From Lasiodiplodia sp. COLG20 (lineage: Eukaryota > Ascomycota > Dothideomycetes > Botryosphaeriales > Botryosphaeriaceae): a DNA stretch of 64,000 bases. This document shows, in pieces, positions 1-64,000 of this stretch. The notes under the pieces are model-generated. The model saw only the letters and a program-made list of their open reading frames with translations, did not search any database and was not told where the DNA came from. Both the position numbers and the translations under genes were made by a program. The stretch covers positions 2,170,001 through 2,234,000 of the forward strand of contig VNWV01000002.1 of NCBI GenBank assembly GCA_009801085.1, in the 5' to 3' direction. How positions within the stretch are numbered: the first letter of the stretch is position 1; every line of letters starts with the position of its first letter.

Positions 1-95
1 TCAACTCCGAATATAATATGTACAGCTAACCACAGCCGGATCGCGAGGACCCGCCTGCTTTCTTACTCCACCATCTCGCTACCCGGCGTTCCGAC

Positions 96-1996
96 ATGTT
101 TGGCTACGAGTTCGTGACCCTCGACGGCGAGCAGAAGGCTGTTCGCCGGAACTTGCTGGATCTCTATGGGATTGTTGCGCAATGGTCCATACTTGTGGTG
201 TTTATTGTCGCTCAGTTGGGCTTCGTCGTGAGATGGGCTATTCTCCGCAAGTCCAGGCAAGAGCGGCCTCGCTCTCCTTTCCCAAATAAAACCATGAACC
301 TTGAGGGGAAAGCCTGGTATTGGTATTTTGAAGAGCAGCTGACGCGCTTCCGCTGGTGGGCCGACGAGCCTCTCCGGGAAGGCTGGTTTACCAAGGGCGA
401 GTGCATCTTCGGGCTCGTGTGGTCACTCTGGCTTCTTTTTCTCTGTGTTCACAGAACCGGTAATGGTGAGTTCCTGTATTAGATATACTGTAATTCCTGC
501 TTCACCATTTTTCCGTCGAAATTCCGCGGTTGCGTTCAATATTGACTTTGCTTTTAGACTACCTGCACCTCACGAAGCGCTTCGGCATGGTCGCTGCGTC
601 CCAACTTCCGCTGCAGTACTTGCTCGCGATGAGATCCGCCTACTCTCCTATCCAAATGTTGACTCGTTTATCGTACGAGCGTGTCGTCGCGATTCACCAG
701 CTGCTAGGCAAGATCCTCACCGGCTTCTTCGGCTTACACGCGGCATTTTACCTCAACTTCTTCGTCCAATCTGGGGTTCTTTCTAAGCGTCTTGGTGATG
801 TGGATGTCATCACCGGCCTCATCGGATTCGTCATGTTCGCGACCATGAGCACCACGGCCCTCGGCTACATCCGCAACTGGAATTACCGCATCTTCTTCAC
901 TACCCACGTCCTCCTCGCTATCATTCTCGTCGACGTCCTCATATTTCACGTTTCTCACATCCGCACCTATGTTTTCGAGATGCTTGCCGTATTCGTCATT
1001 CTTCAAATCTTCCGTCAAGCCAAGATGCGCCAGTTCTCTGGCTCCATCACTCTAATCCCTGGCACCAATCTTGTACAAGTCACGGTGCCTTTACCCTTCG
1101 ACAAAGACGCAAAGGAATTCAAGCCTGGTCAACACGTCCATCTGAGCAAGCCGCCGTTGGGCCAACCTTCACTCAGCTACGCAAACACATTCGCAATGCG
1201 CTACCGCACAAACCCTTTCACTGTCGCCTCAGTTCCCGCGAAAGACAGACAACTGCTCCTAGTCGCCCGCTCTCTCGCCGGCAACACCAAGCACCTCGCC
1301 GCAGTAGCGCGCTCCCTCCGCAGCCAGACAACCGACGGCAACCCCACCATCCCCTTGACCATCGAAGGTCCCTACGGCGCCTCTCTACCAGACCTCAACG
1401 ACTTCGAACACGTTCTCCTCGTCGCCGGCGGCGTGGGCGCTACCTTCACCGTCCCGCTCTTTCGCAGCCTCACCGAAGGCGCCAATCCCGGCGACGCCTC
1501 ACCCGCGCTACGCACCCGCGTCCGCTTCGTCTGGGCGGTGCGGCGGCTGGCCGAGACGCGCTGGGCCTTCCCTTCGACACCCGACACTGCCGCCGGCAGC
1601 TCCCCGTCGTCTTCGCCTACGCCCTTTGCGAACCAAGACATCGACGTATTCGTGACGCGTGGTCCCGGCGCCGCGGACGAGGACAGCGGCCGCGAAGGAC
1701 TGCTCGCAGGTGATGATGATGAAGAAGAAGAAGACATCGAGCTCGCCGACGCTCAGACCCTCGTGAAGGAGGACGAGAACAACGGCAAGGAGGAGAAGCC
1801 GCATGGCCGGGTCATTTCCCGCGGTCGCCCGGACCTGGCTGCCATTGTGGACGAGGCGTTCGAGGCGTCGTCCGGGGCGGTGGCGATCCTGGTGTGCGGG
1901 CCGGATGGGATGGTCAAGGAGATGCGCAGGCACGTTGGCGCGTGGGTGAGAAGGGGAAGGGACGTCTTCTGGCATGCGGAGGCTTTCGGCTTGTGA
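96..1996 (+). CDS. Ferric/cupric reductase-like transmembrane protein (FRE family)
   Basis: Two exons, 96-465 and 558-1996, give 602 residues; the junction is GT-AG and keeps frame. It is a plasma-membrane-type metalloreductase that passes electrons from NADPH through FAD and two haems to extracellular metal. Visible: membrane segments over roughly residues 25-270; two His pairs spaced by 13 residues (His170/His184 and His240/His254), the bis-haem ligands of the family; an FAD-binding Asn-Pro-Phe-Thr motif at 342-345 (usually His-Pro-Phe-Thr); nucleotide-binding Gly-Pro-Tyr-Gly at 394-397 and Ala-Gly-Gly-Val-Gly at 413-417. A Ser/Pro-rich and then very acidic insert interrupts the C-terminal NAD domain. 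The Met at 96 fits the family start (Gly-Tyr-Glu-Phe-Val-Thr-Leu follows). An acceptor-like CTAAC...CACAG ends at base 35 and the frame stays open from there, so a 5' UTR intron or an exon outside the window is possible. Confidence 0.9.
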
Positions 1997-2112
1997 AGGG
2001 GGGAAACCGCTTGGAGGGTTTGGAAGTCAGGATCTACCTGCTGAATACAGCAATCACGACTATCTGTCCTCGCTCTTCCTATCTACTTTCAAGACTCAGT
2101 TCTCTTGCATCA

Positions 2113-2238
2113 CCAAACACAACACTCTCATCCATACACGTACCAAGTCTTATTGCTCAGCAACGTACAACCAAACACGACACTCTCATCCATACACGTA
2201 CCGAGTCTTATCGCTCAGAAACAGGCAACCAAACATGG
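2113..2238. repeat. 58-bp tandem duplication plus partial third copy
   Basis: The unit beginning ACCAAACAC at 2113 recurs at 2171 and its first bases recur again at 2229, a constant period of 58 bases. The two full copies differ at only a few positions. It lies between the ferric reductase stop and the next gene, probably in a 3' UTR or short promoter. Confidence 0.85.
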
Positions 2239-2324
2239 CAGAAGTATGAAATGCGCAATTACCTCCACCAAGCTTAAATCCGATTTAGCTGACTTCCACA
2301 AAGCTCTACCTCGAAGGGGCCACC

Positions 2325-3067
2325 ATGCAATGGATCAATAGCAACAAGAACCCAGCTTATCTCTACCGCGGTTCAATTGAAGTCATCCGATACCATGTCG
2401 ACCACCTCCTCAATGTGGCGCTCGAGACCGCAAAGAGCGTAAGGGCGTCGCACGACGCATACAAGGAGGTATTCGCCAGAACAATTGACGAGATGCGCAC
2501 ACTCGAAAACACGGCCATGGAGGCCGAAGTAATTACGGAAGATCTTAAGTATCGTGGTAGGGTTCTGGCGTTTAACTATAGCACCACACTCAATGACCAT
2601 GTCCAGAGGGTAAGTGAGAGCAAGAAAAAAAAAAAACAAACAAGAAGGAACGAAAGCTGATTTGCTCTCTTTTGCGTCTTCCATAGCAGCGCCTGAACCG
2701 CCTCTATGGCATGACCAACGCGACCGACTTCCTCTGGGCCTCGCTCTTTGAAACCCACGATATCGACGCGGGAGGAGAGAGGGCAGAGGGCGTAATACAA
2801 AACCTCGCGATTGCGCTGAAGGCCATTGATATCTCTAAAGGCGAAAACACCGAGGCGCGTCTGTCCGATTGGGATGATATTTTATATGTCTGGCCGGTGC
2901 AGATACTGGAAGACGTCAATCGTTACTACCAGTGGACTCAGAGGGATGCACAGGATGCCATGCTCTGGACTGGCATGGTTATTTTTCACCGCCCGGCTCC
3001 AGATATGGGACTGGGAAATATAATAGACTGGAGACGAGACTATCACCTTTATGAGGAGCCGAACTAA
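2325..3067 (+). CDS. Small protein of unknown function
   Basis: Two exons, 2325-2609 and 2687-3067, give about 222 residues. The donor is GTAAGT, and the acceptor region is a tandem TAG-CAG, so the second exon may start at 2687 or 2690, adding or removing one Gln. Exon 1 ends exactly on a codon, so both are in frame. The product is mostly helical-looking, with many Asp, Glu and Trp in the C-terminal half (Trp-Asp-Asp, Tyr-Gln-Trp-Thr-Gln, Asp-Trp-Arg-Arg). I see no signal peptide, membrane segment or recognised domain. The gene model is supported by clean splicing between two open frames, not by homology. Confidence 0.55.
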
Positions 3068-4068
3068 AGCAGTCGTTCGAATACAGATGCAGACTTAATA
3101 CTATCTTTACGAGGGGAGCCAAAGCAAATGTTTGTCGTGAATGTGAATTTTAGAATTGCAATAATATATTTGGACATCGGATCCAATTACCCAAGTGAGT
3201 TGTCGCCGCAGAATGATGAAATAGAACATGGTGATGACAGGAATTGGCAGCCTTTAAGACAGGAATACAGGGAGATCGCGACCGAAGGCCAGCGTGAAAA
3301 ACAGTACCCCTCAAATTGCCGCTCCCTTCCCCTTTCTCGACGCTGCCTCATCACCTGACACTCCGCAAACACCGGCTCTAGAAGCTACGGATGTTCTTAC
3401 CGATAATACGCTAGTTCAAGTACCCGTCCATACAGTCGCCCATCTATTACCGTTAAGTCCCCTTTACGAGTCAATCTATACAGTTTCCATGGTACCACTG
3501 GGATCAACACGGTCACGCTACTAGCGCCCCTTCAATCGCTGCCTACTACGGAGACAAGAGGCAGCTGAGCATGTGCTACTTGATAGTTTAACGCTGATGA
3601 GGGGGTGGAGACATAGGAACACATGAAGTCGTATAGGGAGGAGTTTCTGTTTATTTGGCTCTGTACCCCTGTAGAGTGTAGAAGAGGAGTACAATATTCG
3701 GACTATGTTGCACTATCTGCGGGCCAAACCTTACAAAATTGCCTTTTCCACTAGTGCTTTGTGTGAGAGTACTTGTGGGTGTGGTTGGATTCAGTGTCCG
3801 GACGTGTTCGTTCGAATTTGAAAAATGCATCCACATCCGGATGCCTCGAGTGCCCACGCAGGAAAGAGCTTCATGTCCATTTTGGTTTACGTATTTGCTT
3901 CGTGAATCTACACCCGCAGATCAAAGGTGCCATCGTCATCAGCCACCGTTCCAAATATCTCCTCACCAACGCCACATCACCATACCATTCAATCATAAAA
4001 AAAGGCATGCACACAACCAGCACCAACACTCGTTCCTCCCCCTCCCCCCTTCGAAGAAACACGAACCC
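3068..4068. other. Intergenic, no supported gene
   Basis: About 1 kb between converging genes. Short open frames occur but none joins into a convincing exon chain. CT-rich sequence near 4030-4060 lies just past the 3' end of the minus-strand regulator. Confidence 0.6.
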
Positions 4069-7000
4069 TCATTGATCATACACCCCAAACAACGGTATCG
4101 CCGAATCACTGATCCCCTGCACCGTCACCTCCTGACCCATGCGGGTCGGACTACCAACAGCCGGCGTATTGCTCGGCCAGGCCCACAACGCATCGAAGTC
4201 GATGTGCTCCTCCGCGCCGGACGAGCCGCCGTCGTCGCTGCGGATGCTAGGGATGCCGCCCATGCTGTCGAGCGCGTTGAGGTCGAGCAGGTTCGACAGC
4301 GACAGGTTGCGCGACAGCGTCGGGGGCGCGCCGCCGGAGAAGGTGCTGCCCGCGGGCGAAGCGGCCACCACGCGCGGCGTGCCGGCGCCCGAGGCGGGCG
4401 CGACGGATTGGGGCCGGTGTTGGTGCGGCGTCGGGGCGCCCATGGGGGCGGTGGCCGTGGGGCTGAGGAGAGCTGAGGGGGGGAGGTGGGCGGAGGCGGC
4501 GGCTTGTTGCACCGAGACGTGGGGGTGGGTGAGGTCCGGTGGTGTGGCCTGCTGGCCCATGGCGCCAGAGAAGTCCTGCTGCGAAATGAAGGATTGCTGG
4601 GGTTGTTGGGGTTCTGAAGACACGGATGGGCGAGATGCTGAGCTGGGGAATTGCGGAGGGGTTGGCTGATTGAGCGAGCCCATAAGATTGGGCTGTTGCA
4701 ATCTGCGTCGACGGTCGCGTTGTTGGTTGACTACTTCTCTGAAGGCTTCGAGGATGTGGAAGAGCCGAGAGGCTTGCTGGTCGCAGTCGGCGCAGTACAT
4801 CATGATGTTTATGCCGTTAGAGATACAATGGTCTGCTTCCCGGCTGATGTACAAGCCGGCAAACTCGTTGGCCAGGAGAACCAGCGTCGCGGCAAAGAGA
4901 AAGTACATCACAGCAGGATTCCGCCGTGGGAGGTAACCAGCCTCGTATGCGGCTTGAACCAGGACAATGCTGTGCGACGAAGCGATAACGCATGCCTCAC
5001 TAAACTTCTCCATACGAGGATATTTGTGGCGTTGGTGCGAACCTGACGTTTGGTGTCCCATCTCTTTCTGCGTCTCAGCATTCATAATGTACAGGAAGAA
5101 TGGCCGAGTGAGGAGGATGATCGAGTGGCAATAGAAGAGATTAACATGGAGGATGGCAATTCCTTGGCTGGGACAGGCGGCTGGCGCTTGTCGCCAGTGT
5201 AGTTGAGGGGCCAACGCTTTCGGCCACAGTTTGCACACATCAGCTATTTCTTGTGCCAGACGGGTGCTAATTTTCCGTTGTTGATAGACTTCCTTGAGGA
5301 TCCTTCCGATGACAGAACAACTTCGCACGGCGGCTTCAAGCGCGCTGGCGTTGGTCTTGCCTTGGTTTATTGTGGTTTGGAAAGCCGAGTCAAAGCCAAA
5401 GGCATCGTGCTCTTCGGGCTGTGCGGGCCGTAGAGTGTCGCCACTACAATCATCCTCGGATATGGCAACAGGCCTACCGAGGGAGAATGATAGGAATCTA
5501 TCCATGACGAAAAGCGAGCGCCACAAATTCCGTCTTGCCGCTTGTTCGTCTTGGCCAAAAATTACCATAGTTTCTTCTCGGTGGAGTCCTAGGGCGTATG
5601 CGGACCTCACAGCCATGCCTTGAGAGTGTCAGCTTCTGAGGAGTATATAGCAATGCTTCATTATCAAGTCACATACCGAGTAGAGCGAAAGCTGTGTTTC
5701 TTTTTGACTTTACCAACATGTAGTATGACATCAATAAAAGAGCCTGAACGGACCAGAAATCGGCATCTTCGAATCCGTGGAGAGGATCGTTAAGGCTTTT
5801 GGCGTTCATGTAGAATACCTCGGCCCTATCCGGATGGTCCCTGTGGAGCTTATCGATAATAGCGGCATCCGGGGTGTCAGGGCGAGGAGTCGCTAGCATG
5901 AGTCCAATAGCGAAGACAAGGTTGAGAAGACATAACCATGGTGGCTCGGTAGTCAAGGGGTCGGAATAGCAGCGCTCCAAAGCAGCAGTAAAGGCATGCC
6001 TCTCGAATACTTGGCAAAATCCATGCGTATTTATGAAGAAAGACTCGACCAGAATGTAAGCGGTCCTCTTGTCCGGTAACAGATGAGTATGCCTCATGTT
6101 TGATGGCAGTGAGAAAGGAATTTCTGTGATTTTGTGTCTCCGCGGGTCCGTAGTGAATGCTGATGGCCCTGAGACGTTTTCCACCATCATTCGGAGAAGT
6201 TGAAGGAATGATAGCGACGCAGCATCTCCTACGTAGAGCAGTCTTCCTGTAGGGTCCTGAAGCATTCGCATCTGCGAGTAGATGACGGCTTCTTCTTCAT
6301 TGCCATCGGTACTTGCCGTGTTTGAGGTACCGTGCGTCTTAGGCGGATCTTCTACTCTGGTTGCAAAATGCTGAAGAGACCTTGCGGCGGCCTCAGCAGC
6401 TTCTAGAGCATCAGGCTCAAAGGCCGGGGCCACCGAGTCGATAGGCTTAGGAGGTGCGGGGTTTGATCGCTTCCGAGACTCAAGCGCATTGAAGCTGGCC
6501 TTGGGCTTCTGCGATGATGTCCTCTGAAGGCTTGACGAGCTTTTAGGGTGGCCATTCACACCAGCTTTGCCCTTGCTCGTCTCGCCGGAGCGACCCGGAG
6601 AATCTCCTGAACCATTTTCTGTTTGGACCTTCTTGGTAGGTGGGCCATCTTCTGGAGGGTCACCCTCCCGGTCGACGTATATGCAAGTAAACTTGCGCTA
6701 CAGGCGGCACATGAGTGAGGTCGGATTCCCCGCACGGGAGTGAGTTGAGTACCTTTTCGCATGTGTTGCAAGGGTAGAGACCGTTACACTACAGCGGTAG
6801 TTAGCAGGGACAATCCCAATGATGCCATGGCCAACAGCAGGCCGATTCGTTCAGTGGCGGTGGCGAGCCATTCTCTACGCGGAATTCACAATGACATGAC
6901 ACGAGACAAGCTCAGGTGAGCACGGCCGCAACGCAAAAAGCACATCGCGGGCGGTCGGATCACGGCTTGCTGGTTTGGGGCAATGGCCATATTTGAGGCG

Positions 7001-7214
7001 GCGGGGAACGGGAGAGCATGGAGAACGGTTGCATGTGCTTGGCGGGTGAGACGGGAGCTTGCACGGGGCGACCTGGGGACGGAGACGGAGGCGGAAGTGG
7101 AAGCGCTGGGTACGATCAGGAGAGCTGACTCACTTTCTGCTTCCGGCGTTTGCAGACCTCGCAGGCCTGGGCGGTCCTCTGGCGCTGCTCAGGCGGTACC
7201 TTTGGGCGCGTCAT
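4069..7214 (-). CDS. Zn2Cys6 binuclear-cluster transcription factor
   Basis: Four exons on the minus strand: 7134-7214, 6753-6788, 5677-6697 and 4069-5618, giving 895 residues. The DNA-binding cluster is complete: Cys18, Cys21, Cys28, Cys34, Cys37 and Cys44, with spacing C-x2-C-x6-C-x5-C-x2-C-x6-C, rebuilt only after splicing three exons. Exon 2 is just 36 bases (12 codons). A fungal-specific transcription-factor domain follows (roughly residues 170-500), including the helical block around Arg-Ser-Ala-Tyr-Ala-Leu-Gly-Leu-His-Arg-Glu that spans the last intron. The C-terminal third is low-complexity (Gln, Pro, Ser, Ala), typical of activation regions. The start at 7214 gives a short basic leader; the frame is open further upstream. 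The gene is head-to-head with a CoA-transferase 539 bases away, whose promoter it may share. The specific target pathway cannot be read from the sequence. Confidence 0.9.
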
Positions 7215-7753
7215 GTCGGAGGAGGGCGCTGGTGCTGGGCAATTGCCGGCGGTCGATGTCACGCCGTGGTGGATCTTCGGATAGGAGCTGCGAGCTGGAA
7301 GCGCGTCGGATGCTGTCACGGCGACACGGCACGGCGCTGCACCCCGCCGCGGGGCCCAGATAGTCGACTGCGAGCGGTCACGCAGTCCGAGCTCGTTCCG
7401 GTGAACGCACGCCCCGGAAGCGACTGGTTGCGGGCTTCGATCGGAGATTCGCCCAGCGGTGGTGTTGGGTGCTTGGCCTGCCGTCAGTCGTCGTCGGGTG
7501 CCGCACCACACAAGCTCAGCCCTACCCGTCCATCAGCGCCGTCGCAACAACCCCGTCCATTGAGCACCATCATGGGGTCCTCATATATACCCGCCGCCGT
7601 TCCCGCGGCCCCTCGGATCTGGGTGCGCTTACGAGCGGTCTACTTTTCCTCATCCCTCGCCGCAGGCCCTCCCTTCGCCATCTATAACCCTGCGTCTGCT
7701 CTCAATATTGCCCTGCTCACTCCCCACTACCGCACAATTGCCAGTACCTGAGA
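7215..7753. promoter_or_regulatory. Shared divergent promoter: Zn2Cys6 factor and CoA-transferase
   Basis: This 539-base, GC-rich gap separates the two start codons. Pyrimidine-rich tracts precede the plus-strand start near 7640-7740. No single operator is obvious. Confidence 0.5.
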
Positions 7754-9588
7754 ATGACCGCTGTAAACGGAGCGCCAAACGGCGCCGCCGCCACCAATGG
7801 ACAGCCCAAGGACGTCTACTCCATGGAAGCCGAGACGAGGAAGTCGCTCGCAAGCCTGCTCCAGCTTGCGAAGACCCAGATCCCCGCCGAGTGCAGGGAC
7901 GTCATTGAGAAGGCCAATTTTACCACCGCGAACACGGGCAGCCCGTACTTCCCTTGCCCCTTCAAAGAGACGGAGGCTACGTCGGCCCTGAAGGCCGTCG
8001 AGGCGGGCATGGCCGCCGCCATCGCCAACCTGATCTATGGCGAGAAGGACAGGAAAATCACCGTCGATCTCGACCGCGCCTCTTCGTTCCTTTTCTCCGC
8101 ATACCTCTCGACCGTGGACGGCATGAACAAGGCACACCCGGACGTGAAGTCGAAGCTGAAAGGTAGGCGCTTTCTGGAACCAAACTCTTGCCATTGGCTT
8201 ACACAGAGTAGACACCGACCTCCTGCAAGCGCAATCCATCCTTTACCGAAGACTCTCCGCGAATCTGTACGAGACTAAGAACCCGGGCGAATACTTCCAT
8301 CTTCACGGCTCTCTTGAGGCGACAACCGCCTTGAACATGGTTGGCCTTGAAGGACACAGACCGGACATGACGGATTACATGGAGTGCATTAAGCTCATAG
8401 AAAGCCACGTTAAGCAATTTACTGTCGAAGAGCTCGAGAAGATGAATGCGGAGAAGAGGCAAGCTGGAGTCACGGCTTTGAAGTGGGAGGAATTCAAGGA
8501 GACAAGTCATGTAAGGCGGTCGAGCGAGTCCCCCGGACGTGGGCTAACGTGCGTTATAGGGCAAGACATTGCTGCAGGAGCCCCCGTGGAGAGTCGAGCA
8601 AATAGAGTCGGATTCTCCGCCGGTGCCCTTCCCCGGCCTCTCCACCGCAGCACCGAAGCCTCAAGTCCTTGCCGGTATCAAGGTTCTGGAGCTCTGCAGG
8701 ATTATTGCCGGCCCCGCCATGGGCCGCGGCCTCTCGGAATACGGCGCGGATGTGATCAAGGTCACTTCGCCAAATCTTCCCGACGTTCCTTTCTTCCAGG
8801 TTGACGGAAACTTGGGCAAGCACACGGCGGACCTGAACTTGAAGAAGCCCGAGGATCGCAAAGTGTTTGAGGAACTTCTTGAGACCGCTGATGTTATTTT
8901 GGATGGCTACCGTCCCGGATCGCTTGAACGTCTTGGATACGGCACGAAGCAGCTCAGAGAACTCGCCCAAAGGCGCAAGCGCGGTATTGTCTACGTGGCT
9001 GAGGACTGCTTCGGACATGTTGGCGAGTGGGCAGGTAGACCAGGGTGGCAACAGATTGCCGACTGTGTGACTGGCGTTGCATGGGCGCAGGGAGAGGCCA
9101 TGGGCTTGAATGAGCCGGTCGTTCCTCCGTTCCCCATGAGCGATTACGGCACTGGTTGCATGGGCACCATCGCCGCGCTCGTCGGACTGTACAAGCGCGC
9201 CAAATACGGTGGATCCTACCATGGTACAACGTCGCTCTGCCAGTACGATATTTTCCTCTTGCAGCAGGGTCTCTACTCGAAGGAGTTGATGGATAAGCTT
9301 CGGAAGGTGCACGATCCGGCATTCTTTGAGCTGAGACACTACGACTCAGTGGACGAGGTGGGCAAGCGTGCGCTGAAGACGATGAGGCTGACACATCCCG
9401 AACTGTTTGAGAGCAAGCATCTCTTCGAGAGCTACAGCCGGGGTTTCGATGCGCCTGTCAAGTTTGTCCGGCCGGTTTCAGAAGTCGAGGGTACGTGGAA
9501 CGGCTTCCTGCGCAACTCGAGACCCAACGGATTTGACGCGCCGACGTGGGAAGGCTGGGAGGTGGACGAGGACATGTTGAAGTGCTGA
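7754..9588 (+). CDS. Family III (CaiB/BaiF-type) CoA-transferase
   Basis: Three exons, 7754-8162, 8212-8510 and 8560-9588, give 578 residues. Family III enzymes move CoA between carboxylic acids through an aspartyl-CoA anhydride (formyl-CoA transferase, CaiB, and the racemase AMACR). The second half carries the family core: Gly-Ile-Lys-Val-Leu-Glu-Leu near 274-280, Ala-Gly-Pro-Ala, Gly-Ala-Asp-Val-Ile-Lys-Val, Ala-Asp-Val-Ile-Leu-Asp-Gly-Tyr-Arg-Pro-Gly, and an Asp-Tyr-Gly-Thr-Gly segment whose Asp431 aligns with the catalytic Asp. Residues 1-236 look like a second, diverged transferase lobe, consistent with the roughly 580-residue fungal forms rather than the 400-residue bacterial ones. No N-terminal targeting signal is evident. 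The acyl substrate is unknown. Confidence 0.88.
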
Positions 9589-10079
9589 GCATTCGCATTC
9601 GCATTTTGCATTCTCGGTTGGATACGATAAAGCATGTCTGGGACGAAGGCGTCGGTTCAGTAATAGTAATGCCATTTAAAATGCAAAGATGAACTATGAC
9701 CAGGCTGAAGCTGGTGCTGAATGCCGATTTAAACAAAGTGGGCCAGCAACAGACATCTGTCGGAGACGCCGCGGACGAACACCGATTGGGTGCTTGCGGA
9801 TGTGTTGCGGAGATTGATGTCACAGCGCGGGGAGAGTGGGCATTGACGGGCCGACATGCGGCGACCGCGTTGTGGATCATCAGAGCTGCTGGCGACAGAC
9901 TTGCGCGAAAGTCGCCCAACACCCAAGACAGCTCTACAACACCCCGCCCTCGCCCTCACTCCTCCGCCCCGACGCCTGTCCGCCTTCATATTCCCCGCCG
10001 CAGTTTCATATTTGACATGGGGCTTTTTCCACTCAGCGCTCGCAGCAGACAGTAATATTTAAGGGCCACGTAATTTGAC
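9589..10079. other. Intergenic, promoter side of SEC39 homologue
   Basis: About 490 bases. A CT-rich tract at 9940-9990 precedes the next start codon; nothing else is recognised. Confidence 0.5.
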
Positions 10080-12994
10080 ATGGCCAGCATTCAAGAGCTC
10101 TCGCCGGCCCACTGCGTGCTGCTTGCAACTCACTACGCCGCCGACTCCCACATCGGTGCTTTGCGCTCCCTTTCGCTAGCGAGGCCTGATGCCTTTACCC
10201 CGGAGACCTTGCTGCGTATCTTGCTCACTTTCCTGCCTGAGAGTGCCGAGCCCTCGACCTACAATACCTACGCCCAAGAGGTCGCCTCGCGCTTCTACAC
10301 GCAGCAGCTCCCCAAGATCGATGTCGATACCACCCCCGTCGCCGACTTCTCCAATTCGAAGGCTCAGAAACGCGCCAAAAGGCTCGACCTGCGGCCTTTG
10401 GCACACGCATCATGCGCCGACCTCGACCTCGACCTCCTCACGCTTTTCCTCATACACCGCGCATATCGCATAGACGCCGAAGCCGGCCTGCTTGGGCTAA
10501 TTCCCTCGCTTGTCGACCCTTTCCTTGACCACTCCCAATACCTTCGCGCATGGTTCATCTCCAATGTGCTCCCGCTCCTCCGGCTAGACTTCGAGTACTA
10601 CCCAGACGAGGGCTCCACAACATCGCTGGAGAAGTTCAGTGCCATCCAAGGCTCACAAGGCGTGGAATTCTTGGTCCGTAAGGCGGAGGAATCAGGAGCG
10701 GATTCAGCTTCCGATGATACCAGAATAGCTAGGGACATTAAGGGCATCGTCGGCCCGTGGATGTATGGCTTTGACCAAAGAAAGGATCGGAAAGTGCACG
10801 ACACTACGCGCCGCCGTTCATCTGTCGGGATCTCAGCAGCGGAGAAAACTCATCAGGGCGAGAACGCTGCCCCGGGCGCAGCGAGAAACCATCATGACTG
10901 GGAACATGTCTACGCGTGGATGGTGCGCAAGGCCCCGCAACGCTTCGATCTCATAAGCAACGCTCTCGAATACTGGGATGGGCCAGGCGATGTTGACCTC
11001 GGCGGATATGCGGATCCCAGCCACCAGGATGGTCTTGACGAAGAAGTCCAGAGTCACCTAGAAAGGCGATATGCTCAGGCTGCCTTTGCCTCCGTCTATT
11101 CCGCCGAGAACGACAATAAGAGCACAGTTGAAGCTGCACATGGTGTTCTTGTGCGGTTGGCCCAAATCATGGAATTTATTCCGCCTCCGGATCTTGCTTC
11201 AAGCGTGGAAATGCTACCCAAAATCGAGGGACATACGAGCATTCTCCACAGCACTACAGCCGCCATTCTGCAGCCCGATACCCTTCTCAATCCCAATCAT
11301 CCGCTGACCGTTCCTACGGTAGAGACATTCTCCCTACTTCAAATCTTTGTGTACTCTGCCTACATCCTTGCCGACCTCGGACATCCAATATCTTTAAACA
11401 ACCTGGCCAAGTTCCGCTTTCATTCGGATGAAGATGACCAACTCCAGCTGGTTATCAAAATTCTCAAGAGCCTCGTGAACAGAACCAAATCCGACGAAGA
11501 GTTGTGGAAATCAGCCCGCAGCAAGCTCATCTGGCTCTGGAACTGGGGCATGGATCCGGGAGAGGAACACGCTGCAAACGGTGCTGGCGTTTTGGGGAAG
11601 ATCGCGAGGTTCTCATTGGAGAAAGAGATATTGACATCGCTTCTCGTGGCTGGTCAACTCCAGCTCGCTGTCCAAATCTACCTGCCTGAGGTGAGAGGAG
11701 GGGACCACTTGCAGGATCCCGACATAGAAGACTGCGTCCTTCGCCAGGTTATGCAATATTACGACAACGCGAGCAATGGCAACGTCACCCGTGGCGGTAT
11801 GAAAAAGGCATTGGATATCATGAGTGCCTTCCAGCCCCACTTTTCGAACTCTCCCGGATTCCTTTCAACAGAGGCCCTGCTCGCCGCTACTCATTCTTTG
11901 TCCTTCTACTCACTAACGCTTCAGCACGGGGTCCCCTTCCGGCCAGTTAATATCAGGATCAGCGAGGACCCGGTCTCTCTGATTTCTAAAGTTCTAGAGC
12001 AAAATCCCAGAAGCTACACCAAGCTCGATGATTTGGTCACCATTGGACAAAATCTGGTTGCTGCACGGTTGCTTGAGAAAGAGGGCCCTCTGATCGAAGA
12101 GTCAGATGTCGATACAGAAGAGCACAAAAGACAAGCTTCGCGCCGTGTCATGGGCATGGCGATCGAGGCTGCGCTAGCCGAGGACGATTTCGAAACCGCG
12201 TACTCCTTTGTTGTCAACCGCCTCAACCCCTCATTTGATCCGACGGCATCAAAGGACCCCTCAAGCACCAATCATCAGGTAGACGACATATCTTGGAGAG
12301 CTGCGTATCTAGCCGGACGTCATCGCAGCCCCAACAGCTCTCTAGCTTCGTCAGCTGCCACAGTGGCTGGCTCGCCCGCTCTCCGTCGCTTGGAGCAGCG
12401 CATGGAGTTGCTCTCTCAAGCATTGCTTCTAGCTCCGCCCTCATCAGTACCCGAAGTCTTAACGGCATGGCGTCGCTGCGAGGAGGAGATGTCTGCTCTC
12501 TTAGCACAAGAAAATGAAGCAGAACAGCGCTTCAATGACCACGCTGACCGGAGGGCCCCCGGCGCCTTTCCTACCCAGGCTACGTACATCCAGCCTCGCA
12601 GAGAGGTCGGCCGAAGTGCAACAGAAGAAGCACCCATGGGACTCTTCGACGTGGCACGAGGAGCGGCAGCGGCTTTCAGCAAATCGGCGTTCCCGCTGCG
12701 CGCTGGAGCTAGCGGTAGCGCCAGCGGTGGCCAGGACAGCGGCAGGTCCTCTCTTGACGCTTCCCGGAACCTGTCGGTTGCGGGTAGTGATCTCGGTAGT
12801 GGTGACGAGAGTAATAGGGTGAGGAAGAGGGATATGGTTGCCAATGCGGTGACGGGTGGGCTGGCTTCTGGACTCGGCTGGGTGTTGGGTAAGTCTTCAC
12901 TCTGCGACAACTCTTGTAGCTCATCCGCTCGTATGCATACTAACTCGCTGTAGGTGCTACGCCTGCTGCTGAGAACCAGCAAGGAAATAGATGA
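10080..12994 (+). CDS. SEC39: Sec39-domain ER tethering protein (Dsl1 complex)
   Basis: Two exons, 10080-12888 and 12954-12994, give 949 residues; the last exon adds only 13 codons after a GT-AG intron with a CTAAC branch point. Sec39 (NBAS in animals) is a subunit of the Dsl1/NRZ complex, which tethers COPI vesicles to the ER for Golgi-to-ER retrieval. The length and all-helical character fit, as does the N-terminal block with Leu-Ala-Thr-His-Tyr and, near 100-160, Leu-Phe-Leu-Ile-His-Arg-Ala-Tyr followed by an Ala-Trp-Phe-Ile-Ser segment. The C-terminal 200 residues turn Ser/Gly-rich. There is no signal peptide, as expected for a peripheral membrane protein. The identity rests on family recognition rather than a catalytic motif. 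Confidence 0.82.
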
Positions 12995-13879
12995 CCAGAT
13001 CCTCGCCCAGGCAAATCCCACACGAGCAGTGGCGTGGTATTTTAAGATGATTTGGTGCATTCCAGCACCTAATAGTAGTAACGAAAACAGATAATGTCAT
13101 CGTGAGACCAAGCAATGAATTCAATTAGACTTCTACTGGGCAGCGGGAGATTGTTGCAGCCGGCTAATGAAATATGCCGACCAATGGTCATCCGTGCAGT
13201 TGTCCTATCTTCTGCTTGTACATAGAAACAATTCTTCCAGCTCCGAAACTCCTTTAGATGGAGCCCCGGTCGGTTAGGGGAGGAGATGCATGTATGTATT
13301 GCGTGATGCTTCTCCCGCTGCAGTCCGCCTGATCCTCTTTCCCACATCCGATGGCAAGCATCGGAAGCTGACTAATGGTTTGACGCGGACCTCCGCTCCC
13401 GGGGGATGCGTGCGTGGGCCGAGGGATGTTCATTTTTTTGGCTCATCGCCTTTCGGCTGCTTGCCCTCCCTTTGCCGTATGACGTCGGATTAGACACCGA
13501 CTTACAAGCTCCACTTTGATCCTTTTCCTTCCCATCTATCATTGCTCCGGATAGAATTATTTGTGAACAAGTCCACCACCACCACCACTTTTCAACGCAA
13601 CCACCATTTTTGCATCTCGGTTCCTTCCGCGCACCGACGTCACTATCACTCCAGCATCGAGATAACCGAGTTTCTCGCTACAGCGGCTCCCTTGTCTCGG
13701 GTTGTTGACGACAACAGGTCTGCACTGCATTCTCATCGCTACATTGTCTACATCCTTACGAACAAGTAGTAAAAAAAAAAAAGAGTACAATANACATTCT
13801 TACGAACAAGTAGTAAAAAAAAAAAAGAGTACAATAAAACAACGTGAAAAGGCAAAAGTAAATAAGAGTCATTAAAAAG
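12995..13879. other. Intergenic, contains the duplicated poly-A block
   Basis: About 885 bases with no supported gene. A CT/CA-rich tract near 13560-13620 and the repeat at 13755-13836 lie in the promoter or 5' UTR of the downstream NTF2-like gene. Confidence 0.5.
13755..13836. repeat. 44-bp tandem duplication flanking an unresolved base
   Basis: CTTACGAACAAGTAGT plus an A12 run and GAGTACAATA begins at 13755 and again at 13799, a period of 44. The single ambiguous base of the window (n at 13793) sits just before the second copy. The near-perfect copies and the N together suggest an assembly join or polishing error in a homopolymer region, though a real duplication is possible. Confidence 0.85.
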
Positions 13880-14509
13880 ATGTCGCACTCCTACGCATCC
13901 GAATACCCGGCCGGCATCGACTTCGACCCGGCGTACAAGCAGTTTTTCGAGGACTTTTACGCCGCCTCCGACAAGCCCGGCGAGCACGAGAAGTACGCCG
14001 ACAACTTCACCGACGATGCGACCTTGATCATGGCGTCCAAGACGGTCAAAGGCAGGGCTGGTACGTGGGCATCTTCCTTCTTCTCTCTTTTTCATTCTTT
14101 GCACCGTGACTTCTTCTACCCACGTTTTTCTACATCGTAACAACTACTTAACAAGAAGTCATACTTTACAGAGATCATCGGCCTCCGCAACGCCATGTGG
14201 GAGAAGGTCTCGTCGCGGCAGCACGCGCCGCTCAAGATCTTCCCCGCCGGCGCCAAGGGCGCGGAAGAGGTCATGCTGTACGGCACCGTCGCGTACACGT
14301 TCAAGGACGGCCGTCAGGGCAGCGTCGATTGGGCCGCGCGCGCCAACCTGGTCAAGGAGGACGGCAAGGTCAAGATGCGGTATTATCAGGTGTACTTGGT
14401 GAGTTATTCCTTTTATAGTCCATTTTATTCTTGTTAGTTTGTTCATGGGAGGATTGTTCTGACTTTTGTGTGCTTTTAGGACACTGCGGCGCAACAGGCT
14501 GCGAAGTAG
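13880..14509 (+). CDS. NTF2/SnoaL-like fold small protein
   Basis: Three exons, 13880-14060, 14172-14398 and 14480-14509, give 145 residues. All junctions are GT-AG and the last exon encodes only nine residues. The pattern of an N-terminal helix pair (Phe-Phe-Glu-Asp-Phe-Tyr), an Asp-Asp-Ala-Thr-Leu strand, then a curved sheet (Val-Met-Leu-Tyr-Gly-Thr-Val-Ala-Tyr, Val-Lys-Met-Arg-Tyr-Tyr-Gln-Val-Tyr) is characteristic of SnoaL-like NTF2-fold proteins, which are often small enzymes or binding proteins. No signal peptide is seen. No nearby biosynthetic cluster suggests a substrate. Confidence 0.75.
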
Positions 14510-15715
14510 AGAGTGCTGAGTGTCGAGTTGGAGGTAGGAAAGGAGGAGGAAATGGAAAAGAGATGGATACAGTAAAAGAGAACAATGCCCCGAACGATCT
14601 ATCTTCCACATTTGAATTCTGCATCTGCATCCTATTTCTAACCTTCCGGCTCTTATGTTCCGACTTTTCTGATATCAGCCCTATAATGCTTGTACATTTA
14701 GATCACGGACCCGTCGACGCCTTAGGCACCCTCTTGTTGCCCGACAATCCCAGACCCGCTCCGCCCAGTGGCATCCATCAGACGGATTTGACAGCCATTC
14801 CCGCTCCCTGTAAATGAATTGTGGTCAAAAGTGCCACTTTGATGCCTAATTTAGGTTTGTGGAAGAGATCCAAATTAGCACGATAGGGGGTTTACTCCTT
14901 AATTTGTACACACCTACAAGTCAAACAAGCGGTCTGCGGAAGCAAATTTGGCGCTCGACGCATGAAAAAAGCCCCTTCTAATGGTAGACTATTCGTAAAG
15001 CAACCTTCATTTTCCAAACTGTGTGCAAATGTCGAACCATGTGTAAAGGGGGAAATGGGAAGCTAGCAGATTTAGAGCACGACGGGGCCCACAGTTGTTT
15101 TAAGGTGGCGAACAAAACGACTATGCCGACACGAATACGATCGTGTTTAGTACAGGCTATAGGGGTCGCCACAGAATACGACATGTGCTTCAATGTATCT
15201 GCCTTCCATGATTCTGCCACCTCGACGTCGTGATGAAGTCATGGCTTGCAGGATAGAATCACCATCCGAGACATCGTCTTGGCGCTAGGCTGACACTTAA
15301 CAACAAATAAGAGATGCTATTTTACCATGTGTAACATCTAAGCGAGGATCTTGTTTCTTGTCTTATGAGGAAAGACGAATCTAATAATACAGAGAAATAT
15401 GCAGAACACCGCCGGAGACACCGATGCAGACCTCTCCAATATGCATGTTTCTTTACACAAAACGAAGGAAATAGGAAAAATGTGCAGTCGCAAGTCTATC
15501 TAAACTTTGAACGAAATTTGAAGATGATATATGAGGAGACAGTACGGCCAAATCGAACACGCACAAAGAGAGGGGTATCATTCGCGGAGAACCAGGTAAC
15601 TTTGTAAAAGCAAGTAAATCCCCCTACAAATGAGAACCGAACCAATAGGGCAATTGACAAGCGAGTGACGGCGCCGAGATATGCAAGATGATGCAGGATG
15701 ATTCAAGATGAGGTT
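14510..15715. other. Intergenic between convergent genes
   Basis: About 1.2 kb of AT-richer sequence between the ends of the NTF2-like gene and the acyltransferase. Only short isolated open frames are present and I support none. Confidence 0.6.
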
Positions 15716-17512
15716 TTAGACCAAGACATACAGAGCGCACATCATGGACAGACCAAGGACCATGGAGCACCAGAAGAGGACGTTCTATAATGCGTTAGCT
15801 TAACGTCAAAAAAAAAGTTTATCAAGTTTGCTTACGTTGAGGAGGGTCTTGCCTCTGACGGGCTTGCTCCGCTGGATCGCAACGAGGGGAATCTGGAGCA
15901 TCATGGCGAAAGCTCCGTAGCCACGCAGCTTCTTGGTAATGCAGCCCATGACAAGCTCATGAGCAGCGGCGCTGATGAGGAAGGTAATGATTGTGGCGGT
16001 AGAGCGAGAGAACCTGGGGCGAGAAGCGGAGTAGACGTGACGGCGGAGGAAGCGGTGAACGGGGACGTTCCATTCGCGCGAAAACTCGAGCCAGTCACAG
16101 CTGTTCCACCAGTCGGAGTAGAAGTGGCGGTCCGCGAAGCCTGTTTTGAGTCAGCATTCGAATCAAAGTTTCAAGATGGGGAAGCAAGCTTACAGGTCAT
16201 TTCAGCAAAAGCACCAAGGGCATACTCGAAGATGACAAGGAAAACAAGAAGGAAAATGGCAGTGAAAGGGAAAAGCAGCCTGCTGATGGTCTCGAGCACG
16301 ATGGTGGTGCGGCCTCCGAAAGAACCAGGAAGCTCAAGCTCCACGGCGGCAATATCCAATGCCGGCATGACATATGCCTCGGTGATGAATGTCAGGAGGA
16401 AGATGCAACCAAAGACAGCCAAGGTCTTAAAGAACAGTTCCGACTTCCTAATGCGTTCGGTACGAGGATACTCGAGCTCGTAGCAGAGTGTGGGGCAGAA
16501 AAGATAGTCGATGTAGTTCGCGACGGTAAGGTTCTTGGGGTAGCTGACGTTTCCAAGGGGCGAGACAAGCTCACGGGCAAGATCCTCACGCAATTGCGCA
16601 AGGGAGTCGTCGTTGTCCCGGAGTGCATCTTCCTTCTCGCTGTCCGGGGTGAGCTGGTTGAGGTGAGTCTCGGTGCTGGGGTACTTCTTGGCGGCAGCCA
16701 TTGAGGCGGTCTCGGGATGGTCAAGCTCCTGAAGGCGGTGCCTGGTCTCACTGAGGTGGCCGTTGTAGAAAGCATACGAGTGCATCTTCATGAACAAAAC
16801 AAGGTAGTGCAGGATGAAAAAGACCTGGGCGGTCCAAGTCCAGCCACGCACAAAGGGCCACAGAGTCCAGAAGAGCAGCCACACACCCTGGAAGATGCTC
16901 TGAATCAGCATGCCATTCTTGCTCCAGCGCAACTCGGCGCTGCCGGAGTCGTAAAGCTTGTGGAGAGGCATGCTAATGGCAGTCGAAGCGACCATGATCA
17001 AGTCGCTCAGGCCCATTTCCCAGATGTTGGCAGTGAAGGTGTTCCATTGGCGAATGGACAATGGGTATCCCGTCTCCTTGTAGTGGCCGACCATGTTGGA
17101 CACGACCATGATGGCCAGACCGACCCAGAACAGCACGAAGAAACCGCGGAAATCACGGTAGTCGCTCTGGGGGTCAAAGTGCGATACGCGAGCGGCATAT
17201 TCGATCGTGGGGAACAGGCGGCGCTTCTGCTCGGCGCGAATCTGGCGACGGGCGGACGAGGTGGCGTGCACCGAAGGGGGCGCATCAGGAGGGACAGGTG
17301 TCGAACGGCCGCTGTTGAGATGTGTTAATTTGAGGGGTCCCCTTTTCTGCGCAGGAGGATAGGACTTGCCTGGAGAGGCCTGAGGGTGTAGCTTCGTCAT
17401 TGAGGGTGCGCAGCAGCTGGGGATTCTCTGGCTTTCTTGCGCGCGGCTGGGCAATGTCCGGCATGGCATCGCCGTTGGCGGTGGGGGGCTCAAAGGAAGT
17501 GGTGGTGGACAT
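15716..17512 (-). CDS. ARE2: Sterol O-acyltransferase (ACAT/ARE2-like, MBOAT family)
   Basis: Four exons on the minus strand: 17370-17512, 16194-17311, 15836-16140 and 15716-15784, giving 544 residues. The enzyme transfers fatty acyl groups from acyl-CoA to ergosterol in the ER to make storage sterol esters. Diagnostic features are many membrane segments, the ACAT signature Phe-Tyr-Ser-Asp-Trp-Trp-Asn at 427-433, and the MBOAT active-site His481 in Ser-Ala-Ala-Ala-His-Glu. The first 100 residues are hydrophilic and cytosolic. Intron 1 is 58 bases and needs a GC-AG pair (donor AG|GCAAGT), the only junction that keeps frame. The gene is head-to-head with gamma-adaptin, sharing 445 bases. ARE1 and ARE2 cannot be told apart here. 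Confidence 0.93.
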
Positions 17513-17957
17513 CACGGTAATGCTCCGCGATGCCCGCGGACTGGCGCAAGGTGATAGAGGCGAAAATAAAGGATGAGAGCGAGTCGCGAGAGGGCGCGGA
17601 AGAAGTCGGCAGCTGCAGGCAGCACTCGGGGTGGGTGGTGATATATGGTTGCGGAAGAGACGGAGAGCTTGTTGCGGGCGAGACAACAAGCTGATCCTGG
17701 GCCGGCGTCATCAGGGCTCGGGGGCGGCGGAGTTAATCTTAGGGCAGCCTAAAACGGATGGCGGTCGGGCCAGGAGACTTGGCCAGGGCGCGGACGTCGC
17801 AGCGGCGCGAGGGCATCCAGAACTACGGTAAGCTCTCCCGCTTCATACTTCTGACCGCCCGCGACCACGTCGACCATATCACAACCCACTCCCGCCACGC
17901 CCGCCGGCGCGAGCAGTCCCCGCCCGTAGCCTCTGCGTCGAGCACCACGTCGGCACA
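17513..17957. promoter_or_regulatory. Divergent promoter of ARE2-like and AP-1 gamma genes
   Basis: This 445-base gap separates the two start codons. It is GC-rich and no TATA box is clear. A 203-base open frame inside it does not splice into gamma-adaptin. Confidence 0.45.
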
Positions 17958-20826
17958 ATGAGCTCCCGTACGTGATCCCCCGTCCGCACCTACCATCCCG
18001 ACCGGCTGGCTGACCACTGTGTCCCAAAAGTCAAGCAGTTTATCCGCAACGTGCGTGCCGCCAAGACCATTGCAGACGAGCGTGCCGTCGTGCAGAAGGA
18101 GAGTGCCGCCATCCGTGCCAGCTTCCGCGAGGAGAGCCACGACTCCAACGTCCGGTAATGCCCCCGAAGACACCCAGCTTCCCCGCTGCCTGCTGATGCC
18201 CCGCCTAGCAGGAACAATGTCGCCAAGTTGCTGTACCTCTTCACCCTGGGTGAGCGCACCCATTTCGGCCAGATAGAATGCCTGAAGCTGCTGGCCTCGC
18301 CGCGCTTCGCCGACAAGCGTCTGGGCTACCTGGGCACCATGCTGCTGCTGGACGAGAACCAGGAGGTCCTGACGCTGGTCACCAATTCGCTCAAGAAGTA
18401 CGTTCCCGAGCAATCCACACCTATACTCGTCTTCTGACAGCCCACTGCAGTGATTTGAACCATCCAAACCAGTACATTGTCGGCCTCGCCCTGTGCACCT
18501 TGGGCAACATCGCCTCAATCGAAATGTCCCGCGATCTCTTTCCCGAAGTCGAGACGATCCTCTCCAGCGCGAACCCCTACATCCGCCGGAAGGCTGCCAT
18601 TTGCGCCATGAGAATCTGCCGCAAGGTCCCCGACTTGCAGGAGCACTTCTTCGAGAAGGCCAAGATGCTGCTCTCGGACCGCAACCACGGTGTCCTGATT
18701 TGCGGCCTGACACTGGTCACTAGCATGTGCGAGGCTGACGAGGAGGAGGGAGACGAGCTCGGTGTCATTGAGATGTTCAAGCCGTTGACACCGCACCTTG
18801 TGAAGATGCTGAAGAGCCTCTCTAGCTCGGGCTATACCCCCGAGCATGACGTCAACGGTATCACCGACCCCTTCCTTCAGGTCAAGATCCTGAGCTTGCT
18901 GCGTGTCTTTGGCCGGGGTGATCCTCAGACCAGTGAGCAGATCAACGATATTCTTGCACAGGTAAGATTCGTGCGCGCGGCGAGCCAGGCACGGCCGCTG
19001 ACATGTTCAGGTTGCTACAAACACGGACTCCTCCAAGAACGTCGGAAATTCCATCCTCTACGAAGCCGTCCTTACCATTCTGGACATCGAAGCAGACTCC
19101 GGTTTGCGCGTCCTTGGTGTCAATATTCTGGGTAAATTCTTGGCCAACAGGGACAACAATATCAGATATGTTGCCCTGAACACACTTATCAAGGTCGTGG
19201 CAGTGGAGCCCAATGCCGTGCAGAGACATAGGAACACCATCTTGGACTGCCTCCGGGATCCCGACATCAGCATTCGTAGAAGAGCACTGGACCTCAGCTT
19301 TACCCTGATCAACGAACAGAACGTCCGCGTCTTGATTCGGGAGTTGTTGTCCTTCCTGGAGGTTGCCGATAATGAGTTCAAGCCAATTATGACCACCCAG
19401 ATCGGCATTGCTGCTGACCGTTTTGCGCCAAACAAGAGGTGGCACATCGACACCATGCTCCGGGTCCTCAAGCTGGTCAGTGGTGACTTTTTGTCAAGAG
19501 TGACTGTTTTGTCTTCTTCTAACTGCTGCTCTAGGCTGGTAACTATGTCAAGGAACAGATTCTTGCGTCCTTTGTCCGCCTTGTTGCAAACACACCCGAC
19601 CTCCAGACTTACACCGTGCAAAAGCTGTACGCCAGCCTCAAGGACGACATTACGCAAGAAGGTCTGACGCTCGCTGGTTCTTGGGCGATTGGTGAGTATG
19701 GTGATGCGTTGTTGCGTGGTGGTCAGTACGAAGAGGAGGAATTGGTCAAGGATGTCAAAGAAAGCGACATTGTCGACGTCTTTGGCACCATCCTGAACAG
19801 CAACTACGCCGGACAGATTGTTACCGAGTACATCATCACCGCCGCCATGAAGCTCACCACCCGCCTTTCCGACGCCGCACAAGTAGAACGCCTCAGGCGG
19901 CTGATGCTGTCCCATCAAACCCATCTGGACGTCGAGATTCAACAGCGTGCAGTTGAGTACGGTAACCTTTTCGCATACGATCAAATTAGGCGAGGTGTTC
20001 TGGAGAAGATGCCACCTCCGGAGATCCGCGAGTCGCAGAGAGTGCTTGGTGAGGCATCGACGAAGAGCAAGCGGACATCGAAGATTGGCAAGAAGAAGCC
20101 CAGCCAAGTTACTGAGTCAGACATGCTGCTTGATCTGATGGGAGGCTCAGATGGACCGGGTCCCGAATCAAGCTCAGCAGCCAATGGCTCTCAAAACAAC
20201 GCCGACCTGCTGGCAGACATCCTCGGAGGCGGTTCGCCTGCGCCTCAAACCACCTCCCCGCCGCCGGCGGGAGGCTCAAACGTCAATGCCATTATGGACC
20301 TTTTCAACACACCGAGCCAGAGCAGCACGCCCGTTCCTCAGGCAGCAAAGCCGCCGCAATCAGCAGATCTATTCGGTGGTCTAGCCTCTCCGCCTCCGCA
20401 GACGGGCACGCCTCCGCCGGGAGGTGCTCCGTCGCACCCGGCCTACAACAAGAACGACCTCTCAATTATGTTTCAGGTGCAACGTAGCGGAAGCACTGCT
20501 CTGGTTCTTGCACGATTCCGCAACACCAGCACCTTCGACCACCTTGGCAACGTCACGCTACAGGCTGCAGTGCCGAAGAGCCAAAAGCTGCAATTGCAGG
20601 CAATCAGCAATGGCGAGCTAGATGGAGGCCAGGAGGCCACGCAGCAGATGAGGATTGCTGCAGTCAATGGGGTAAGTCAACATTCATGCTTGAAGGGTCT
20701 GATCATATACTAATTCTATTTTCCTCCCAGGCCCTGCCGGCGAAGCTTCGCCTCAGGTTGAAGATCGGATACTCGAAGAACGGAGAGAACGTCCAGGAGC
20801 AGGTCGACTGGTCGGAGCCCGCATAA
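17958..20826 (+). CDS. APL4: AP-1 clathrin adaptor complex gamma subunit
   Basis: Seven exons: 17958-17967, 18031-18154, 18212-18397, 18451-18961, 19011-19475, 19535-20671 and 20731-20826, giving 839 residues, the usual gamma-adaptin length. The first coding exon is only ten bases (Met-Ser-Ser plus one base). AP-1 sorts clathrin-coated vesicle cargo between trans-Golgi and endosomes. Evidence: the adaptin trunk (residues 1-580) beginning [13 protein letters not shown], with Gly-Tyr-Leu-Gly near 80 and Asn-Pro-Tyr-Ile-Arg-Arg-Lys-Ala; a Pro/Ser/Gly hinge near 610-710 containing two acidic Asp-Leu-Leu-Xaa-Asp/Asp-Leu-Met motifs resembling clathrin boxes; and a C-terminal gamma-ear beta-sandwich (about 720-839). 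All junctions preserve frame. Confidence 0.95.
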
Positions 20827-21606
20827 TTTCTCCCCCTCTTCCTCTTCACATGTTCTTTTTTCCTTTTTCGAATCTCGCATGTGACGGTCCTGGGGGTGTT
20901 TTCAGCGGGTTTTCGTTCTGGAAAGAAAAACGTTAATTTGATCTACTACTGGCAAAGCAGCATTAGACCCGGGTATTGATGGTGTGGAATGCACGGCATG
21001 TATGAAGGGATATCCAGAAATGCCTGAGACGGTCAAAGTACACGCGGAGATGGGAAAAAAGAGATCCACGTTATGCAGTTAATGAAGATGTGTAAATTGA
21101 CGGTTTTGAAGCAGATCGTTTTGGCGAGGCGTGTGTGTTGCATGATATGAAATATGTCATTGCCACACATCGAACTACTGGACGGCATTCTACTGAGCGG
21201 GACTACCTATTATAGCAAGTCAGGCTAGGCAAAGTAGGAAAACGCCAGCATAGCTATGCCCTACACATGAAACGCGTTATTAAGACAGGTCACGGGTGTC
21301 ACACGTACAGCTGGGAAGAGGTGGTGATAAGCACTAGAGAATTCCCGGAAGCCCTCTGCCATGTTTTACCAGGTATGCAGACCTTCGTTGGCATGGGAAG
21401 CGCCCGAGCTGACGCCTAGGATTCGATAGGCGGCCTATTAGACACGACTTCATCCCATTCATTGCGCGAATATGCAAACCGTAGGCACCAGCTGAAATCC
21501 CACCATACAAAAGGAAGGCCGCTGGCCCCCAAGCGTTTCTTTGCCTCTTCGCTGTCTGCTCCAAGCCTCGGGTCTAAAATTGTTTTCACTCATCTAGTCT
21601 GTCACA
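20827..21606. other. Intergenic
   Basis: About 780 bases holding the probable 3' UTR of the gamma-adaptin gene and AT-rich sequence. I see no gene. Confidence 0.5.
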
Positions 21607-23417
21607 ATGAGTTTCTTGAATCCATTCAAACGCAAAAGTTCTCACAGTCACGACCTCGAAGCCGAGGGAACGAAACGGCCGCGAATCTCACTTGGGGAAG
21701 CTGCACACAGGGTTCCGGGGTACGATCTAACATTACAGGACGTTCAAAGCACGGCTGAATCACCATTCTATATCAGACCCCACCAGGTAGGAAGGCGGTT
21801 GCAGACATCGTTCTTGTACATGGCCTCAGGGGAGGTCAAACGGAGACATGGCTTCATAAGGAATCAGGAGTGTTCCGGCCCCTTCATCTGCTTCCGAAAG
21901 AAGAGCACATTCGAGATGCGCGAATTGCCACTTTCGGGGATGGATCGGACGTGGTCAAAGCCTGGCTTGGAGGTCACCCTTCTAGCAACCAACTTGAAGA
22001 CACGTGCCGGCATATTCTTAATCAGCTCTAGCCCTAAGACAAGTCAGACGCTATCCAGATGCTGTTGCACACAGCTTGTGCACCTGGGCGGCTTCGTGTC
22101 GAGGATTTCCGTCGTGTTTTTCAATTGGGCAAGGATTCGCCTGTGACTTTGAAAAAAAGACTTCGTGAAATGAAGCTGGAAACAAGAGCTCTTGATCTGA
22201 AAAAGACAGACACAGGAAAGTCCTCAGACTCCATCATGCTTTCCCTTCTTGACGTCGATCCCGTGGAAACTTCCATCGCATTGTCTTTTTTTTTTTTTTT
22301 TGTCAATGACTAGCTTTCTTTTTGGAAAAAGTGCGAAGTCATGGAGCATCCACCTTATTATGAAGTCCTTCACAACTTCCTCCGCGGGCCGGATTTCGAG
22401 ACACGGCGTAACTTCCAACATACCATATAATGGATTCGATCGCAGGAAGTAGATCTGCTGCCGTCATCTCCGATAGAGATGGCCATTCTGCTGGACGTAC
22501 AACGATATGCCGAGCGGTACCTTACAGAACAGCCCCACGATCCTCTCGCCGAAAACGGAATTTTTGGTAGAGTGTCTTATCTCCCAACCTTGTCTTCAGC
22601 GCTGTTTTATGTTTCAGGCCATTCGGACATAACTCTATGGAAATTGATCTTGGAAAATCAAGCTCACTTCGCAAATGGCAAAGATCATCATGCAGATGGG
22701 AAAACTCAGCATTCTCCATTGGGACGGGCGATTTTTGGTGCTCAAATTTGAACAAAGCTCAATTGCTTTTTAGACAATCAAGTAGCCTCAGATGTTCACG
22801 GATTTTTCCGCCAACTATGGTGGCTAAGTGGTCGCATAGATACTGAAATAGCCCCGCCCTTACGCATTGCCGCGAGATGTGGCAGCTGCACCGCTGTCGA
22901 GCTCCTTCTGCAGCACGGGGCGGGCCCTTTGATGGTCTTAGTTGTAGGCTTCACGATCGAAAAGGCTGAGCCATCATATGATTTCAAGAACAGTCTCGTG
23001 GTTGCCGCACAGTGTTGTCAAGCTTCAGTTTTAGAAACTCTGATTGCAAGATTAAATTCCACGTGGGATTTATACTCTGGTTAACTCACAAAACTACTTT
23101 TCGTAGTATGGGCATCAGGATTTCCTGGCCGGGCGAAGTACGAGACGACCAATTCACTCTTGGACCAAGGTGCTCATGTCGATACCGGAACGTCATCACA
23201 ACCACTATTTCTAGAGACTGTCAGGAAATGTGCTGAGAATGACGGTAGCGGCAATCGCCCGCAGTCACCGGAAGAGATTAGCGTACAAGTGGACACTCTA
23301 AAGATACTTTTGACCCGTGGCGCAAAGATCACCGACGAGGTCTGGGAATACGCCAATTATAGACTCCCACCTGGAATTAGAGATATCCTATACACATACG
23401 CCCGTGCTTCCAGTTAA
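21607..23417 (+). pseudogene. Decayed serine-hydrolase/ankyrin-repeat gene
   Basis: The frame starting near 21783 reads Ala-Asp-Ile-Val-Leu-Val-His-Gly-Leu-Arg-Gly, then Thr-Trp-Leu, Leu-Leu-Pro and an Ala-Arg-Ile-Ala-Thr-Phe-Gly segment. This is the N-terminal part of the alpha/beta-hydrolase domain that heads many fungal NLR-like and ankyrin proteins. It is cut by adjacent TAG and TAA codons at 22031-22039, each one C-to-T change from a Gln codon, and the expected Gly-His-Ser-Leu-Gly-Gly nucleophile elbow is absent. The same frame resumes past 22059, includes an ankyrin-like unit near 22855-22925 (Pro-Leu-Arg-Ile-Ala-Ala-Arg, Val-Glu-Leu-Leu-Leu-Gln-His-Gly-Ala), and ends at 23417 after more stops (22749, 23083). 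A T17 run lies at 22287. A short upstream Met-led segment (21607-21780) is in another frame. Unusual introns could rescue parts of it. Confidence 0.6.
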
Positions 23418-23949
23418 ATCCGGACCAACATTTTCAGCATCTCCAAGGAGCCTAAGCCACGAGGATCCCCAGAACAAAACGAATCTATAAGCTACGTGCC
23501 CAGTGAAGTCTATCAAAGAAGCCGCTTCAGAAGTAGCTTAAGTAGATCGATTAGCTGGCCCAGCGCTTTATTTTCCTTCTCCGCCAAGCTGACGGCTTGT
23601 GTAAGGCGTTCTTCAGTCGTCTTGAGGTGAAATTCAGAGGGGGAGCCGAGACAATACGCCACTGAGTGTGCGGAGTAAATTTTAAGTCATAGAAAATAAT
23701 CTTTCTTTCCGTCACTCCGCATCGGAAAGGGTGAAGGCAGAAAACGACCAGCTTTGCAACACTTTGGAATCAATCAACAAAATAAATTCTTCAAGGCATC
23801 GTTGTTTTTGAAGTAGATTCTTTGGCGAAGTGTACGTTGTAACAGCCCATAGAATTTCAATTGTCTTCAGAACCGTCCTTGAATTGCATAGCTTTTCAGG
23901 GGAAATATCCACAATATACTCTCCAGCATTCTACTACCCCACGCGCACC
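23418..23949. other. Intergenic, 3' side of xylanase gene
   Basis: About 530 bases without a supported gene, between the decayed ankyrin frame and the xylanase stop codon. Confidence 0.5.
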
Positions 23950-25249
23950 TCAACCCCTCAACACCTCCCCCACACCATAATACGCCGGCTTCCTCGTATA
24001 ATTCGCCCAAAACAGCGTCGCATCGCCCTCGCCCGGGAAAGTGCTCGGCACCCAGCTCAACGGGTCGTAGAAATCCCAAACCGTCACACCGATGCAGCGC
24101 GGCGCGTTATCCACGCACGCGCCGACGGCACCCGCGTAGTCGCGCGCCTGCTGCGCCGTCTTGGCCGCGTCGTTGGGCAGCTCGACGCGCACGTCCAGCT
24201 CGGTGATGGCGACGTCGATGTCGGGCGACAGCGCGAGGAAGGCTTCCATGTTGGCGGTCTGGTCGGCGCGCGACGGGCTGCTGCCGGCGATGAAGTGGGA
24301 TTGCAGGCCGATGCCGTTGATGAGGGGGGCGGTGCTGTTTTCGGAGAGTAGGGAACGGACGAGGGTGCGGACGGCGTCGGATTTGGCGTTGATGGTTTCG
24401 ATGTTGTAGTCGTTGTAGTAGAGTTTGGTGGTGGGCGGGGCGTATTTGCGGGCGAAGCGGAAGGCGTGGGCGATGTAGTCGGGCCCGATGGTCGAGGAGA
24501 AGATGGTCGAGCGCAGCGTGCCGTCTTCGTCGAAGGCTTCGTTGACGACGTCCCAGGCGTAGCAGGTCGGGGCGTAGTGGCTGGTGTTGTAAGTTAGTTT
24601 TGTGTTCTTTCTTTGACTTGTGCGATTGCTGCCTTCCGGATATGGATTCGAGTGATGGGTGACTTCCAGACTTGAGATATTGCATCCTTTTCTATCTTAT
24701 CGGAAATGAGCAAGCTAATACTTACGTGACTACGTTCTTGATATGGTTCTCGAGGATTTCAAGCAGTTCCTCACGCGTCCAGGTCCCCGAGGTGAGCCAA
24801 TCGGGCAGCTGATTGTGCCAGAGAAGAGCATGACAGCGGAGGAGCTGGCCCGCGCCGACAGCCGGATCGACGACCTGGTCGCCGGCCGTGAAGTTGAAGA
24901 CGCCTTGCGAGGGCTCGATGTACATCCACTAATTCGTCCCAATTTCAGTTTCCGCCGTTTTACCTTCAACAACTTAGAATATCTATTAGGAGATTTTCAA
25001 CCCTACCTTCTGCCCATTCGACGGCGTCACCTGCGAGAATTCGTGCTGGTCGTACGCGATGGAAAGATACCTCGAGTCGTTGAACGCGACGTTGTCGATG
25101 GCCGTGCCAAAATACAGCAGGCCCGCCTTCTTCGCCAGGTCGCCGAGGCCCTTCGGACGCCCGCCATCGTAATGCTCCAAGGTGGTGGGCGCGGCGGCCA
25201 CGACTTCGAAGGCGGCCGCAGCAACGGCGGCGATATCGAGGATCTTCAT
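23950..25249 (-). CDS. Secreted GH10 endo-1,4-beta-xylanase
   Basis: Three exons on the minus strand, 25007-25249, 24726-24928 and 23950-24580, give 358 residues. The enzyme hydrolyses internal beta-1,4 bonds of plant xylan. A signal peptide is clear: Met-Lys, a hydrophobic Ala/Val-rich core, and an Ala-Ala-Ala cleavage region near residue 20. GH10 marks are [10 protein letters not shown] near 114-123, Trp-Asp-Val-Val-Asn-Glu with acid/base Glu163, Leu-Tyr-Tyr-Asn-Asp-Tyr-Asn near 202-208, and Ile-Thr-Glu-Leu-Asp with nucleophile Glu276. Near the C-terminus Val-Trp-Asp-Phe replaces the usual Val-Trp-Gly. No carbohydrate-binding module is attached. Intron 2 (145 bases) ends with a CTAAC branch point and CAG. 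Upstream XlnR-type motifs suggest xylan induction. Confidence 0.95.
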
Positions 25250-27063
25250 TGCGTCACGATAGGAAACAAAAATAGTAGGGCAAGGAAGGGAATGCAATAC
25301 TCGAGTGGTACACACAATTTCACCCAAAGGCGAGGGAGAACGGGCGGCTTTATTTCAAAGGCGGGTAACTCTTCCGGTCAATATTTGGGATTTTTGTATC
25401 TACCAATGAGAATTTCCCCACGATCCTGGCGCCGCATTTTCTCCACCAGGATTTGGGATTGCGGAGAAGGGGGGCTGGGCGCGAGGCAAATCAGGTACGG
25501 GAGATCGGCGACCGGGTAAACACGTGGGTGCATATGCGAGTGTGTATACGAGTTTAGTACCATGAAATGGAGTCTAGAAGGAGAGGAAGTATTCTCACCG
25601 CGATCCCATGCAACTTGACAGTAATCACTACGACGACAGATGTATCCTGACCCTCGAGTGCAACAAGACTTGGCCACCAATCTTGCCGTGTTAGTCAACT
25701 CATTAAGCAGGAAATAGCACCTTTCCAAGAATTCGGGAATATTGCCAGGCTAAATGATAAAATGGCGTTTCTCAAGCCAAGTTCTCCGGGAAATTCGCCA
25801 AAACGAACGTGTACAACCCGGCTTCTCCATCTGGCCGGTTGTTATTAAAAAAAAAAAAAAAGCTATTAGCCTCCACACGCCCCAGTCGAGACCCTGAACG
25901 CCAAACGTACCGAGCCGAGTTCTGTGGAGTTGGTTAGTTCAGCCACCTCCGCCCGGGGTGGAGCCCACCCTTTTTGCGGGGTTCGTATGCAAAGCAAGCC
26001 ACAAAGCCCCAGGACCCGGCTGGGCTTTCCTCCACCATCTCTCATTCAGGCTAAATTCCAACCTAACCTTTTAGCGTATTCTTTTACAACGTCTTCCCGT
26101 GTTTGCTCGATTCCTCTACGTCTCGGTGTACTGACTCATTCGCCAGCTTCCAGCGGGTTGATGCCGTATTCACCGGGCAGAATGAACACTAGCTCAGCCC
26201 CCATACTACAAATCGAGACATTCCAGACTTCCTCCCGTACTACTGTGACGGTATAACGAGACACGGTACCTGCCGTTACCCGTCCGTTCATAGTCAGTAT
26301 CACGGTGCACAGTATCATCACGCTCACATGCTGAGGCTTATCCGTCGTTACATGCTTGAGAGTGGACAACCAAGTGGCGTTGTACCAAGTAGACCAATTC
26401 AGGAGAGAAATCATTGACAAGTTTCGAGTCATGGAAGAGATTCATTTGCTTTCCGCGTCGGCATCTCATGCCTTCCTCTTCTCCGTCGCGAAAAAATGGA
26501 ACAGAATAAAGCTCAAGACCATCACCATTGCAACACCGTGTAATCAACCAAGGAGAGAAATGCGTTGGGGTATTGTTTGGAAGCTGGCGAAGCCGAACAC
26601 TTGGCGCGCCACGTGCAGACACAGGAAACGATAAACCAGTCGAAAAGGGAAGAGAGCGCGAGACAGTACGATGCCTCAGTCATGAAATCCGCGAAAAAAG
26701 ACCTGATGGACTTGCAAAGAAAGAACGGGAATCCCGCAAACGTACGCCAATGCCGGTATGACGAGGCTCAACCGAGCCAACCCAAGTAAACCAAAACCTC
26801 GATGGAAGCCCTGGCAAACCAAGCAAACCGTTATTTACGCCTTCTCTTCTGGCCGTGGCCAGTAGTCCAAGTCCCAATTCTTTTTATCCAAGACGATCGC
26901 AAATGAAATTTACTCCAACCCTAAAGAAAACACAAAAGAAGAAAAAGATGGTGGTATGCAAGAAGACGCAAGAATGAGAAATGGCAGAGCCAAAAAAAAA
27001 GAAAAAATCTACCCAAAGAAGAAAAACCCGCACACCAAGTGGTGTACGGCCAATAAACTGCAA
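25250..27063. other. Long intergenic region, xylanase promoter and MED15 3' flank
   Basis: About 1.8 kb with an A16 run at 25848 and several isolated open frames, none with a recognisable product or splice partner. The xylanase promoter motifs are listed separately. Confidence 0.55.
25748..26055. promoter_or_regulatory. Three GGCTAA motifs upstream of the xylanase gene
   Basis: GGCTAAA occurs on the plus strand at 25748-25754 and 26049-26055, and TTAGCC (GGCTAA on the minus strand) at 25866-25871. These lie about 500, 620 and 800 bases upstream of the xylanase start. GGCTAA/GGCTAAA is the known binding site of the fungal (hemi)cellulase activator XlnR/Xyr1. By chance about 0.4 such hexamers would be expected in 800 bases. 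Binding is inferred. Confidence 0.5.
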
Positions 27064-30000
27064 CTAACCAATCATCCCCATATCCTCGAAGCCGTCCATG
27101 TTGGTCGTAATTCCAAACAGGTCTTTGAGATCCTGCTCGTTGCTAGGCGCAGGAGGGGCGTTGAAGAAGTCGTACGGCGCGCCGAGTTCGGTGGTGCCCC
27201 AGTTGGGGATTTTCTCGTCGCCCGTTCCAAGGCTGTCCCGCCAGAAACCGTACGGTCCAGTCATCTCTTGGTTGTCCTCGTTTTGCGGAACCGTCATGTT
27301 GTTGGATTCGTCCAGCACGAAGAGCGAGTCCATCATGCTGCTGAAGTCTACGTCGGCGTCCATGGCGCGCTTGTTCCATTCGGCGTCGTCGCCCGCGATG
27401 GTGATGTTGAGCTTGTCGTTTTCGCTGATGTCGCTGCTGCCCGTCTCCTTGGAATCCTTAGTCGAAGCTGGAGAAGGAGTAGTAGCAGGGGTCGTGCTGC
27501 GAGGCTCTACCTTCTCCTTGTTCTTCTCCTGCTCTTCCCGTTCCAGATCCTCCTTCGCGATGAATGCAGTGGCGGGTAGTTCGAGCATGGCTTTGGCGAC
27601 ATCTTCATCGGCGAACATGAAATGAAGCTGATCGGGCGAGATCGGGCACTCGTCCCAAGGGTTCTCCAAAGGTTTCGGCGCCGACTGGTCTTCCATCGTG
27701 GCGTCAGCAGCCTTGTTTGCGTCTTTCATGGCCTTGCTGGGCGTCCGATTCATGACCGGGGCGCCGTTGGATCCAGGAGTCTGGGCCTTGATAGCCATCT
27801 GAGGCGTCTTGAAACTGGCCGACGGGGAGTTCTTGATACCAGTCTGCGTTGGCACACGGTTCATAGGAGTAGCTCCCGCGCCCGTGGCAGGTGTGCCTGC
27901 CTCTGCCTTGACTTGAGGAGTCTGACCAGATTTCGTTGCGAGCTGTTTCGCCATCGGAGGCGCTGGCTTGCCGCGGTGGGCAGCGTTGTTTTCCAGCTTC
28001 GGCTTCGAACTTCCATCGGGATTGAGACCCAATCCCTCATTGACGGCGTCGATGGCGAACTTCAGAGGATCCTCGACCTTGGCATGCGCATCCTTGACGT
28101 GAGCCTCAAGCTCGTCCTTCGTCTCGAAGCCTCTTGCGCTGAAGTCGCAAGTTGGGTGCGGGCAGGTGAAACGCGGCTTCGCTGGTACCACTGGTTGAGG
28201 GGCTCTTGTGATCTCCGGAGACGGCTTGTTTCCGACCATTGGCGAGGTTGTCTGAACAGGCGTCTGGCTCGGGGTGGATGTCGTCGACATGTTGTTATGC
28301 TTCCTCTTCTTGCTTTGCGGTAGCTTGAGCTTCTCAGGAGTAAGTGGGTTCGCAGCGTTAGGGGCGTACAAAGGAGCGCCGTTCGGAGACTGGCCACCGC
28401 CGAATGAGAATGGCGCATGAGCAGAAGTTGGAGCAGCCGGAGGCTTGTTGACCCCAGCATTGGAAGGTGCGCGGGACCGTTGAAGCTGCTCCTGCCGCAA
28501 CTTCTCCAAATTGACGGCGTTCAGCTCCGCCCCCTGCCCACCTTGGACGTTGGCAGCACCTGGCTGTTGCTGTTGCTGGGCTACTTCCTGCCCGTTGGCT
28601 TGCGACTGAGCCTTCTCGTTGTGGTTTTCAGCAACAACGGCCTTGATATAGGAGCTGATGTGGGTGAGCAGCTTCTGGAGGGTTGCTGCGTTTACGGTAA
28701 CACTGTCTTTCAGCTTCCTGGTCTGAGGATCCAACTGCGCATGCAGCAAATGGCGCTGGGCCGGGTCAGCACAATCATTGGACACGTAGGGCAGGCAACT
28801 TACAACTTGGATGATACCCTTGGCGCGATCTCCGTCCCGATGTTTAACCCAGTCCATGAACATAATCTGGTCAAGCTTGTTAATCCACGTGAGCGCCTTC
28901 TGCACCTCATTTGCCATCTGATCCTTCACCGCTTGCGAAAGATCCGGTATCTGCGGCCTAGGCTCCATGTTCTTCATGAATTCGTGCATCATCTGGGTGA
29001 ACTGCCGCTTAAGCACGTCCTGGGGGGCGCCCTGCCCATTAGCACCCACAGCCTGCTTGTTTCCTTGCACTTGAGCGGCTTGGATCATCGACTGGCGATA
29101 AGCTGCTTGTTGCTGCGGGTTCAGCGCATTGAACTGCTCCTTGGTCAAGTTCGGTGGCCGTTGCTGAGATTGCGTCGGCTGCATTGGCGGCGCCTGGTTC
29201 TTGTTCGGATCTTGAACCTCGACAACGTCGTCATTCGGCCTCTTAACACCCTTTTGGGGCTGCATCTTGGGAGTAGCGTTCGGTGCTTGGCCAGGCTGTG
29301 GCCCAGGCCTCTGGGGTGCCTGAGGCTGCTGTGCAGGCTTCGGTTGAGGAGTGGCCTGAGGTTGAGGAGCTTGGCCAGGTCGCTGAGGCTGCTGCAGATT
29401 TTGACCTTGTTGCATGCCAAAGTTTCCACCGGGAACCTGCTGCATCATTCCCTGCTGTTGACCCTGTTGTTGCAGTTGTCTCTGCTGTTGCAGCCTGATC
29501 ATCGCAATCTGCTGCCTCAACTGTTCGTCGGACAAGTTGGCAACCTTTGGACCTTGCTGTTGCCTGATCCTCTGGATGTCCTGCGCTGAGATCTGCTGGG
29601 CAAGGGAGAGCATGCGCTGGCGTTGTGCATTCAGGGCCATCTGTTGTTGCATTTGCGCTGGATTTCCACCGGCGCCGGCCATCATAGGCGCCTGAGGAGC
29701 CTGCCCGTTCGGGTGGCCAGGGCCAAGAGCGCCACCGGCTCCATTTGGCAATCCCCCAGGAAGTCCGTGCATGCCTGCATTGTTCGCCTGCTGCTGTTGC
29801 TGTGCTTGCTGCTGGCCCTGTTGCGTCATCCTCTCGTAGTGGACTCTCTGGAACTCGTTCAACTTCTCCAGGGAAATGACATTGGGGTTTCTAGACGCCC
29901 ACTCCTTCAACTGTCCCCAAGACTTAATGTTATCCGGCACATTAATTCCTTGATTCCTGATACCCTGGGTCACAATTGGGGGAAACGGTGCTTGGTCCAT

Positions 30001-31969
30001 GCGTTGTAGAATCTGCGGGTTCAAGGCCGGGCCGTTTTGCTGCTGTTGTTGTCTTCGGAGCAATTCCTGCTGGAGGCGCTGTTGCATCTGAGCCTGGCTC
30101 ATCATTCCGAGCTGCTGGTTCTGCTGGAGGAAATTCTGTGCCATTCCCATAGGTCCGGGCTGTCCACCTTGCAAAGCTTGTGGAGTCATCTGTAGGCCAG
30201 GCTGGGAGACGTTCGCATTGCCTCCCCAACCGGCTTGCTTCTGGGCAATCCATTTCCCAAGTACAACGCGAAATTGTTCCTCAGGCAGTTCCATCATCTT
30301 TTGCCTTATGGGTCCGGGTACGTCACCCGGAATCTGACTTGCTCGGGAAGCTTGAGGGGCTCCGGGCATCTGGGCTTGGGCAGCCGCGGCTCTTTGTTGT
30401 GCGAGCTGAACAGCTTGTGCAGCATTGATCCCCGGGGCCATACCTTGAGGCATCTGCTGACCAGGTTGCTGCGGCCTCTGCCCAGGCGTTGCGTTCCCTT
30501 GCTGACCCGGTGGTACCATCGGTCGAGTAAGCATCGGCATCGCTCCGTTCTGAGGCTGGCCTGGGCCCATGTTGAAGCCGCCCATTTGATTGCGAAGGGC
30601 CATTTGTTGCGCCTGCGCCTGAGACTGAGGGACACCTTGGCCGCGCGCTTGCGCTTGTGCGGCCTGCATTTGTCGGATCGCGTTCTCTCGCTGTGCCTGC
30701 TGCAAATTGAAAGGCGGCTGTTGGCCGGAGTTCCTGTTCTGGCCAGGCGCCATGCCTTGGCCGTTAACTTGTCCGGGCTGTCCGCCACCCATCGGATTGA
30801 AACCACCCATCTGATTCATGTTGGCGTTGTTGCTTGCAGGGACCACATCGTGCCCCGCTTGAGCGGAGCGCATGGCATCTGCTTGCTGGTTGGTGAGCTG
30901 AGCGAAATCAAAGTCGGCATTGCCAGGAATGCCGCCCTGTTGGGGCTGTCCGTTGCCCATCTGAGGGGTCCGCTGCATCATCCCTTGGTTCGGCGCTCCA
31001 CGACCCATGCCCTGATTTTGCTGCTGCCCGAACTGACCACCTGGCTGGCCCTTCTTCATAGAGATGAGCATCGATTGTGCTCGGTTTCGGCAATGAAGCA
31101 TGACCGGATCAACGCCTCGCGCTTCCAACATCTGCCGCCTTTCGGGAGGTAACTGCGCCATCTGAGCCCTAATCCGTGCCTCCTCGTCTGGCGTAATTCT
31201 CGCTCGTAATTGTCTTGTCAAGGCCTCGAGCCTTTGTTGCTCCTCTTGAGAGAACTGGGGCCCTCTTGCCATCTGCTGCTGCACATGTTGTTGCGGGGCT
31301 TGGGGCTGGATACCGGGGTTCTCCATGCCCATCGATGACGGGTTCTGGGTCATAGGCAGTGGTGAGGCCTGCATCTGATGCTGCAGTTGAGGAGGAAATG
31401 GCTGCTGGAATCCGTTCTGTCCTTGGTTCGAGCCGCTAGGTTGCATCGGAGTCTGAGGCAACATGCCTGCCTGGTGGTTCGCAGCGTTGTTGTTGTGCAT
31501 CATCGACGCTTGTATAGCTTGCACGTTCTGTTGGCGCATGCCTTGAAGACGCTGCAGCAAGCCCTTCACCGAAGTTACGTACTCATCCTGCGAAATGTCA
31601 GTACCGTGGTTGGGAGGGTCAGGCGCACGGCTAGCTCACTCTGCTGCCAGACTTGAGGAAGCGCTCGTTCTCGTTGCCAAAAGCCATTTGTAGAACTTGT
31701 TGGTCTGGCACATCTGTCTTGGCCAGCCTTATTGCGGTATAGCTAAGGCGGGTGTCAGCGACGTCAAAAGGCAGACGGGGAGCGAGCGTGAATTACATGT
31801 TCCATAGCATACCCGCACGCTGCTCGGCATTCAGAGTGGCCTGCCATTGCCCGGGCTGCGGGCGATGCGACTGTCGCAGCTGGGCGAGTATGACCTGCTG
31901 CAGGCGCTGCTGTGGCGGAGGGTGTTGCTGCTGACCGCCCATCATGTTGCCAAAGCCTTGTGCGTTCAT
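27064..31969 (-). CDS. MED15: Mediator subunit 15 (MED15/Gal11-like coactivator)
   Basis: Three exons on the minus strand: 31797-31969, 31640-31742 and 27064-31587, giving 1599 residues. MED15 sits in the Mediator tail and links DNA-bound activators to RNA polymerase II. The N-terminal KIX-type activator-binding domain (about 40-115) contains Trp-Gln-Ala-Thr-Leu-Asn, Glu-Gln-Arg, Leu-Trp-Asn and Glu-Asn-Glu-Arg-Phe, and it needs all three exons. Most of the middle is Gln/Pro/Asn/Met-rich disordered sequence, with short conserved helices such as Pro-Ile-Arg-Gln-Lys-Met-Met and a folded block around Asn-Glu-Val-Gln-Lys-Ala-Leu-Thr-Trp-Ile. A C2H2-like finger (C-x4-C-x12-H-x4-H) appears near residues 1233-1260. 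The C-terminus is acidic. The N-terminal and overall architecture support MED15; a diverged Gln-rich coactivator is the alternative. Confidence 0.82.
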
Positions 31970-33529
31970 GTTTTCGAGGAAGCCAGGGCCTGTTGGTCAG
32001 GCCGAACGAAGAGAAGGTCGAAGGAACCCCAAACCAGCCGGGGACGGGTATCGAACGAAGCTCGCGCGGGTGGGGAACGGCGGATCGAGCGGGCGCGAGC
32101 GACGGTGGAAGAAGTCGAGGGTTTGCGCGACAAAAGGCTACCAGCTGGGCTGATCGAACGGCGATGCAGCCAGGCAGCCAGCGGTAGCTAGGCTGAAGGT
32201 CAGGCGACGGGCAACCATGCACAGTCGCGTTTGCTGGGGAGGCGCAGGCGGCTGTCTTCTTGCGCAGCGGAGGGTTCGCGTGGAGTGTCGTGGCAGAGAG
32301 AGGAGCGGCGAGCTGGGGCGACGTGCAGCGGGAGGGCAGGTGAGGCTGTGGCTTGCTGGGGCGTACGAAGCAATGCCTGCTAGCGTGCTGGAACCGGGGA
32401 GGGAAGGAAGGACTGGGCGCACGTAGCACCAAGGGCAACGACGCGGTGCAGGCACGGACTCGCCTCTGCGGCTCGTCTCGTAGCGGGCGTGAAGAGGGTG
32501 GGAGGGAGAGGGAGGCGAGGACTATTCGGCGAGACTGACGGTGTAGTCTGGCGCAGTGCCTTGCTGGCAGATGACGGGCTGGGACTGACGGTGTGAAGCG
32601 GCTTGCGCTCTGATCGCTGGCGCCCCGCAGGCTTATTGGGTCGCAGCGCGCAGCAACTCGTGACGCCGACCGCACGCGTCCAGCAAACAGAGGCCCGGTG
32701 AGTGTCGCAGATTTGCGGGCACCCCGGTCGCGACGAAGCTTGCTGGCTCCAGCAGCGCGAGAGGGCTGCTCTGTTTGGAGCGCGTCCAAACACTCAGGCT
32801 CGAAGCTGCTGCCATGCCTGCGGCGCCAGGCCAGGCTGAGGATAGCCTGCGGCCGTTCCCAGGCCGCCCAGGCGCGGTGGCCAATCAGGGCGCGCGCGTC
32901 GATGCGGCCTGCCCAACGATCCCTGGCATGGCGGCAATGCCAGTGCCCTGCAGCAGCACCGTCGAGCCCGTGAACCGCACGGCCAAGTGTGCGGCAGCGA
33001 AAGCTACAAGCGACGGCCTGCGATATTGCCAGTGCTGCCCAGTGCGGAGCCGGGAAATGAGGGCTCTATTCTTGCGCGCGCTCGCGAATCGCCCTGAGAG
33101 GGAGTTTGGCTTTGTGCGCATCTCAAACGCTCTTGGCCGCAGCTATCAGCTAGCGGCCCAGCCCAGCGCGCTCCTCGTCCTTGTGCTAGTCGCCCCGGGC
33201 GGCCTCTTGGTAAGGCTGCAGCTTGTGCCAATCACCCGCAGCCGCGAAGCGGTGTATGTACAGCCCTGCGGCGACGGACCAGCGGCCAGCGCTGAGGTGG
33301 TCGAATCAATCGATCCTCTGTTGCAATCGGCGTTGCGCATTCTCTACCCCACAAACGGTCCGCCTAGGGCGACCACGGGCGATCTTCATCAATTCGGCCG
33401 TCGCGCGAATCCGTCATGCGCTTGGAGGCGTGTGGTAAGCATCCCGTGCTTATAGCGCCGATTCAGGGACCATCATCTCGTCTGCGATTACAGAAGCTTC
33501 GCTACGTGGTAAAAATACACACACCCCCG
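31970..33529. other. GC-rich intergenic, MED15 promoter and 5' UTR
   Basis: About 1.56 kb of GC-rich sequence with many spurious overlapping open frames in all phases. No frame has recognisable motifs. Confidence 0.6.
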
Positions 33530-34771
33530 TCACGCGCGCTGCACCTGCTTGAACTCGCGCGTGATGTTGGTGATGGCCTCCTCCACCGGCAGCCGCTCCA
33601 TGCTGCTGGCGCCGTAAAAGCCGTGCACCCCCTTCGTCCGAGAGAGGACGTACTCCGCATCTTTGGGACGCGCGATCGGGCCACCGTGGCAGAGCACGAG
33701 CACGTCCGGATTGATGCCGGCCGCGACGTCGCGCATCTCCTGGATCAGCTTTACGCAGTCGTCAAGGCTCTTGCCGCTCTGGGCGCCGATCGACCCGGAC
33801 GTCGTCAACCCCATGTGCGCAACGAGAATGTCGGCTCCGGCTCGCGCCATCAGCGCTGCCTCGTCGACGCTGAAGGCATACGGCGTGGTGAGTAGACCCA
33901 TCTCGTGCGCTGTCTTGATCATTTGCACCTCCAGGCCGAAGCCCATGGCCGTCTCCTCGAGGTTCTGGCGGAACTGGCCGTCAATGAGGCCAACCTGATG
34001 TAGAAATGCTCAGCCCGATTCGCCTACTGTGTCAGGGGCACCCTTGCCCATGTATAGTGGCTGGGTCCGTGGCAAACATACTGTCGGGAAATTCTGCACT
34101 CCCGCGAAGCCAATATCCTTCAACTGCTTTAAGAACGACGGCATTGAGCGGAAGGGATCAGTCGCGCACACTCCGGCAATCACCGGCGTGTGCTCGACCA
34201 CGGGCAGAACCTCGTTTGCCTGCACCCTCAGTCAACTGTTCACGACGCAGCGCACCGCTTGCACCTCGCCGATCACGCTTTCGGCCGGTCGCGATAAGTG
34301 CCTTCCCTTTTGCGCTTTGGCATCCGCCCAAGGTTTCGACTAATCGCGGAAGGAATGTGGGCGGCGCAACATTATCTTGGGCGAAGGATTCCAACTCACC
34401 ATCTCAAGCACGACATCATTGGCGTTGCCGTACGGCATCAGACCGGCCAGCTACCATCTGTCAGATGCCTGCCTGCCCGAGGGCCAGGAGAAGTTCTTAC
34501 CGAGCCTCGACCGGCCATCCGGAACCTCCCGGAGTTGTAGATGATGATGAGGTCTCCGCCGCCCTTCTCGATGAATTTGGCGGAGAGACCGATGCCTGCA
34601 TTTGGAGACCGGTCAGCATCGCCGACCCAGACTTTCCGGTCGTGGCCCCTGCAGCCCGGCCCGGGAGGAATGGACGGACTAACCTGCACCAGCTCCTACA
34701 ATCGGCTTGCCATTAGCTGCATCAGTGCGCAGCTTTGCGAGGATCTCTGCGCGATTCGTAGGCGGGGCCAT
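33530..34771 (-). CDS. PEP-hydrolase-like TIM-barrel protein (Tm-1 C-terminal-half homologue)
   Basis: Five exons on the minus strand: 34684-34771, 34501-34595, 34400-34450, 34082-34219 and 33530-33994, giving 278 residues; all junctions are GT-AG and preserve frame. The protein is a complete single TIM barrel of the phosphoenolpyruvate-hydrolase-like family: [12 protein letters not shown] near the start, [28 protein letters not shown] and Cys-His-Gly-Gly-Pro-Ile. In the plant Tm-1 protein this domain is fused behind a UPF0261 domain. Here that partner is a separate gene transcribed away from a shared 564-base promoter, which implies joint function. The reaction is not established. Confidence 0.88.
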
Positions 34772-35335
34772 CTCCGCGACCACTGGCTTAACCTTCCAAA
34801 CTGGGTCCGTGAGATGGAGTTGATGTTCTTTTCGATGTCTTCACGATCAGCGTCGCGTTGTTGTTCGAGTGACCACGTCCTCTTACGTCGAGTCAAAGAG
34901 GCTGCACCCCACCTGCAAGATGGCGTCACCTCCGCCCCGCCATGTCGATCTCCCTTCCTGCTTACTTGTTCACCACGAACACCGCAAGCCAACGAGCAGA
35001 GACTCTGAGCTTCATTCAATTCACGTGTCCATTGCACCCATCGTCGAGCCTGTTTCATCCAAGTGATCGCACTGAGCGTCTACAGCCGAGGTCGGGCAAA
35101 CCACAAATCTCTCAGTGCGTCAAGAGAGCCTCGAATTCCCAAGTCAACGACAAGTTGGTTTCATACCACACGCGGACTTCGTTCCAAGATCGTTTGCTTT
35201 GCTGAGAGACCGTAATTGTGTTCGAAATAGTCAAGAATTTCCTCTGTGCAACGATATCTTAGATCAAAAAACGACTTCTGCTCCTTCTCCACACTCTTCA
35301 CCCAGTCCATTTCTGTCTATCAACCATAACCCGAC
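34772..35335. promoter_or_regulatory. Bidirectional promoter of the TIM-barrel/UPF0261 pair
   Basis: This 564-base spacer separates the two start codons. Pyrimidine-rich sequence near 35270-35330 leads into the plus-strand start. Co-regulation is inferred from the arrangement. Confidence 0.5.
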
Positions 35336-36745
35336 ATGCCTCGCATCATTCTTCTGGGTACCTGCGACACAAAGCTCGAAGAGCTACTGTACACTCGCGA
35401 GCGGATTCTCGCCCACAAAGATACATCCGTCACCCTGATAGATGTCGGTCGTGAATCAGTCTCCAACAGCGCAATCACTGTCCCCTCAAATGAACTTACC
35501 GCCAAATACGCCCCAGACGGTGCACCAACGGATATCAGCGCTTTGGACCGTGGCCAGCTCAACAAGCATATGGCCGCCTGCGCTACAAACTACATTCGCG
35601 ACCTCCTCAAACGCCAACAAGAGGACTCGGCAACTACCACGGAATCCGTCACGGCGGTACTCGGCCTTGGTGGCAGCGGAGGCACTTCCCTCGCCGCAGC
35701 CGTCATGCGAGAAGCCTTCTCTATGGGCTTCCCCAAACTGATCGTCAGCACCATCGCAAGCGGCGAGACTGGCCCCATTGTCGGCGAGACGGACATCACC
35801 CTGATGTACTCCATCGTCGACATCGCCGGCCTCAACACCATCCTCCGCACCGTACTCTCCAACGCCGCCGGTGCCATCGTCGGCATGGCTCACGCCTACC
35901 TCAAGACCCTCGAAGACCGCGCAGCAGGAGCGAACAACGACGTCACCTCCAACGACAAGAAGATCCCCATCCGCCTAGGCATAACCATGTTCGGCGTCAC
36001 CACGCCCGCCGTCACCGCCATCCGGCAGTACCTCTCGCAGCTCTCCGCCGCACCGCCCTCGGCCTGCCCGTACACCTTCCCGGACACGCACGTCTTCCAC
36101 GCCACCGGCCACGGCGGGCTCGCCTACGAGCGCCTCGTCCGCGCCGGCGCCCTCGACGCCGCCATCGACCTGACGACGACGGAGCTGGCCGACCACCTGA
36201 TCGCCGGCACCAACATGTCAGCGGGACCAACGCGCCTCTCAGCCGCCGCCGCAGCCGCCGCAACCACCGCCACAAACAACCAAACCGGCGGCGATGGAGG
36301 CGCAGGCGGCACCACCACCACCATCCCGCACATCGTCTCCCTCGGCGCCACCGACATGGCCAACTTCGGCCCCCGCGCCACCGCCGTGCCCGACGCCTAC
36401 GTCCGCGCCGGCCGCACCCTCTACGAGCACAACCCGTCCGTCACGCTCATGCGCACCAACGCCGCCGAGTGCACAAAGATCGGCGAACACATCGCCACCC
36501 AGCTGCGCCGCGCCAAGGACCCGCAGAAAATCCAAGTCTGGGTGCCGCGCGGCGGTGTCAGCCTGATGAGCGTCGCCGGCGGACCCTTTGAGGACCGTGA
36601 GGCGGATGAGGCGCTGTTCAAGGCGGTCAGGGAGGGCTTGGAGGGGAGTGGGGTGAAAGTTGTCGAGGACGAGAGGGCGATTAATGATGAGGGGTTTGCG
36701 AGGGCGGTGGTGGATGCGTTGGTGGGGTTGTTGGGGGTGGAGTAG
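35336..36745 (+). CDS. UPF0261 / Tm-1-like ATP-binding domain protein
   Basis: One uninterrupted exon of 469 residues, in contrast to its five-exon neighbour. It starts Met-Pro-Arg-Ile-Ile-Leu-Leu-Gly-Thr-Cys-Asp-Thr-Lys, the typical UPF0261 opening. Other family blocks are Gly-Leu-Gly-Gly-Ser-Gly-Gly-Thr near 103-110, Leu-Ile-Val-Ser-Thr-Ile-Ala-Ser-Gly, Asp-Ile-Thr-Leu-Met-Tyr-Ser-Ile-Val-Asp, His-Ala-Thr-Gly-His-Gly-Gly, a Gly-Ala-Thr-Asp-Met-Ala-Asn-Phe-Gly segment and a C-terminal Val-Pro-Arg-Gly-Gly-Val-Ser. An Ala/Thr/Gly-rich insert near 300-335 is probably a loop. UPF0261 is the N-terminal, ATP-binding half of Tm-1 in tomato. The biochemical role in fungi is unknown. Confidence 0.9.
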   Translation: MPRIILLGTCDTKLEELLYTRERILAHKDTSVTLIDVGRESVSNSAITVPSNELTAKYAPDGAPTDISALDRGQLNKHMAACATNYIRDLLKRQQEDSATTTESVTAVLGLGGSGGTSLAAAVMREAFSMGFPKLIVSTIASGETGPIVGETDITLMYSIVDIAGLNTILRTVLSNAAGAIVGMAHAYLKTLEDRAAGANNDVTSNDKKIPIRLGITMFGVTTPAVTAIRQYLSQLSAAPPSACPYTFPDTHVFHATGHGGLAYERLVRAGALDAAIDLTTTELADHLIAGTNMSAGPTRLSAAAAAAATTATNNQTGGDGGAGGTTTTIPHIVSLGATDMANFGPRATAVPDAYVRAGRTLYEHNPSVTLMRTNAAECTKIGEHIATQLRRAKDPQKIQVWVPRGGVSLMSVAGGPFEDREADEALFKAVREGLEGSGVKVVEDERAINDEGFARAVVDALVGLLGVE

Positions 36746-37921
36746 TGAGGGAGTGGGTGAGTGAGTGAGTGGCGTTCTGATACGCATGGTGCGGTTTTCT
36801 GTTGAGTGGACTGGGCGGCGATAAAGTTGGCTGGAGATGCTTTCCTACCGGGTTGACTTCTGGTTTACTTTCAGCATTGGTTGTATGACGTTTACTGGAC
36901 GGTTCAGGGTGGGAAAATACTTTCACCACTCCACCAATGAAACTGATACGGCCTCTCTCGACACATCTCAGCCGTGGCTTGACTTTTGCCACTTCGCACG
37001 GATGTTCGATGGCTTGACGATTTTCCGCTAATGTATCAGAGTGCAAAACAGGGGACGACGTTACATTCGAGTTTGACCATCGCCACTGCAGACAGCCACG
37101 AAAAAGCAAACGACTGAAAAAGCAAGGAAAAAGCAAAGAGAAACGACAAGGAAAAGGAGAACGCAGTAGTCACTGGCCGTGCCATCAGATACCTGCAATT
37201 TGGACTTACACTTTGCCATCGCAGTATGTGCAGAACACTTGAGCTTTTCAACCACCTAATTGACCTGGCAGCGCCCCAGGCACCTTGTCGTGCCAGGTGC
37301 TGTTAGGAATTACCTGTGTATGTAATTCAATCCCGCCACTTCCCTTCCATCGCCGGCGTCTACACGTTGGCATAGCCCTTGTGTAGGCGTCGGCGACACT
37401 CGAGTGACTTGCCAAGTGCTCGAGTTCAAGCCCCAGTCTTCGCAGGGGAATTGAATCGCAAAAAATCCCAAGAGGGTCCAACGGACAGGACCTGTTGACG
37501 GGGTTTCTGCGCGCTCCGGGGTAGCTGGAGGAGCGTGTAGTTTTGCTCTCCAGCGCATCACTTTCTCTCTCTTTTTTTTTGTCTATCAGTCAGTCGTCCA
37601 TGACCTTCTTATTGTTTTGCTTCTCTTCTCTTTTCGAGTGTCGGCTTTTTTCTGTTGATTCAGTGTGGGCGTGGTGGTGATGGTAGCGACTTTTGGTGAC
37701 GGTGGTAACGACTTGCGTTATTTACCGGTGTTGTCTACCACCGCACACTTGAGTCATCTGAACCAACTCACTGCCTCATGAGCAGCTGAAGCAAATGGCC
37801 AGCTTTTGAGATAGCAAAAACATGTCGAGACATTGCCTCAACAGCCCACATGCCCGTTGTAGTACCATCGCCTTGGCCCCAGGTTATTTCCCTCACGTAG
37901 TCCCTGGAAACGGCAGCAGGT
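36746..37921. other. Intergenic, short repeats only
   Basis: About 1.2 kb. There is a GTGA/GAGT microsatellite at 36746-36775 and an imperfect inverted repeat with arms 37352-37365 and 37381-37394 (12 of 14 pairs). No gene is supported. Confidence 0.5.
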
Positions 37922-38344
37922 CTGCGTCAAATCATGAGAGCCATGCACGCAGATGGCGCTGAAGAAGACAATGCCAAAGACGAAGCACCAGAAGCCGTCT
38001 AGGGCCTGCGTTTCTTCCTCAGGAGCGGCAAAATATATTATGTGTATCTAGAGGACGAGATACCGCTTATGTATCCTAGCTCAGTTCAAGAAGACACTTT
38101 CAAAATGGGACACGACAAGCAGAACCACAGTGGGATTTAACGAGCGTATAACTACATCCGCACCAATATTCTAATCCGAGGAATGGCACAGAAGCTGAAG
38201 TACACTGAGCACTATCGCACATGTCAGTTATGTTCTACCAAGCACCACCTGTTATGCGGCGAGTTACAGCCGATCCAGGATAGGGCCGGGCCATGAGAAA
38301 TCGAAACGATGGATTTCACTACGAAGCTCCGCGGCGGAAGGCCC
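37922..38344 (+). mobile_element. Decayed Ty3/gypsy retrotransposon fragment (pol integrase region)
   Basis: One frame from 37922 reads through three stop codons as a pol fragment. It shows the integrase zinc-binding motif: His-x4-His (Gly-His-Asp-Lys-Gln-Asn-His), about 31 residues, then Cys-Gln-Leu-Cys. Gly-Glu-Leu-Gln-Pro-Ile-Gln and a Thr-Met-Asp-Phe-Thr segment follow, corresponding to the first Asp of the DDE core. The spacing fits the H-x(3-7)-H-x(23-32)-C-x2-C integrase pattern. In-frame TAG, TAA and TGA codons and the loss of downstream core show it is dead. I see no long terminal repeats nearby. Confidence 0.75.
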
Positions 38345-38972
38345 ATTACGCCCTCTTGGCGATAGCGTGGAAGGCCATAAAGGAAGTCTGAAATGATAGC
38401 ATGGCCTACTTAAACTGTGTGGTATCCCGCTATTTCCTCTACAGCTATGTAAAGGTTCAAGGTATTCTCCGACGCTAACGAACGGAGCACTCTCTGTACT
38501 AAAAGCAATATCAAAGGCAACCGCAGAACCCCCATGTCCCGGAATCCAGGAACCAGAGTGTAAAATCCAGAAGACATAGGAAATAAAAGAAAGGGTCCAA
38601 AGAACAAATGAAATAATAGGAACAAAGAGAGGAAAACGAAAGTTGAATCAACTCCGTCGCTTATGCCGCCTGCTGCAAAATGTGCATGATGCTAGTCAAG
38701 CTTTTCTCTGATCTCGCTCAAACGCTTGCATGTGTGCAACTAAAGGACTCCCCACCCACGCCACTCTTCTTGATCGACCAAGCCGGCGGCAAGTTGTGAG
38801 TGACGGGATGAGCCATCAGGTCAGAATGTTGAAAGTGTTCGTCGGTTGCCCGTGCCACCCGAAACGCCGAATCCAGCATTCCTCATCAAAAAGGGAAATA
38901 AACAAACCATCCACCGTTAGAACTTCTGCAGTTCGTGATCCTCTTCTCCCCTTTCTTCACCCACACCACTCG
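38345..38972. other. Intergenic
   Basis: About 630 bases between the retroelement relic and the 3' end of the coiled-coil gene. It is AT-richer near 38560-38650 and no gene is seen. Confidence 0.5.
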
Positions 38973-40733
38973 TCACAGCAACGACAGAATCTTGTTCGAC
39001 TCCGCCGCCGTAATTCCCTGGACACCCAAGGCGCGCACCTGACTTCCTTTCCGCAGCCTCTGCAGGCCCGTCGCAACTTTCCAGCTCTCCTCCATGCCGA
39101 TGATGAAGACGTATCTCTTGCCCTCTGGGTCCCTGATGCTGGCCCTGACAATGTACACTCCGCTTGTTTTAACTTCAGCAGTCTCAACAAGCTTCATCGT
39201 CCAAGCCTTGACATCCCACTCACGCTGAGCGACATGTCGCACGTCGTCGTCAATGAACAGACCCTCGGTAGTCATACGCAAGATCAGACCGTCCGTCACA
39301 GCGCCAACACCTGATATCAACTTGGCCACAGGCTTCGGGAAGGCGGTTGTGAACAGGTAAACCCCCTTGATCACGATCTTCTCCGGATCGGTCGTGCTGT
39401 ACGGACCGCGTACCGAGGGCGGGGGAGTAGTCCGGGCAGTGGAGGTCGAGGGAGCGTAGGAAGAGCTTACAACGGATTCGGAATAGTTGGACGCGGAACC
39501 GGTGGTTCGGGGTGCCTTTGGGGTATCGTACGGGCGGAAGCCTGAGTAGGCACGCGAATCTCCGTCGGTCGTGCGGGCGGTCGGTCGCTCGTAAGGTTTC
39601 TTGGGTGACGTGCTCGGCGCCCTACCAGATTCGCTGGCAGATCTGGACGGTTGCGCAGCAGCCTTGGCCAGCCGCTCGGCTTCGCGGGCCTTGCGCTCGC
39701 GCTCAGCACGTTCACGGGCAGCCTTGAGGCGCTCCTCGCGCTCCTTGGCTGCCTTTTCCTTTGCTGCTGCTGCTGCTGCCTCTGCCTTCTTCGCCGCGGC
39801 TGCGGCCTCTGCTTCTGCTTTTGCTTTAGCTTCTCTCTCAAGGGCCTCGCGGATCTCTCGCTCCATTTTCTCACGGGCTTCTTTCTCTCGGGCTTCCCTC
39901 TCGGCCTTCTCTTTAGCTTGGCGAGCTTCTCTTTCCGCCTTCTCTTTGGCCAGTCTTTCCCGCGCCAGACGCTCCCGAGCTTCTCTCTCGCGCTGCTCCT
40001 TCTCGCGAGCGCGCATCTGTTCCCACTTCTGCTTCTCGGCCTGTGCACGCGCGGCCCTGTCAGCTTCTTCTTTTTTCTTGGCTTCTTGTTCTGCCTGGCG
40101 TCGTACTTCCTCTTCCCGCTTGCGGGCTTCTTCCTTTTGTTTTGCCTCTTCTCTTTCCTTCTCCCAGTCAGCGGAAGCGTTGTGCGTATTGCCTCCCCAA
40201 GACCCTCGAGGCGTAGACCCGGCCCCAGGGTTGGGAGGAGGCGGACTGTTGAAGCCACCGCCGGGGAAGCCGTTCGGCTGAGGGCCAGCATGTGCACCAC
40301 CACCGGGAGCGTGGCCGGCGCCGGCGCCAGCTCCAGCCCCAGGCCCTGCACCTCCTCCTCCCGGCGCGGCCGAGCCGGGTGCTGCACCCTCTCCTTGGTT
40401 CTTGCCCATGGCCCAGCCGCCCGCGCCCACGGCGAGGACGAGGATCAGCACTCCGCTTCCGCCGCTGGTCATCAGCCCGGCGACCCACGCCTTAATCGTG
40501 GGCTCGATGATTGTCCATACTAGCACTGCGAGCAGGGTGCAGGCGACGCCGGCGAGGAAGGAATTCCGCTGACAATTGAGAGAAGGAAGGTAGAGGAAGC
40601 CGGAGCCGGAACTGTGCGGCGGGATGACGAAGATATCGTAGTTGCCGGGTGGCAGGCCGGAACCCTGGCCACCGGCGGTTGTTTTTGGGTTTTCGCCATG
40701 GGGCGGCGGTGGCGGCGGAGGCGGGCCGTTCAT
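38973..40733 (-). CDS. Membrane protein with long charged coiled coil, unknown function
   Basis: A single exon of 586 residues. Order: Met-Asn-Gly and a run of eight prolines; two hydrophobic segments near 58-78 and 92-110, likely membrane spans; a Gly/Pro/Ala-rich linker (about 115-185); a very long charged helix of Lys/Glu/Arg/Ala heptads (about 185-365), resembling MAP7-type or myosin-tail coils by composition only; a Ser/Thr/Pro linker; and a conserved-looking globular C-terminus (about 450-586) with Lys-Gly-Val-Tyr-Leu-Phe-Thr-Thr-Ala-Phe-Pro-Lys-Pro. No catalytic motif is visible. The C-terminal domain, rather than the coil, is the part to use for homology. It is head-to-head with an MFS transporter gene. 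Confidence 0.78.
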   Translation of the reverse strand: MNGPPPPPPPPHGENPKTTAGGQGSGLPPGNYDIFVIPPHSSGSGFLYLPSLNCQRNSFLAGVACTLLAVLVWTIIEPTIKAWVAGLMTSGGSGVLILVLAVGAGGWAMGKNQGEGAAPGSAAPGGGGAGPGAGAGAGAGHAPGGGAHAGPQPNGFPGGGFNSPPPPNPGAGSTPRGSWGGNTHNASADWEKEREEAKQKEEARKREEEVRRQAEQEAKKKEEADRAARAQAEKQKWEQMRAREKEQREREARERLARERLAKEKAEREARQAKEKAEREAREKEAREKMEREIREALEREAKAKAEAEAAAAAKKAEAAAAAAKEKAAKEREERLKAARERAERERKAREAERLAKAAAQPSRSASESGRAPSTSPKKPYERPTARTTDGDSRAYSGFRPYDTPKAPRTTGSASNYSESVVSSSYAPSTSTARTTPPPSVRGPYSTTDPEKIVIKGVYLFTTAFPKPVAKLISGVGAVTDGLILRMTTEGLFIDDDVRHVAQREWDVKAWTMKLVETAEVKTSGVYIVRASIRDPEGKRYVFIIGMEESWKVATGLQRLRKGSQVRALGVQGITAAESNKILSLL

Positions 40734-41891
40734 TATGACGGGGGTATGGTGGGCAACAAGTCAGACAGCGGCGTCTGCTTGCGCCTGCGGCGGTTTGGAT
40801 CGATATGAAGGGTGTGCCGGCGAGAGTGTGGGCAAATTGCGGGTCGTTGGCCTATGCGGAGGGCTGTGTATTGTTGTGGGGGTGGTTCAAGCGGTGTTGC
40901 GGTGAGGGCGGTGCGTAGGGCATGTGGGCAGCAATTGTTTACGCGGTGGCTGGGAGCTTCTGGGCGATCAGAACAGAGTAACGAAAACTTCCACGAGGCT
41001 CGGCGGGGAGAACAGACTGACCTAAACACTGTACGGGCAAAATCGCAGAGGATATGTACGGCGGGAGGGCGAAAGACGGGTGGGGTTGTGGGTGTGACGA
41101 TGTTTTTGGTCGCGGGCATGCAAGGCAGCGGCTCTACCCGCAAACAACGCCCCGGGCCTTGATATGGCGGGAACAGAATCCTGGGCCCCCGAGCGCCGCA
41201 CAGGGATGTTGCAAGTCGCAGAGGGTTCGGTGGAGATTATATCCACGGGCTGCCAGCTCAAGCGCCAGGCTGCGAGCGTTCGTTGCTGCGTCCCCGCAGA
41301 TGTGCACCTGGGCTGTGCATCATCGCGGCGCGATGACTCGCTGCGCTGCTCCTCGCAGGTCCTATCGTCGCCGGCGCTGCATGAGCGTTGCACTCGCGTC
41401 AGCTTCCAATTCGCCGCTGCACCGCATGCTCATGCAGCCCGAGGCCGTTACGCGCTGCAGGTGGAGAAGGAAAAAACAAATAAACAGCCGCACTGGGCAG
41501 TCTCTCCAGCTCGCGATGTGACCAGCGTCATCACCGCAGGCGATCTGTCGGATGGATTGGCGAACACAGGCCGACGCCTGCGCCCGCCGGCTCCCAGGCA
41601 GCACATCATCCAACGCTTCGCCGCAGCCCGCTCTGCTGTGCGGCTGCCGTGGCTGCCTTGTGTCACCGCATTCCAAGCTGCGCCGACCTCCGCGCTCTCA
41701 CGTGTAGCCTCCCGGGGTTGCTGGACGCGCCGTCGCGTGTTGAGTGCGTTCCCACAGCTCTTACGCCATCCCTGCTGTTTTTCTCCGTCCGCCGTCTTCC
41801 CGTGCCTGTGTCTCCACACTTGAGCCGCTAGCGATCACGGCCATGTGCCCTTCACCGCCGGCGCATTCCAACTGCCAGGCGCCCAGGTGAC
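40734..41891. promoter_or_regulatory. Divergent promoter region of the coiled-coil and MFS genes
   Basis: About 1.16 kb, GC-rich, between two start codons. Overlapping open frames of 100-220 codons occur on both strands but have random composition. Confidence 0.45.
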
Positions 41892-43935
41892 ATGTCGGAG
41901 CTGTACGAGCTGCAGCACCGGGTCAGAGCTCCACCCTCTGCGAACAGCTCCGACTCCTCTCCAGGCGCTCTCACGCCCGACGAAGACGACGAAAGCTACG
42001 AGCTTAGGGATGACATGCCGTCGGACCTCCGCCCTGGCGAGACCCTCTCTCCCGACGAGGAGGAGCTAAACCGCCGCACCGTCCGCAAGCTCGACGTCAT
42101 CCTGCTGCCTTTTCTCGCCCTGCTCTTCCTCTTCAACTCGCTCGACAAATCAAACATCGGTAGCGCCGAATCCGCCCATTTCACCACCGACGCCGGCCTT
42201 GACCGCGAGGATGTCAACACCGCCGTCGCGCTTTTCTTTGTCTTCTTCGTTGCTCTGCAGCCCGTCGGCGCCGCTCTAGGACGCAAGTATGGCATGAAGA
42301 GATGGGTCCCGGCCTGCATGGCCCTCTGGGGCCTTTGCACCACGCTCCATGTCTGGGTGCATGCCGCCTGGCAGCTATACGTGCTGCGCATTACCATAGC
42401 TACTCTTGAAGGTGGGTCAAAGAGCTACGTGTTATGTTATCAACCTCCGAGTCATGTGTTAAATCAGTCCCTTAGCCGGCTTCTATCCAATTACCGTGTC
42501 GTACCTCTCTCTGTTCTATACCCGCTTTGAATTTGGCAGACGCTTAGCCGTATTCTACGGCCAAGCAGCCGTCGCGGGAGCTTTTGGCGGGATCCTTTCG
42601 TACGCCGTGTTTTCGCGTTTCCCCGGCCAAGACGACCATAAAATCGACAGTCCCACCACCCCGCCGGACCGCAGCAGTTGGCATTCGTGGCAGATTTTGT
42701 TCTTGATAGAGGGATGCACCACCATGACTATTGCTCTAACGGGCTTCTTCTGGTTACCGGAGCGCGCAAAGACTGCCTGGTTTTTGAATCCTGACGAGCG
42801 CGAATGGGGCGAAGAGCGCATCAAACGTGACAGGGAAGGGGACGTTGAGAATAATCGGCCCAAACGCTCTCCTTCTCCTTTCCGTGCTCACGAGGAGCGT
42901 GAAGATCTCGAAGCCTCACACCAGTCCACCTATTCTACCTCCGAAGAAGCTCAAGGCCTACTTTCTGTCTCTCCTCACGGCCGGGGATATCCACCCCCAC
43001 AGGAAAACCCGAGCATGAACACCACGGACCATGGTCTCTCAGCTCACGACGTTCTCTCCGCGCTCTCTTCGTGGAAGGTCTACTACCTCCTCGTCTTCAA
43101 CATTCTGTCATCCATCCCCAGCACCGCCTTCTCCATCTTCCTCCCCTTGGTCCTCTCCCCTCTCTCCTCCACCCCGGCGCTCGCCAACCTCCTTACCGCA
43201 CCGCCGTACATTTGCGCCGCCGCGACCCTCTACGCCTTCACCTCGTGGTCCGACCGCATCCGCGACCGCACCAAGCCCATCCTCGTCAGTCTAGCCATCG
43301 TCCTCATCGGCTTCGCCGGCACCATCTTCCTGCCATCCAAAACCTCAACCGACGACGACAACGACAACGACAAACACACCCCCAACCACCTCGCCCTCCG
43401 CTACCTCGCCCTCTGCATCCTCCTCTCCGGCACCTTCATCGCCTCGCCCCTCACCGTCGCGTGGCTGACCAACAACTTCCCTGCCCCCGGCAAGCGCGCC
43501 ATCGCCCTCGGCCTCAACGGCTGGGGCAACGTCGCCGGCGTCCTCGCCTCGCTGCTCTTCTCCCCGCGCTTCGCCGCCGGTGGCTATCGCCAGAGCTTCG
43601 TCTGGACCGCCCTCGCCGTCCTGCTCGCCGCCGCTGGCTTCGCCGGGTTCCGCGCCCTCATCGCGGCCGAGAACGAGCGCAGGAGACGCGTCCTGGCCGG
43701 GTGGACCGAGGATGAGGTCGAGGCGGAGAGGAGGTGGGGGAGGGGCCCGTTGCGGGTGGACGCGGGTGGGAAGGGGCAGGTGGTGCTGGATAGGGCTGTG
43801 GAGTGGTTGGAGGGGAGGAGGAGCGCTGGGGGTGGTGGAGGTGTGGTGGCCGCGAAGGTTGCTGGATGGATTGGGGAGTGGCGGGGTAGAGGAAGGGAGG
43901 GTGATGAAAAGGTGACGTTCGTGTATGGCTTGTAA
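41892..43935 (+). CDS. Major facilitator superfamily transporter (anion:cation symporter type)
   Basis: Two exons, 41892-42411 and 42476-43935, give 659 residues. It is a plasma-membrane permease with about 12 membrane segments. The first segment ends with Leu-Asp-Lys-Ser-Asn-Ile-Gly-Ser-Ala, the fungal Dal5/allantoate-permease-type signature (usually Leu-Asp-Arg-Xaa-Asn-Ile-Gly), and Gly-Arg-Lys-Tyr-Gly-Met-Lys-Arg-Trp follows segment 2. A 60-residue acidic cytosolic N-terminus, a long charged central loop (about 280-370) and a roughly 90-residue C-terminal tail make it longer than the 500-residue norm. The substrate (vitamin, amide or organic anion) cannot be called. Confidence 0.88.
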
Positions 43936-44106
43936 CGATGAACGTGATGATGGTGGTAGTGTAGAGACGACACACACAGGCTCTCTTCCAGCCCGGAAGG
44001 TGACGAGTGTAGTCTTCGTCATTGTAGGTTTTCGAGACTGATATACACGATTCGTGGTAGTGGTGATTACCAATCCATAATGATGTCTAAGCTAAGGACC
44101 GCCATA

Positions 44107-45050
44107 TTAATGCCTAACGCATCTGTTAGTGTTCGTGTCTGGTTGGATTGATTCTTCATCTCGTCGTTCGGCCATAAACTGGTTTGTTTTTTCATGTTTC
44201 ATGTCCATGAGCTCGTCTTTGAGAAAGTATTTTAGGGCGAGGTTTGACCACCTTCGCTCGATGGGTCGCCAAGAATCAAACGTTCGGTATTCCTTAACGA
44301 CACTCAACGAATCGAGATCCTCCATTAATGAAAATTTTCATTGGCTCTTCGTGCTTCTTTTTATAGAAGGCTTTCTTCTTCGACTTCGGAATATCCTTGG
44401 TTCCAAAGTGTGTGCTGGCGGATTGGTATACGGTTGTGATAGGGAATCGTAGAACCTCGACCCCACGCGGAATTAAAACAGTCTGTTTAAAATCCGCATC
44501 GTCAATGCTTGCCCAACTGCGGCTTGATGACGACTTTGTTGCTTTTCTCTTCTGCCGTTTCGGAGCGGGAGCGGGCGCGGGCATACGATGGGGGCGCGCG
44601 GGCGTACGATGGGGGCGTGGTATTGTCTGGATGGGATCGGTGTCGTATGGGTCAAAATACTCGGACCACTTCTTCATAGTGTGTTCTGGGCTGGCCACAA
44701 GATTGGTGACTGCCTTGACAGCGTTGTCCTAGTTCTCTGCTTTCATTCGCCCAGAGTGTCTTGTGTCAAATACGCTGCCCTCAATGAGAGCCTCGCAGAT
44801 GTCGGCAATAGTCTTGTCCACTTTTTCTCCAGTCCTGTCGTCAACGCACACTCTCGATGTAGCCTGGCCAATAGGTTTAGCTCTTTATCATCCGGCTCGG
44901 TGTCGAATTGGAAGCCGTGGACTTACAGAGGCACGTCTTGTTGGTAGTAGCTTTGGGCTATTCGGTGCTAGACGTGTAGCGACACGTCGCTGACTTCCGG
45001 TTCATTATCGCCCGAAGGCACGTCGGCGTCGATGCCATGGTCACCCCTTG
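44107..45050 (-). pseudogene. Broken gene of unknown function
   Basis: Read on the minus strand, protein-like frames succeed one another but do not connect. The stretch near 44840-44720 (containing Val-Asp-Lys-Thr-Ile-Ala-Asp-Ile-Cys-Glu-Ala-Leu-Ile-Glu-Gly) runs into a TAG and then continues in the same frame through 44698-44294 (Glu-Tyr-Phe-Asp-Pro-Tyr-Asp-Thr-Asp-Pro, then a Pro/Arg-rich and Lys/Ser-rich stretch). It overlaps by about 30 bases a shifted frame 44325-44107 of 72 residues. One nonsense change and one frameshift explain the pattern; the TAG preceded by AAC could instead be a splice acceptor. I recognise no family. Confidence 0.4.
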
Positions 45051-46465
45051 GCACGGCCTGTTTCGTGCAACGTAGAGTCAGTAAAGGGCGACTGGGAGTA
45101 GTTCTTGGCACACCAAATGGAAAACATACTGGTAAGCTTGATGGTGCTTTCTTAGCTGTTTGCCGACTTGCAAGCTTTTGCTGTTCTCATTAGCAAGCTG
45201 GGGTTTTATCTGTTGTGAGAAGAGGAGAGACGTGCAAAGTCTGCAGCATGGGTTTCTTAGTAGGCTAGCACGGCCGCACCCCGTAGCGGAGGAAGGCACG
45301 ACCAGCGGTGTTCGCACAATAACGCTAATTTTTTCAGCAAGCGCAATTCTGAGCCTTTGATCCTGCTACTTAGACTTACAAATAATCTCTTTGTCCAGTA
45401 GAAGTTGCACTGCCTCCCTCTTGGCCAAACCCTAATGGCCGCTTGGTCATCATATCTGGCTCCGTCCTACCGACACCTCTCTCTCGTTGCCGCCTTCCGC
45501 TCTCTAGTCGCCGTTAGTTACTGCGCCTTGGCTCCAAATTCGGGTAAATAAAAGAATATAGAGCTTGAAAGTCACCTTGACGCTGCCTGGAATGATCGCT
45601 ATCTGCTATTTGGTATTGAGTCGTTTCCTTTTTCACATTTGCGCTGAAGCATCACGACGTTGGCAACTAGAGCCGTTTTCCTTATTCAAGTACTTATTAT
45701 CGACGGCTCAAAGACGATTCCTCCAAGATGAAATGCCTTCAACTCCTTCGACCTCATCTGAAAGACTCTCCTGCGTTGCTTATCTCTAACGCTTCTGCAG
45801 TCTATGGATAAGCACGTGCATCACTTTCGTTCGTCCCTCCTCCAAGGCAGCACGAAAATATCAAAAGAAGCAATGCCCGAACAAGAACTTATACAAGGAG
45901 AAGGTGTAGTCATGAACGCCTTGCAATGATCGTGTGCGCGTGCGTGAAAGCAAGCTTCTGTACCGAGACCGAAAAAATGAAGTTTCGACAACCACAAGCG
46001 TGCAAATTTGACTGCTCTTCCAAATCAACAATGACGGTGGGAAAGAAGCAAACACGACAGGGATAAGGAATTTGACCAAGGCACAAAAGTTCCTCCGTTC
46101 TATAGTAGACTCCCAAGGAGAGAAAATGTTCAAGAAAAACAATGAAGAAAGTATCTCGTATCTAGCCCGTGCCGTCAACAAAATGCCCGAAAAAGGATGC
46201 CGTGTCAAGTATGAGACACCTATCATCGCAAGTAACCATCAACCGACAACCCGACTTTTGGAATACCCGCTACCATGAACAGCCCACCCATGTTCGATGC
46301 CAATGAATTCGTGTGGAAGAATACCAGAAAGGCGCAGAGCAATGTTAATAATCGATGTTGAACAGAGAAAGTCTGATTCGTGATGAATGAAAGGGGGCGC
46401 TGAAATAAACCAATGTGAAGCAGGGCAAAGGGCAGAGACTTCGCTGTCGGAGCGTGCATCCGGAG
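45051..46465. other. Intergenic
   Basis: About 1.4 kb, AT-richer than the genes, with no supported coding sequence. It includes the 3' flank of the DnaJ gene. Confidence 0.5.
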
Positions 46466-49321
46466 TTACTTCTTCGACTTGCTGCTGTCCGCCTTCTTGG
46501 GGGTGCTCTGCTCTTTTACTCCAGCCGGCTTGCCAGGTGTTGCCTTGCCAGAAGGAGTAGTCTTGCCAGGAGCAGTCGCCATGCTTGGACTTGAATCCTC
46601 AACAGAGTTTGTCGGTCTGTTAGACGTCGCATCCTTAGCTCGGTTTGCAGATCTTGCAGTACGTTGGTCCTTCCCGTAGGTTGAAGCCCTTCCGAACTTG
46701 GAAGAGTCTCCAGCGCTTCGAGCATCCGTGTTGCTGTATTCACCACTAGCAGCCTTGCAGGAACCACGGGTGGCGCGAGCCGCACCAGGATTTCCGAAAG
46801 TTTCAACACCGCTGGTTTTGCCGGCCTCCGGAACAGTATTATTCTTCGCGCCAAGGCCCTCGGTTTTCCCGTCGCCACGGGCTGCGTTGACTCCGTCATT
46901 TGCACCGGTTTTTGTTCCGCCATAAGTCGTCGTTCTGCCAGTGCTTCCACCACCTCGAGGCACACTGCCAGCTCCACTCGCTGTGCCTCTACCAGCTCCA
47001 CCGCGAGTGGATCCACCGTTTCCTTGTCCTGTTAAGTAGTCAACTAGAACGGGAAACCTCCGGAGTATTGTGCCCCACCTCTACCGCGAGCGCCACCTGG
47101 GAATCCGCCGGCGCTCTGGAAGCCACCGAAACCGCCACCACCTCCCATACCGCCGCCCATCATGTTGAAGAGCATCTCAGGGCTGATGTTGACGCCGCCG
47201 CCCATTCCACCCATGCCGCCGCCGAAGCCGCCGCCGCCGCCGAACATGTCGGCAGGGTCCATGAGGTCTTCGCCGCTGTCGTAACGGGCGCGTTTCCTAG
47301 AGGAATATGAAGTTAGACCATGATTTACTCATGAAACGTGCAAATGCAGATCACTTACTGAGAGTCGCTCAGAGTCTCGTAAGCTTCACCAATGTCCTTG
47401 AAGCGCTCAGCGGCCTCCGGGTCATCAGGGTTCTTGTCAGGATGGTGGACGATGGCCAGCTTCCGGTAGGCCTTCTTGATCTGGTTCTCGTCCGCATCCT
47501 TCTCAATCCCAAGAATCTTGTAGTAGTCCTTCCTCTGTGCCTTCTTGGCCTCAAGTTGCATGCTGCGGATGTCCTTGTCGATGCCGGGCTCACCAGGGTT
47601 GGTGTCCTTAATGGCATTCAGCTCTTGGATAGCGGCGTCGTATTTGCCCAATTCGCCCAGTGCCTTGGCCTTCGTCTTCCTGGCCTTAAGGTAGGACGAA
47701 TCAAGCTCAAGAGCGCGCGTGCAGTCATCCACCGATTGTTGGTAGTTTTTCAACTGGTACCAGAGTCAGCATTGAAACAGACAAGTCGCCATGAGTCCTC
47801 ACCTTGATGTTAGCAGTCGCACGGTTTTGAAGGAGCTTCGAGTTGGTGCCCTTGTTTTGCGGGTCAATCTCAAGAGCTTGGGTGTAAGTGTTGACTGCCT
47901 CCTGATACTTTCCACTCTTGAACGCCTGATTGCCCTCTTCCTTCATCCTGTCCAGCTTCTGAACAGTACGCAGCCACTTGATAGCGTCCTTGAAGTCCGG
48001 ATCGCATGAAAGGGCCTGCCTGAAGTGTTGAATGGCCTTGGTGTTGTCGCCTTGGCCGTAGAGCGCGCGTCCACGGAGCACGAGAGCCTCGGGATCTTGG
48101 CTGTTGGCGCGCAACAGCGTCATTGCTTGGCTCTGGGCCTCACCAAGTGCGTTGGCGTTACCCATCTTCAGGTAAGCCTCGCCACGCATAAGTCTCCACT
48201 TCCTAGGCACAGCGACTCCAGATCCGAGGCCTTTCTCCGCTTGGTCGAGGGCGTGGATCACCATGGAGCCAGAGGATCCTGAGCGCAGCAGGTCCTCCGC
48301 CTGCGTCAAGTGGGTTACCATGGCCTGAGCGGCCGTCTTGTCTGTTGCGCTTGCATTGGCCTTCTCGTAGATCTCCAACGCATCTTGAGGGCGACCAAGA
48401 GCCGTATACACACGCGCTAACCTGTGAAGGATCTTGGGGTTGTTTGGCTCAAGCTCGTCAGCGACCTTGCAGTCCTCCAGAGCCTCAGGGAAGCGGTTCG
48501 CGGAAATGTAAGCCGCAGCGCGGTTGGACCTGTAGGTCGCGGACTTGGGATCGGCCTCGATCGCTGCAATTCACATCGTCAGCAAGAGCACCGATACAGG
48601 AGAGCCAGAATAAGCAAGCGACGGCTCGGTTGGATAGGGATGCTGCAGCTGGAAACTAGCAGCGGTGGCACAAGTTCGACAGGGAACCCTTGGCCAACGT
48701 GTGACCAGGACCAAAATTTCGAAGCTGAAAAAGTGTACAATCGCACATACCCTTAGTGTACTCCTGGATAGCCTTGGGGTAGTCCTTGGCCTTGAAGAAC
48801 TTGTTGCCAGCAGCCTTGCATGCCTCAGCATCGACGGGCGGCGGGCTTGTGGGCGTGCGGTGCGGCGGGGGCGGCGGAGCAGCGTTGTCGCCGTTGGTCT
48901 CAGCGGCGTTGCCGTTCGGCTTCGGCGACGGCGAGGCGGTGGCCTCGCGGTCCACGTCCATGGGCGTGGCCGGGGTGCTCTGCGGCTGCTCGCTCATTTT
49001 GGTGTGCAGGGCTGACAGGCGACGGCGCTCCTCGGGCGGGAGATTGAGAGGGTGGGTGTCGGGGTCGTGGGACTGGGAGCGCGAAAAGGCCGACTTTTTG
49101 GTGGGGGAGGAGTCGGACCTCCGGTGACGATCCTTGACGGGAGAGGAGCGTGCGCTGTGAGAACTGCGGTTCGTCTGGCTCGAAGGCCTCTTTTCGGGCG
49201 ACGCGGGCGGCGTGCTGGTGCGTGCCTTGTGCTCGTGCAGCGAGGGTGTAGGAGGAGGTGAGGCTGAGCTGTCGGTCGGCTTCTTCTTCTGCTGTTTAGA
49301 GAAAATGCCAGGCAGAACCAT
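46466..49321 (-). CDS. TPR and DnaJ domain co-chaperone (DNAJC7/TPR2-like)
   Basis: Exons 48751-49321, 47803-48563 and 47359-47753 are firm. The fourth begins at 47296 and either stops at TAG 47044 (659 residues, ending Gly-Gly-Phe-Pro-Phe) or is spliced at 47085 across a 56-base intron to 46466-47028 (833 residues). Such proteins hand clients between Hsp70 and Hsp90 in the cytosol. A Ser/Pro-rich N-terminus (1-155) is followed by tetratricopeptide repeats (about 160-510, with Gly-Asn-Xaa-Phe-Xaa-Lys and Tyr-Xaa-Xaa-Ala patterns). The J domain is at about 519-580, with the His-Pro-Asp motif at 548-550 that stimulates Hsp70. A Gly/Met/Phe-rich tail follows. The start at 49321 is the first ATG; the codon 12 bases upstream is TTG. 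Confidence 0.9.
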
Positions 49322-51488
49322 GAGAGGCGACAATCGGCGGAATGGCGCTACTTGCGGGACGCTTATTCAGAGACTGGGTAGGGCGGGACGGTCAGGCTCC
49401 TGGGCGTCCGAAAAAATGTAGCAGTCGGGCCTAGAGGGGGGGACTAAACGGAGTCGAACACCGGGTACCCAAGGCAGACGCGGCTAGGATCTGCCGCTCT
49501 TTCGGGAACATTCCATAGGGTCGTGAGAACTCGTGGCCGCGCCCGTCTGTTTACGCGCCCGCTACTGCTGCTGACTGCTTATCTCTCCCCGCCAGCACGA
49601 CTTGCTGCAACCCCGCGTCACAGCAACCAGCTACGCGGCCCAATGGCGGGCGGGCAGACACGCGCACGCAAGCAATCGCATCATGGCGTTGACTTTTGCT
49701 GATTATCGCTATCGCGCCCCATCCTCCCGAGCGTGGCGGACGGATCGCAATGAGATCCTGCGCTAGTGGCTGCTCAGGCCTCCCACTGCGTCACTATCCC
49801 GGGCCATATTACAATATATAAACTTCTCCGCGCCTTCTCATCGTCCACTCAACAACCGGACGATGCCCTGACACGCTCCCTCGTGTCTGAAAAGCAATTG
49901 GGGGCGTTGTACGGCATCATCCATCGATGTGCAGTTACTGCGAGGCGTGCCATGAGCCGCAACAATAATGCCAAGGCACAATCCTGTGGACGACTGCTAC
50001 ACCAACCACATCTCGCCATGTTCTATGGCCGGCATGTGCAATGAGTTCGCTGCTGGTCACTGATGGGCGAGGACATGCAAAGGCGTCATGATTCTCTGCA
50101 CGGGGATCGATGCGATTGTATGGCCATCGTTTTCTTTAGAAATCGCGTCTTGAGAAGTCAAGGTGCTCAAAAATCATGCCGCCGTGAGGTTGAAAAAGAG
50201 CTGAGAAAAGGCAACAGCAGAAATGCGAAAAGGAGTCCCAGGAAGGTATATTATCGTCATTGCTGGCTTTTCAGCCATGATTTTGTTTTTCATGGTATAC
50301 GGTCTACCAACGCATGACTTCTAGGAAAAGAAACTCTTCTCTCTTGCACGAAGGAGATGTCTCGAGGCTGGCTGAGTCAACACCACAATCTGAGCGCATG
50401 ACCCACACGCATTTGGCCATCGGTATGGAAAGGGTCTCCGGCAGCTGCTCACATAAACCACCTAGGAGGCTATTGCAGCAGAACCTAGTCACACGCTACC
50501 ATATACAGCCAGTGGTTGCGCTGTACTCCCACCTGGCGCTTGGCTCGCTTTGAGGCGCTGAATACTGCCGCGTCCAACCGTGCTGACAGCTCCACCATGA
50601 GACACTACTGCGAAACATAGGGAGGCCACGAGAACTGATCGGCTATTGAATGAATGAAAGGGAAAGCGATCCGCGCGGGAGCATGGCCGAGTGTTATCGA
50701 TAGGCGTGCCTGAGCTGCAGCCTTGGCCGCGGAGGTATCCCTGCTCGCTCTCGTCGCCCTGCGTGAAGACCCCATCGCTGCCGCACACGGCCGCATGACG
50801 GCAGCCAGTCACGGCGGGCGCTCGCCGGACTGCCTGGTTGGAACGACGGCGTCCATGAGTCGCCCGCTTGCTCTAGTGCGGCTGCTGCTTCCGCGATGCC
50901 CACGTGACGCGCGCATTTAGAGCAAGCTGGAGCTCCCCACCTGCGCCTCTCAATCGTATCTCACGACTGCCTGCGCCCGCCTCATACCTACCGTTGGGCG
51001 TGCTCGCGCTGCTGCCGTTCTTCTCACCGCTGCCTGCAGCTGCTGCGTGTCCGCTACTAGCTTGTCATCGCTCACTCCTCCGAGAGTCTCCACACCCCCA
51101 GGTTGCCTACGTCACCGCTTTAATCGCCGAACAGCTAGCGACGCGCCGTGATTGCCGGTGTCGCTTTTGCGCAAAAGATCTGGAAAGGTCGTGGGTTTCG
51201 CGGCTAGGATAGAGGCGCAGGGCTTCCCAAGCTCCCCATAGAAGCTTCACGAGAAGCTCCCAACAGCTCGACCTCGAGGCTCTCGGAGGCGGCCGTGCCG
51301 ACGAAGTCTCCTTAGCCGGGATCACTCATATAACAACCTCTCCACTTGGACCCTGACGACATCCTCACAGCAAACACTCGTCCCACCACGTAGCCATCCG
51401 CGGGTCGCTCTGCACCTCGCCGATCCTCCTGCGACACTCACAGCTCCAACCCCTCAGCTATCTCGCGACCCAGCCTCGTCCAGCAGCC
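49322..51488. other. Long intergenic, divergent promoter region
   Basis: About 2.2 kb between the DnaJ and Yippee start codons. GC-rich segments alternate with AT-richer ones. Only isolated open frames under about 110 codons are present, and I support none. Confidence 0.55.
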
Positions 51489-51904
51489 ATGGGTCTCACG
51501 TACAACGTCTACCTCAACTCGCACCGTATCTACGGTTGCAAGAACTGCAAGACGCACCTGTCGAACCACGACGACATCATCAGCCGTGTTAGTACAAGCG
51601 CGCTCCCCCTCTCTATACCACCGCATGCAGTACGACGCCACTTAAGGTGCTAACGTAGGAGGATATCCAGAACTTCCGCGGCCAGCACGGCAAGGCCTAC
51701 CTCTTCGACTCTGTTGTCAACATCACCCAGGGCGAGCCCGGCGAGCGCAACATGACGACCGGCAGGCACATCGTGCGCGACATCTCGTGCAGGCAGTGCA
51801 AGGAGACCGTCGGCTGGAAGTACGACAAGGCGTACGAGGCCTCGGAGAAGTACAAGGAGGGCAAGTACATCCTCGAGGCCGAGCTCCTCTGCACGGTCAC
51901 GTAA
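51489..51904 (+). CDS. Yippee-like zinc-binding protein
   Basis: Two exons, 51489-51587 and 51671-51904, give 110 residues. Yippee proteins are small, highly conserved single-domain zinc proteins linked to the cytoskeleton and to GID/CTLH ubiquitin-ligase assemblies in other eukaryotes. Two Cys-x2-Cys knuckles (Cys-Lys-Asn-Cys near 17-20 and Cys-Arg-Gln-Cys near 69-72) bracket the fold, with Gly-Lys-Ala-Tyr-Leu-Phe, Thr-Gly-Arg-His-Ile-Val-Arg-Asp-Ile and Tyr-Lys-Glu-Gly-Lys-Tyr-Ile-Leu-Glu. I chose the CAG acceptor at 51670 because it gives ungapped spacing to the family (Ser-Arg-Asn-Phe-Arg-Gly) and a good branch-point distance from CTAAC. The TAG nine bases before would add residues Glu-Asp-Ile-Gln minus frame change. 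Confidence 0.92.
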
Positions 51905-52505
51905 TGGCATCGCAAGCTACGGACCGCTTGCTTCGAAGCGAAACGAAGCTAGGACATTTGCATAAGGGCGTTTAAGGAACTGCATGGTGTTTTGGAGCAT
52001 GTCGGCGTCGGGGATTCCTCTCCAGCATACGTGAAACTCCCATTCGACATCGGCTTTTGGGCATCTGGATTCTGATTGGGTCATTCATGGGGTGATGTTT
52101 AGGTAGCGTGATGGACTTTCCAAATTGGGTCCAATATATGAGCATCCACGAATGGAGGCCGAAATCCTTTCTCCTCTCCTTGAACCCAACTTGGCGCCGA
52201 GATTATTAAACGAACTTGAATGACAAAACATCCATTGGAGCTTTACTCAGCAATATCGAGTGGCTTTTCGGGACGGCGCGATCAGCTTTGCATATGCGGG
52301 GTAGCGGAAGTGGCCCATGAGGGGCTGGCAAGCCTCGGAGCCTGCTGCTATGACATGGACATAAATTCGCCGTCAGCCCACCACAACACCACTTTTGGAT
52401 AGCATTTTCACATCCAATTGCCATTCTCAAAACCTTTCTACCGAGTCAATTGATTTCACCTGAAGTCATTCTTCAAAAAGCAGCAAAGCAACACGATCAA
52501 GAACA
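51905..52505. other. Intergenic
   Basis: About 600 bases between the Yippee and dehydrogenase genes, with no gene. CAA/AAC-rich leader sequence directly precedes the next start. Confidence 0.5.
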
Positions 52506-53677
52506 ATGTCGAAGTCCACAATGCGCGCTGTTGTCTTCAAAGGCCCAGGCAAGGTTGTCCTGGAAGACCGACCATGCCCTAAAATCCAAGCGCCGACCGA
52601 CATCATCGTCAAGGTGGACTACACTGCGCTCTGCGGCAGCGAACTGCATGTGTTCCGCGGTCACCAACCCAGCGGGACCGATTTCATCATGGGCCACGAG
52701 TTTACAGGTACGGTGGAGGAAGCAGGCGCAGACGTTAAAACAGTTCAGAAGGGGGACAAGGTTGTGAGTCCCTTCACTGTCAGTTGCGGGGAGTGCTTCT
52801 ACTGCAAGAAGGGGTTCTCGTCGAGGTGCGAGAAGTGTCAACTGTTCGGCTGCGCAGCGCTGGAAGGTGCGCAGGCTGAATATGTGAGTTCAATCGTCTG
52901 TAATGATGGATCACATTCTGAACGGTTACAGGTGCGCGTCCCCCTAGCGGACTCAACGGTCATGAAAGCGCCACCTGGCATTGAAGAGAACAAGCTTGTG
53001 CTCATGGCCGATATTTTCCCAACCGGGTACTTTGCAGCCGCCAACGCTTTCTCCTCGCTCTCAAAGGAGGACATTGCGGATGCTACGGTTGTGGTGATTG
53101 GTTGCGGGCCCGTTGGTCTCTGCGCACTCATCAATGCTGTCGACTACAAGCCGAAACACCTGTTCGCTGTCGACAGTATCGAGAGCCGGCTGGATCTTGC
53201 AAAGAGTCTCGGTGCTGAGCCTCTGAATTTCCAAACCGATAGGGAAGGGTTGGACAAGAGGATCAAAGAGGTCACCAACGGCCGCGGGGCTGATGTCGTC
53301 ATTGAGGTGGTTGGGCTGAGCCCCGCATTGAAAATGGGTTTCGAGATTCTCAGACCATGGGGGGTCATTAGCAGCGTTGGAGTGCACAACGGCGAGGCAA
53401 GTCTCGGTTGGTATCCTATGAGGTGTGAACACCCGGCTGACTCTGGCTGCAGATTCCATGGACTGGCAATCAGGCCTACGGCAAGAATCTACGCATCCAG
53501 ATGGGACGATGCCCAGTGCGGTCCATCTTCCCGCAAGCGCTGGAGGCGCTCCAGCGCAAGCAGCACCTGCTGGGATTCATGGCGGACAAGATCATGCCGC
53601 TGTCGGATGCAGTTGAGGGCTACGATCTGTTTGATAAGATGAAGGCGCAGAAGGTGGTATTCGCAGCGCAAAAGTAG
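52506..53677 (+). CDS. Zinc-dependent medium-chain alcohol dehydrogenase
   Basis: Three exons, 52506-52883, 52932-53396 and 53453-53677, give 355 residues. It oxidises an alcohol or reduces an aldehyde using NAD(P). Catalytic-zinc ligands are Cys43 and the His64-Glu65 pair in Gly-His-Glu. Structural-zinc cysteines 94, 97, 100 and 108 follow the C-x2-C-x2-C-x7-C rule. The Rossmann motif Gly-Cys-Gly-Pro-Val-Gly lies at 183-188. The overall pattern resembles the threonine/sorbitol/formaldehyde-dehydrogenase-like branch. Intron 1 is 48 bases, a multiple of three with no stop, so retention would add 16 residues. Intron 2 is GC-AG (donor GAG|GCAAGT). The substrate is not deducible. Confidence 0.93.
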
Positions 53678-54785
53678 GACAAACCGGCCGGCGCATCCGT
53701 TGAGGCCATTGACGGGCCATCCGGGTAGCTGGATCGTGATGCGATTGGAGGCGTGTAACCAGACCTCGCACAACTAGCTCGATAGTGGATGGTGCTTCGT
53801 CCCGCACACCATATTCCTTTCTGCTGGCGCTTGCGATCGAGTCGTGTTTTTTGACGTGTGTACGTGCGAACTCCGGCCGAGACAGTCACCGGAGAGCACT
53901 CATCCGAGACGGCAGTTCTTATAACCGCGGCGTCTGAATCTGGCACCCGTGTGGGGCGCGTCGACATGGATGCCGGGCGTGCGGACGCGCGGTAGACGCT
54001 GCTCGCCACCGATTTCTCAGCGCGAGTGATGTGAGAAACGGAAAGGCCAGCGCGCGTGTTGTCGGGCACGCACCCAGCTGTTTTGCGCGCCGGCGGCTGT
54101 TTGCCCGCGCAAGAGCCGCGGGATCGGCCTGCTGCATTGTGGCCGCAGCTAGCGCGGTGGTGTACGTCAAGCGGCCGTTGCAGCAGCAGGCAGCGCAGCA
54201 GCGTGTCAAGGAATGCGCGTTTGAAGGCAGTGGAGGTGATGCGCGGCAGGCTTGTGCGTGGACCGTTGCTGGGGTTTGCTGGGAGCTAGGCCGGCAGGTG
54301 CGTGGGCTAGCTGCTGCTGAGCTGCAAGCACTCGCTTGGGCACAGGCACTTCAGAGCGCGCTGCCTCCGCCGCCTTTCTCCACTTGACCTTCAAGCACCA
54401 CCACCGCTCCACACAACACGCGCATCCAGGTCCTTTTCCTCCGCCCGCCATCCCCCAACTCCCCTCCTCTTCACCGAATCGCCTCCCGATTCCTCTTCCT
54501 CCTCTCCCCCCGCCCCCTCACCTTCTCTCTCTTCCGCCCGCCGAGCAACCCCGCCGCTCGCCGCCCGCCACTGCCTTCCGAAGCTCGGTAAGTCTTGCTT
54601 GCCCAGGCCACGCATTTACCTCCGTCGCAAACAGCTGGCTAACGTTATGAAGCGCGCGCCCCAGAGCTTCCCCACCAACTTCTCTATCGCCCCACCAACG
54701 CGTCGCAACGCTGCATCGTCGCGCCGCTTCCTACGCTATTGGATATCTCTGAACGGATTGTTCTAGGAAACCACCGGACCTCACC
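53678..54785. promoter_or_regulatory. Promoter and long 5' leader of the KH-domain gene
   Basis: About 1.1 kb, with strongly pyrimidine-rich sequence at 54420-54560. A GTAAGT donor-like site near 54589 and a CTAAC branch-like site near 54640 suggest a 5' UTR intron. No coding frame is supported. Confidence 0.45.
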
Positions 54786-55953
54786 ATGTCTGCCGAAGAA
54801 GTTGCCATGCAAGCTCCCGCCGTCGGCGACGACGTTGTCCAGCCCTTCCAGCATCTCAACGTTAACGAGGCCGGCGAGCCTATTCCCCGGACCGAAGAGG
54901 AATATGCCAATGCGCAATTGACTCTGCGCGCCATTGTTTCCTCCAAGGAAGCTGGTGTCATCATCGGCAAGGCAGGCCAGAACGTCGCCAACCTACGCGA
55001 CGAGACTGGCGTTCGCGCCGGCGTCAGCAAGGTCGTTCCAGGCGTTCACGACCGTGTCCTTACCGTGACCGGTGCTTTGAGCGGCATCTCAAAGGCGTAC
55101 CACCTCGTCGCCAAGGGTCTCCTCGAGGGCGCGCCTTCCGTCGGCATGGGCGGCGTGATCAACACCAGCGGCACCCACCGTAAGTTCAGGCGTCCCTGTT
55201 ATCTGTTCATTCCAGTGCCCCGCAGCAGCCAACCCCCAAAAAGTCATTGGAGCTTACTAACGACGCGCGCTCATAGCTGTTCGCCTGCTCATTTCCCACA
55301 ACCAGATGGGAACCATCATTGGTCGCCAGGGTCTGAAGATCAAGCAGATCCAGGATGCCTCTGGCGTCCGCATGGTTGCGCAGAAGGAAATGCTCCCCCA
55401 GTCCACCGAGCGCATCGTCGAGATTCAGGGCACGCCCGAGGGAATCGAGAAGGCTACCTGGGAGATCGGCAAGTGCTTGATTGACGACCACGAGCGCGGT
55501 TACGGTACCGTCCTCTACAACCCTGCCGTCCGGGTCCAAGCTGGCACTGGCCCCATTGGCAACGGATTCACCGGCACCCGCTCCTACAACCGCACCGGCC
55601 ACGGAAACGACTTCAGTGATTCACCCACCTACAGCCGCCGCTCGGGATCGGATGCTGCCTCGCGCCCTCCGATGCCCACGACGACGGAGGATGGCGAAGA
55701 GATCCAGACGCAGAACATCAGCATTCCTTCAGACATGGTTGGGTGCATCATCGGCCGCGGTGGCAGCAAGATCAGCGAGATCAGGAAGAGCTCGGGTGCA
55801 CGCATCTCCATCGCCAAGGCTCCCCACGACGAGACGGGCGAGCGCATGTTCACCATTATGGGAAGTCCCAGCAGCAACGAGAAGGCACTTTACCTTCTCT
55901 ACGAGAATCTCGAGGCCGAGAAGATGCGCCGCAGCCAGGCGCCCCAGGAGTAA
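54786..55953 (+). CDS. Triple-KH-domain RNA-binding protein (PBP2/Rnc1/PCBP-like)
   Basis: Two exons, 54786-55179 and 55277-55953, give 356 residues. It is a cytoplasmic or nuclear RNA-binding regulator related to yeast Pbp2/Hek2, fission-yeast Rnc1 and animal poly(C)-binding proteins. Three KH domains are seen, each with an intact Gly-x-x-Gly loop: Gly-Lys-Ala-Gly at 61-64, Gly-Arg-Gln-Gly at 147-150 and Gly-Arg-Gly-Gly at 291-294. A Gly/Ser/Tyr/Asn-rich linker (about 205-265) separates KH2 from KH3. The length matches the fungal Rnc1 class. The intron falls just before KH2. Which fungal paralogue it is cannot be decided by eye. Confidence 0.93.
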
Positions 55954-57054
55954 GGTGGCACTTGCGAGCCTAGACCTTTACTTGAATTTCGTCGGCACTG
56001 CGCGGCCAGCCGTGCACAAGCATGGCAAAGGCGTTTCGTTCAGCTGCTTCGGACATTCTGTTGTCCTGCGGCTTCCGGTCTTCGGGCTTCGCTCTCCAAT
56101 GATTACCCAAAAGCAATCTCCTTAGTGCTTCGACCGGCTACGTTCTCAGCTCATAATCCTCTCGCAAGTTGAGCGGTTACGACTTCATGATTTATGTCTT
56201 GATATCCGCACGTCTACCCATCGCCAGCCCGCGAAAGGGGTATGTACGTCAGCATTCAGGCTCGCTGTCTTTTCTGGCAAACGGTTGGCCCTGGCCACAA
56301 ATTGCCAGAAAGAACCACCCCCACACCTCGCTCTCACACAAATCGCACCCAAAACTCCCATAAAACCTTTGTCTCAACAATCTCTTAACTCTCGATAGCA
56401 CTCTTGCCCTTTCTTACTCCCGAAATCCTGGCCCCTTTCTCTTCATTCGCATGATCTACAGGGGCACTCACTCTCCGCCGGCGAAAGCGTGCTGGCAAAT
56501 TGATTATGACCTTGTAAATAACGAATGAAGGGACGATCGGAAGACAAGTCTATTGAATAATGCAGAAGTTTATTGCTTCAATGAAATTTCGTGTGCTGAC
56601 ATTGACAAGCAGGAGAAAGCTGACCACACGACGCTTTGATGGTTGTTTGTGGTCACAAATATTTTGCGGGTGGAAGCTGATAGGATCGCGTGCATGTTTC
56701 AAGCGGGATGACGAAAGTATAGCTCAGGTGATTCAGTAGGGCCAGGTACTCATGAAGAAAGCTCGGGGTCACCAGCGCCCATTTGTAGCAATCGGCAGGT
56801 CACTGAAGAGCGTGCGGCCTGCTCAGGTAGGCTGCAGTCATCTCACCATGCTTTACGTGGAGGCTCGCTTTCGCTGCTGACGCCGGGTGCTTCCTTCCAA
56901 AAATGGAAGTCACTTCATATTTGGTGTGGCCTCGTTAGAACAGCTCACCTAGCACCTTACCAATCTTCTGTCACCTTTCACCTCTCTTCCTCGATCCTCG
57001 TCGACACCACCGCGCAGTCCTTAACCCACAATCGCACGCTCAACTCCAAACGAC
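55954..57054. other. Intergenic
   Basis: About 1.1 kb. It includes the KH-gene 3' UTR and a CT/CA-rich promoter from about 56950. No gene is supported. Confidence 0.5.
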
Positions 57055-58721
57055 ATGCAGCGCCACATGGAGCGCCCCGACATCCAGCTCTTGCGCGCCA
57101 AGGTTGCGCTCATGAGCCCGTTCGATTGCCCGCCTTCTGCTCTAAGGTCCGCTCGCAAGAAATACCCTAACGCGCTCATGGTCTCGTGGATCGCTCTGCC
57201 CGCGACTGCGCCGGATGTTGGTCTGAACTACAGCAAATCTCCCGGCGAGAACCCTCACACTGACGAACCTGGATGCCTTGACGCGGTTACCAACTACCAG
57301 GATACCTCTTCAGATGCCGTTTCACTCGCCGACTCTGATGTCGTAGTCTTCGGTGGTCGTGCTCTCACTGAGCGTGGTCACGACAACGCCTTTGACAACG
57401 ATGCTGCGCAGCGCAATGCTACGGCATTCGCTTCAAACAATGCCATCGTTGCGGACTTCGGAGGCGCGACGGGCGCTGGCCCTCAGCGCAGTAGCAATGT
57501 GACTCATCGAGGCGCTGGACCACGCAAGATCACCAAAGCCAACGCTGTCTATATCGATGAGCAGCAAGTCGTCCTCCTGGATTCGGAGGCCGCTTCCAAT
57601 GTCGGCAATCTCATCAAGGAATTCACTGTCCCTAAGCATCTACCTTTGAACTCCGTTCAGCCGTCCAGCGGCAGTCCCTATCACTCGGACCACGTGGATG
57701 TCCGTTCTGAATGCGCTGAGCCTGCTGAGAACAGCAACAAGCACACCTCCAAGGACGTCGTCGTTGTGAGCGATGAAAGTGTCACGAAGACTTTGGTCCC
57801 AAAGATCTCTGTGGTTGGTACTCTTTGGCTCCCCTAGACAGCCCGAACACTCACTACAACTAGGAATTCTACAGCAGTACTGGCGAGGTCGTTGATAAGC
57901 CTACCCACCGCAATGCCGTCAAGAAGGGCTGCGAAAGCGGCATGCGTAGCGCCAAGCGCGGTAAGGTTTCACATGAGCCTGATGTCATTGTCATCAGTGA
58001 CAATGACGACGACTTTGACGTGGCGATGATAGGTACAAACGGCGAGACAGACAATGGGCTGCCGCAGTTCGAGCCTCTCTATGTCGTAGTCGATGCTGTA
58101 TGTTGGAAGTTCCGTGAGGTGGCATCAATGCAGGAAGCAGTCAAGGCCTGCTACCAGGTGATGCCGCCGATCGATGCTGGCAACGGAGTCAAGCTGTTCA
58201 GTAAGTATTGTCTTTATTAAGGCTAGATGATCCGAGTTCAACGCTGATCTTTTATCTGAACAGTCAATGATAAGGCTCACGCCTTGACACTCAGTGCTCT
58301 AAGGTCAACGTCCCGTAAATTGATTGATTTGAGGGGCGAACGCAATAAACTACTGATGCGTACGGAGCGCAGGCTTACGAAATTGTGGCTCCACGAAGAG
58401 CGCGGCTGTGCCATCGACCCCTCGGACAAGATGTGGGACTTCTCGCCGCTGTGGTACCTGTTCAAGGTCAAGATTGCCGATATCAAGGAGCAAGAGGAAG
58501 AGAAGCGTCGTCATGCTAACGGCGGCGATGGATGCGGCGAGCTTGGCGGTGGAAGTGGCGGTGCCTATGGCGGTGTAGCTGGATATGGCGGTGGAGGCTT
58601 TGGCGCTTTTCCCGATGTTGACGATGTTCCGGCCGGCGGTGTCGATGACGGTGACACGGAGCACTCCGACAAGCACTTCTCGGAGGAGGACATGGCCTGG
58701 CTGCGTTTCGAAGATGAGTGA
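57055..58721 (+). CDS. Unknown protein with SUMO-interaction-like motifs
   Basis: Probable exons are 57055-57813, 57864-58200 and 58264-58721, about 517 residues. The second junction is clean (GTAAGT...CAG). The first needs a weak GTTGGT donor to keep frame, so its exact edge is uncertain. There is no enzyme motif. Short hydrophobic runs flanked by acid residues recur: Val-Val-Val-Val-Ser-Asp-Glu at 235-241 and Val-Ile-Val-Ile-Ser-Asp-Asn-Asp-Asp-Asp at 294-303. These match the SUMO-interacting motif rule, which points to a nuclear adaptor. The last third has a basic helical stretch (Arg-Lys-Leu-Ile-Asp-Leu-Arg), a Trp-rich block (Trp-Asp-Phe-Ser-Pro-Leu-Trp-Tyr-Leu), a Gly-rich segment and an acidic end. 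Confidence 0.65.
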
Positions 58722-59789
58722 GAGGCGGCGCGCTGCTGGCTGCTGTCGCTCGCAACGCTTACTGCGCTCCGACATGTTGGTTATTGATCGCTGGGCTTGA
58801 TCCTATGCTTACGGATTCTACGAGCTTAAAAGAGGGTATTCGAGATTGGACGGTTCTACAATTCGGTTACTGATTGGATGAAGACGGGACAATCTCGATA
58901 GAAATGGCTAGTTCTAACAAGTCTTTAGGACAAGCTAAGATACAAATATGGATTTCCTCATTCCACTCGAGAAGCGTGGCTGGTTGCGTTTACAACCACA
59001 GGAAGTGCACTATATAGTTCGAGAAGGTCGTTTTTAGTCAGAAGACTAGCAGGGATTAACTTAAGCCGCTCCACTAAAACTACTCTGCGACTCGAAAGTC
59101 GCATTCAGTTAGGGGGTTAGTGGGGAGACGTTGAAGCTTCGACTTTTTTGGTTCGGGTTGACTGTATAAACCTGATGGGCACTGCTACTATACGGTTTGT
59201 GAGGGTCACTGTCCATGTATAGGCGCTATCCGCCATTGTGTTGGTTGTTCCAAAATAGGCAGTGCGGCGACATTCCAGAAATAGAAGGTGCACGGTGACC
59301 GGGGAGCACGGTTTGGTGACGGGGTTAAACTCGATTGCAGTCTGGCAAAGAGGGATGAAGGTGGCGTTTTGATAGGGCTGAGGGCCGGGGGAAATTTTCA
59401 GTGGGATGAGGTCAGAATGTGCCTAAGGCATGCGGTCTATTTTAATTTAAGCTCCTTGGCTGGTGGTGGGGCTTTTGGGGCTGAAGACGGCGCGAGGATC
59501 GGCGGAAGCTTGGCTGGGGCCGGCCAGGGACCTTGATGCCACCTATCGAGAAATCGCAGACACGCTTTATAATGCGCCCACCACTCGTTTCTGAGACCAA
59601 GCCGAGACTGCTCCCCAAAACCATGACGACGCCTGTCCGCTAGGCCATCCCATCCAGCCCCACGCTCCTTACGCTCATTTCGACTCGCTTTCGCCCTCGC
59701 GCCCGCCCCGCTGGATCCCGCGCGCATCCCTACCCTGACGTTTCCGATCGTCGCACATCCGCTACAACCCCTCCGAATAGACACGCGAC
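58722..59789. other. Intergenic, promoter of HUT1 homologue
   Basis: About 1.07 kb. A perfect six-base stem with a CGAA loop lies at 59087-59102. Pyrimidine-rich sequence precedes the HUT1 start. No gene is supported. Confidence 0.5.
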
Positions 59790-61153
59790 ATGGCGCGTAA
59801 GAAGTCTGACCAGAATGGCGCGCTCGCCCAGCCCGGCGCGAACGGAAGCCTCGCAAATGGCAGTACCAAGCCGAGCGCGACGCCCGCGACAGCCCAGAAG
59901 CAAGCTGGCGTAACCGAGCTGGTCATTTGCGTCGCCGGCATATACGCCTCATTGTAAGGACACCACGGGATCGCATGTACGCGATGTTACAGATAGCGGC
60001 AGCTGCTGACGACGGTTTCCAGTCTGTCATGGGCCCTCCTCCAGGAGCGCATCACGACGACGCGCTACGGCCCACCCGCAGCGCCCGAAACCTTCACCTA
60101 CTCGATCTTCCTGAACACGGTGCAGTCGGCCTTCGCAGCGCTGACGGGGTACGCGTACCTGCTGTCGTCCAAGCCCAAGGGTGGCCCCGTGCCGCCCATC
60201 TTCCCGTCGCAGCGCATCTTCTTCCCGCTGGCGCTGGTGGCCGTGACGTCGTCGCTGGCGTCGCCGTTCGGCTACGCCAGCCTCAAGTACATCGACTACG
60301 TGACGTTCATCCTGGCCAAGAGCTGCAAGCTGCTGCCCGTCATGTTCCTGCACCTGACCGTGTTCCGCAAGCGCTACCCGCTGTACAAGTACGCCGTCGT
60401 GGCGCTGGTGACGATGGGCGTCGCCGTCTTCACGCTGCACCACCCGTCGACGGCCAAGAAGGCGGGCAAGCACAACGCTGCTGTTGGAAACAACACGACG
60501 TGGGGCCTGCTGCTGCTCGGCATTAACTTGCTCTTCGACGGCCTCACCAACTCGACCCAGGACCACATCTTCACAGCCTTCAAGCCCTTCTCGGGGCCGC
60601 AGATGATGTGCGCACAGAACATCATGTCGACCGTCCTGACTTCGGCCTACCTGCTGCTCTCGCCGTACATCGCGCAGACGCCCGTCGGCGCCTTCGTCGG
60701 CATGTCGGCACAGGACGGCGGCGAGCTGCAGGAGGCGCTGAGCTTCGTCACGCGCTATCCGCAGGTCGGCTGGGACGTGCTGTCGTTTGCGGCGTGCGGC
60801 GCCGTCGGGCAGGTGTTTATTTGTAAGTTTGCGAACTCTTTCCCCGCCCCCCGGGGGGACCAGTTGATTGGACGAAGAAGGCTAATGATCGATCTTTCTG
60901 TGCAGTCTATACTCTGTCGCACTTTTCGTCTCTCTTGCTGGTCACCGTCACCGTCACGCGTAAGATGCTTACGATGGTGCTGTCGGTCGTCTGGTTCGGT
61001 CACAGCATTCAGGGCATGCAGTGGCTGGGCGTCGGACTGGTCTTTGGCGGCATCGGCGCCGAGGCCGCCATCAACAGGCGCGAGAAGAAGCAGAAGGAGA
61101 AGGCGAAGTTGGAAGCTGCTGCTGCGGCAAAGGAGGGCAAGAAGGAGTTGTAG
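59790..61153 (+). CDS. HUT1: UDP-galactose/UDP-glucose transporter homologue (HUT1, SLC35B1)
   Basis: Three exons, 59790-59953, 60023-60822 and 60906-61153, give 403 residues. It is a multi-spanning ER-membrane nucleotide-sugar transporter of the SLC35B family; the animal orthologue is proposed to exchange ATP/ADP or UDP-sugars for ER folding. Visible: hydrophilic N-terminus (1-40), about ten membrane segments, and the family blocks Leu-Gln-Glu-Arg-Ile, Ser-Leu-Lys-Tyr-Ile-Asp-Tyr, Ala-Lys-Ser-Cys-Lys-Leu-Leu-Pro-Val-Met, Leu-Phe-Asp-Gly-Leu-Thr-Asn-Ser-Thr-Gln-Asp and Thr-Arg-Lys-Met. It ends in a Lys-rich tail with Lys-Lys-Glu-Leu, compatible with ER retrieval. All splice phases agree. Confidence 0.95.
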
Positions 61154-61955
61154 TAGTTGTAAGAAATAAAAGAGGGGGTTAGAGGAGGAATGCATTTGGG
61201 AGGCGTTTTCGATGTCACTTTGCTGCGCGCGCGGTACATATATGTATCTGGATCAAGGACTGTACGTCATAAACTGATATCTTCCTTCCTGACACTGCCC
61301 CCTATTCTCTCTTTCTCTCCCGACTGCTGTTCGCTCCGCGTGCTATGAAATGTCATCATCACCAACGAACGCAGTTACTACCGCGCCATTCAGTACGAGC
61401 ATATTCACAATTACCAAGATGCTACTAGTAGCTTAAACGCGTTGCAAAACACGTTTTGTAACAGAGGTTAGTGATATGAAGTCAAAATTTATATCGGTGG
61501 GGGTCAAATTCTCCTTCAAAGTGAGGGAGCAAATTTACAGGAGTCAGGATAAACTAATGTTGCAATTGGTGATGGAAACGAATGGTATTGTCTACACTAA
61601 ATGAGTGGCATGAGGACTGAGTGGGTGTGCTAACCGGAGTGAGTGACGGCTATACCCTGCTGCTCAGATGACTCAGCTAACTACGGAGTTGCTACAGCAC
61701 ATAGTAGTGCAACAACTGACTTCTCTTCCCTCCCACCAACTTTTTTTTTTCTTTTGGTTGCTCAAAATCACCAACGAAGCGCGTCCACAGCCACCACGCC
61801 CTCATCAAAGTGCTTACATATGCAGCAGAAAGATGAGCGCGCACCAGCCGCGCACTACTAACAAACTGTTTTTTTATCCCCTTCCAAGGTTTTTCCTTCC
61901 CCCATCAACGTTCCCCCACTATTACTCTCCGGCGGCTCGGTTCGGCGCGACCTCT
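61154..61955. other. Intergenic between convergent genes
   Basis: About 800 bases of AT-richer sequence with a T-rich tract at 61740-61757. No gene is seen. Confidence 0.5.
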
Positions 61956-64000
61956 CTAGTTCTTTGGCGATAGCGGCAAGCCCGGGAAGTGAGGAGGCAT
62001 GAAGAAACCCGAAGTCCGGTCATGATTGCGCTTCGTGATAATGCTCTCCTCCTCGGCTCTGGGCTCCTCGGCTGCTGGCTGCGGCGGCGGCACTGGCACC
62101 GACGACCTCTTCCAGGTGATCTTCAAGAGTTCTTTTACGAACGCCTCGATAGGTTTCGCGAGTTTTTCGATGATGACGAGGGAGCCCGATCCGATGCCAA
62201 TGCCTGTGCCCCATCCCCTCCTGGCGACAGCAGCGTCGGTGTTGCCGCCCTCGACGGCGACCTCGCTGCCCTCCACAGCCGGTGCTGGCGGTGAGCGCCG
62301 CGACCAGCCCTCCAGCTCCGCCTCCGCCTCCGCCTCCAGCTCCTCCTCCTCCTCCCCCCTCTTCGTCTTCGTTGCACCATCATCAACCTTCTTCTTCGAC
62401 TCCACCACCGGGTCGGAAGGAACCAGGCCCGTCACGACTCTCATGATGTAGTCGACGGCGATCTGGAGGGCGCTCTTTTTGCCTTCGGCCTCGGCGGCAA
62501 CGTGAGCGACGGTGTTGCCATCGACGGTGAGGTCCAGTGCCACCGACGACCTCTTCATCCTCTTCCTCTTGTCGACCTCGTCGTCCGGCGGGGGATCGCC
62601 GGCCGGGATGAACATGACTGGCGGCGTAGGATCTATTTCGCCCTGAATCGCACTGTCTATTATCCCAGCCCATTGGCCCGTCGTCCAGATGTCTTGTGGC
62701 GACCTCTTCTTGGCAGCAACGGTGGTGTTGTCGTCGTCGTCGGTGGGGGCATGAGCATGAGCGAGATCGCGCGTCGCGACGTCGGTGAAGCAAAAGATGA
62801 AGAATAATCTGCAGAGAATAAACTTGGCCGGCGTCCATTTCCGCTTGTCGAGCAGTGTGATGCTACTGCTGCTGCTGCCCTCGGCGGTGGCGACGGTTGC
62901 ATCATCCGCGACGGCGGGAAGAAGATGGCGCTTGGTCACGACGTTGCTGCACCACCAGGGAAGTGGAGCTCCGCATTCCCGAAGGGCGCTCTCTTTCGCC
63001 TCGGGCTCGGCCGACCGCTTGCCAAGGGCGGTGTTATCGCTGCTGCTGCTGATCTGCGACGCAGCATCATCCAGACCACGACGCCAGACCACGGGGCAGA
63101 TGTAGAAGAATATGACACAGATGGCGGTCCTTGCCGGCTTCGAGAGCCTCTTGGCGATGATGGGCATGATGGGCATGTCGATGTCGCTGATGTCGCCGAA
63201 GCTGTCGTCGTCGCCGCCGTCCGCCAGCTCTCTCTTCTCCGGTCCATTGCCCTGAGCGTCTTTGCCATTTGACAGAATCGCCCACGGGCAAAGAAGGATG
63301 AAAAGTAGGCATATCGTCGCCTTCACCCCCGTCGGCATCGGTGGGTCCCCCCTCTTCGCGACGGTGACGGCAGAGCTGCTGCTGCTGCTGCCGCTGCCGC
63401 CGTCGGCCAGCTGTCTCTTTTCCCTTCCATCACCGTATAACGGGCACAAAAATGGCAGAAATATGCATGTCATCACCATCCCCGTCATTTCCGAGGTCGA
63501 TTTTACCCTCTTCACGAGGCTGACGACGGAGCTGCCGCTGCCACTGTTGTCACTGCCACTGCCGTCCACCAGCTGTCTCTTTCCGAGCTCTCCCGCCTCA
63601 TGTAATTCGTCCACCACCAGCCGTCTTCTCCTCTGTCCGCCGCCCTTTGGCCGATTGTCTATCTCCGAACTCATCGCGATCGGGCAGCCGACGAAGGGGA
63701 AAACAATGCAAATAGTGATCTTGAGCGCGTCAGGCATCCAGGGCGTCTTCCTCTTCGCAAGAAGATCAAGATCACGACGACGACGATGGTCGCCACTGCT
63801 GCCGTCTTCCGCCAGCTGCTGTCTTCTCTTCGGCTGATTTTCCTTCTCCGACACCATCGCGATCGGGCAGCCGATGAAGGGGAGAAGGAAGCACAGAGCG
63901 ATCTTGAGCCCGTCGGGCATCGGGGCCAACTTCCTCTTCGCAAGAAGACCAACATCACGACGCGTGACGACGGACCCGTCGAAGACGTTGCTGTCGCCCG
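61956..64000 (-). CDS. Repeat precursor with dibasic sites and paired-Cys hydrophobic cores (partial, 5' end outside window)
   Basis: The minus-strand frame is open from the window edge to the stop at 61956; 657 residues follow 63929 and about 23 more precede it, with no start, so the gene is cut by the window. The chain is divided by dibasic Lys-Arg sites, the cleavage signal of the late-Golgi protease Kex2, about every 20-50 residues (numbered from 63929: 59-60, 117-118, 140-141, 171-172, 192-193, 232-233, 260-261, 304-305, 333-334, 362-363, 408-409). All 14 cysteines form seven pairs with 6 or 7 residues between, starting at residues 13, 74, 155, 207, 271, 319 and 373. The enclosed stretches are hydrophobic (for example CIVFPFVGC) except the sixth, CGAPLPWWC, which is mainly Gly/Ala/Pro/Leu/Trp. 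Ser/Asp-rich spacers starting Gln/Glu-Leu-Ala-Asp alternate with them. The cysteine-free C-terminal third is acidic and Pro-rich. I recognise no family; a multi-span membrane protein is the alternative. Confidence 0.75.
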   Translation of the reverse strand, partial: GDSNVFDGSVVTRRDVGLLAKRKLAPMPDGLKIALCFLLPFIGCPIAMVSEKENQPKRRQQLAEDGSSGDHRRRRDLDLLAKRKTPWMPDALKITICIVFPFVGCPIAMSSEIDNRPKGGGQRRRRLVVDELHEAGELGKRQLVDGSGSDNSGSGSSVVSLVKRVKSTSEMTGMVMTCIFLPFLCPLYGDGREKRQLADGGSGSSSSSSAVTVAKRGDPPMPTGVKATICLLFILLCPWAILSNGKDAQGNGPEKRELADGGDDDSFGDISDIDMPIMPIIAKRLSKPARTAICVIFFYICPVVWRRGLDDAASQISSSSDNTALGKRSAEPEAKESALRECGAPLPWWCSNVVTKRHLLPAVADDATVATAEGSSSSSITLLDKRKWTPAKFILCRLFFIFCFTDVATRDLAHAHAPTDDDDNTTVAAKKRSPQDIWTTGQWAGIIDSAIQGEIDPTPPVMFIPAGDPPPDDEVDKRKRMKRSSVALDLTVDGNTVAHVAAEAEGKKSALQIAVDYIMRVVTGLVPSDPVVESKKKVDDGATKTKRGEEEEELEAEAEAELEGWSRRSPPAPAVEGSEVAVEGGNTDAAVARRGWGTGIGIGSGSLVIIEKLAKPIEAFVKELLKITWKRSSVPVPPPQPAAEEPRAEEESIITKRNHDRTSGFFMPPHFPGLPLSPKN
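63673..63975. repeat. 183-bp (61-codon) tandem duplication inside the repeat precursor
   Basis: ATCGCGATCGGGCAGCCGA begins at 63673 and again at 63856, and matching continues with scattered differences into CTTCCTCTTCGCAAGAAGA in both copies. The period of 183 bases keeps the frame. It encodes two nearly identical peptide units, each with Met-Pro-Asp-Xaa-Leu-Lys-Ile and Gly-Cys-Pro-Ile-Ala-Met around the Cys pair. Confidence 0.9.

Follow-up and report, generated by a model that had tools for sequence, protein, structure and literature searches.

The gene studied here is real, well ordered and so far solitary, and its sequence describes a Kex2-type polyprotein with mostly hydrophobic cores, each holding a pair of cysteines, whose processing is predicted. 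It sits at one end of the window, the whole stretch of 64,000 nucleotides that was analysed (C12:2170001-2234000), in a genome of 43.5 Mb distributed over 88 contigs. The open reading frame runs over C12:2231956-2235204 on the minus strand and encodes 1082 residues followed by a stop. Its ATG, at C12:2235204, lies beyond the window edge (base 64000), the stop ends at window position 61956, and the open frame within the window amounts to 680 residues.

61956..64000, minus strand: in-window part of the 1082-residue precursor frame (residues 403-1082 and stop), with no internal stop

Reading frame and overall layout of the precursor

From base composition, the chance of 1082 open codons in one frame is 3×10−15. 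The sense frame had the highest codon score of the six in 3 of 3 segments, with zero stops, while each of the other five contained 2 or more stops per segment; third-position G+C of the gene is 0.79. Within residues 417-834, the synonymous-codon score taken alone was near zero (5.6 over 402 codons), and weakest in the core region. This last value, together with the low-complexity stretches, the absence of relatives in two protein searches (see below) and a dN above dS over the 44 codons compared between the first two cores, would fit a young or decaying lineage-specific frame with little expression or function. We hold this to be improbable, given the 1082 open codons, the top score in all three segments, and the ordered pattern of cysteines, Lys-Arg (KR) pairs and P4 residues described in the next section.

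A preliminary description of this DNA had proposed a secreted precursor, and the sequence past position 64000 agrees with it, as it provides an ATG and a start which, by inspection, resembles a signal peptide (residues 1-20, with an ATA motif at residues 18-20, and a Kyte-Doolittle value of 1.66 across residues 5-23). A Lys/Pro-rich low-complexity linker follows this segment. Val/Ile-rich repeats of 5-6 residues each occupy residues ~300-416, residues 425-834 comprise seven cores and their spacers, and residues 835-1082 form a tail of more dibasic-flanked pieces. The whole precursor matched no Pfam family above the curated cut-off. A PDB sequence search returned 27 matches up to E 1, just one of them below 0.001; this ribosomal-protein match covers the Lys-rich stretch 141-204 and was set aside as low complexity.

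Residues ~286-416 (L004:2-3205, minus strand, mostly outside the window) form hexapeptide-like repeats, which is odd within a peptide precursor. Of the five AlphaFold2 models of residues 286-416, one shows a beta-solenoid (mean pLDDT 69, against 31-42 for the others). Foldseek found no match to the model at E 0.001, and the Pfam hexapeptide (left-handed-helix) matches stayed under cut-off (21.2 bits against 54, E 3×10−4). A beta-solenoid is thus a possible structure for this region, to be taken as a lead only.

Cysteine-pair cores, acidic spacers and Lys-Arg sites

The seven cores, named B1 to B7, are as follows. With their adjoining basic residues they make up 246 of the 1082 residues of the precursor.

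63831..63932, minus strand: core B1, KLAPMPDGLKIALCFLLPFIGCPIAMVSEKENQP (residues 425-458)
63633..63749, minus strand: core B2, a duplicate of B1 at the DNA level (residues 486-524)
63423..63506, minus strand: core B3 (residues 567-594)
63237..63350, minus strand: core B4 (residues 619-656)
63084..63146, minus strand: core B5 (residues 687-707)
62934..63014, minus strand: core B6, the Trp/Pro variant (residues 731-757)
62712..62840, minus strand: core B7 (residues 789-831)

All 14 cysteines of residues 417-834 fall into seven pairs (438-446, 499-507, 580-587, 632-639, 696-703, 744-752 and 798-805), with x7 spacing in three and x6 in four. These positions, worked out by hand, are the pairs listed in the preliminary description, whose claim of seven different Cys-pair peptides is supported as well. 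The 15th cysteine of the protein, at residue 251, is outside the window. When 14 cysteines were placed at random in 418 residues, 200000 times, six or seven x6/x7 pairs never arose; the best outcome was five, obtained in 4 placements.

The Kyte-Doolittle mean within the Cys pairs is 2.29, a value reached in 0 of 20000 shuffles. Cores had all been described as hydrophobic, except for one with a Trp/Pro stretch: this holds for six of the seven, and the CGAPLPWWC pair of B6, at just 0.03, is indeed not hydrophobic. Net charge of the cores ranges from −2 to +2. Chou-Fasman values prefer beta over alpha in all seven C...C stretches, and the hydrophobic cores, compared with shuffles, were unremarkable for an amphipathic helical pattern in 6 of 6 cases. 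Their six hydrophobic segments measure ~15-19 residues, and in three of them the Kyte-Doolittle value over 19 residues passes 1.6, the usual threshold for a membrane segment.

Between the cores lie spacers, of which all eight pieces carry a net negative charge. Most spacers begin with a QLADG-like sequence, and the six that were aligned all end in Lys-Arg.

63786..63821, minus strand: acidic spacer A1a, QQLAEDGSSGDH, net charge −3
63756..63773, minus strand: acidic spacer A1b, DLDLLA, net charge −2
63582..63620, minus strand: acidic spacer A2a, net charge −4
63513..63575, minus strand: acidic spacer A2b, net charge −2
63357..63413, minus strand: acidic spacer A3, net charge −1
63153..63230, minus strand: acidic spacer A4, net charge −8
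63021..63077, minus strand: acidic spacer A5, net charge −3
62847..62927, minus strand: acidic spacer A6, followed by KR (site LLDKR), net charge −4

Lys-Arg pairs are in strong excess, with 19 in residues 417-1082, when 5000 shuffles gave 2.8 on average and never more than 9. Many such sites had been claimed, correctly, and their number, put at eleven or more, was an undercount. The seven KR sites preceding cores carry L, L, L, V, I, L and L at P4. According to the account in PMC8528282, Leu or another aliphatic residue, Ala and Pro included, is favoured by Kex2 at this position. With a background of 21% I/L/V, an aliphatic P4 at all seven sites has a chance of 0.208^7 = 1.7×10−5 (calculated by hand). 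Among the KR sites following cores, I/L/V is found at P4 in 1 of 5, a figure that rises to 3 of 5 once Ala and Pro are included; after the remaining two cores come Arg runs in place of KR. The same account gives Asp at P3 as unfavourable for Kex2 (PMC8528282), and the site before B7 (LLDKR) has Asp at this position. With the first 21 residues taken off, cutting at KR and RR yields 27 fragments, the C-terminal piece included.

A kexin gene is present in the genome (best PDB match yeast Kexin, E 3×10−174, with the S8 and P domain layout). Kex2-type processing sites, another of the initial proposals, are thus backed by the KR enrichment, the P4 pattern and this gene. Two genes of proprotein-convertase type were seen (C88:913101-913361 and C23:1028326-1028586), the second being a possible additional processing enzyme.

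The same features bear on whether the product is cleaved at all. Six hydrophobic segments of ~15-19 residues, three of them above 1.6, would suit a multi-span membrane protein that stays uncleaved, its Lys-Arg pairs being ordinary loop charges. The KR enrichment and the aliphatic P4 residues speak against such a protein, as does the distribution of charge: in 5 of 6 segments, all but B2, the N side carries more positive charge than the C side, when this sense would be expected to switch from one membrane span to the next. AlphaFold2 gave residues 425-834 no confident fold (mean pLDDT 43, single sequence) and drew helices over several cores; single-sequence models of this kind are weak evidence in either direction. 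Altogether, we consider an uncleaved membrane protein quite unlikely, and a precursor that is both secreted and Kex2-processed is, on these sequence features, clearly probable.

Relations among the units were then compared. B1 and B2 are 81% identical in DNA over 135 bases, and are a duplication visible at this level. Across 44 codons, dN (0.236) is above dS (0.163), which suggests fast change, on a small sample. The 7 second-position changes between them all fall outside codons 433-450 (p 0.017), a boundary which was drawn after the data were seen, and to which the addition of residue 451 would bring one second-position change inside. This pattern suggests that hydrophobicity is kept while the sequence drifts. 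Among B1-B5 and B7, 13 of 15 pairs of cores are similar at shuffle p < 0.05, uncorrected, and B6 has no significant similarity to the other six in the shuffle test. In the alignment of all seven cores, the two cysteines alone are invariant. Spacers resemble one another in 7 of 15 pairs by the shuffle test.

Relatives and genomic neighbourhood

Two protein database searches, which reach annotated proteins of ~595-1893 residues, were made. Residues 400-1082 had no relative at E 1 among 7990 candidates scored, these being the proteins that share most words with the query, from which low-complexity words may have displaced true relatives. Residues 417-530 had none at E 10 among 310 candidates. The database does contain proteins of Lasiodiplodia, Diplodia and Neofusicoccum. 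As no homologue was found in these two limited searches, cross-species conservation of the precursor is without support. A search for a second copy in the genome gave, besides the gene itself, two low-complexity matches (E 0.06 and 1.8), at a sensitivity that divergent paralogues could escape. A literature search found nothing joining Lasiodiplodia with Kex2.

Around the gene, 63 frames passed the length cut-offs (33, 7, 12 and 11), and 29 were given to Pfam: 11 had a family match and 18 had none. Families include UAA transporter, KH, ADH, TPR, MFS, UPF0261, Rua1 and AAA, and the precursor gene has its place between the UAA transporter gene and the Rua1-like one. The Rua1-like neighbour (L004:6650-8116, minus strand) is 94% identical to its counterpart in Lasiodiplodia theobromae, 89% in Diplodia seriata, 85% in Neofusicoccum ribis and 79% in Botryosphaeria dothidea, identities which span 79-99% of the protein length; its nearest match overall is at 99%. 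These values place the host among the Botryosphaeriaceae, close to Lasiodiplodia. Two large open frames have no Pfam match at E 0.001, one of 1523 residues in the window (27064-31635, minus strand) and one of 889 residues at L006:5848-8517 (plus strand). Of the hydrophobin families, PF01185 matched neither here nor in any control genome, and PF06766 matched one fragment in the genome; these results weigh neither for nor against the idea of repellents taking the place of hydrophobins.

Peptides bridged by their cysteines, or cyclised in another way, had been put forward initially; enzymatic cyclisation as in dikaritins is one such way. A cyclised, dikaritin- or ustiloxin-type RiPP precursor would resemble ours in its signal peptide (by eye in our case) and its KR-flanked cores; the genome is that of an Ascomycete with UstYa (DUF3328) genes, and an alcohol-dehydrogenase-like gene and an MFS-type gene lie within ~11 kb and ~22 kb of the precursor, respectively. 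It differs in that the cores here are long, mutually different and carry Cys pairs, and in that none of the at least 22 UstYa matches of the genome is on contig C12. Likewise, Pfam recognised no UstYa among the 29 neighbouring frames, all of them above the length cut-offs. A RiPP cluster was judged unlikely because none of those matches is on this contig; enzymatic cyclisation of this type is thus not supported, and we regard a dikaritin-type precursor as very unlikely. At least three UstYa matches fall within 7 kb at each of three other places in the genome (C7:294873-301323, C34:13567-17679 and C57:26752-30607), which may be dikaritin loci.

C-x6-C is also the cysteine spacing of alpha-pheromone, and ascomycete alpha-pheromones have a repeated core of the W-C-x3-G-Q-x-C type. 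By eye, this type of motif was in none of the seven cores. Two conserved cysteines are described in the alpha-pheromones of Leotiomycetes, Sordariomycetes and some Dothideomycetes (PMC6339444), which lends something to the idea that the cores are signalling peptides of this kind. They are, however, without a Gly-Gln motif by eye, longer, and different from one another, and such a role is extremely unlikely. An alpha-pheromone gene, as a candidate ancestor, was also sought elsewhere in the genome with three patterns. The first gave 0 matches; the second gave 10, against 7 in the control, and was judged by eye; the third gave 21, against 5 in the control, and none of the 10 that were translated contained repeated KR-flanked copies.

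Comparison with known polyproteins and a proposed explanation

The precursor had been announced as a possible new class. In view of Rep1 (PMC4617103) and Ece1 (PMC6339444, PMC12153327), both described as cut by Kex2 into longer hydrophobic or amphipathic peptides, this is too strong; two conserved cysteines, too, are already reported in alpha-pheromones of several Ascomycota classes (PMC6339444). In Ustilago maydis, Kex2 cleavage of Rep1 releases ten peptides of 35-53 residues and one of 228 (PMC4617103); the Rep1 repeats, of 34-55 residues, are called imperfect in that account and strongly conserved in PMC2515848. The Rep1 peptides are described as amphipathic, and form surface-active amyloid-like fibrils (PMC4617103). 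Ece1 of Candida albicans has 271 residues and gives eight non-identical peptides (PMC6339444, PMC12153327), the accompanying ones shielding an extremely hydrophobic one from aggregation in the secretory pathway, as described in PMC12153327.

Comparison with these two proteins was made on their published descriptions. Our precursor shares Kex2 sites with Rep1, whose surface role is known (PMC4617103), and differs by its Cys pairs, its alternating acidic spacers and its strong divergence. It shares with Ece1 a signal peptide (by eye here), KR-separated non-identical peptides and very hydrophobic ones among them, and differs by its 1082 residues, its seven Cys-pair cores and its distinct spacers.

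Surveys of KEPs provide another point of comparison. As described in PMC6339444, a KEP in the sense of Le Marquer 2019 has a signal peptide and at least 4 KR/RR fragments of 2 or more residues, of which at least 3 are similar and fill 15% or more of the protein; TMHMM-positive proteins, and those with a motif share under 15% of length, were removed. The 27 fragments obtained here exceed the four, and the motif share by the minimal-motif rule, calculated by hand, is 23 × 7 / 1082 = 14.9%, against 15%. A positive TMHMM call is likely, as three of the six hydrophobic cores exceed 1.6 on the 19-residue window, and that survey, going by its description, would probably have dropped the precursor at the TMHMM step. 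The survey of Umemura 2020 required at least 3 closely similar tandem repeats between dibasic sites (PMC7329392). With this rule approximated as 24/40 identity, no 40-mer starting in the core region finds more than a single partner, and the best pair is B1 with B2. The precursor shares with KEPs a signal-like start, many KR/RR sites, repeated units and an orphan status common among them (2560 of 7878 KEPs are stand-alone in PMC7329392), and differs in repeats too divergent for the approximated Umemura rule. It was therefore not filed as a KEP in the survey sense, as it fails this rule in our approximation and probably fails that of Le Marquer.

The explanation that we put forward, tentatively and as somewhat short of probable, is that of a secreted, Kex2-processed polyprotein working like Rep1 and Ece1, with hydrophobic, disulfide-clasped, self-associating peptides and acidic spacers as solubilisers. 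The signal peptide recognised by eye would take the precursor into the ER. Kexin in the Golgi would then cut after Lys-Arg, presumably first at the strong aliphatic-x-Lys-Arg sites before the cores, and the basic residues left at the ends would be removed by a carboxypeptidase. Seven non-identical cores of ~21-43 residues would be released, six of them with a short hydrophobic segment, and each would be closed by a C-x6/7-C disulfide or disulfide-joined to a neighbour. The acidic Ser/Gly/Asp spacers could shield the cores here, keeping these greasy sequences dissolved and separated during secretion, the task proposed for the accompanying peptides of Ece1 (PMC12153327). Finally, and this is the least certain step, the cores may self-associate at the hyphal surface, or at an air, water or host interface, in the manner of the Rep1 repellent.

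Several observations weigh against this explanation: no homologue in the two limited protein searches, a synonymous-codon signal at its weakest in the core region, the Asp at P3 before B7, the similarity of spacers in just 7 of 15 pairs, and, for a role like that of Rep1, hydrophobic cores devoid of the amphipathic helical pattern, when Rep1 peptides are described as amphipathic (PMC4617103). Moreover, cores this hydrophobic might insert in the ER membrane rather than be secreted.

If processing is as predicted, the polyproteins that Kex2 cuts into non-identical peptides, such as Rep1 and Ece1, gain a Cys-clasped hydrophobic design from a further fungal lineage. Counts of hydrophobic precursors may be too low, because at least one KEP survey is described as removing proteins with predicted membrane segments before the KR-repeat step (PMC6339444). 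A bolder proposal, which we consider unlikely though worth stating, is that this gene is the first seen member of a fungal precursor class releasing a mixture of strongly hydrophobic peptides clasped by disulfides, which might form a repellent-like surface coat in Botryosphaeriaceae, and that surveys overlooked the class, its cores being discarded as membrane segments and its repeats being divergent.

The role of the released peptides could also be different, in that the same precursor and processing would produce peptides attacking the membranes of competitors or host, as the Ece1-derived peptide does, with no surface coat. Ece1 has the same plan, with a signal peptide and KR-separated non-identical peptides including an extremely hydrophobic, shielded one (PMC12153327), and one piece of the tail, C5, contains a strong amphipathic-helix stretch. 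The cores themselves are of low charge (−2 to +2), and an amphipathic helix is present in none of the six. Between these two roles, near-neutral cores that are not amphipathic helices incline us towards surface activity, which is a judgement: given processing, and by analogy, surface activity appears moderately probable, and membrane attack rather unlikely.

Two pieces of the tail deserve mention. The piece DGNTVAHVAAEAEGKKSALQIAVDYI (window 62364-62549, minus strand) resembles, we presume, a single ankyrin repeat, and matched nothing in Pfam. The other is the C5 piece itself.

62112..62216, minus strand: Cys-free predicted peptide C5, with an amphipathic-helix stretch (residues 997-1031)

Its helical moment is 0.68 in the best 18-residue window, a value equalled or exceeded by 2 of 5000 shuffles of that window, and this Cys-free piece may have another role than the cores.
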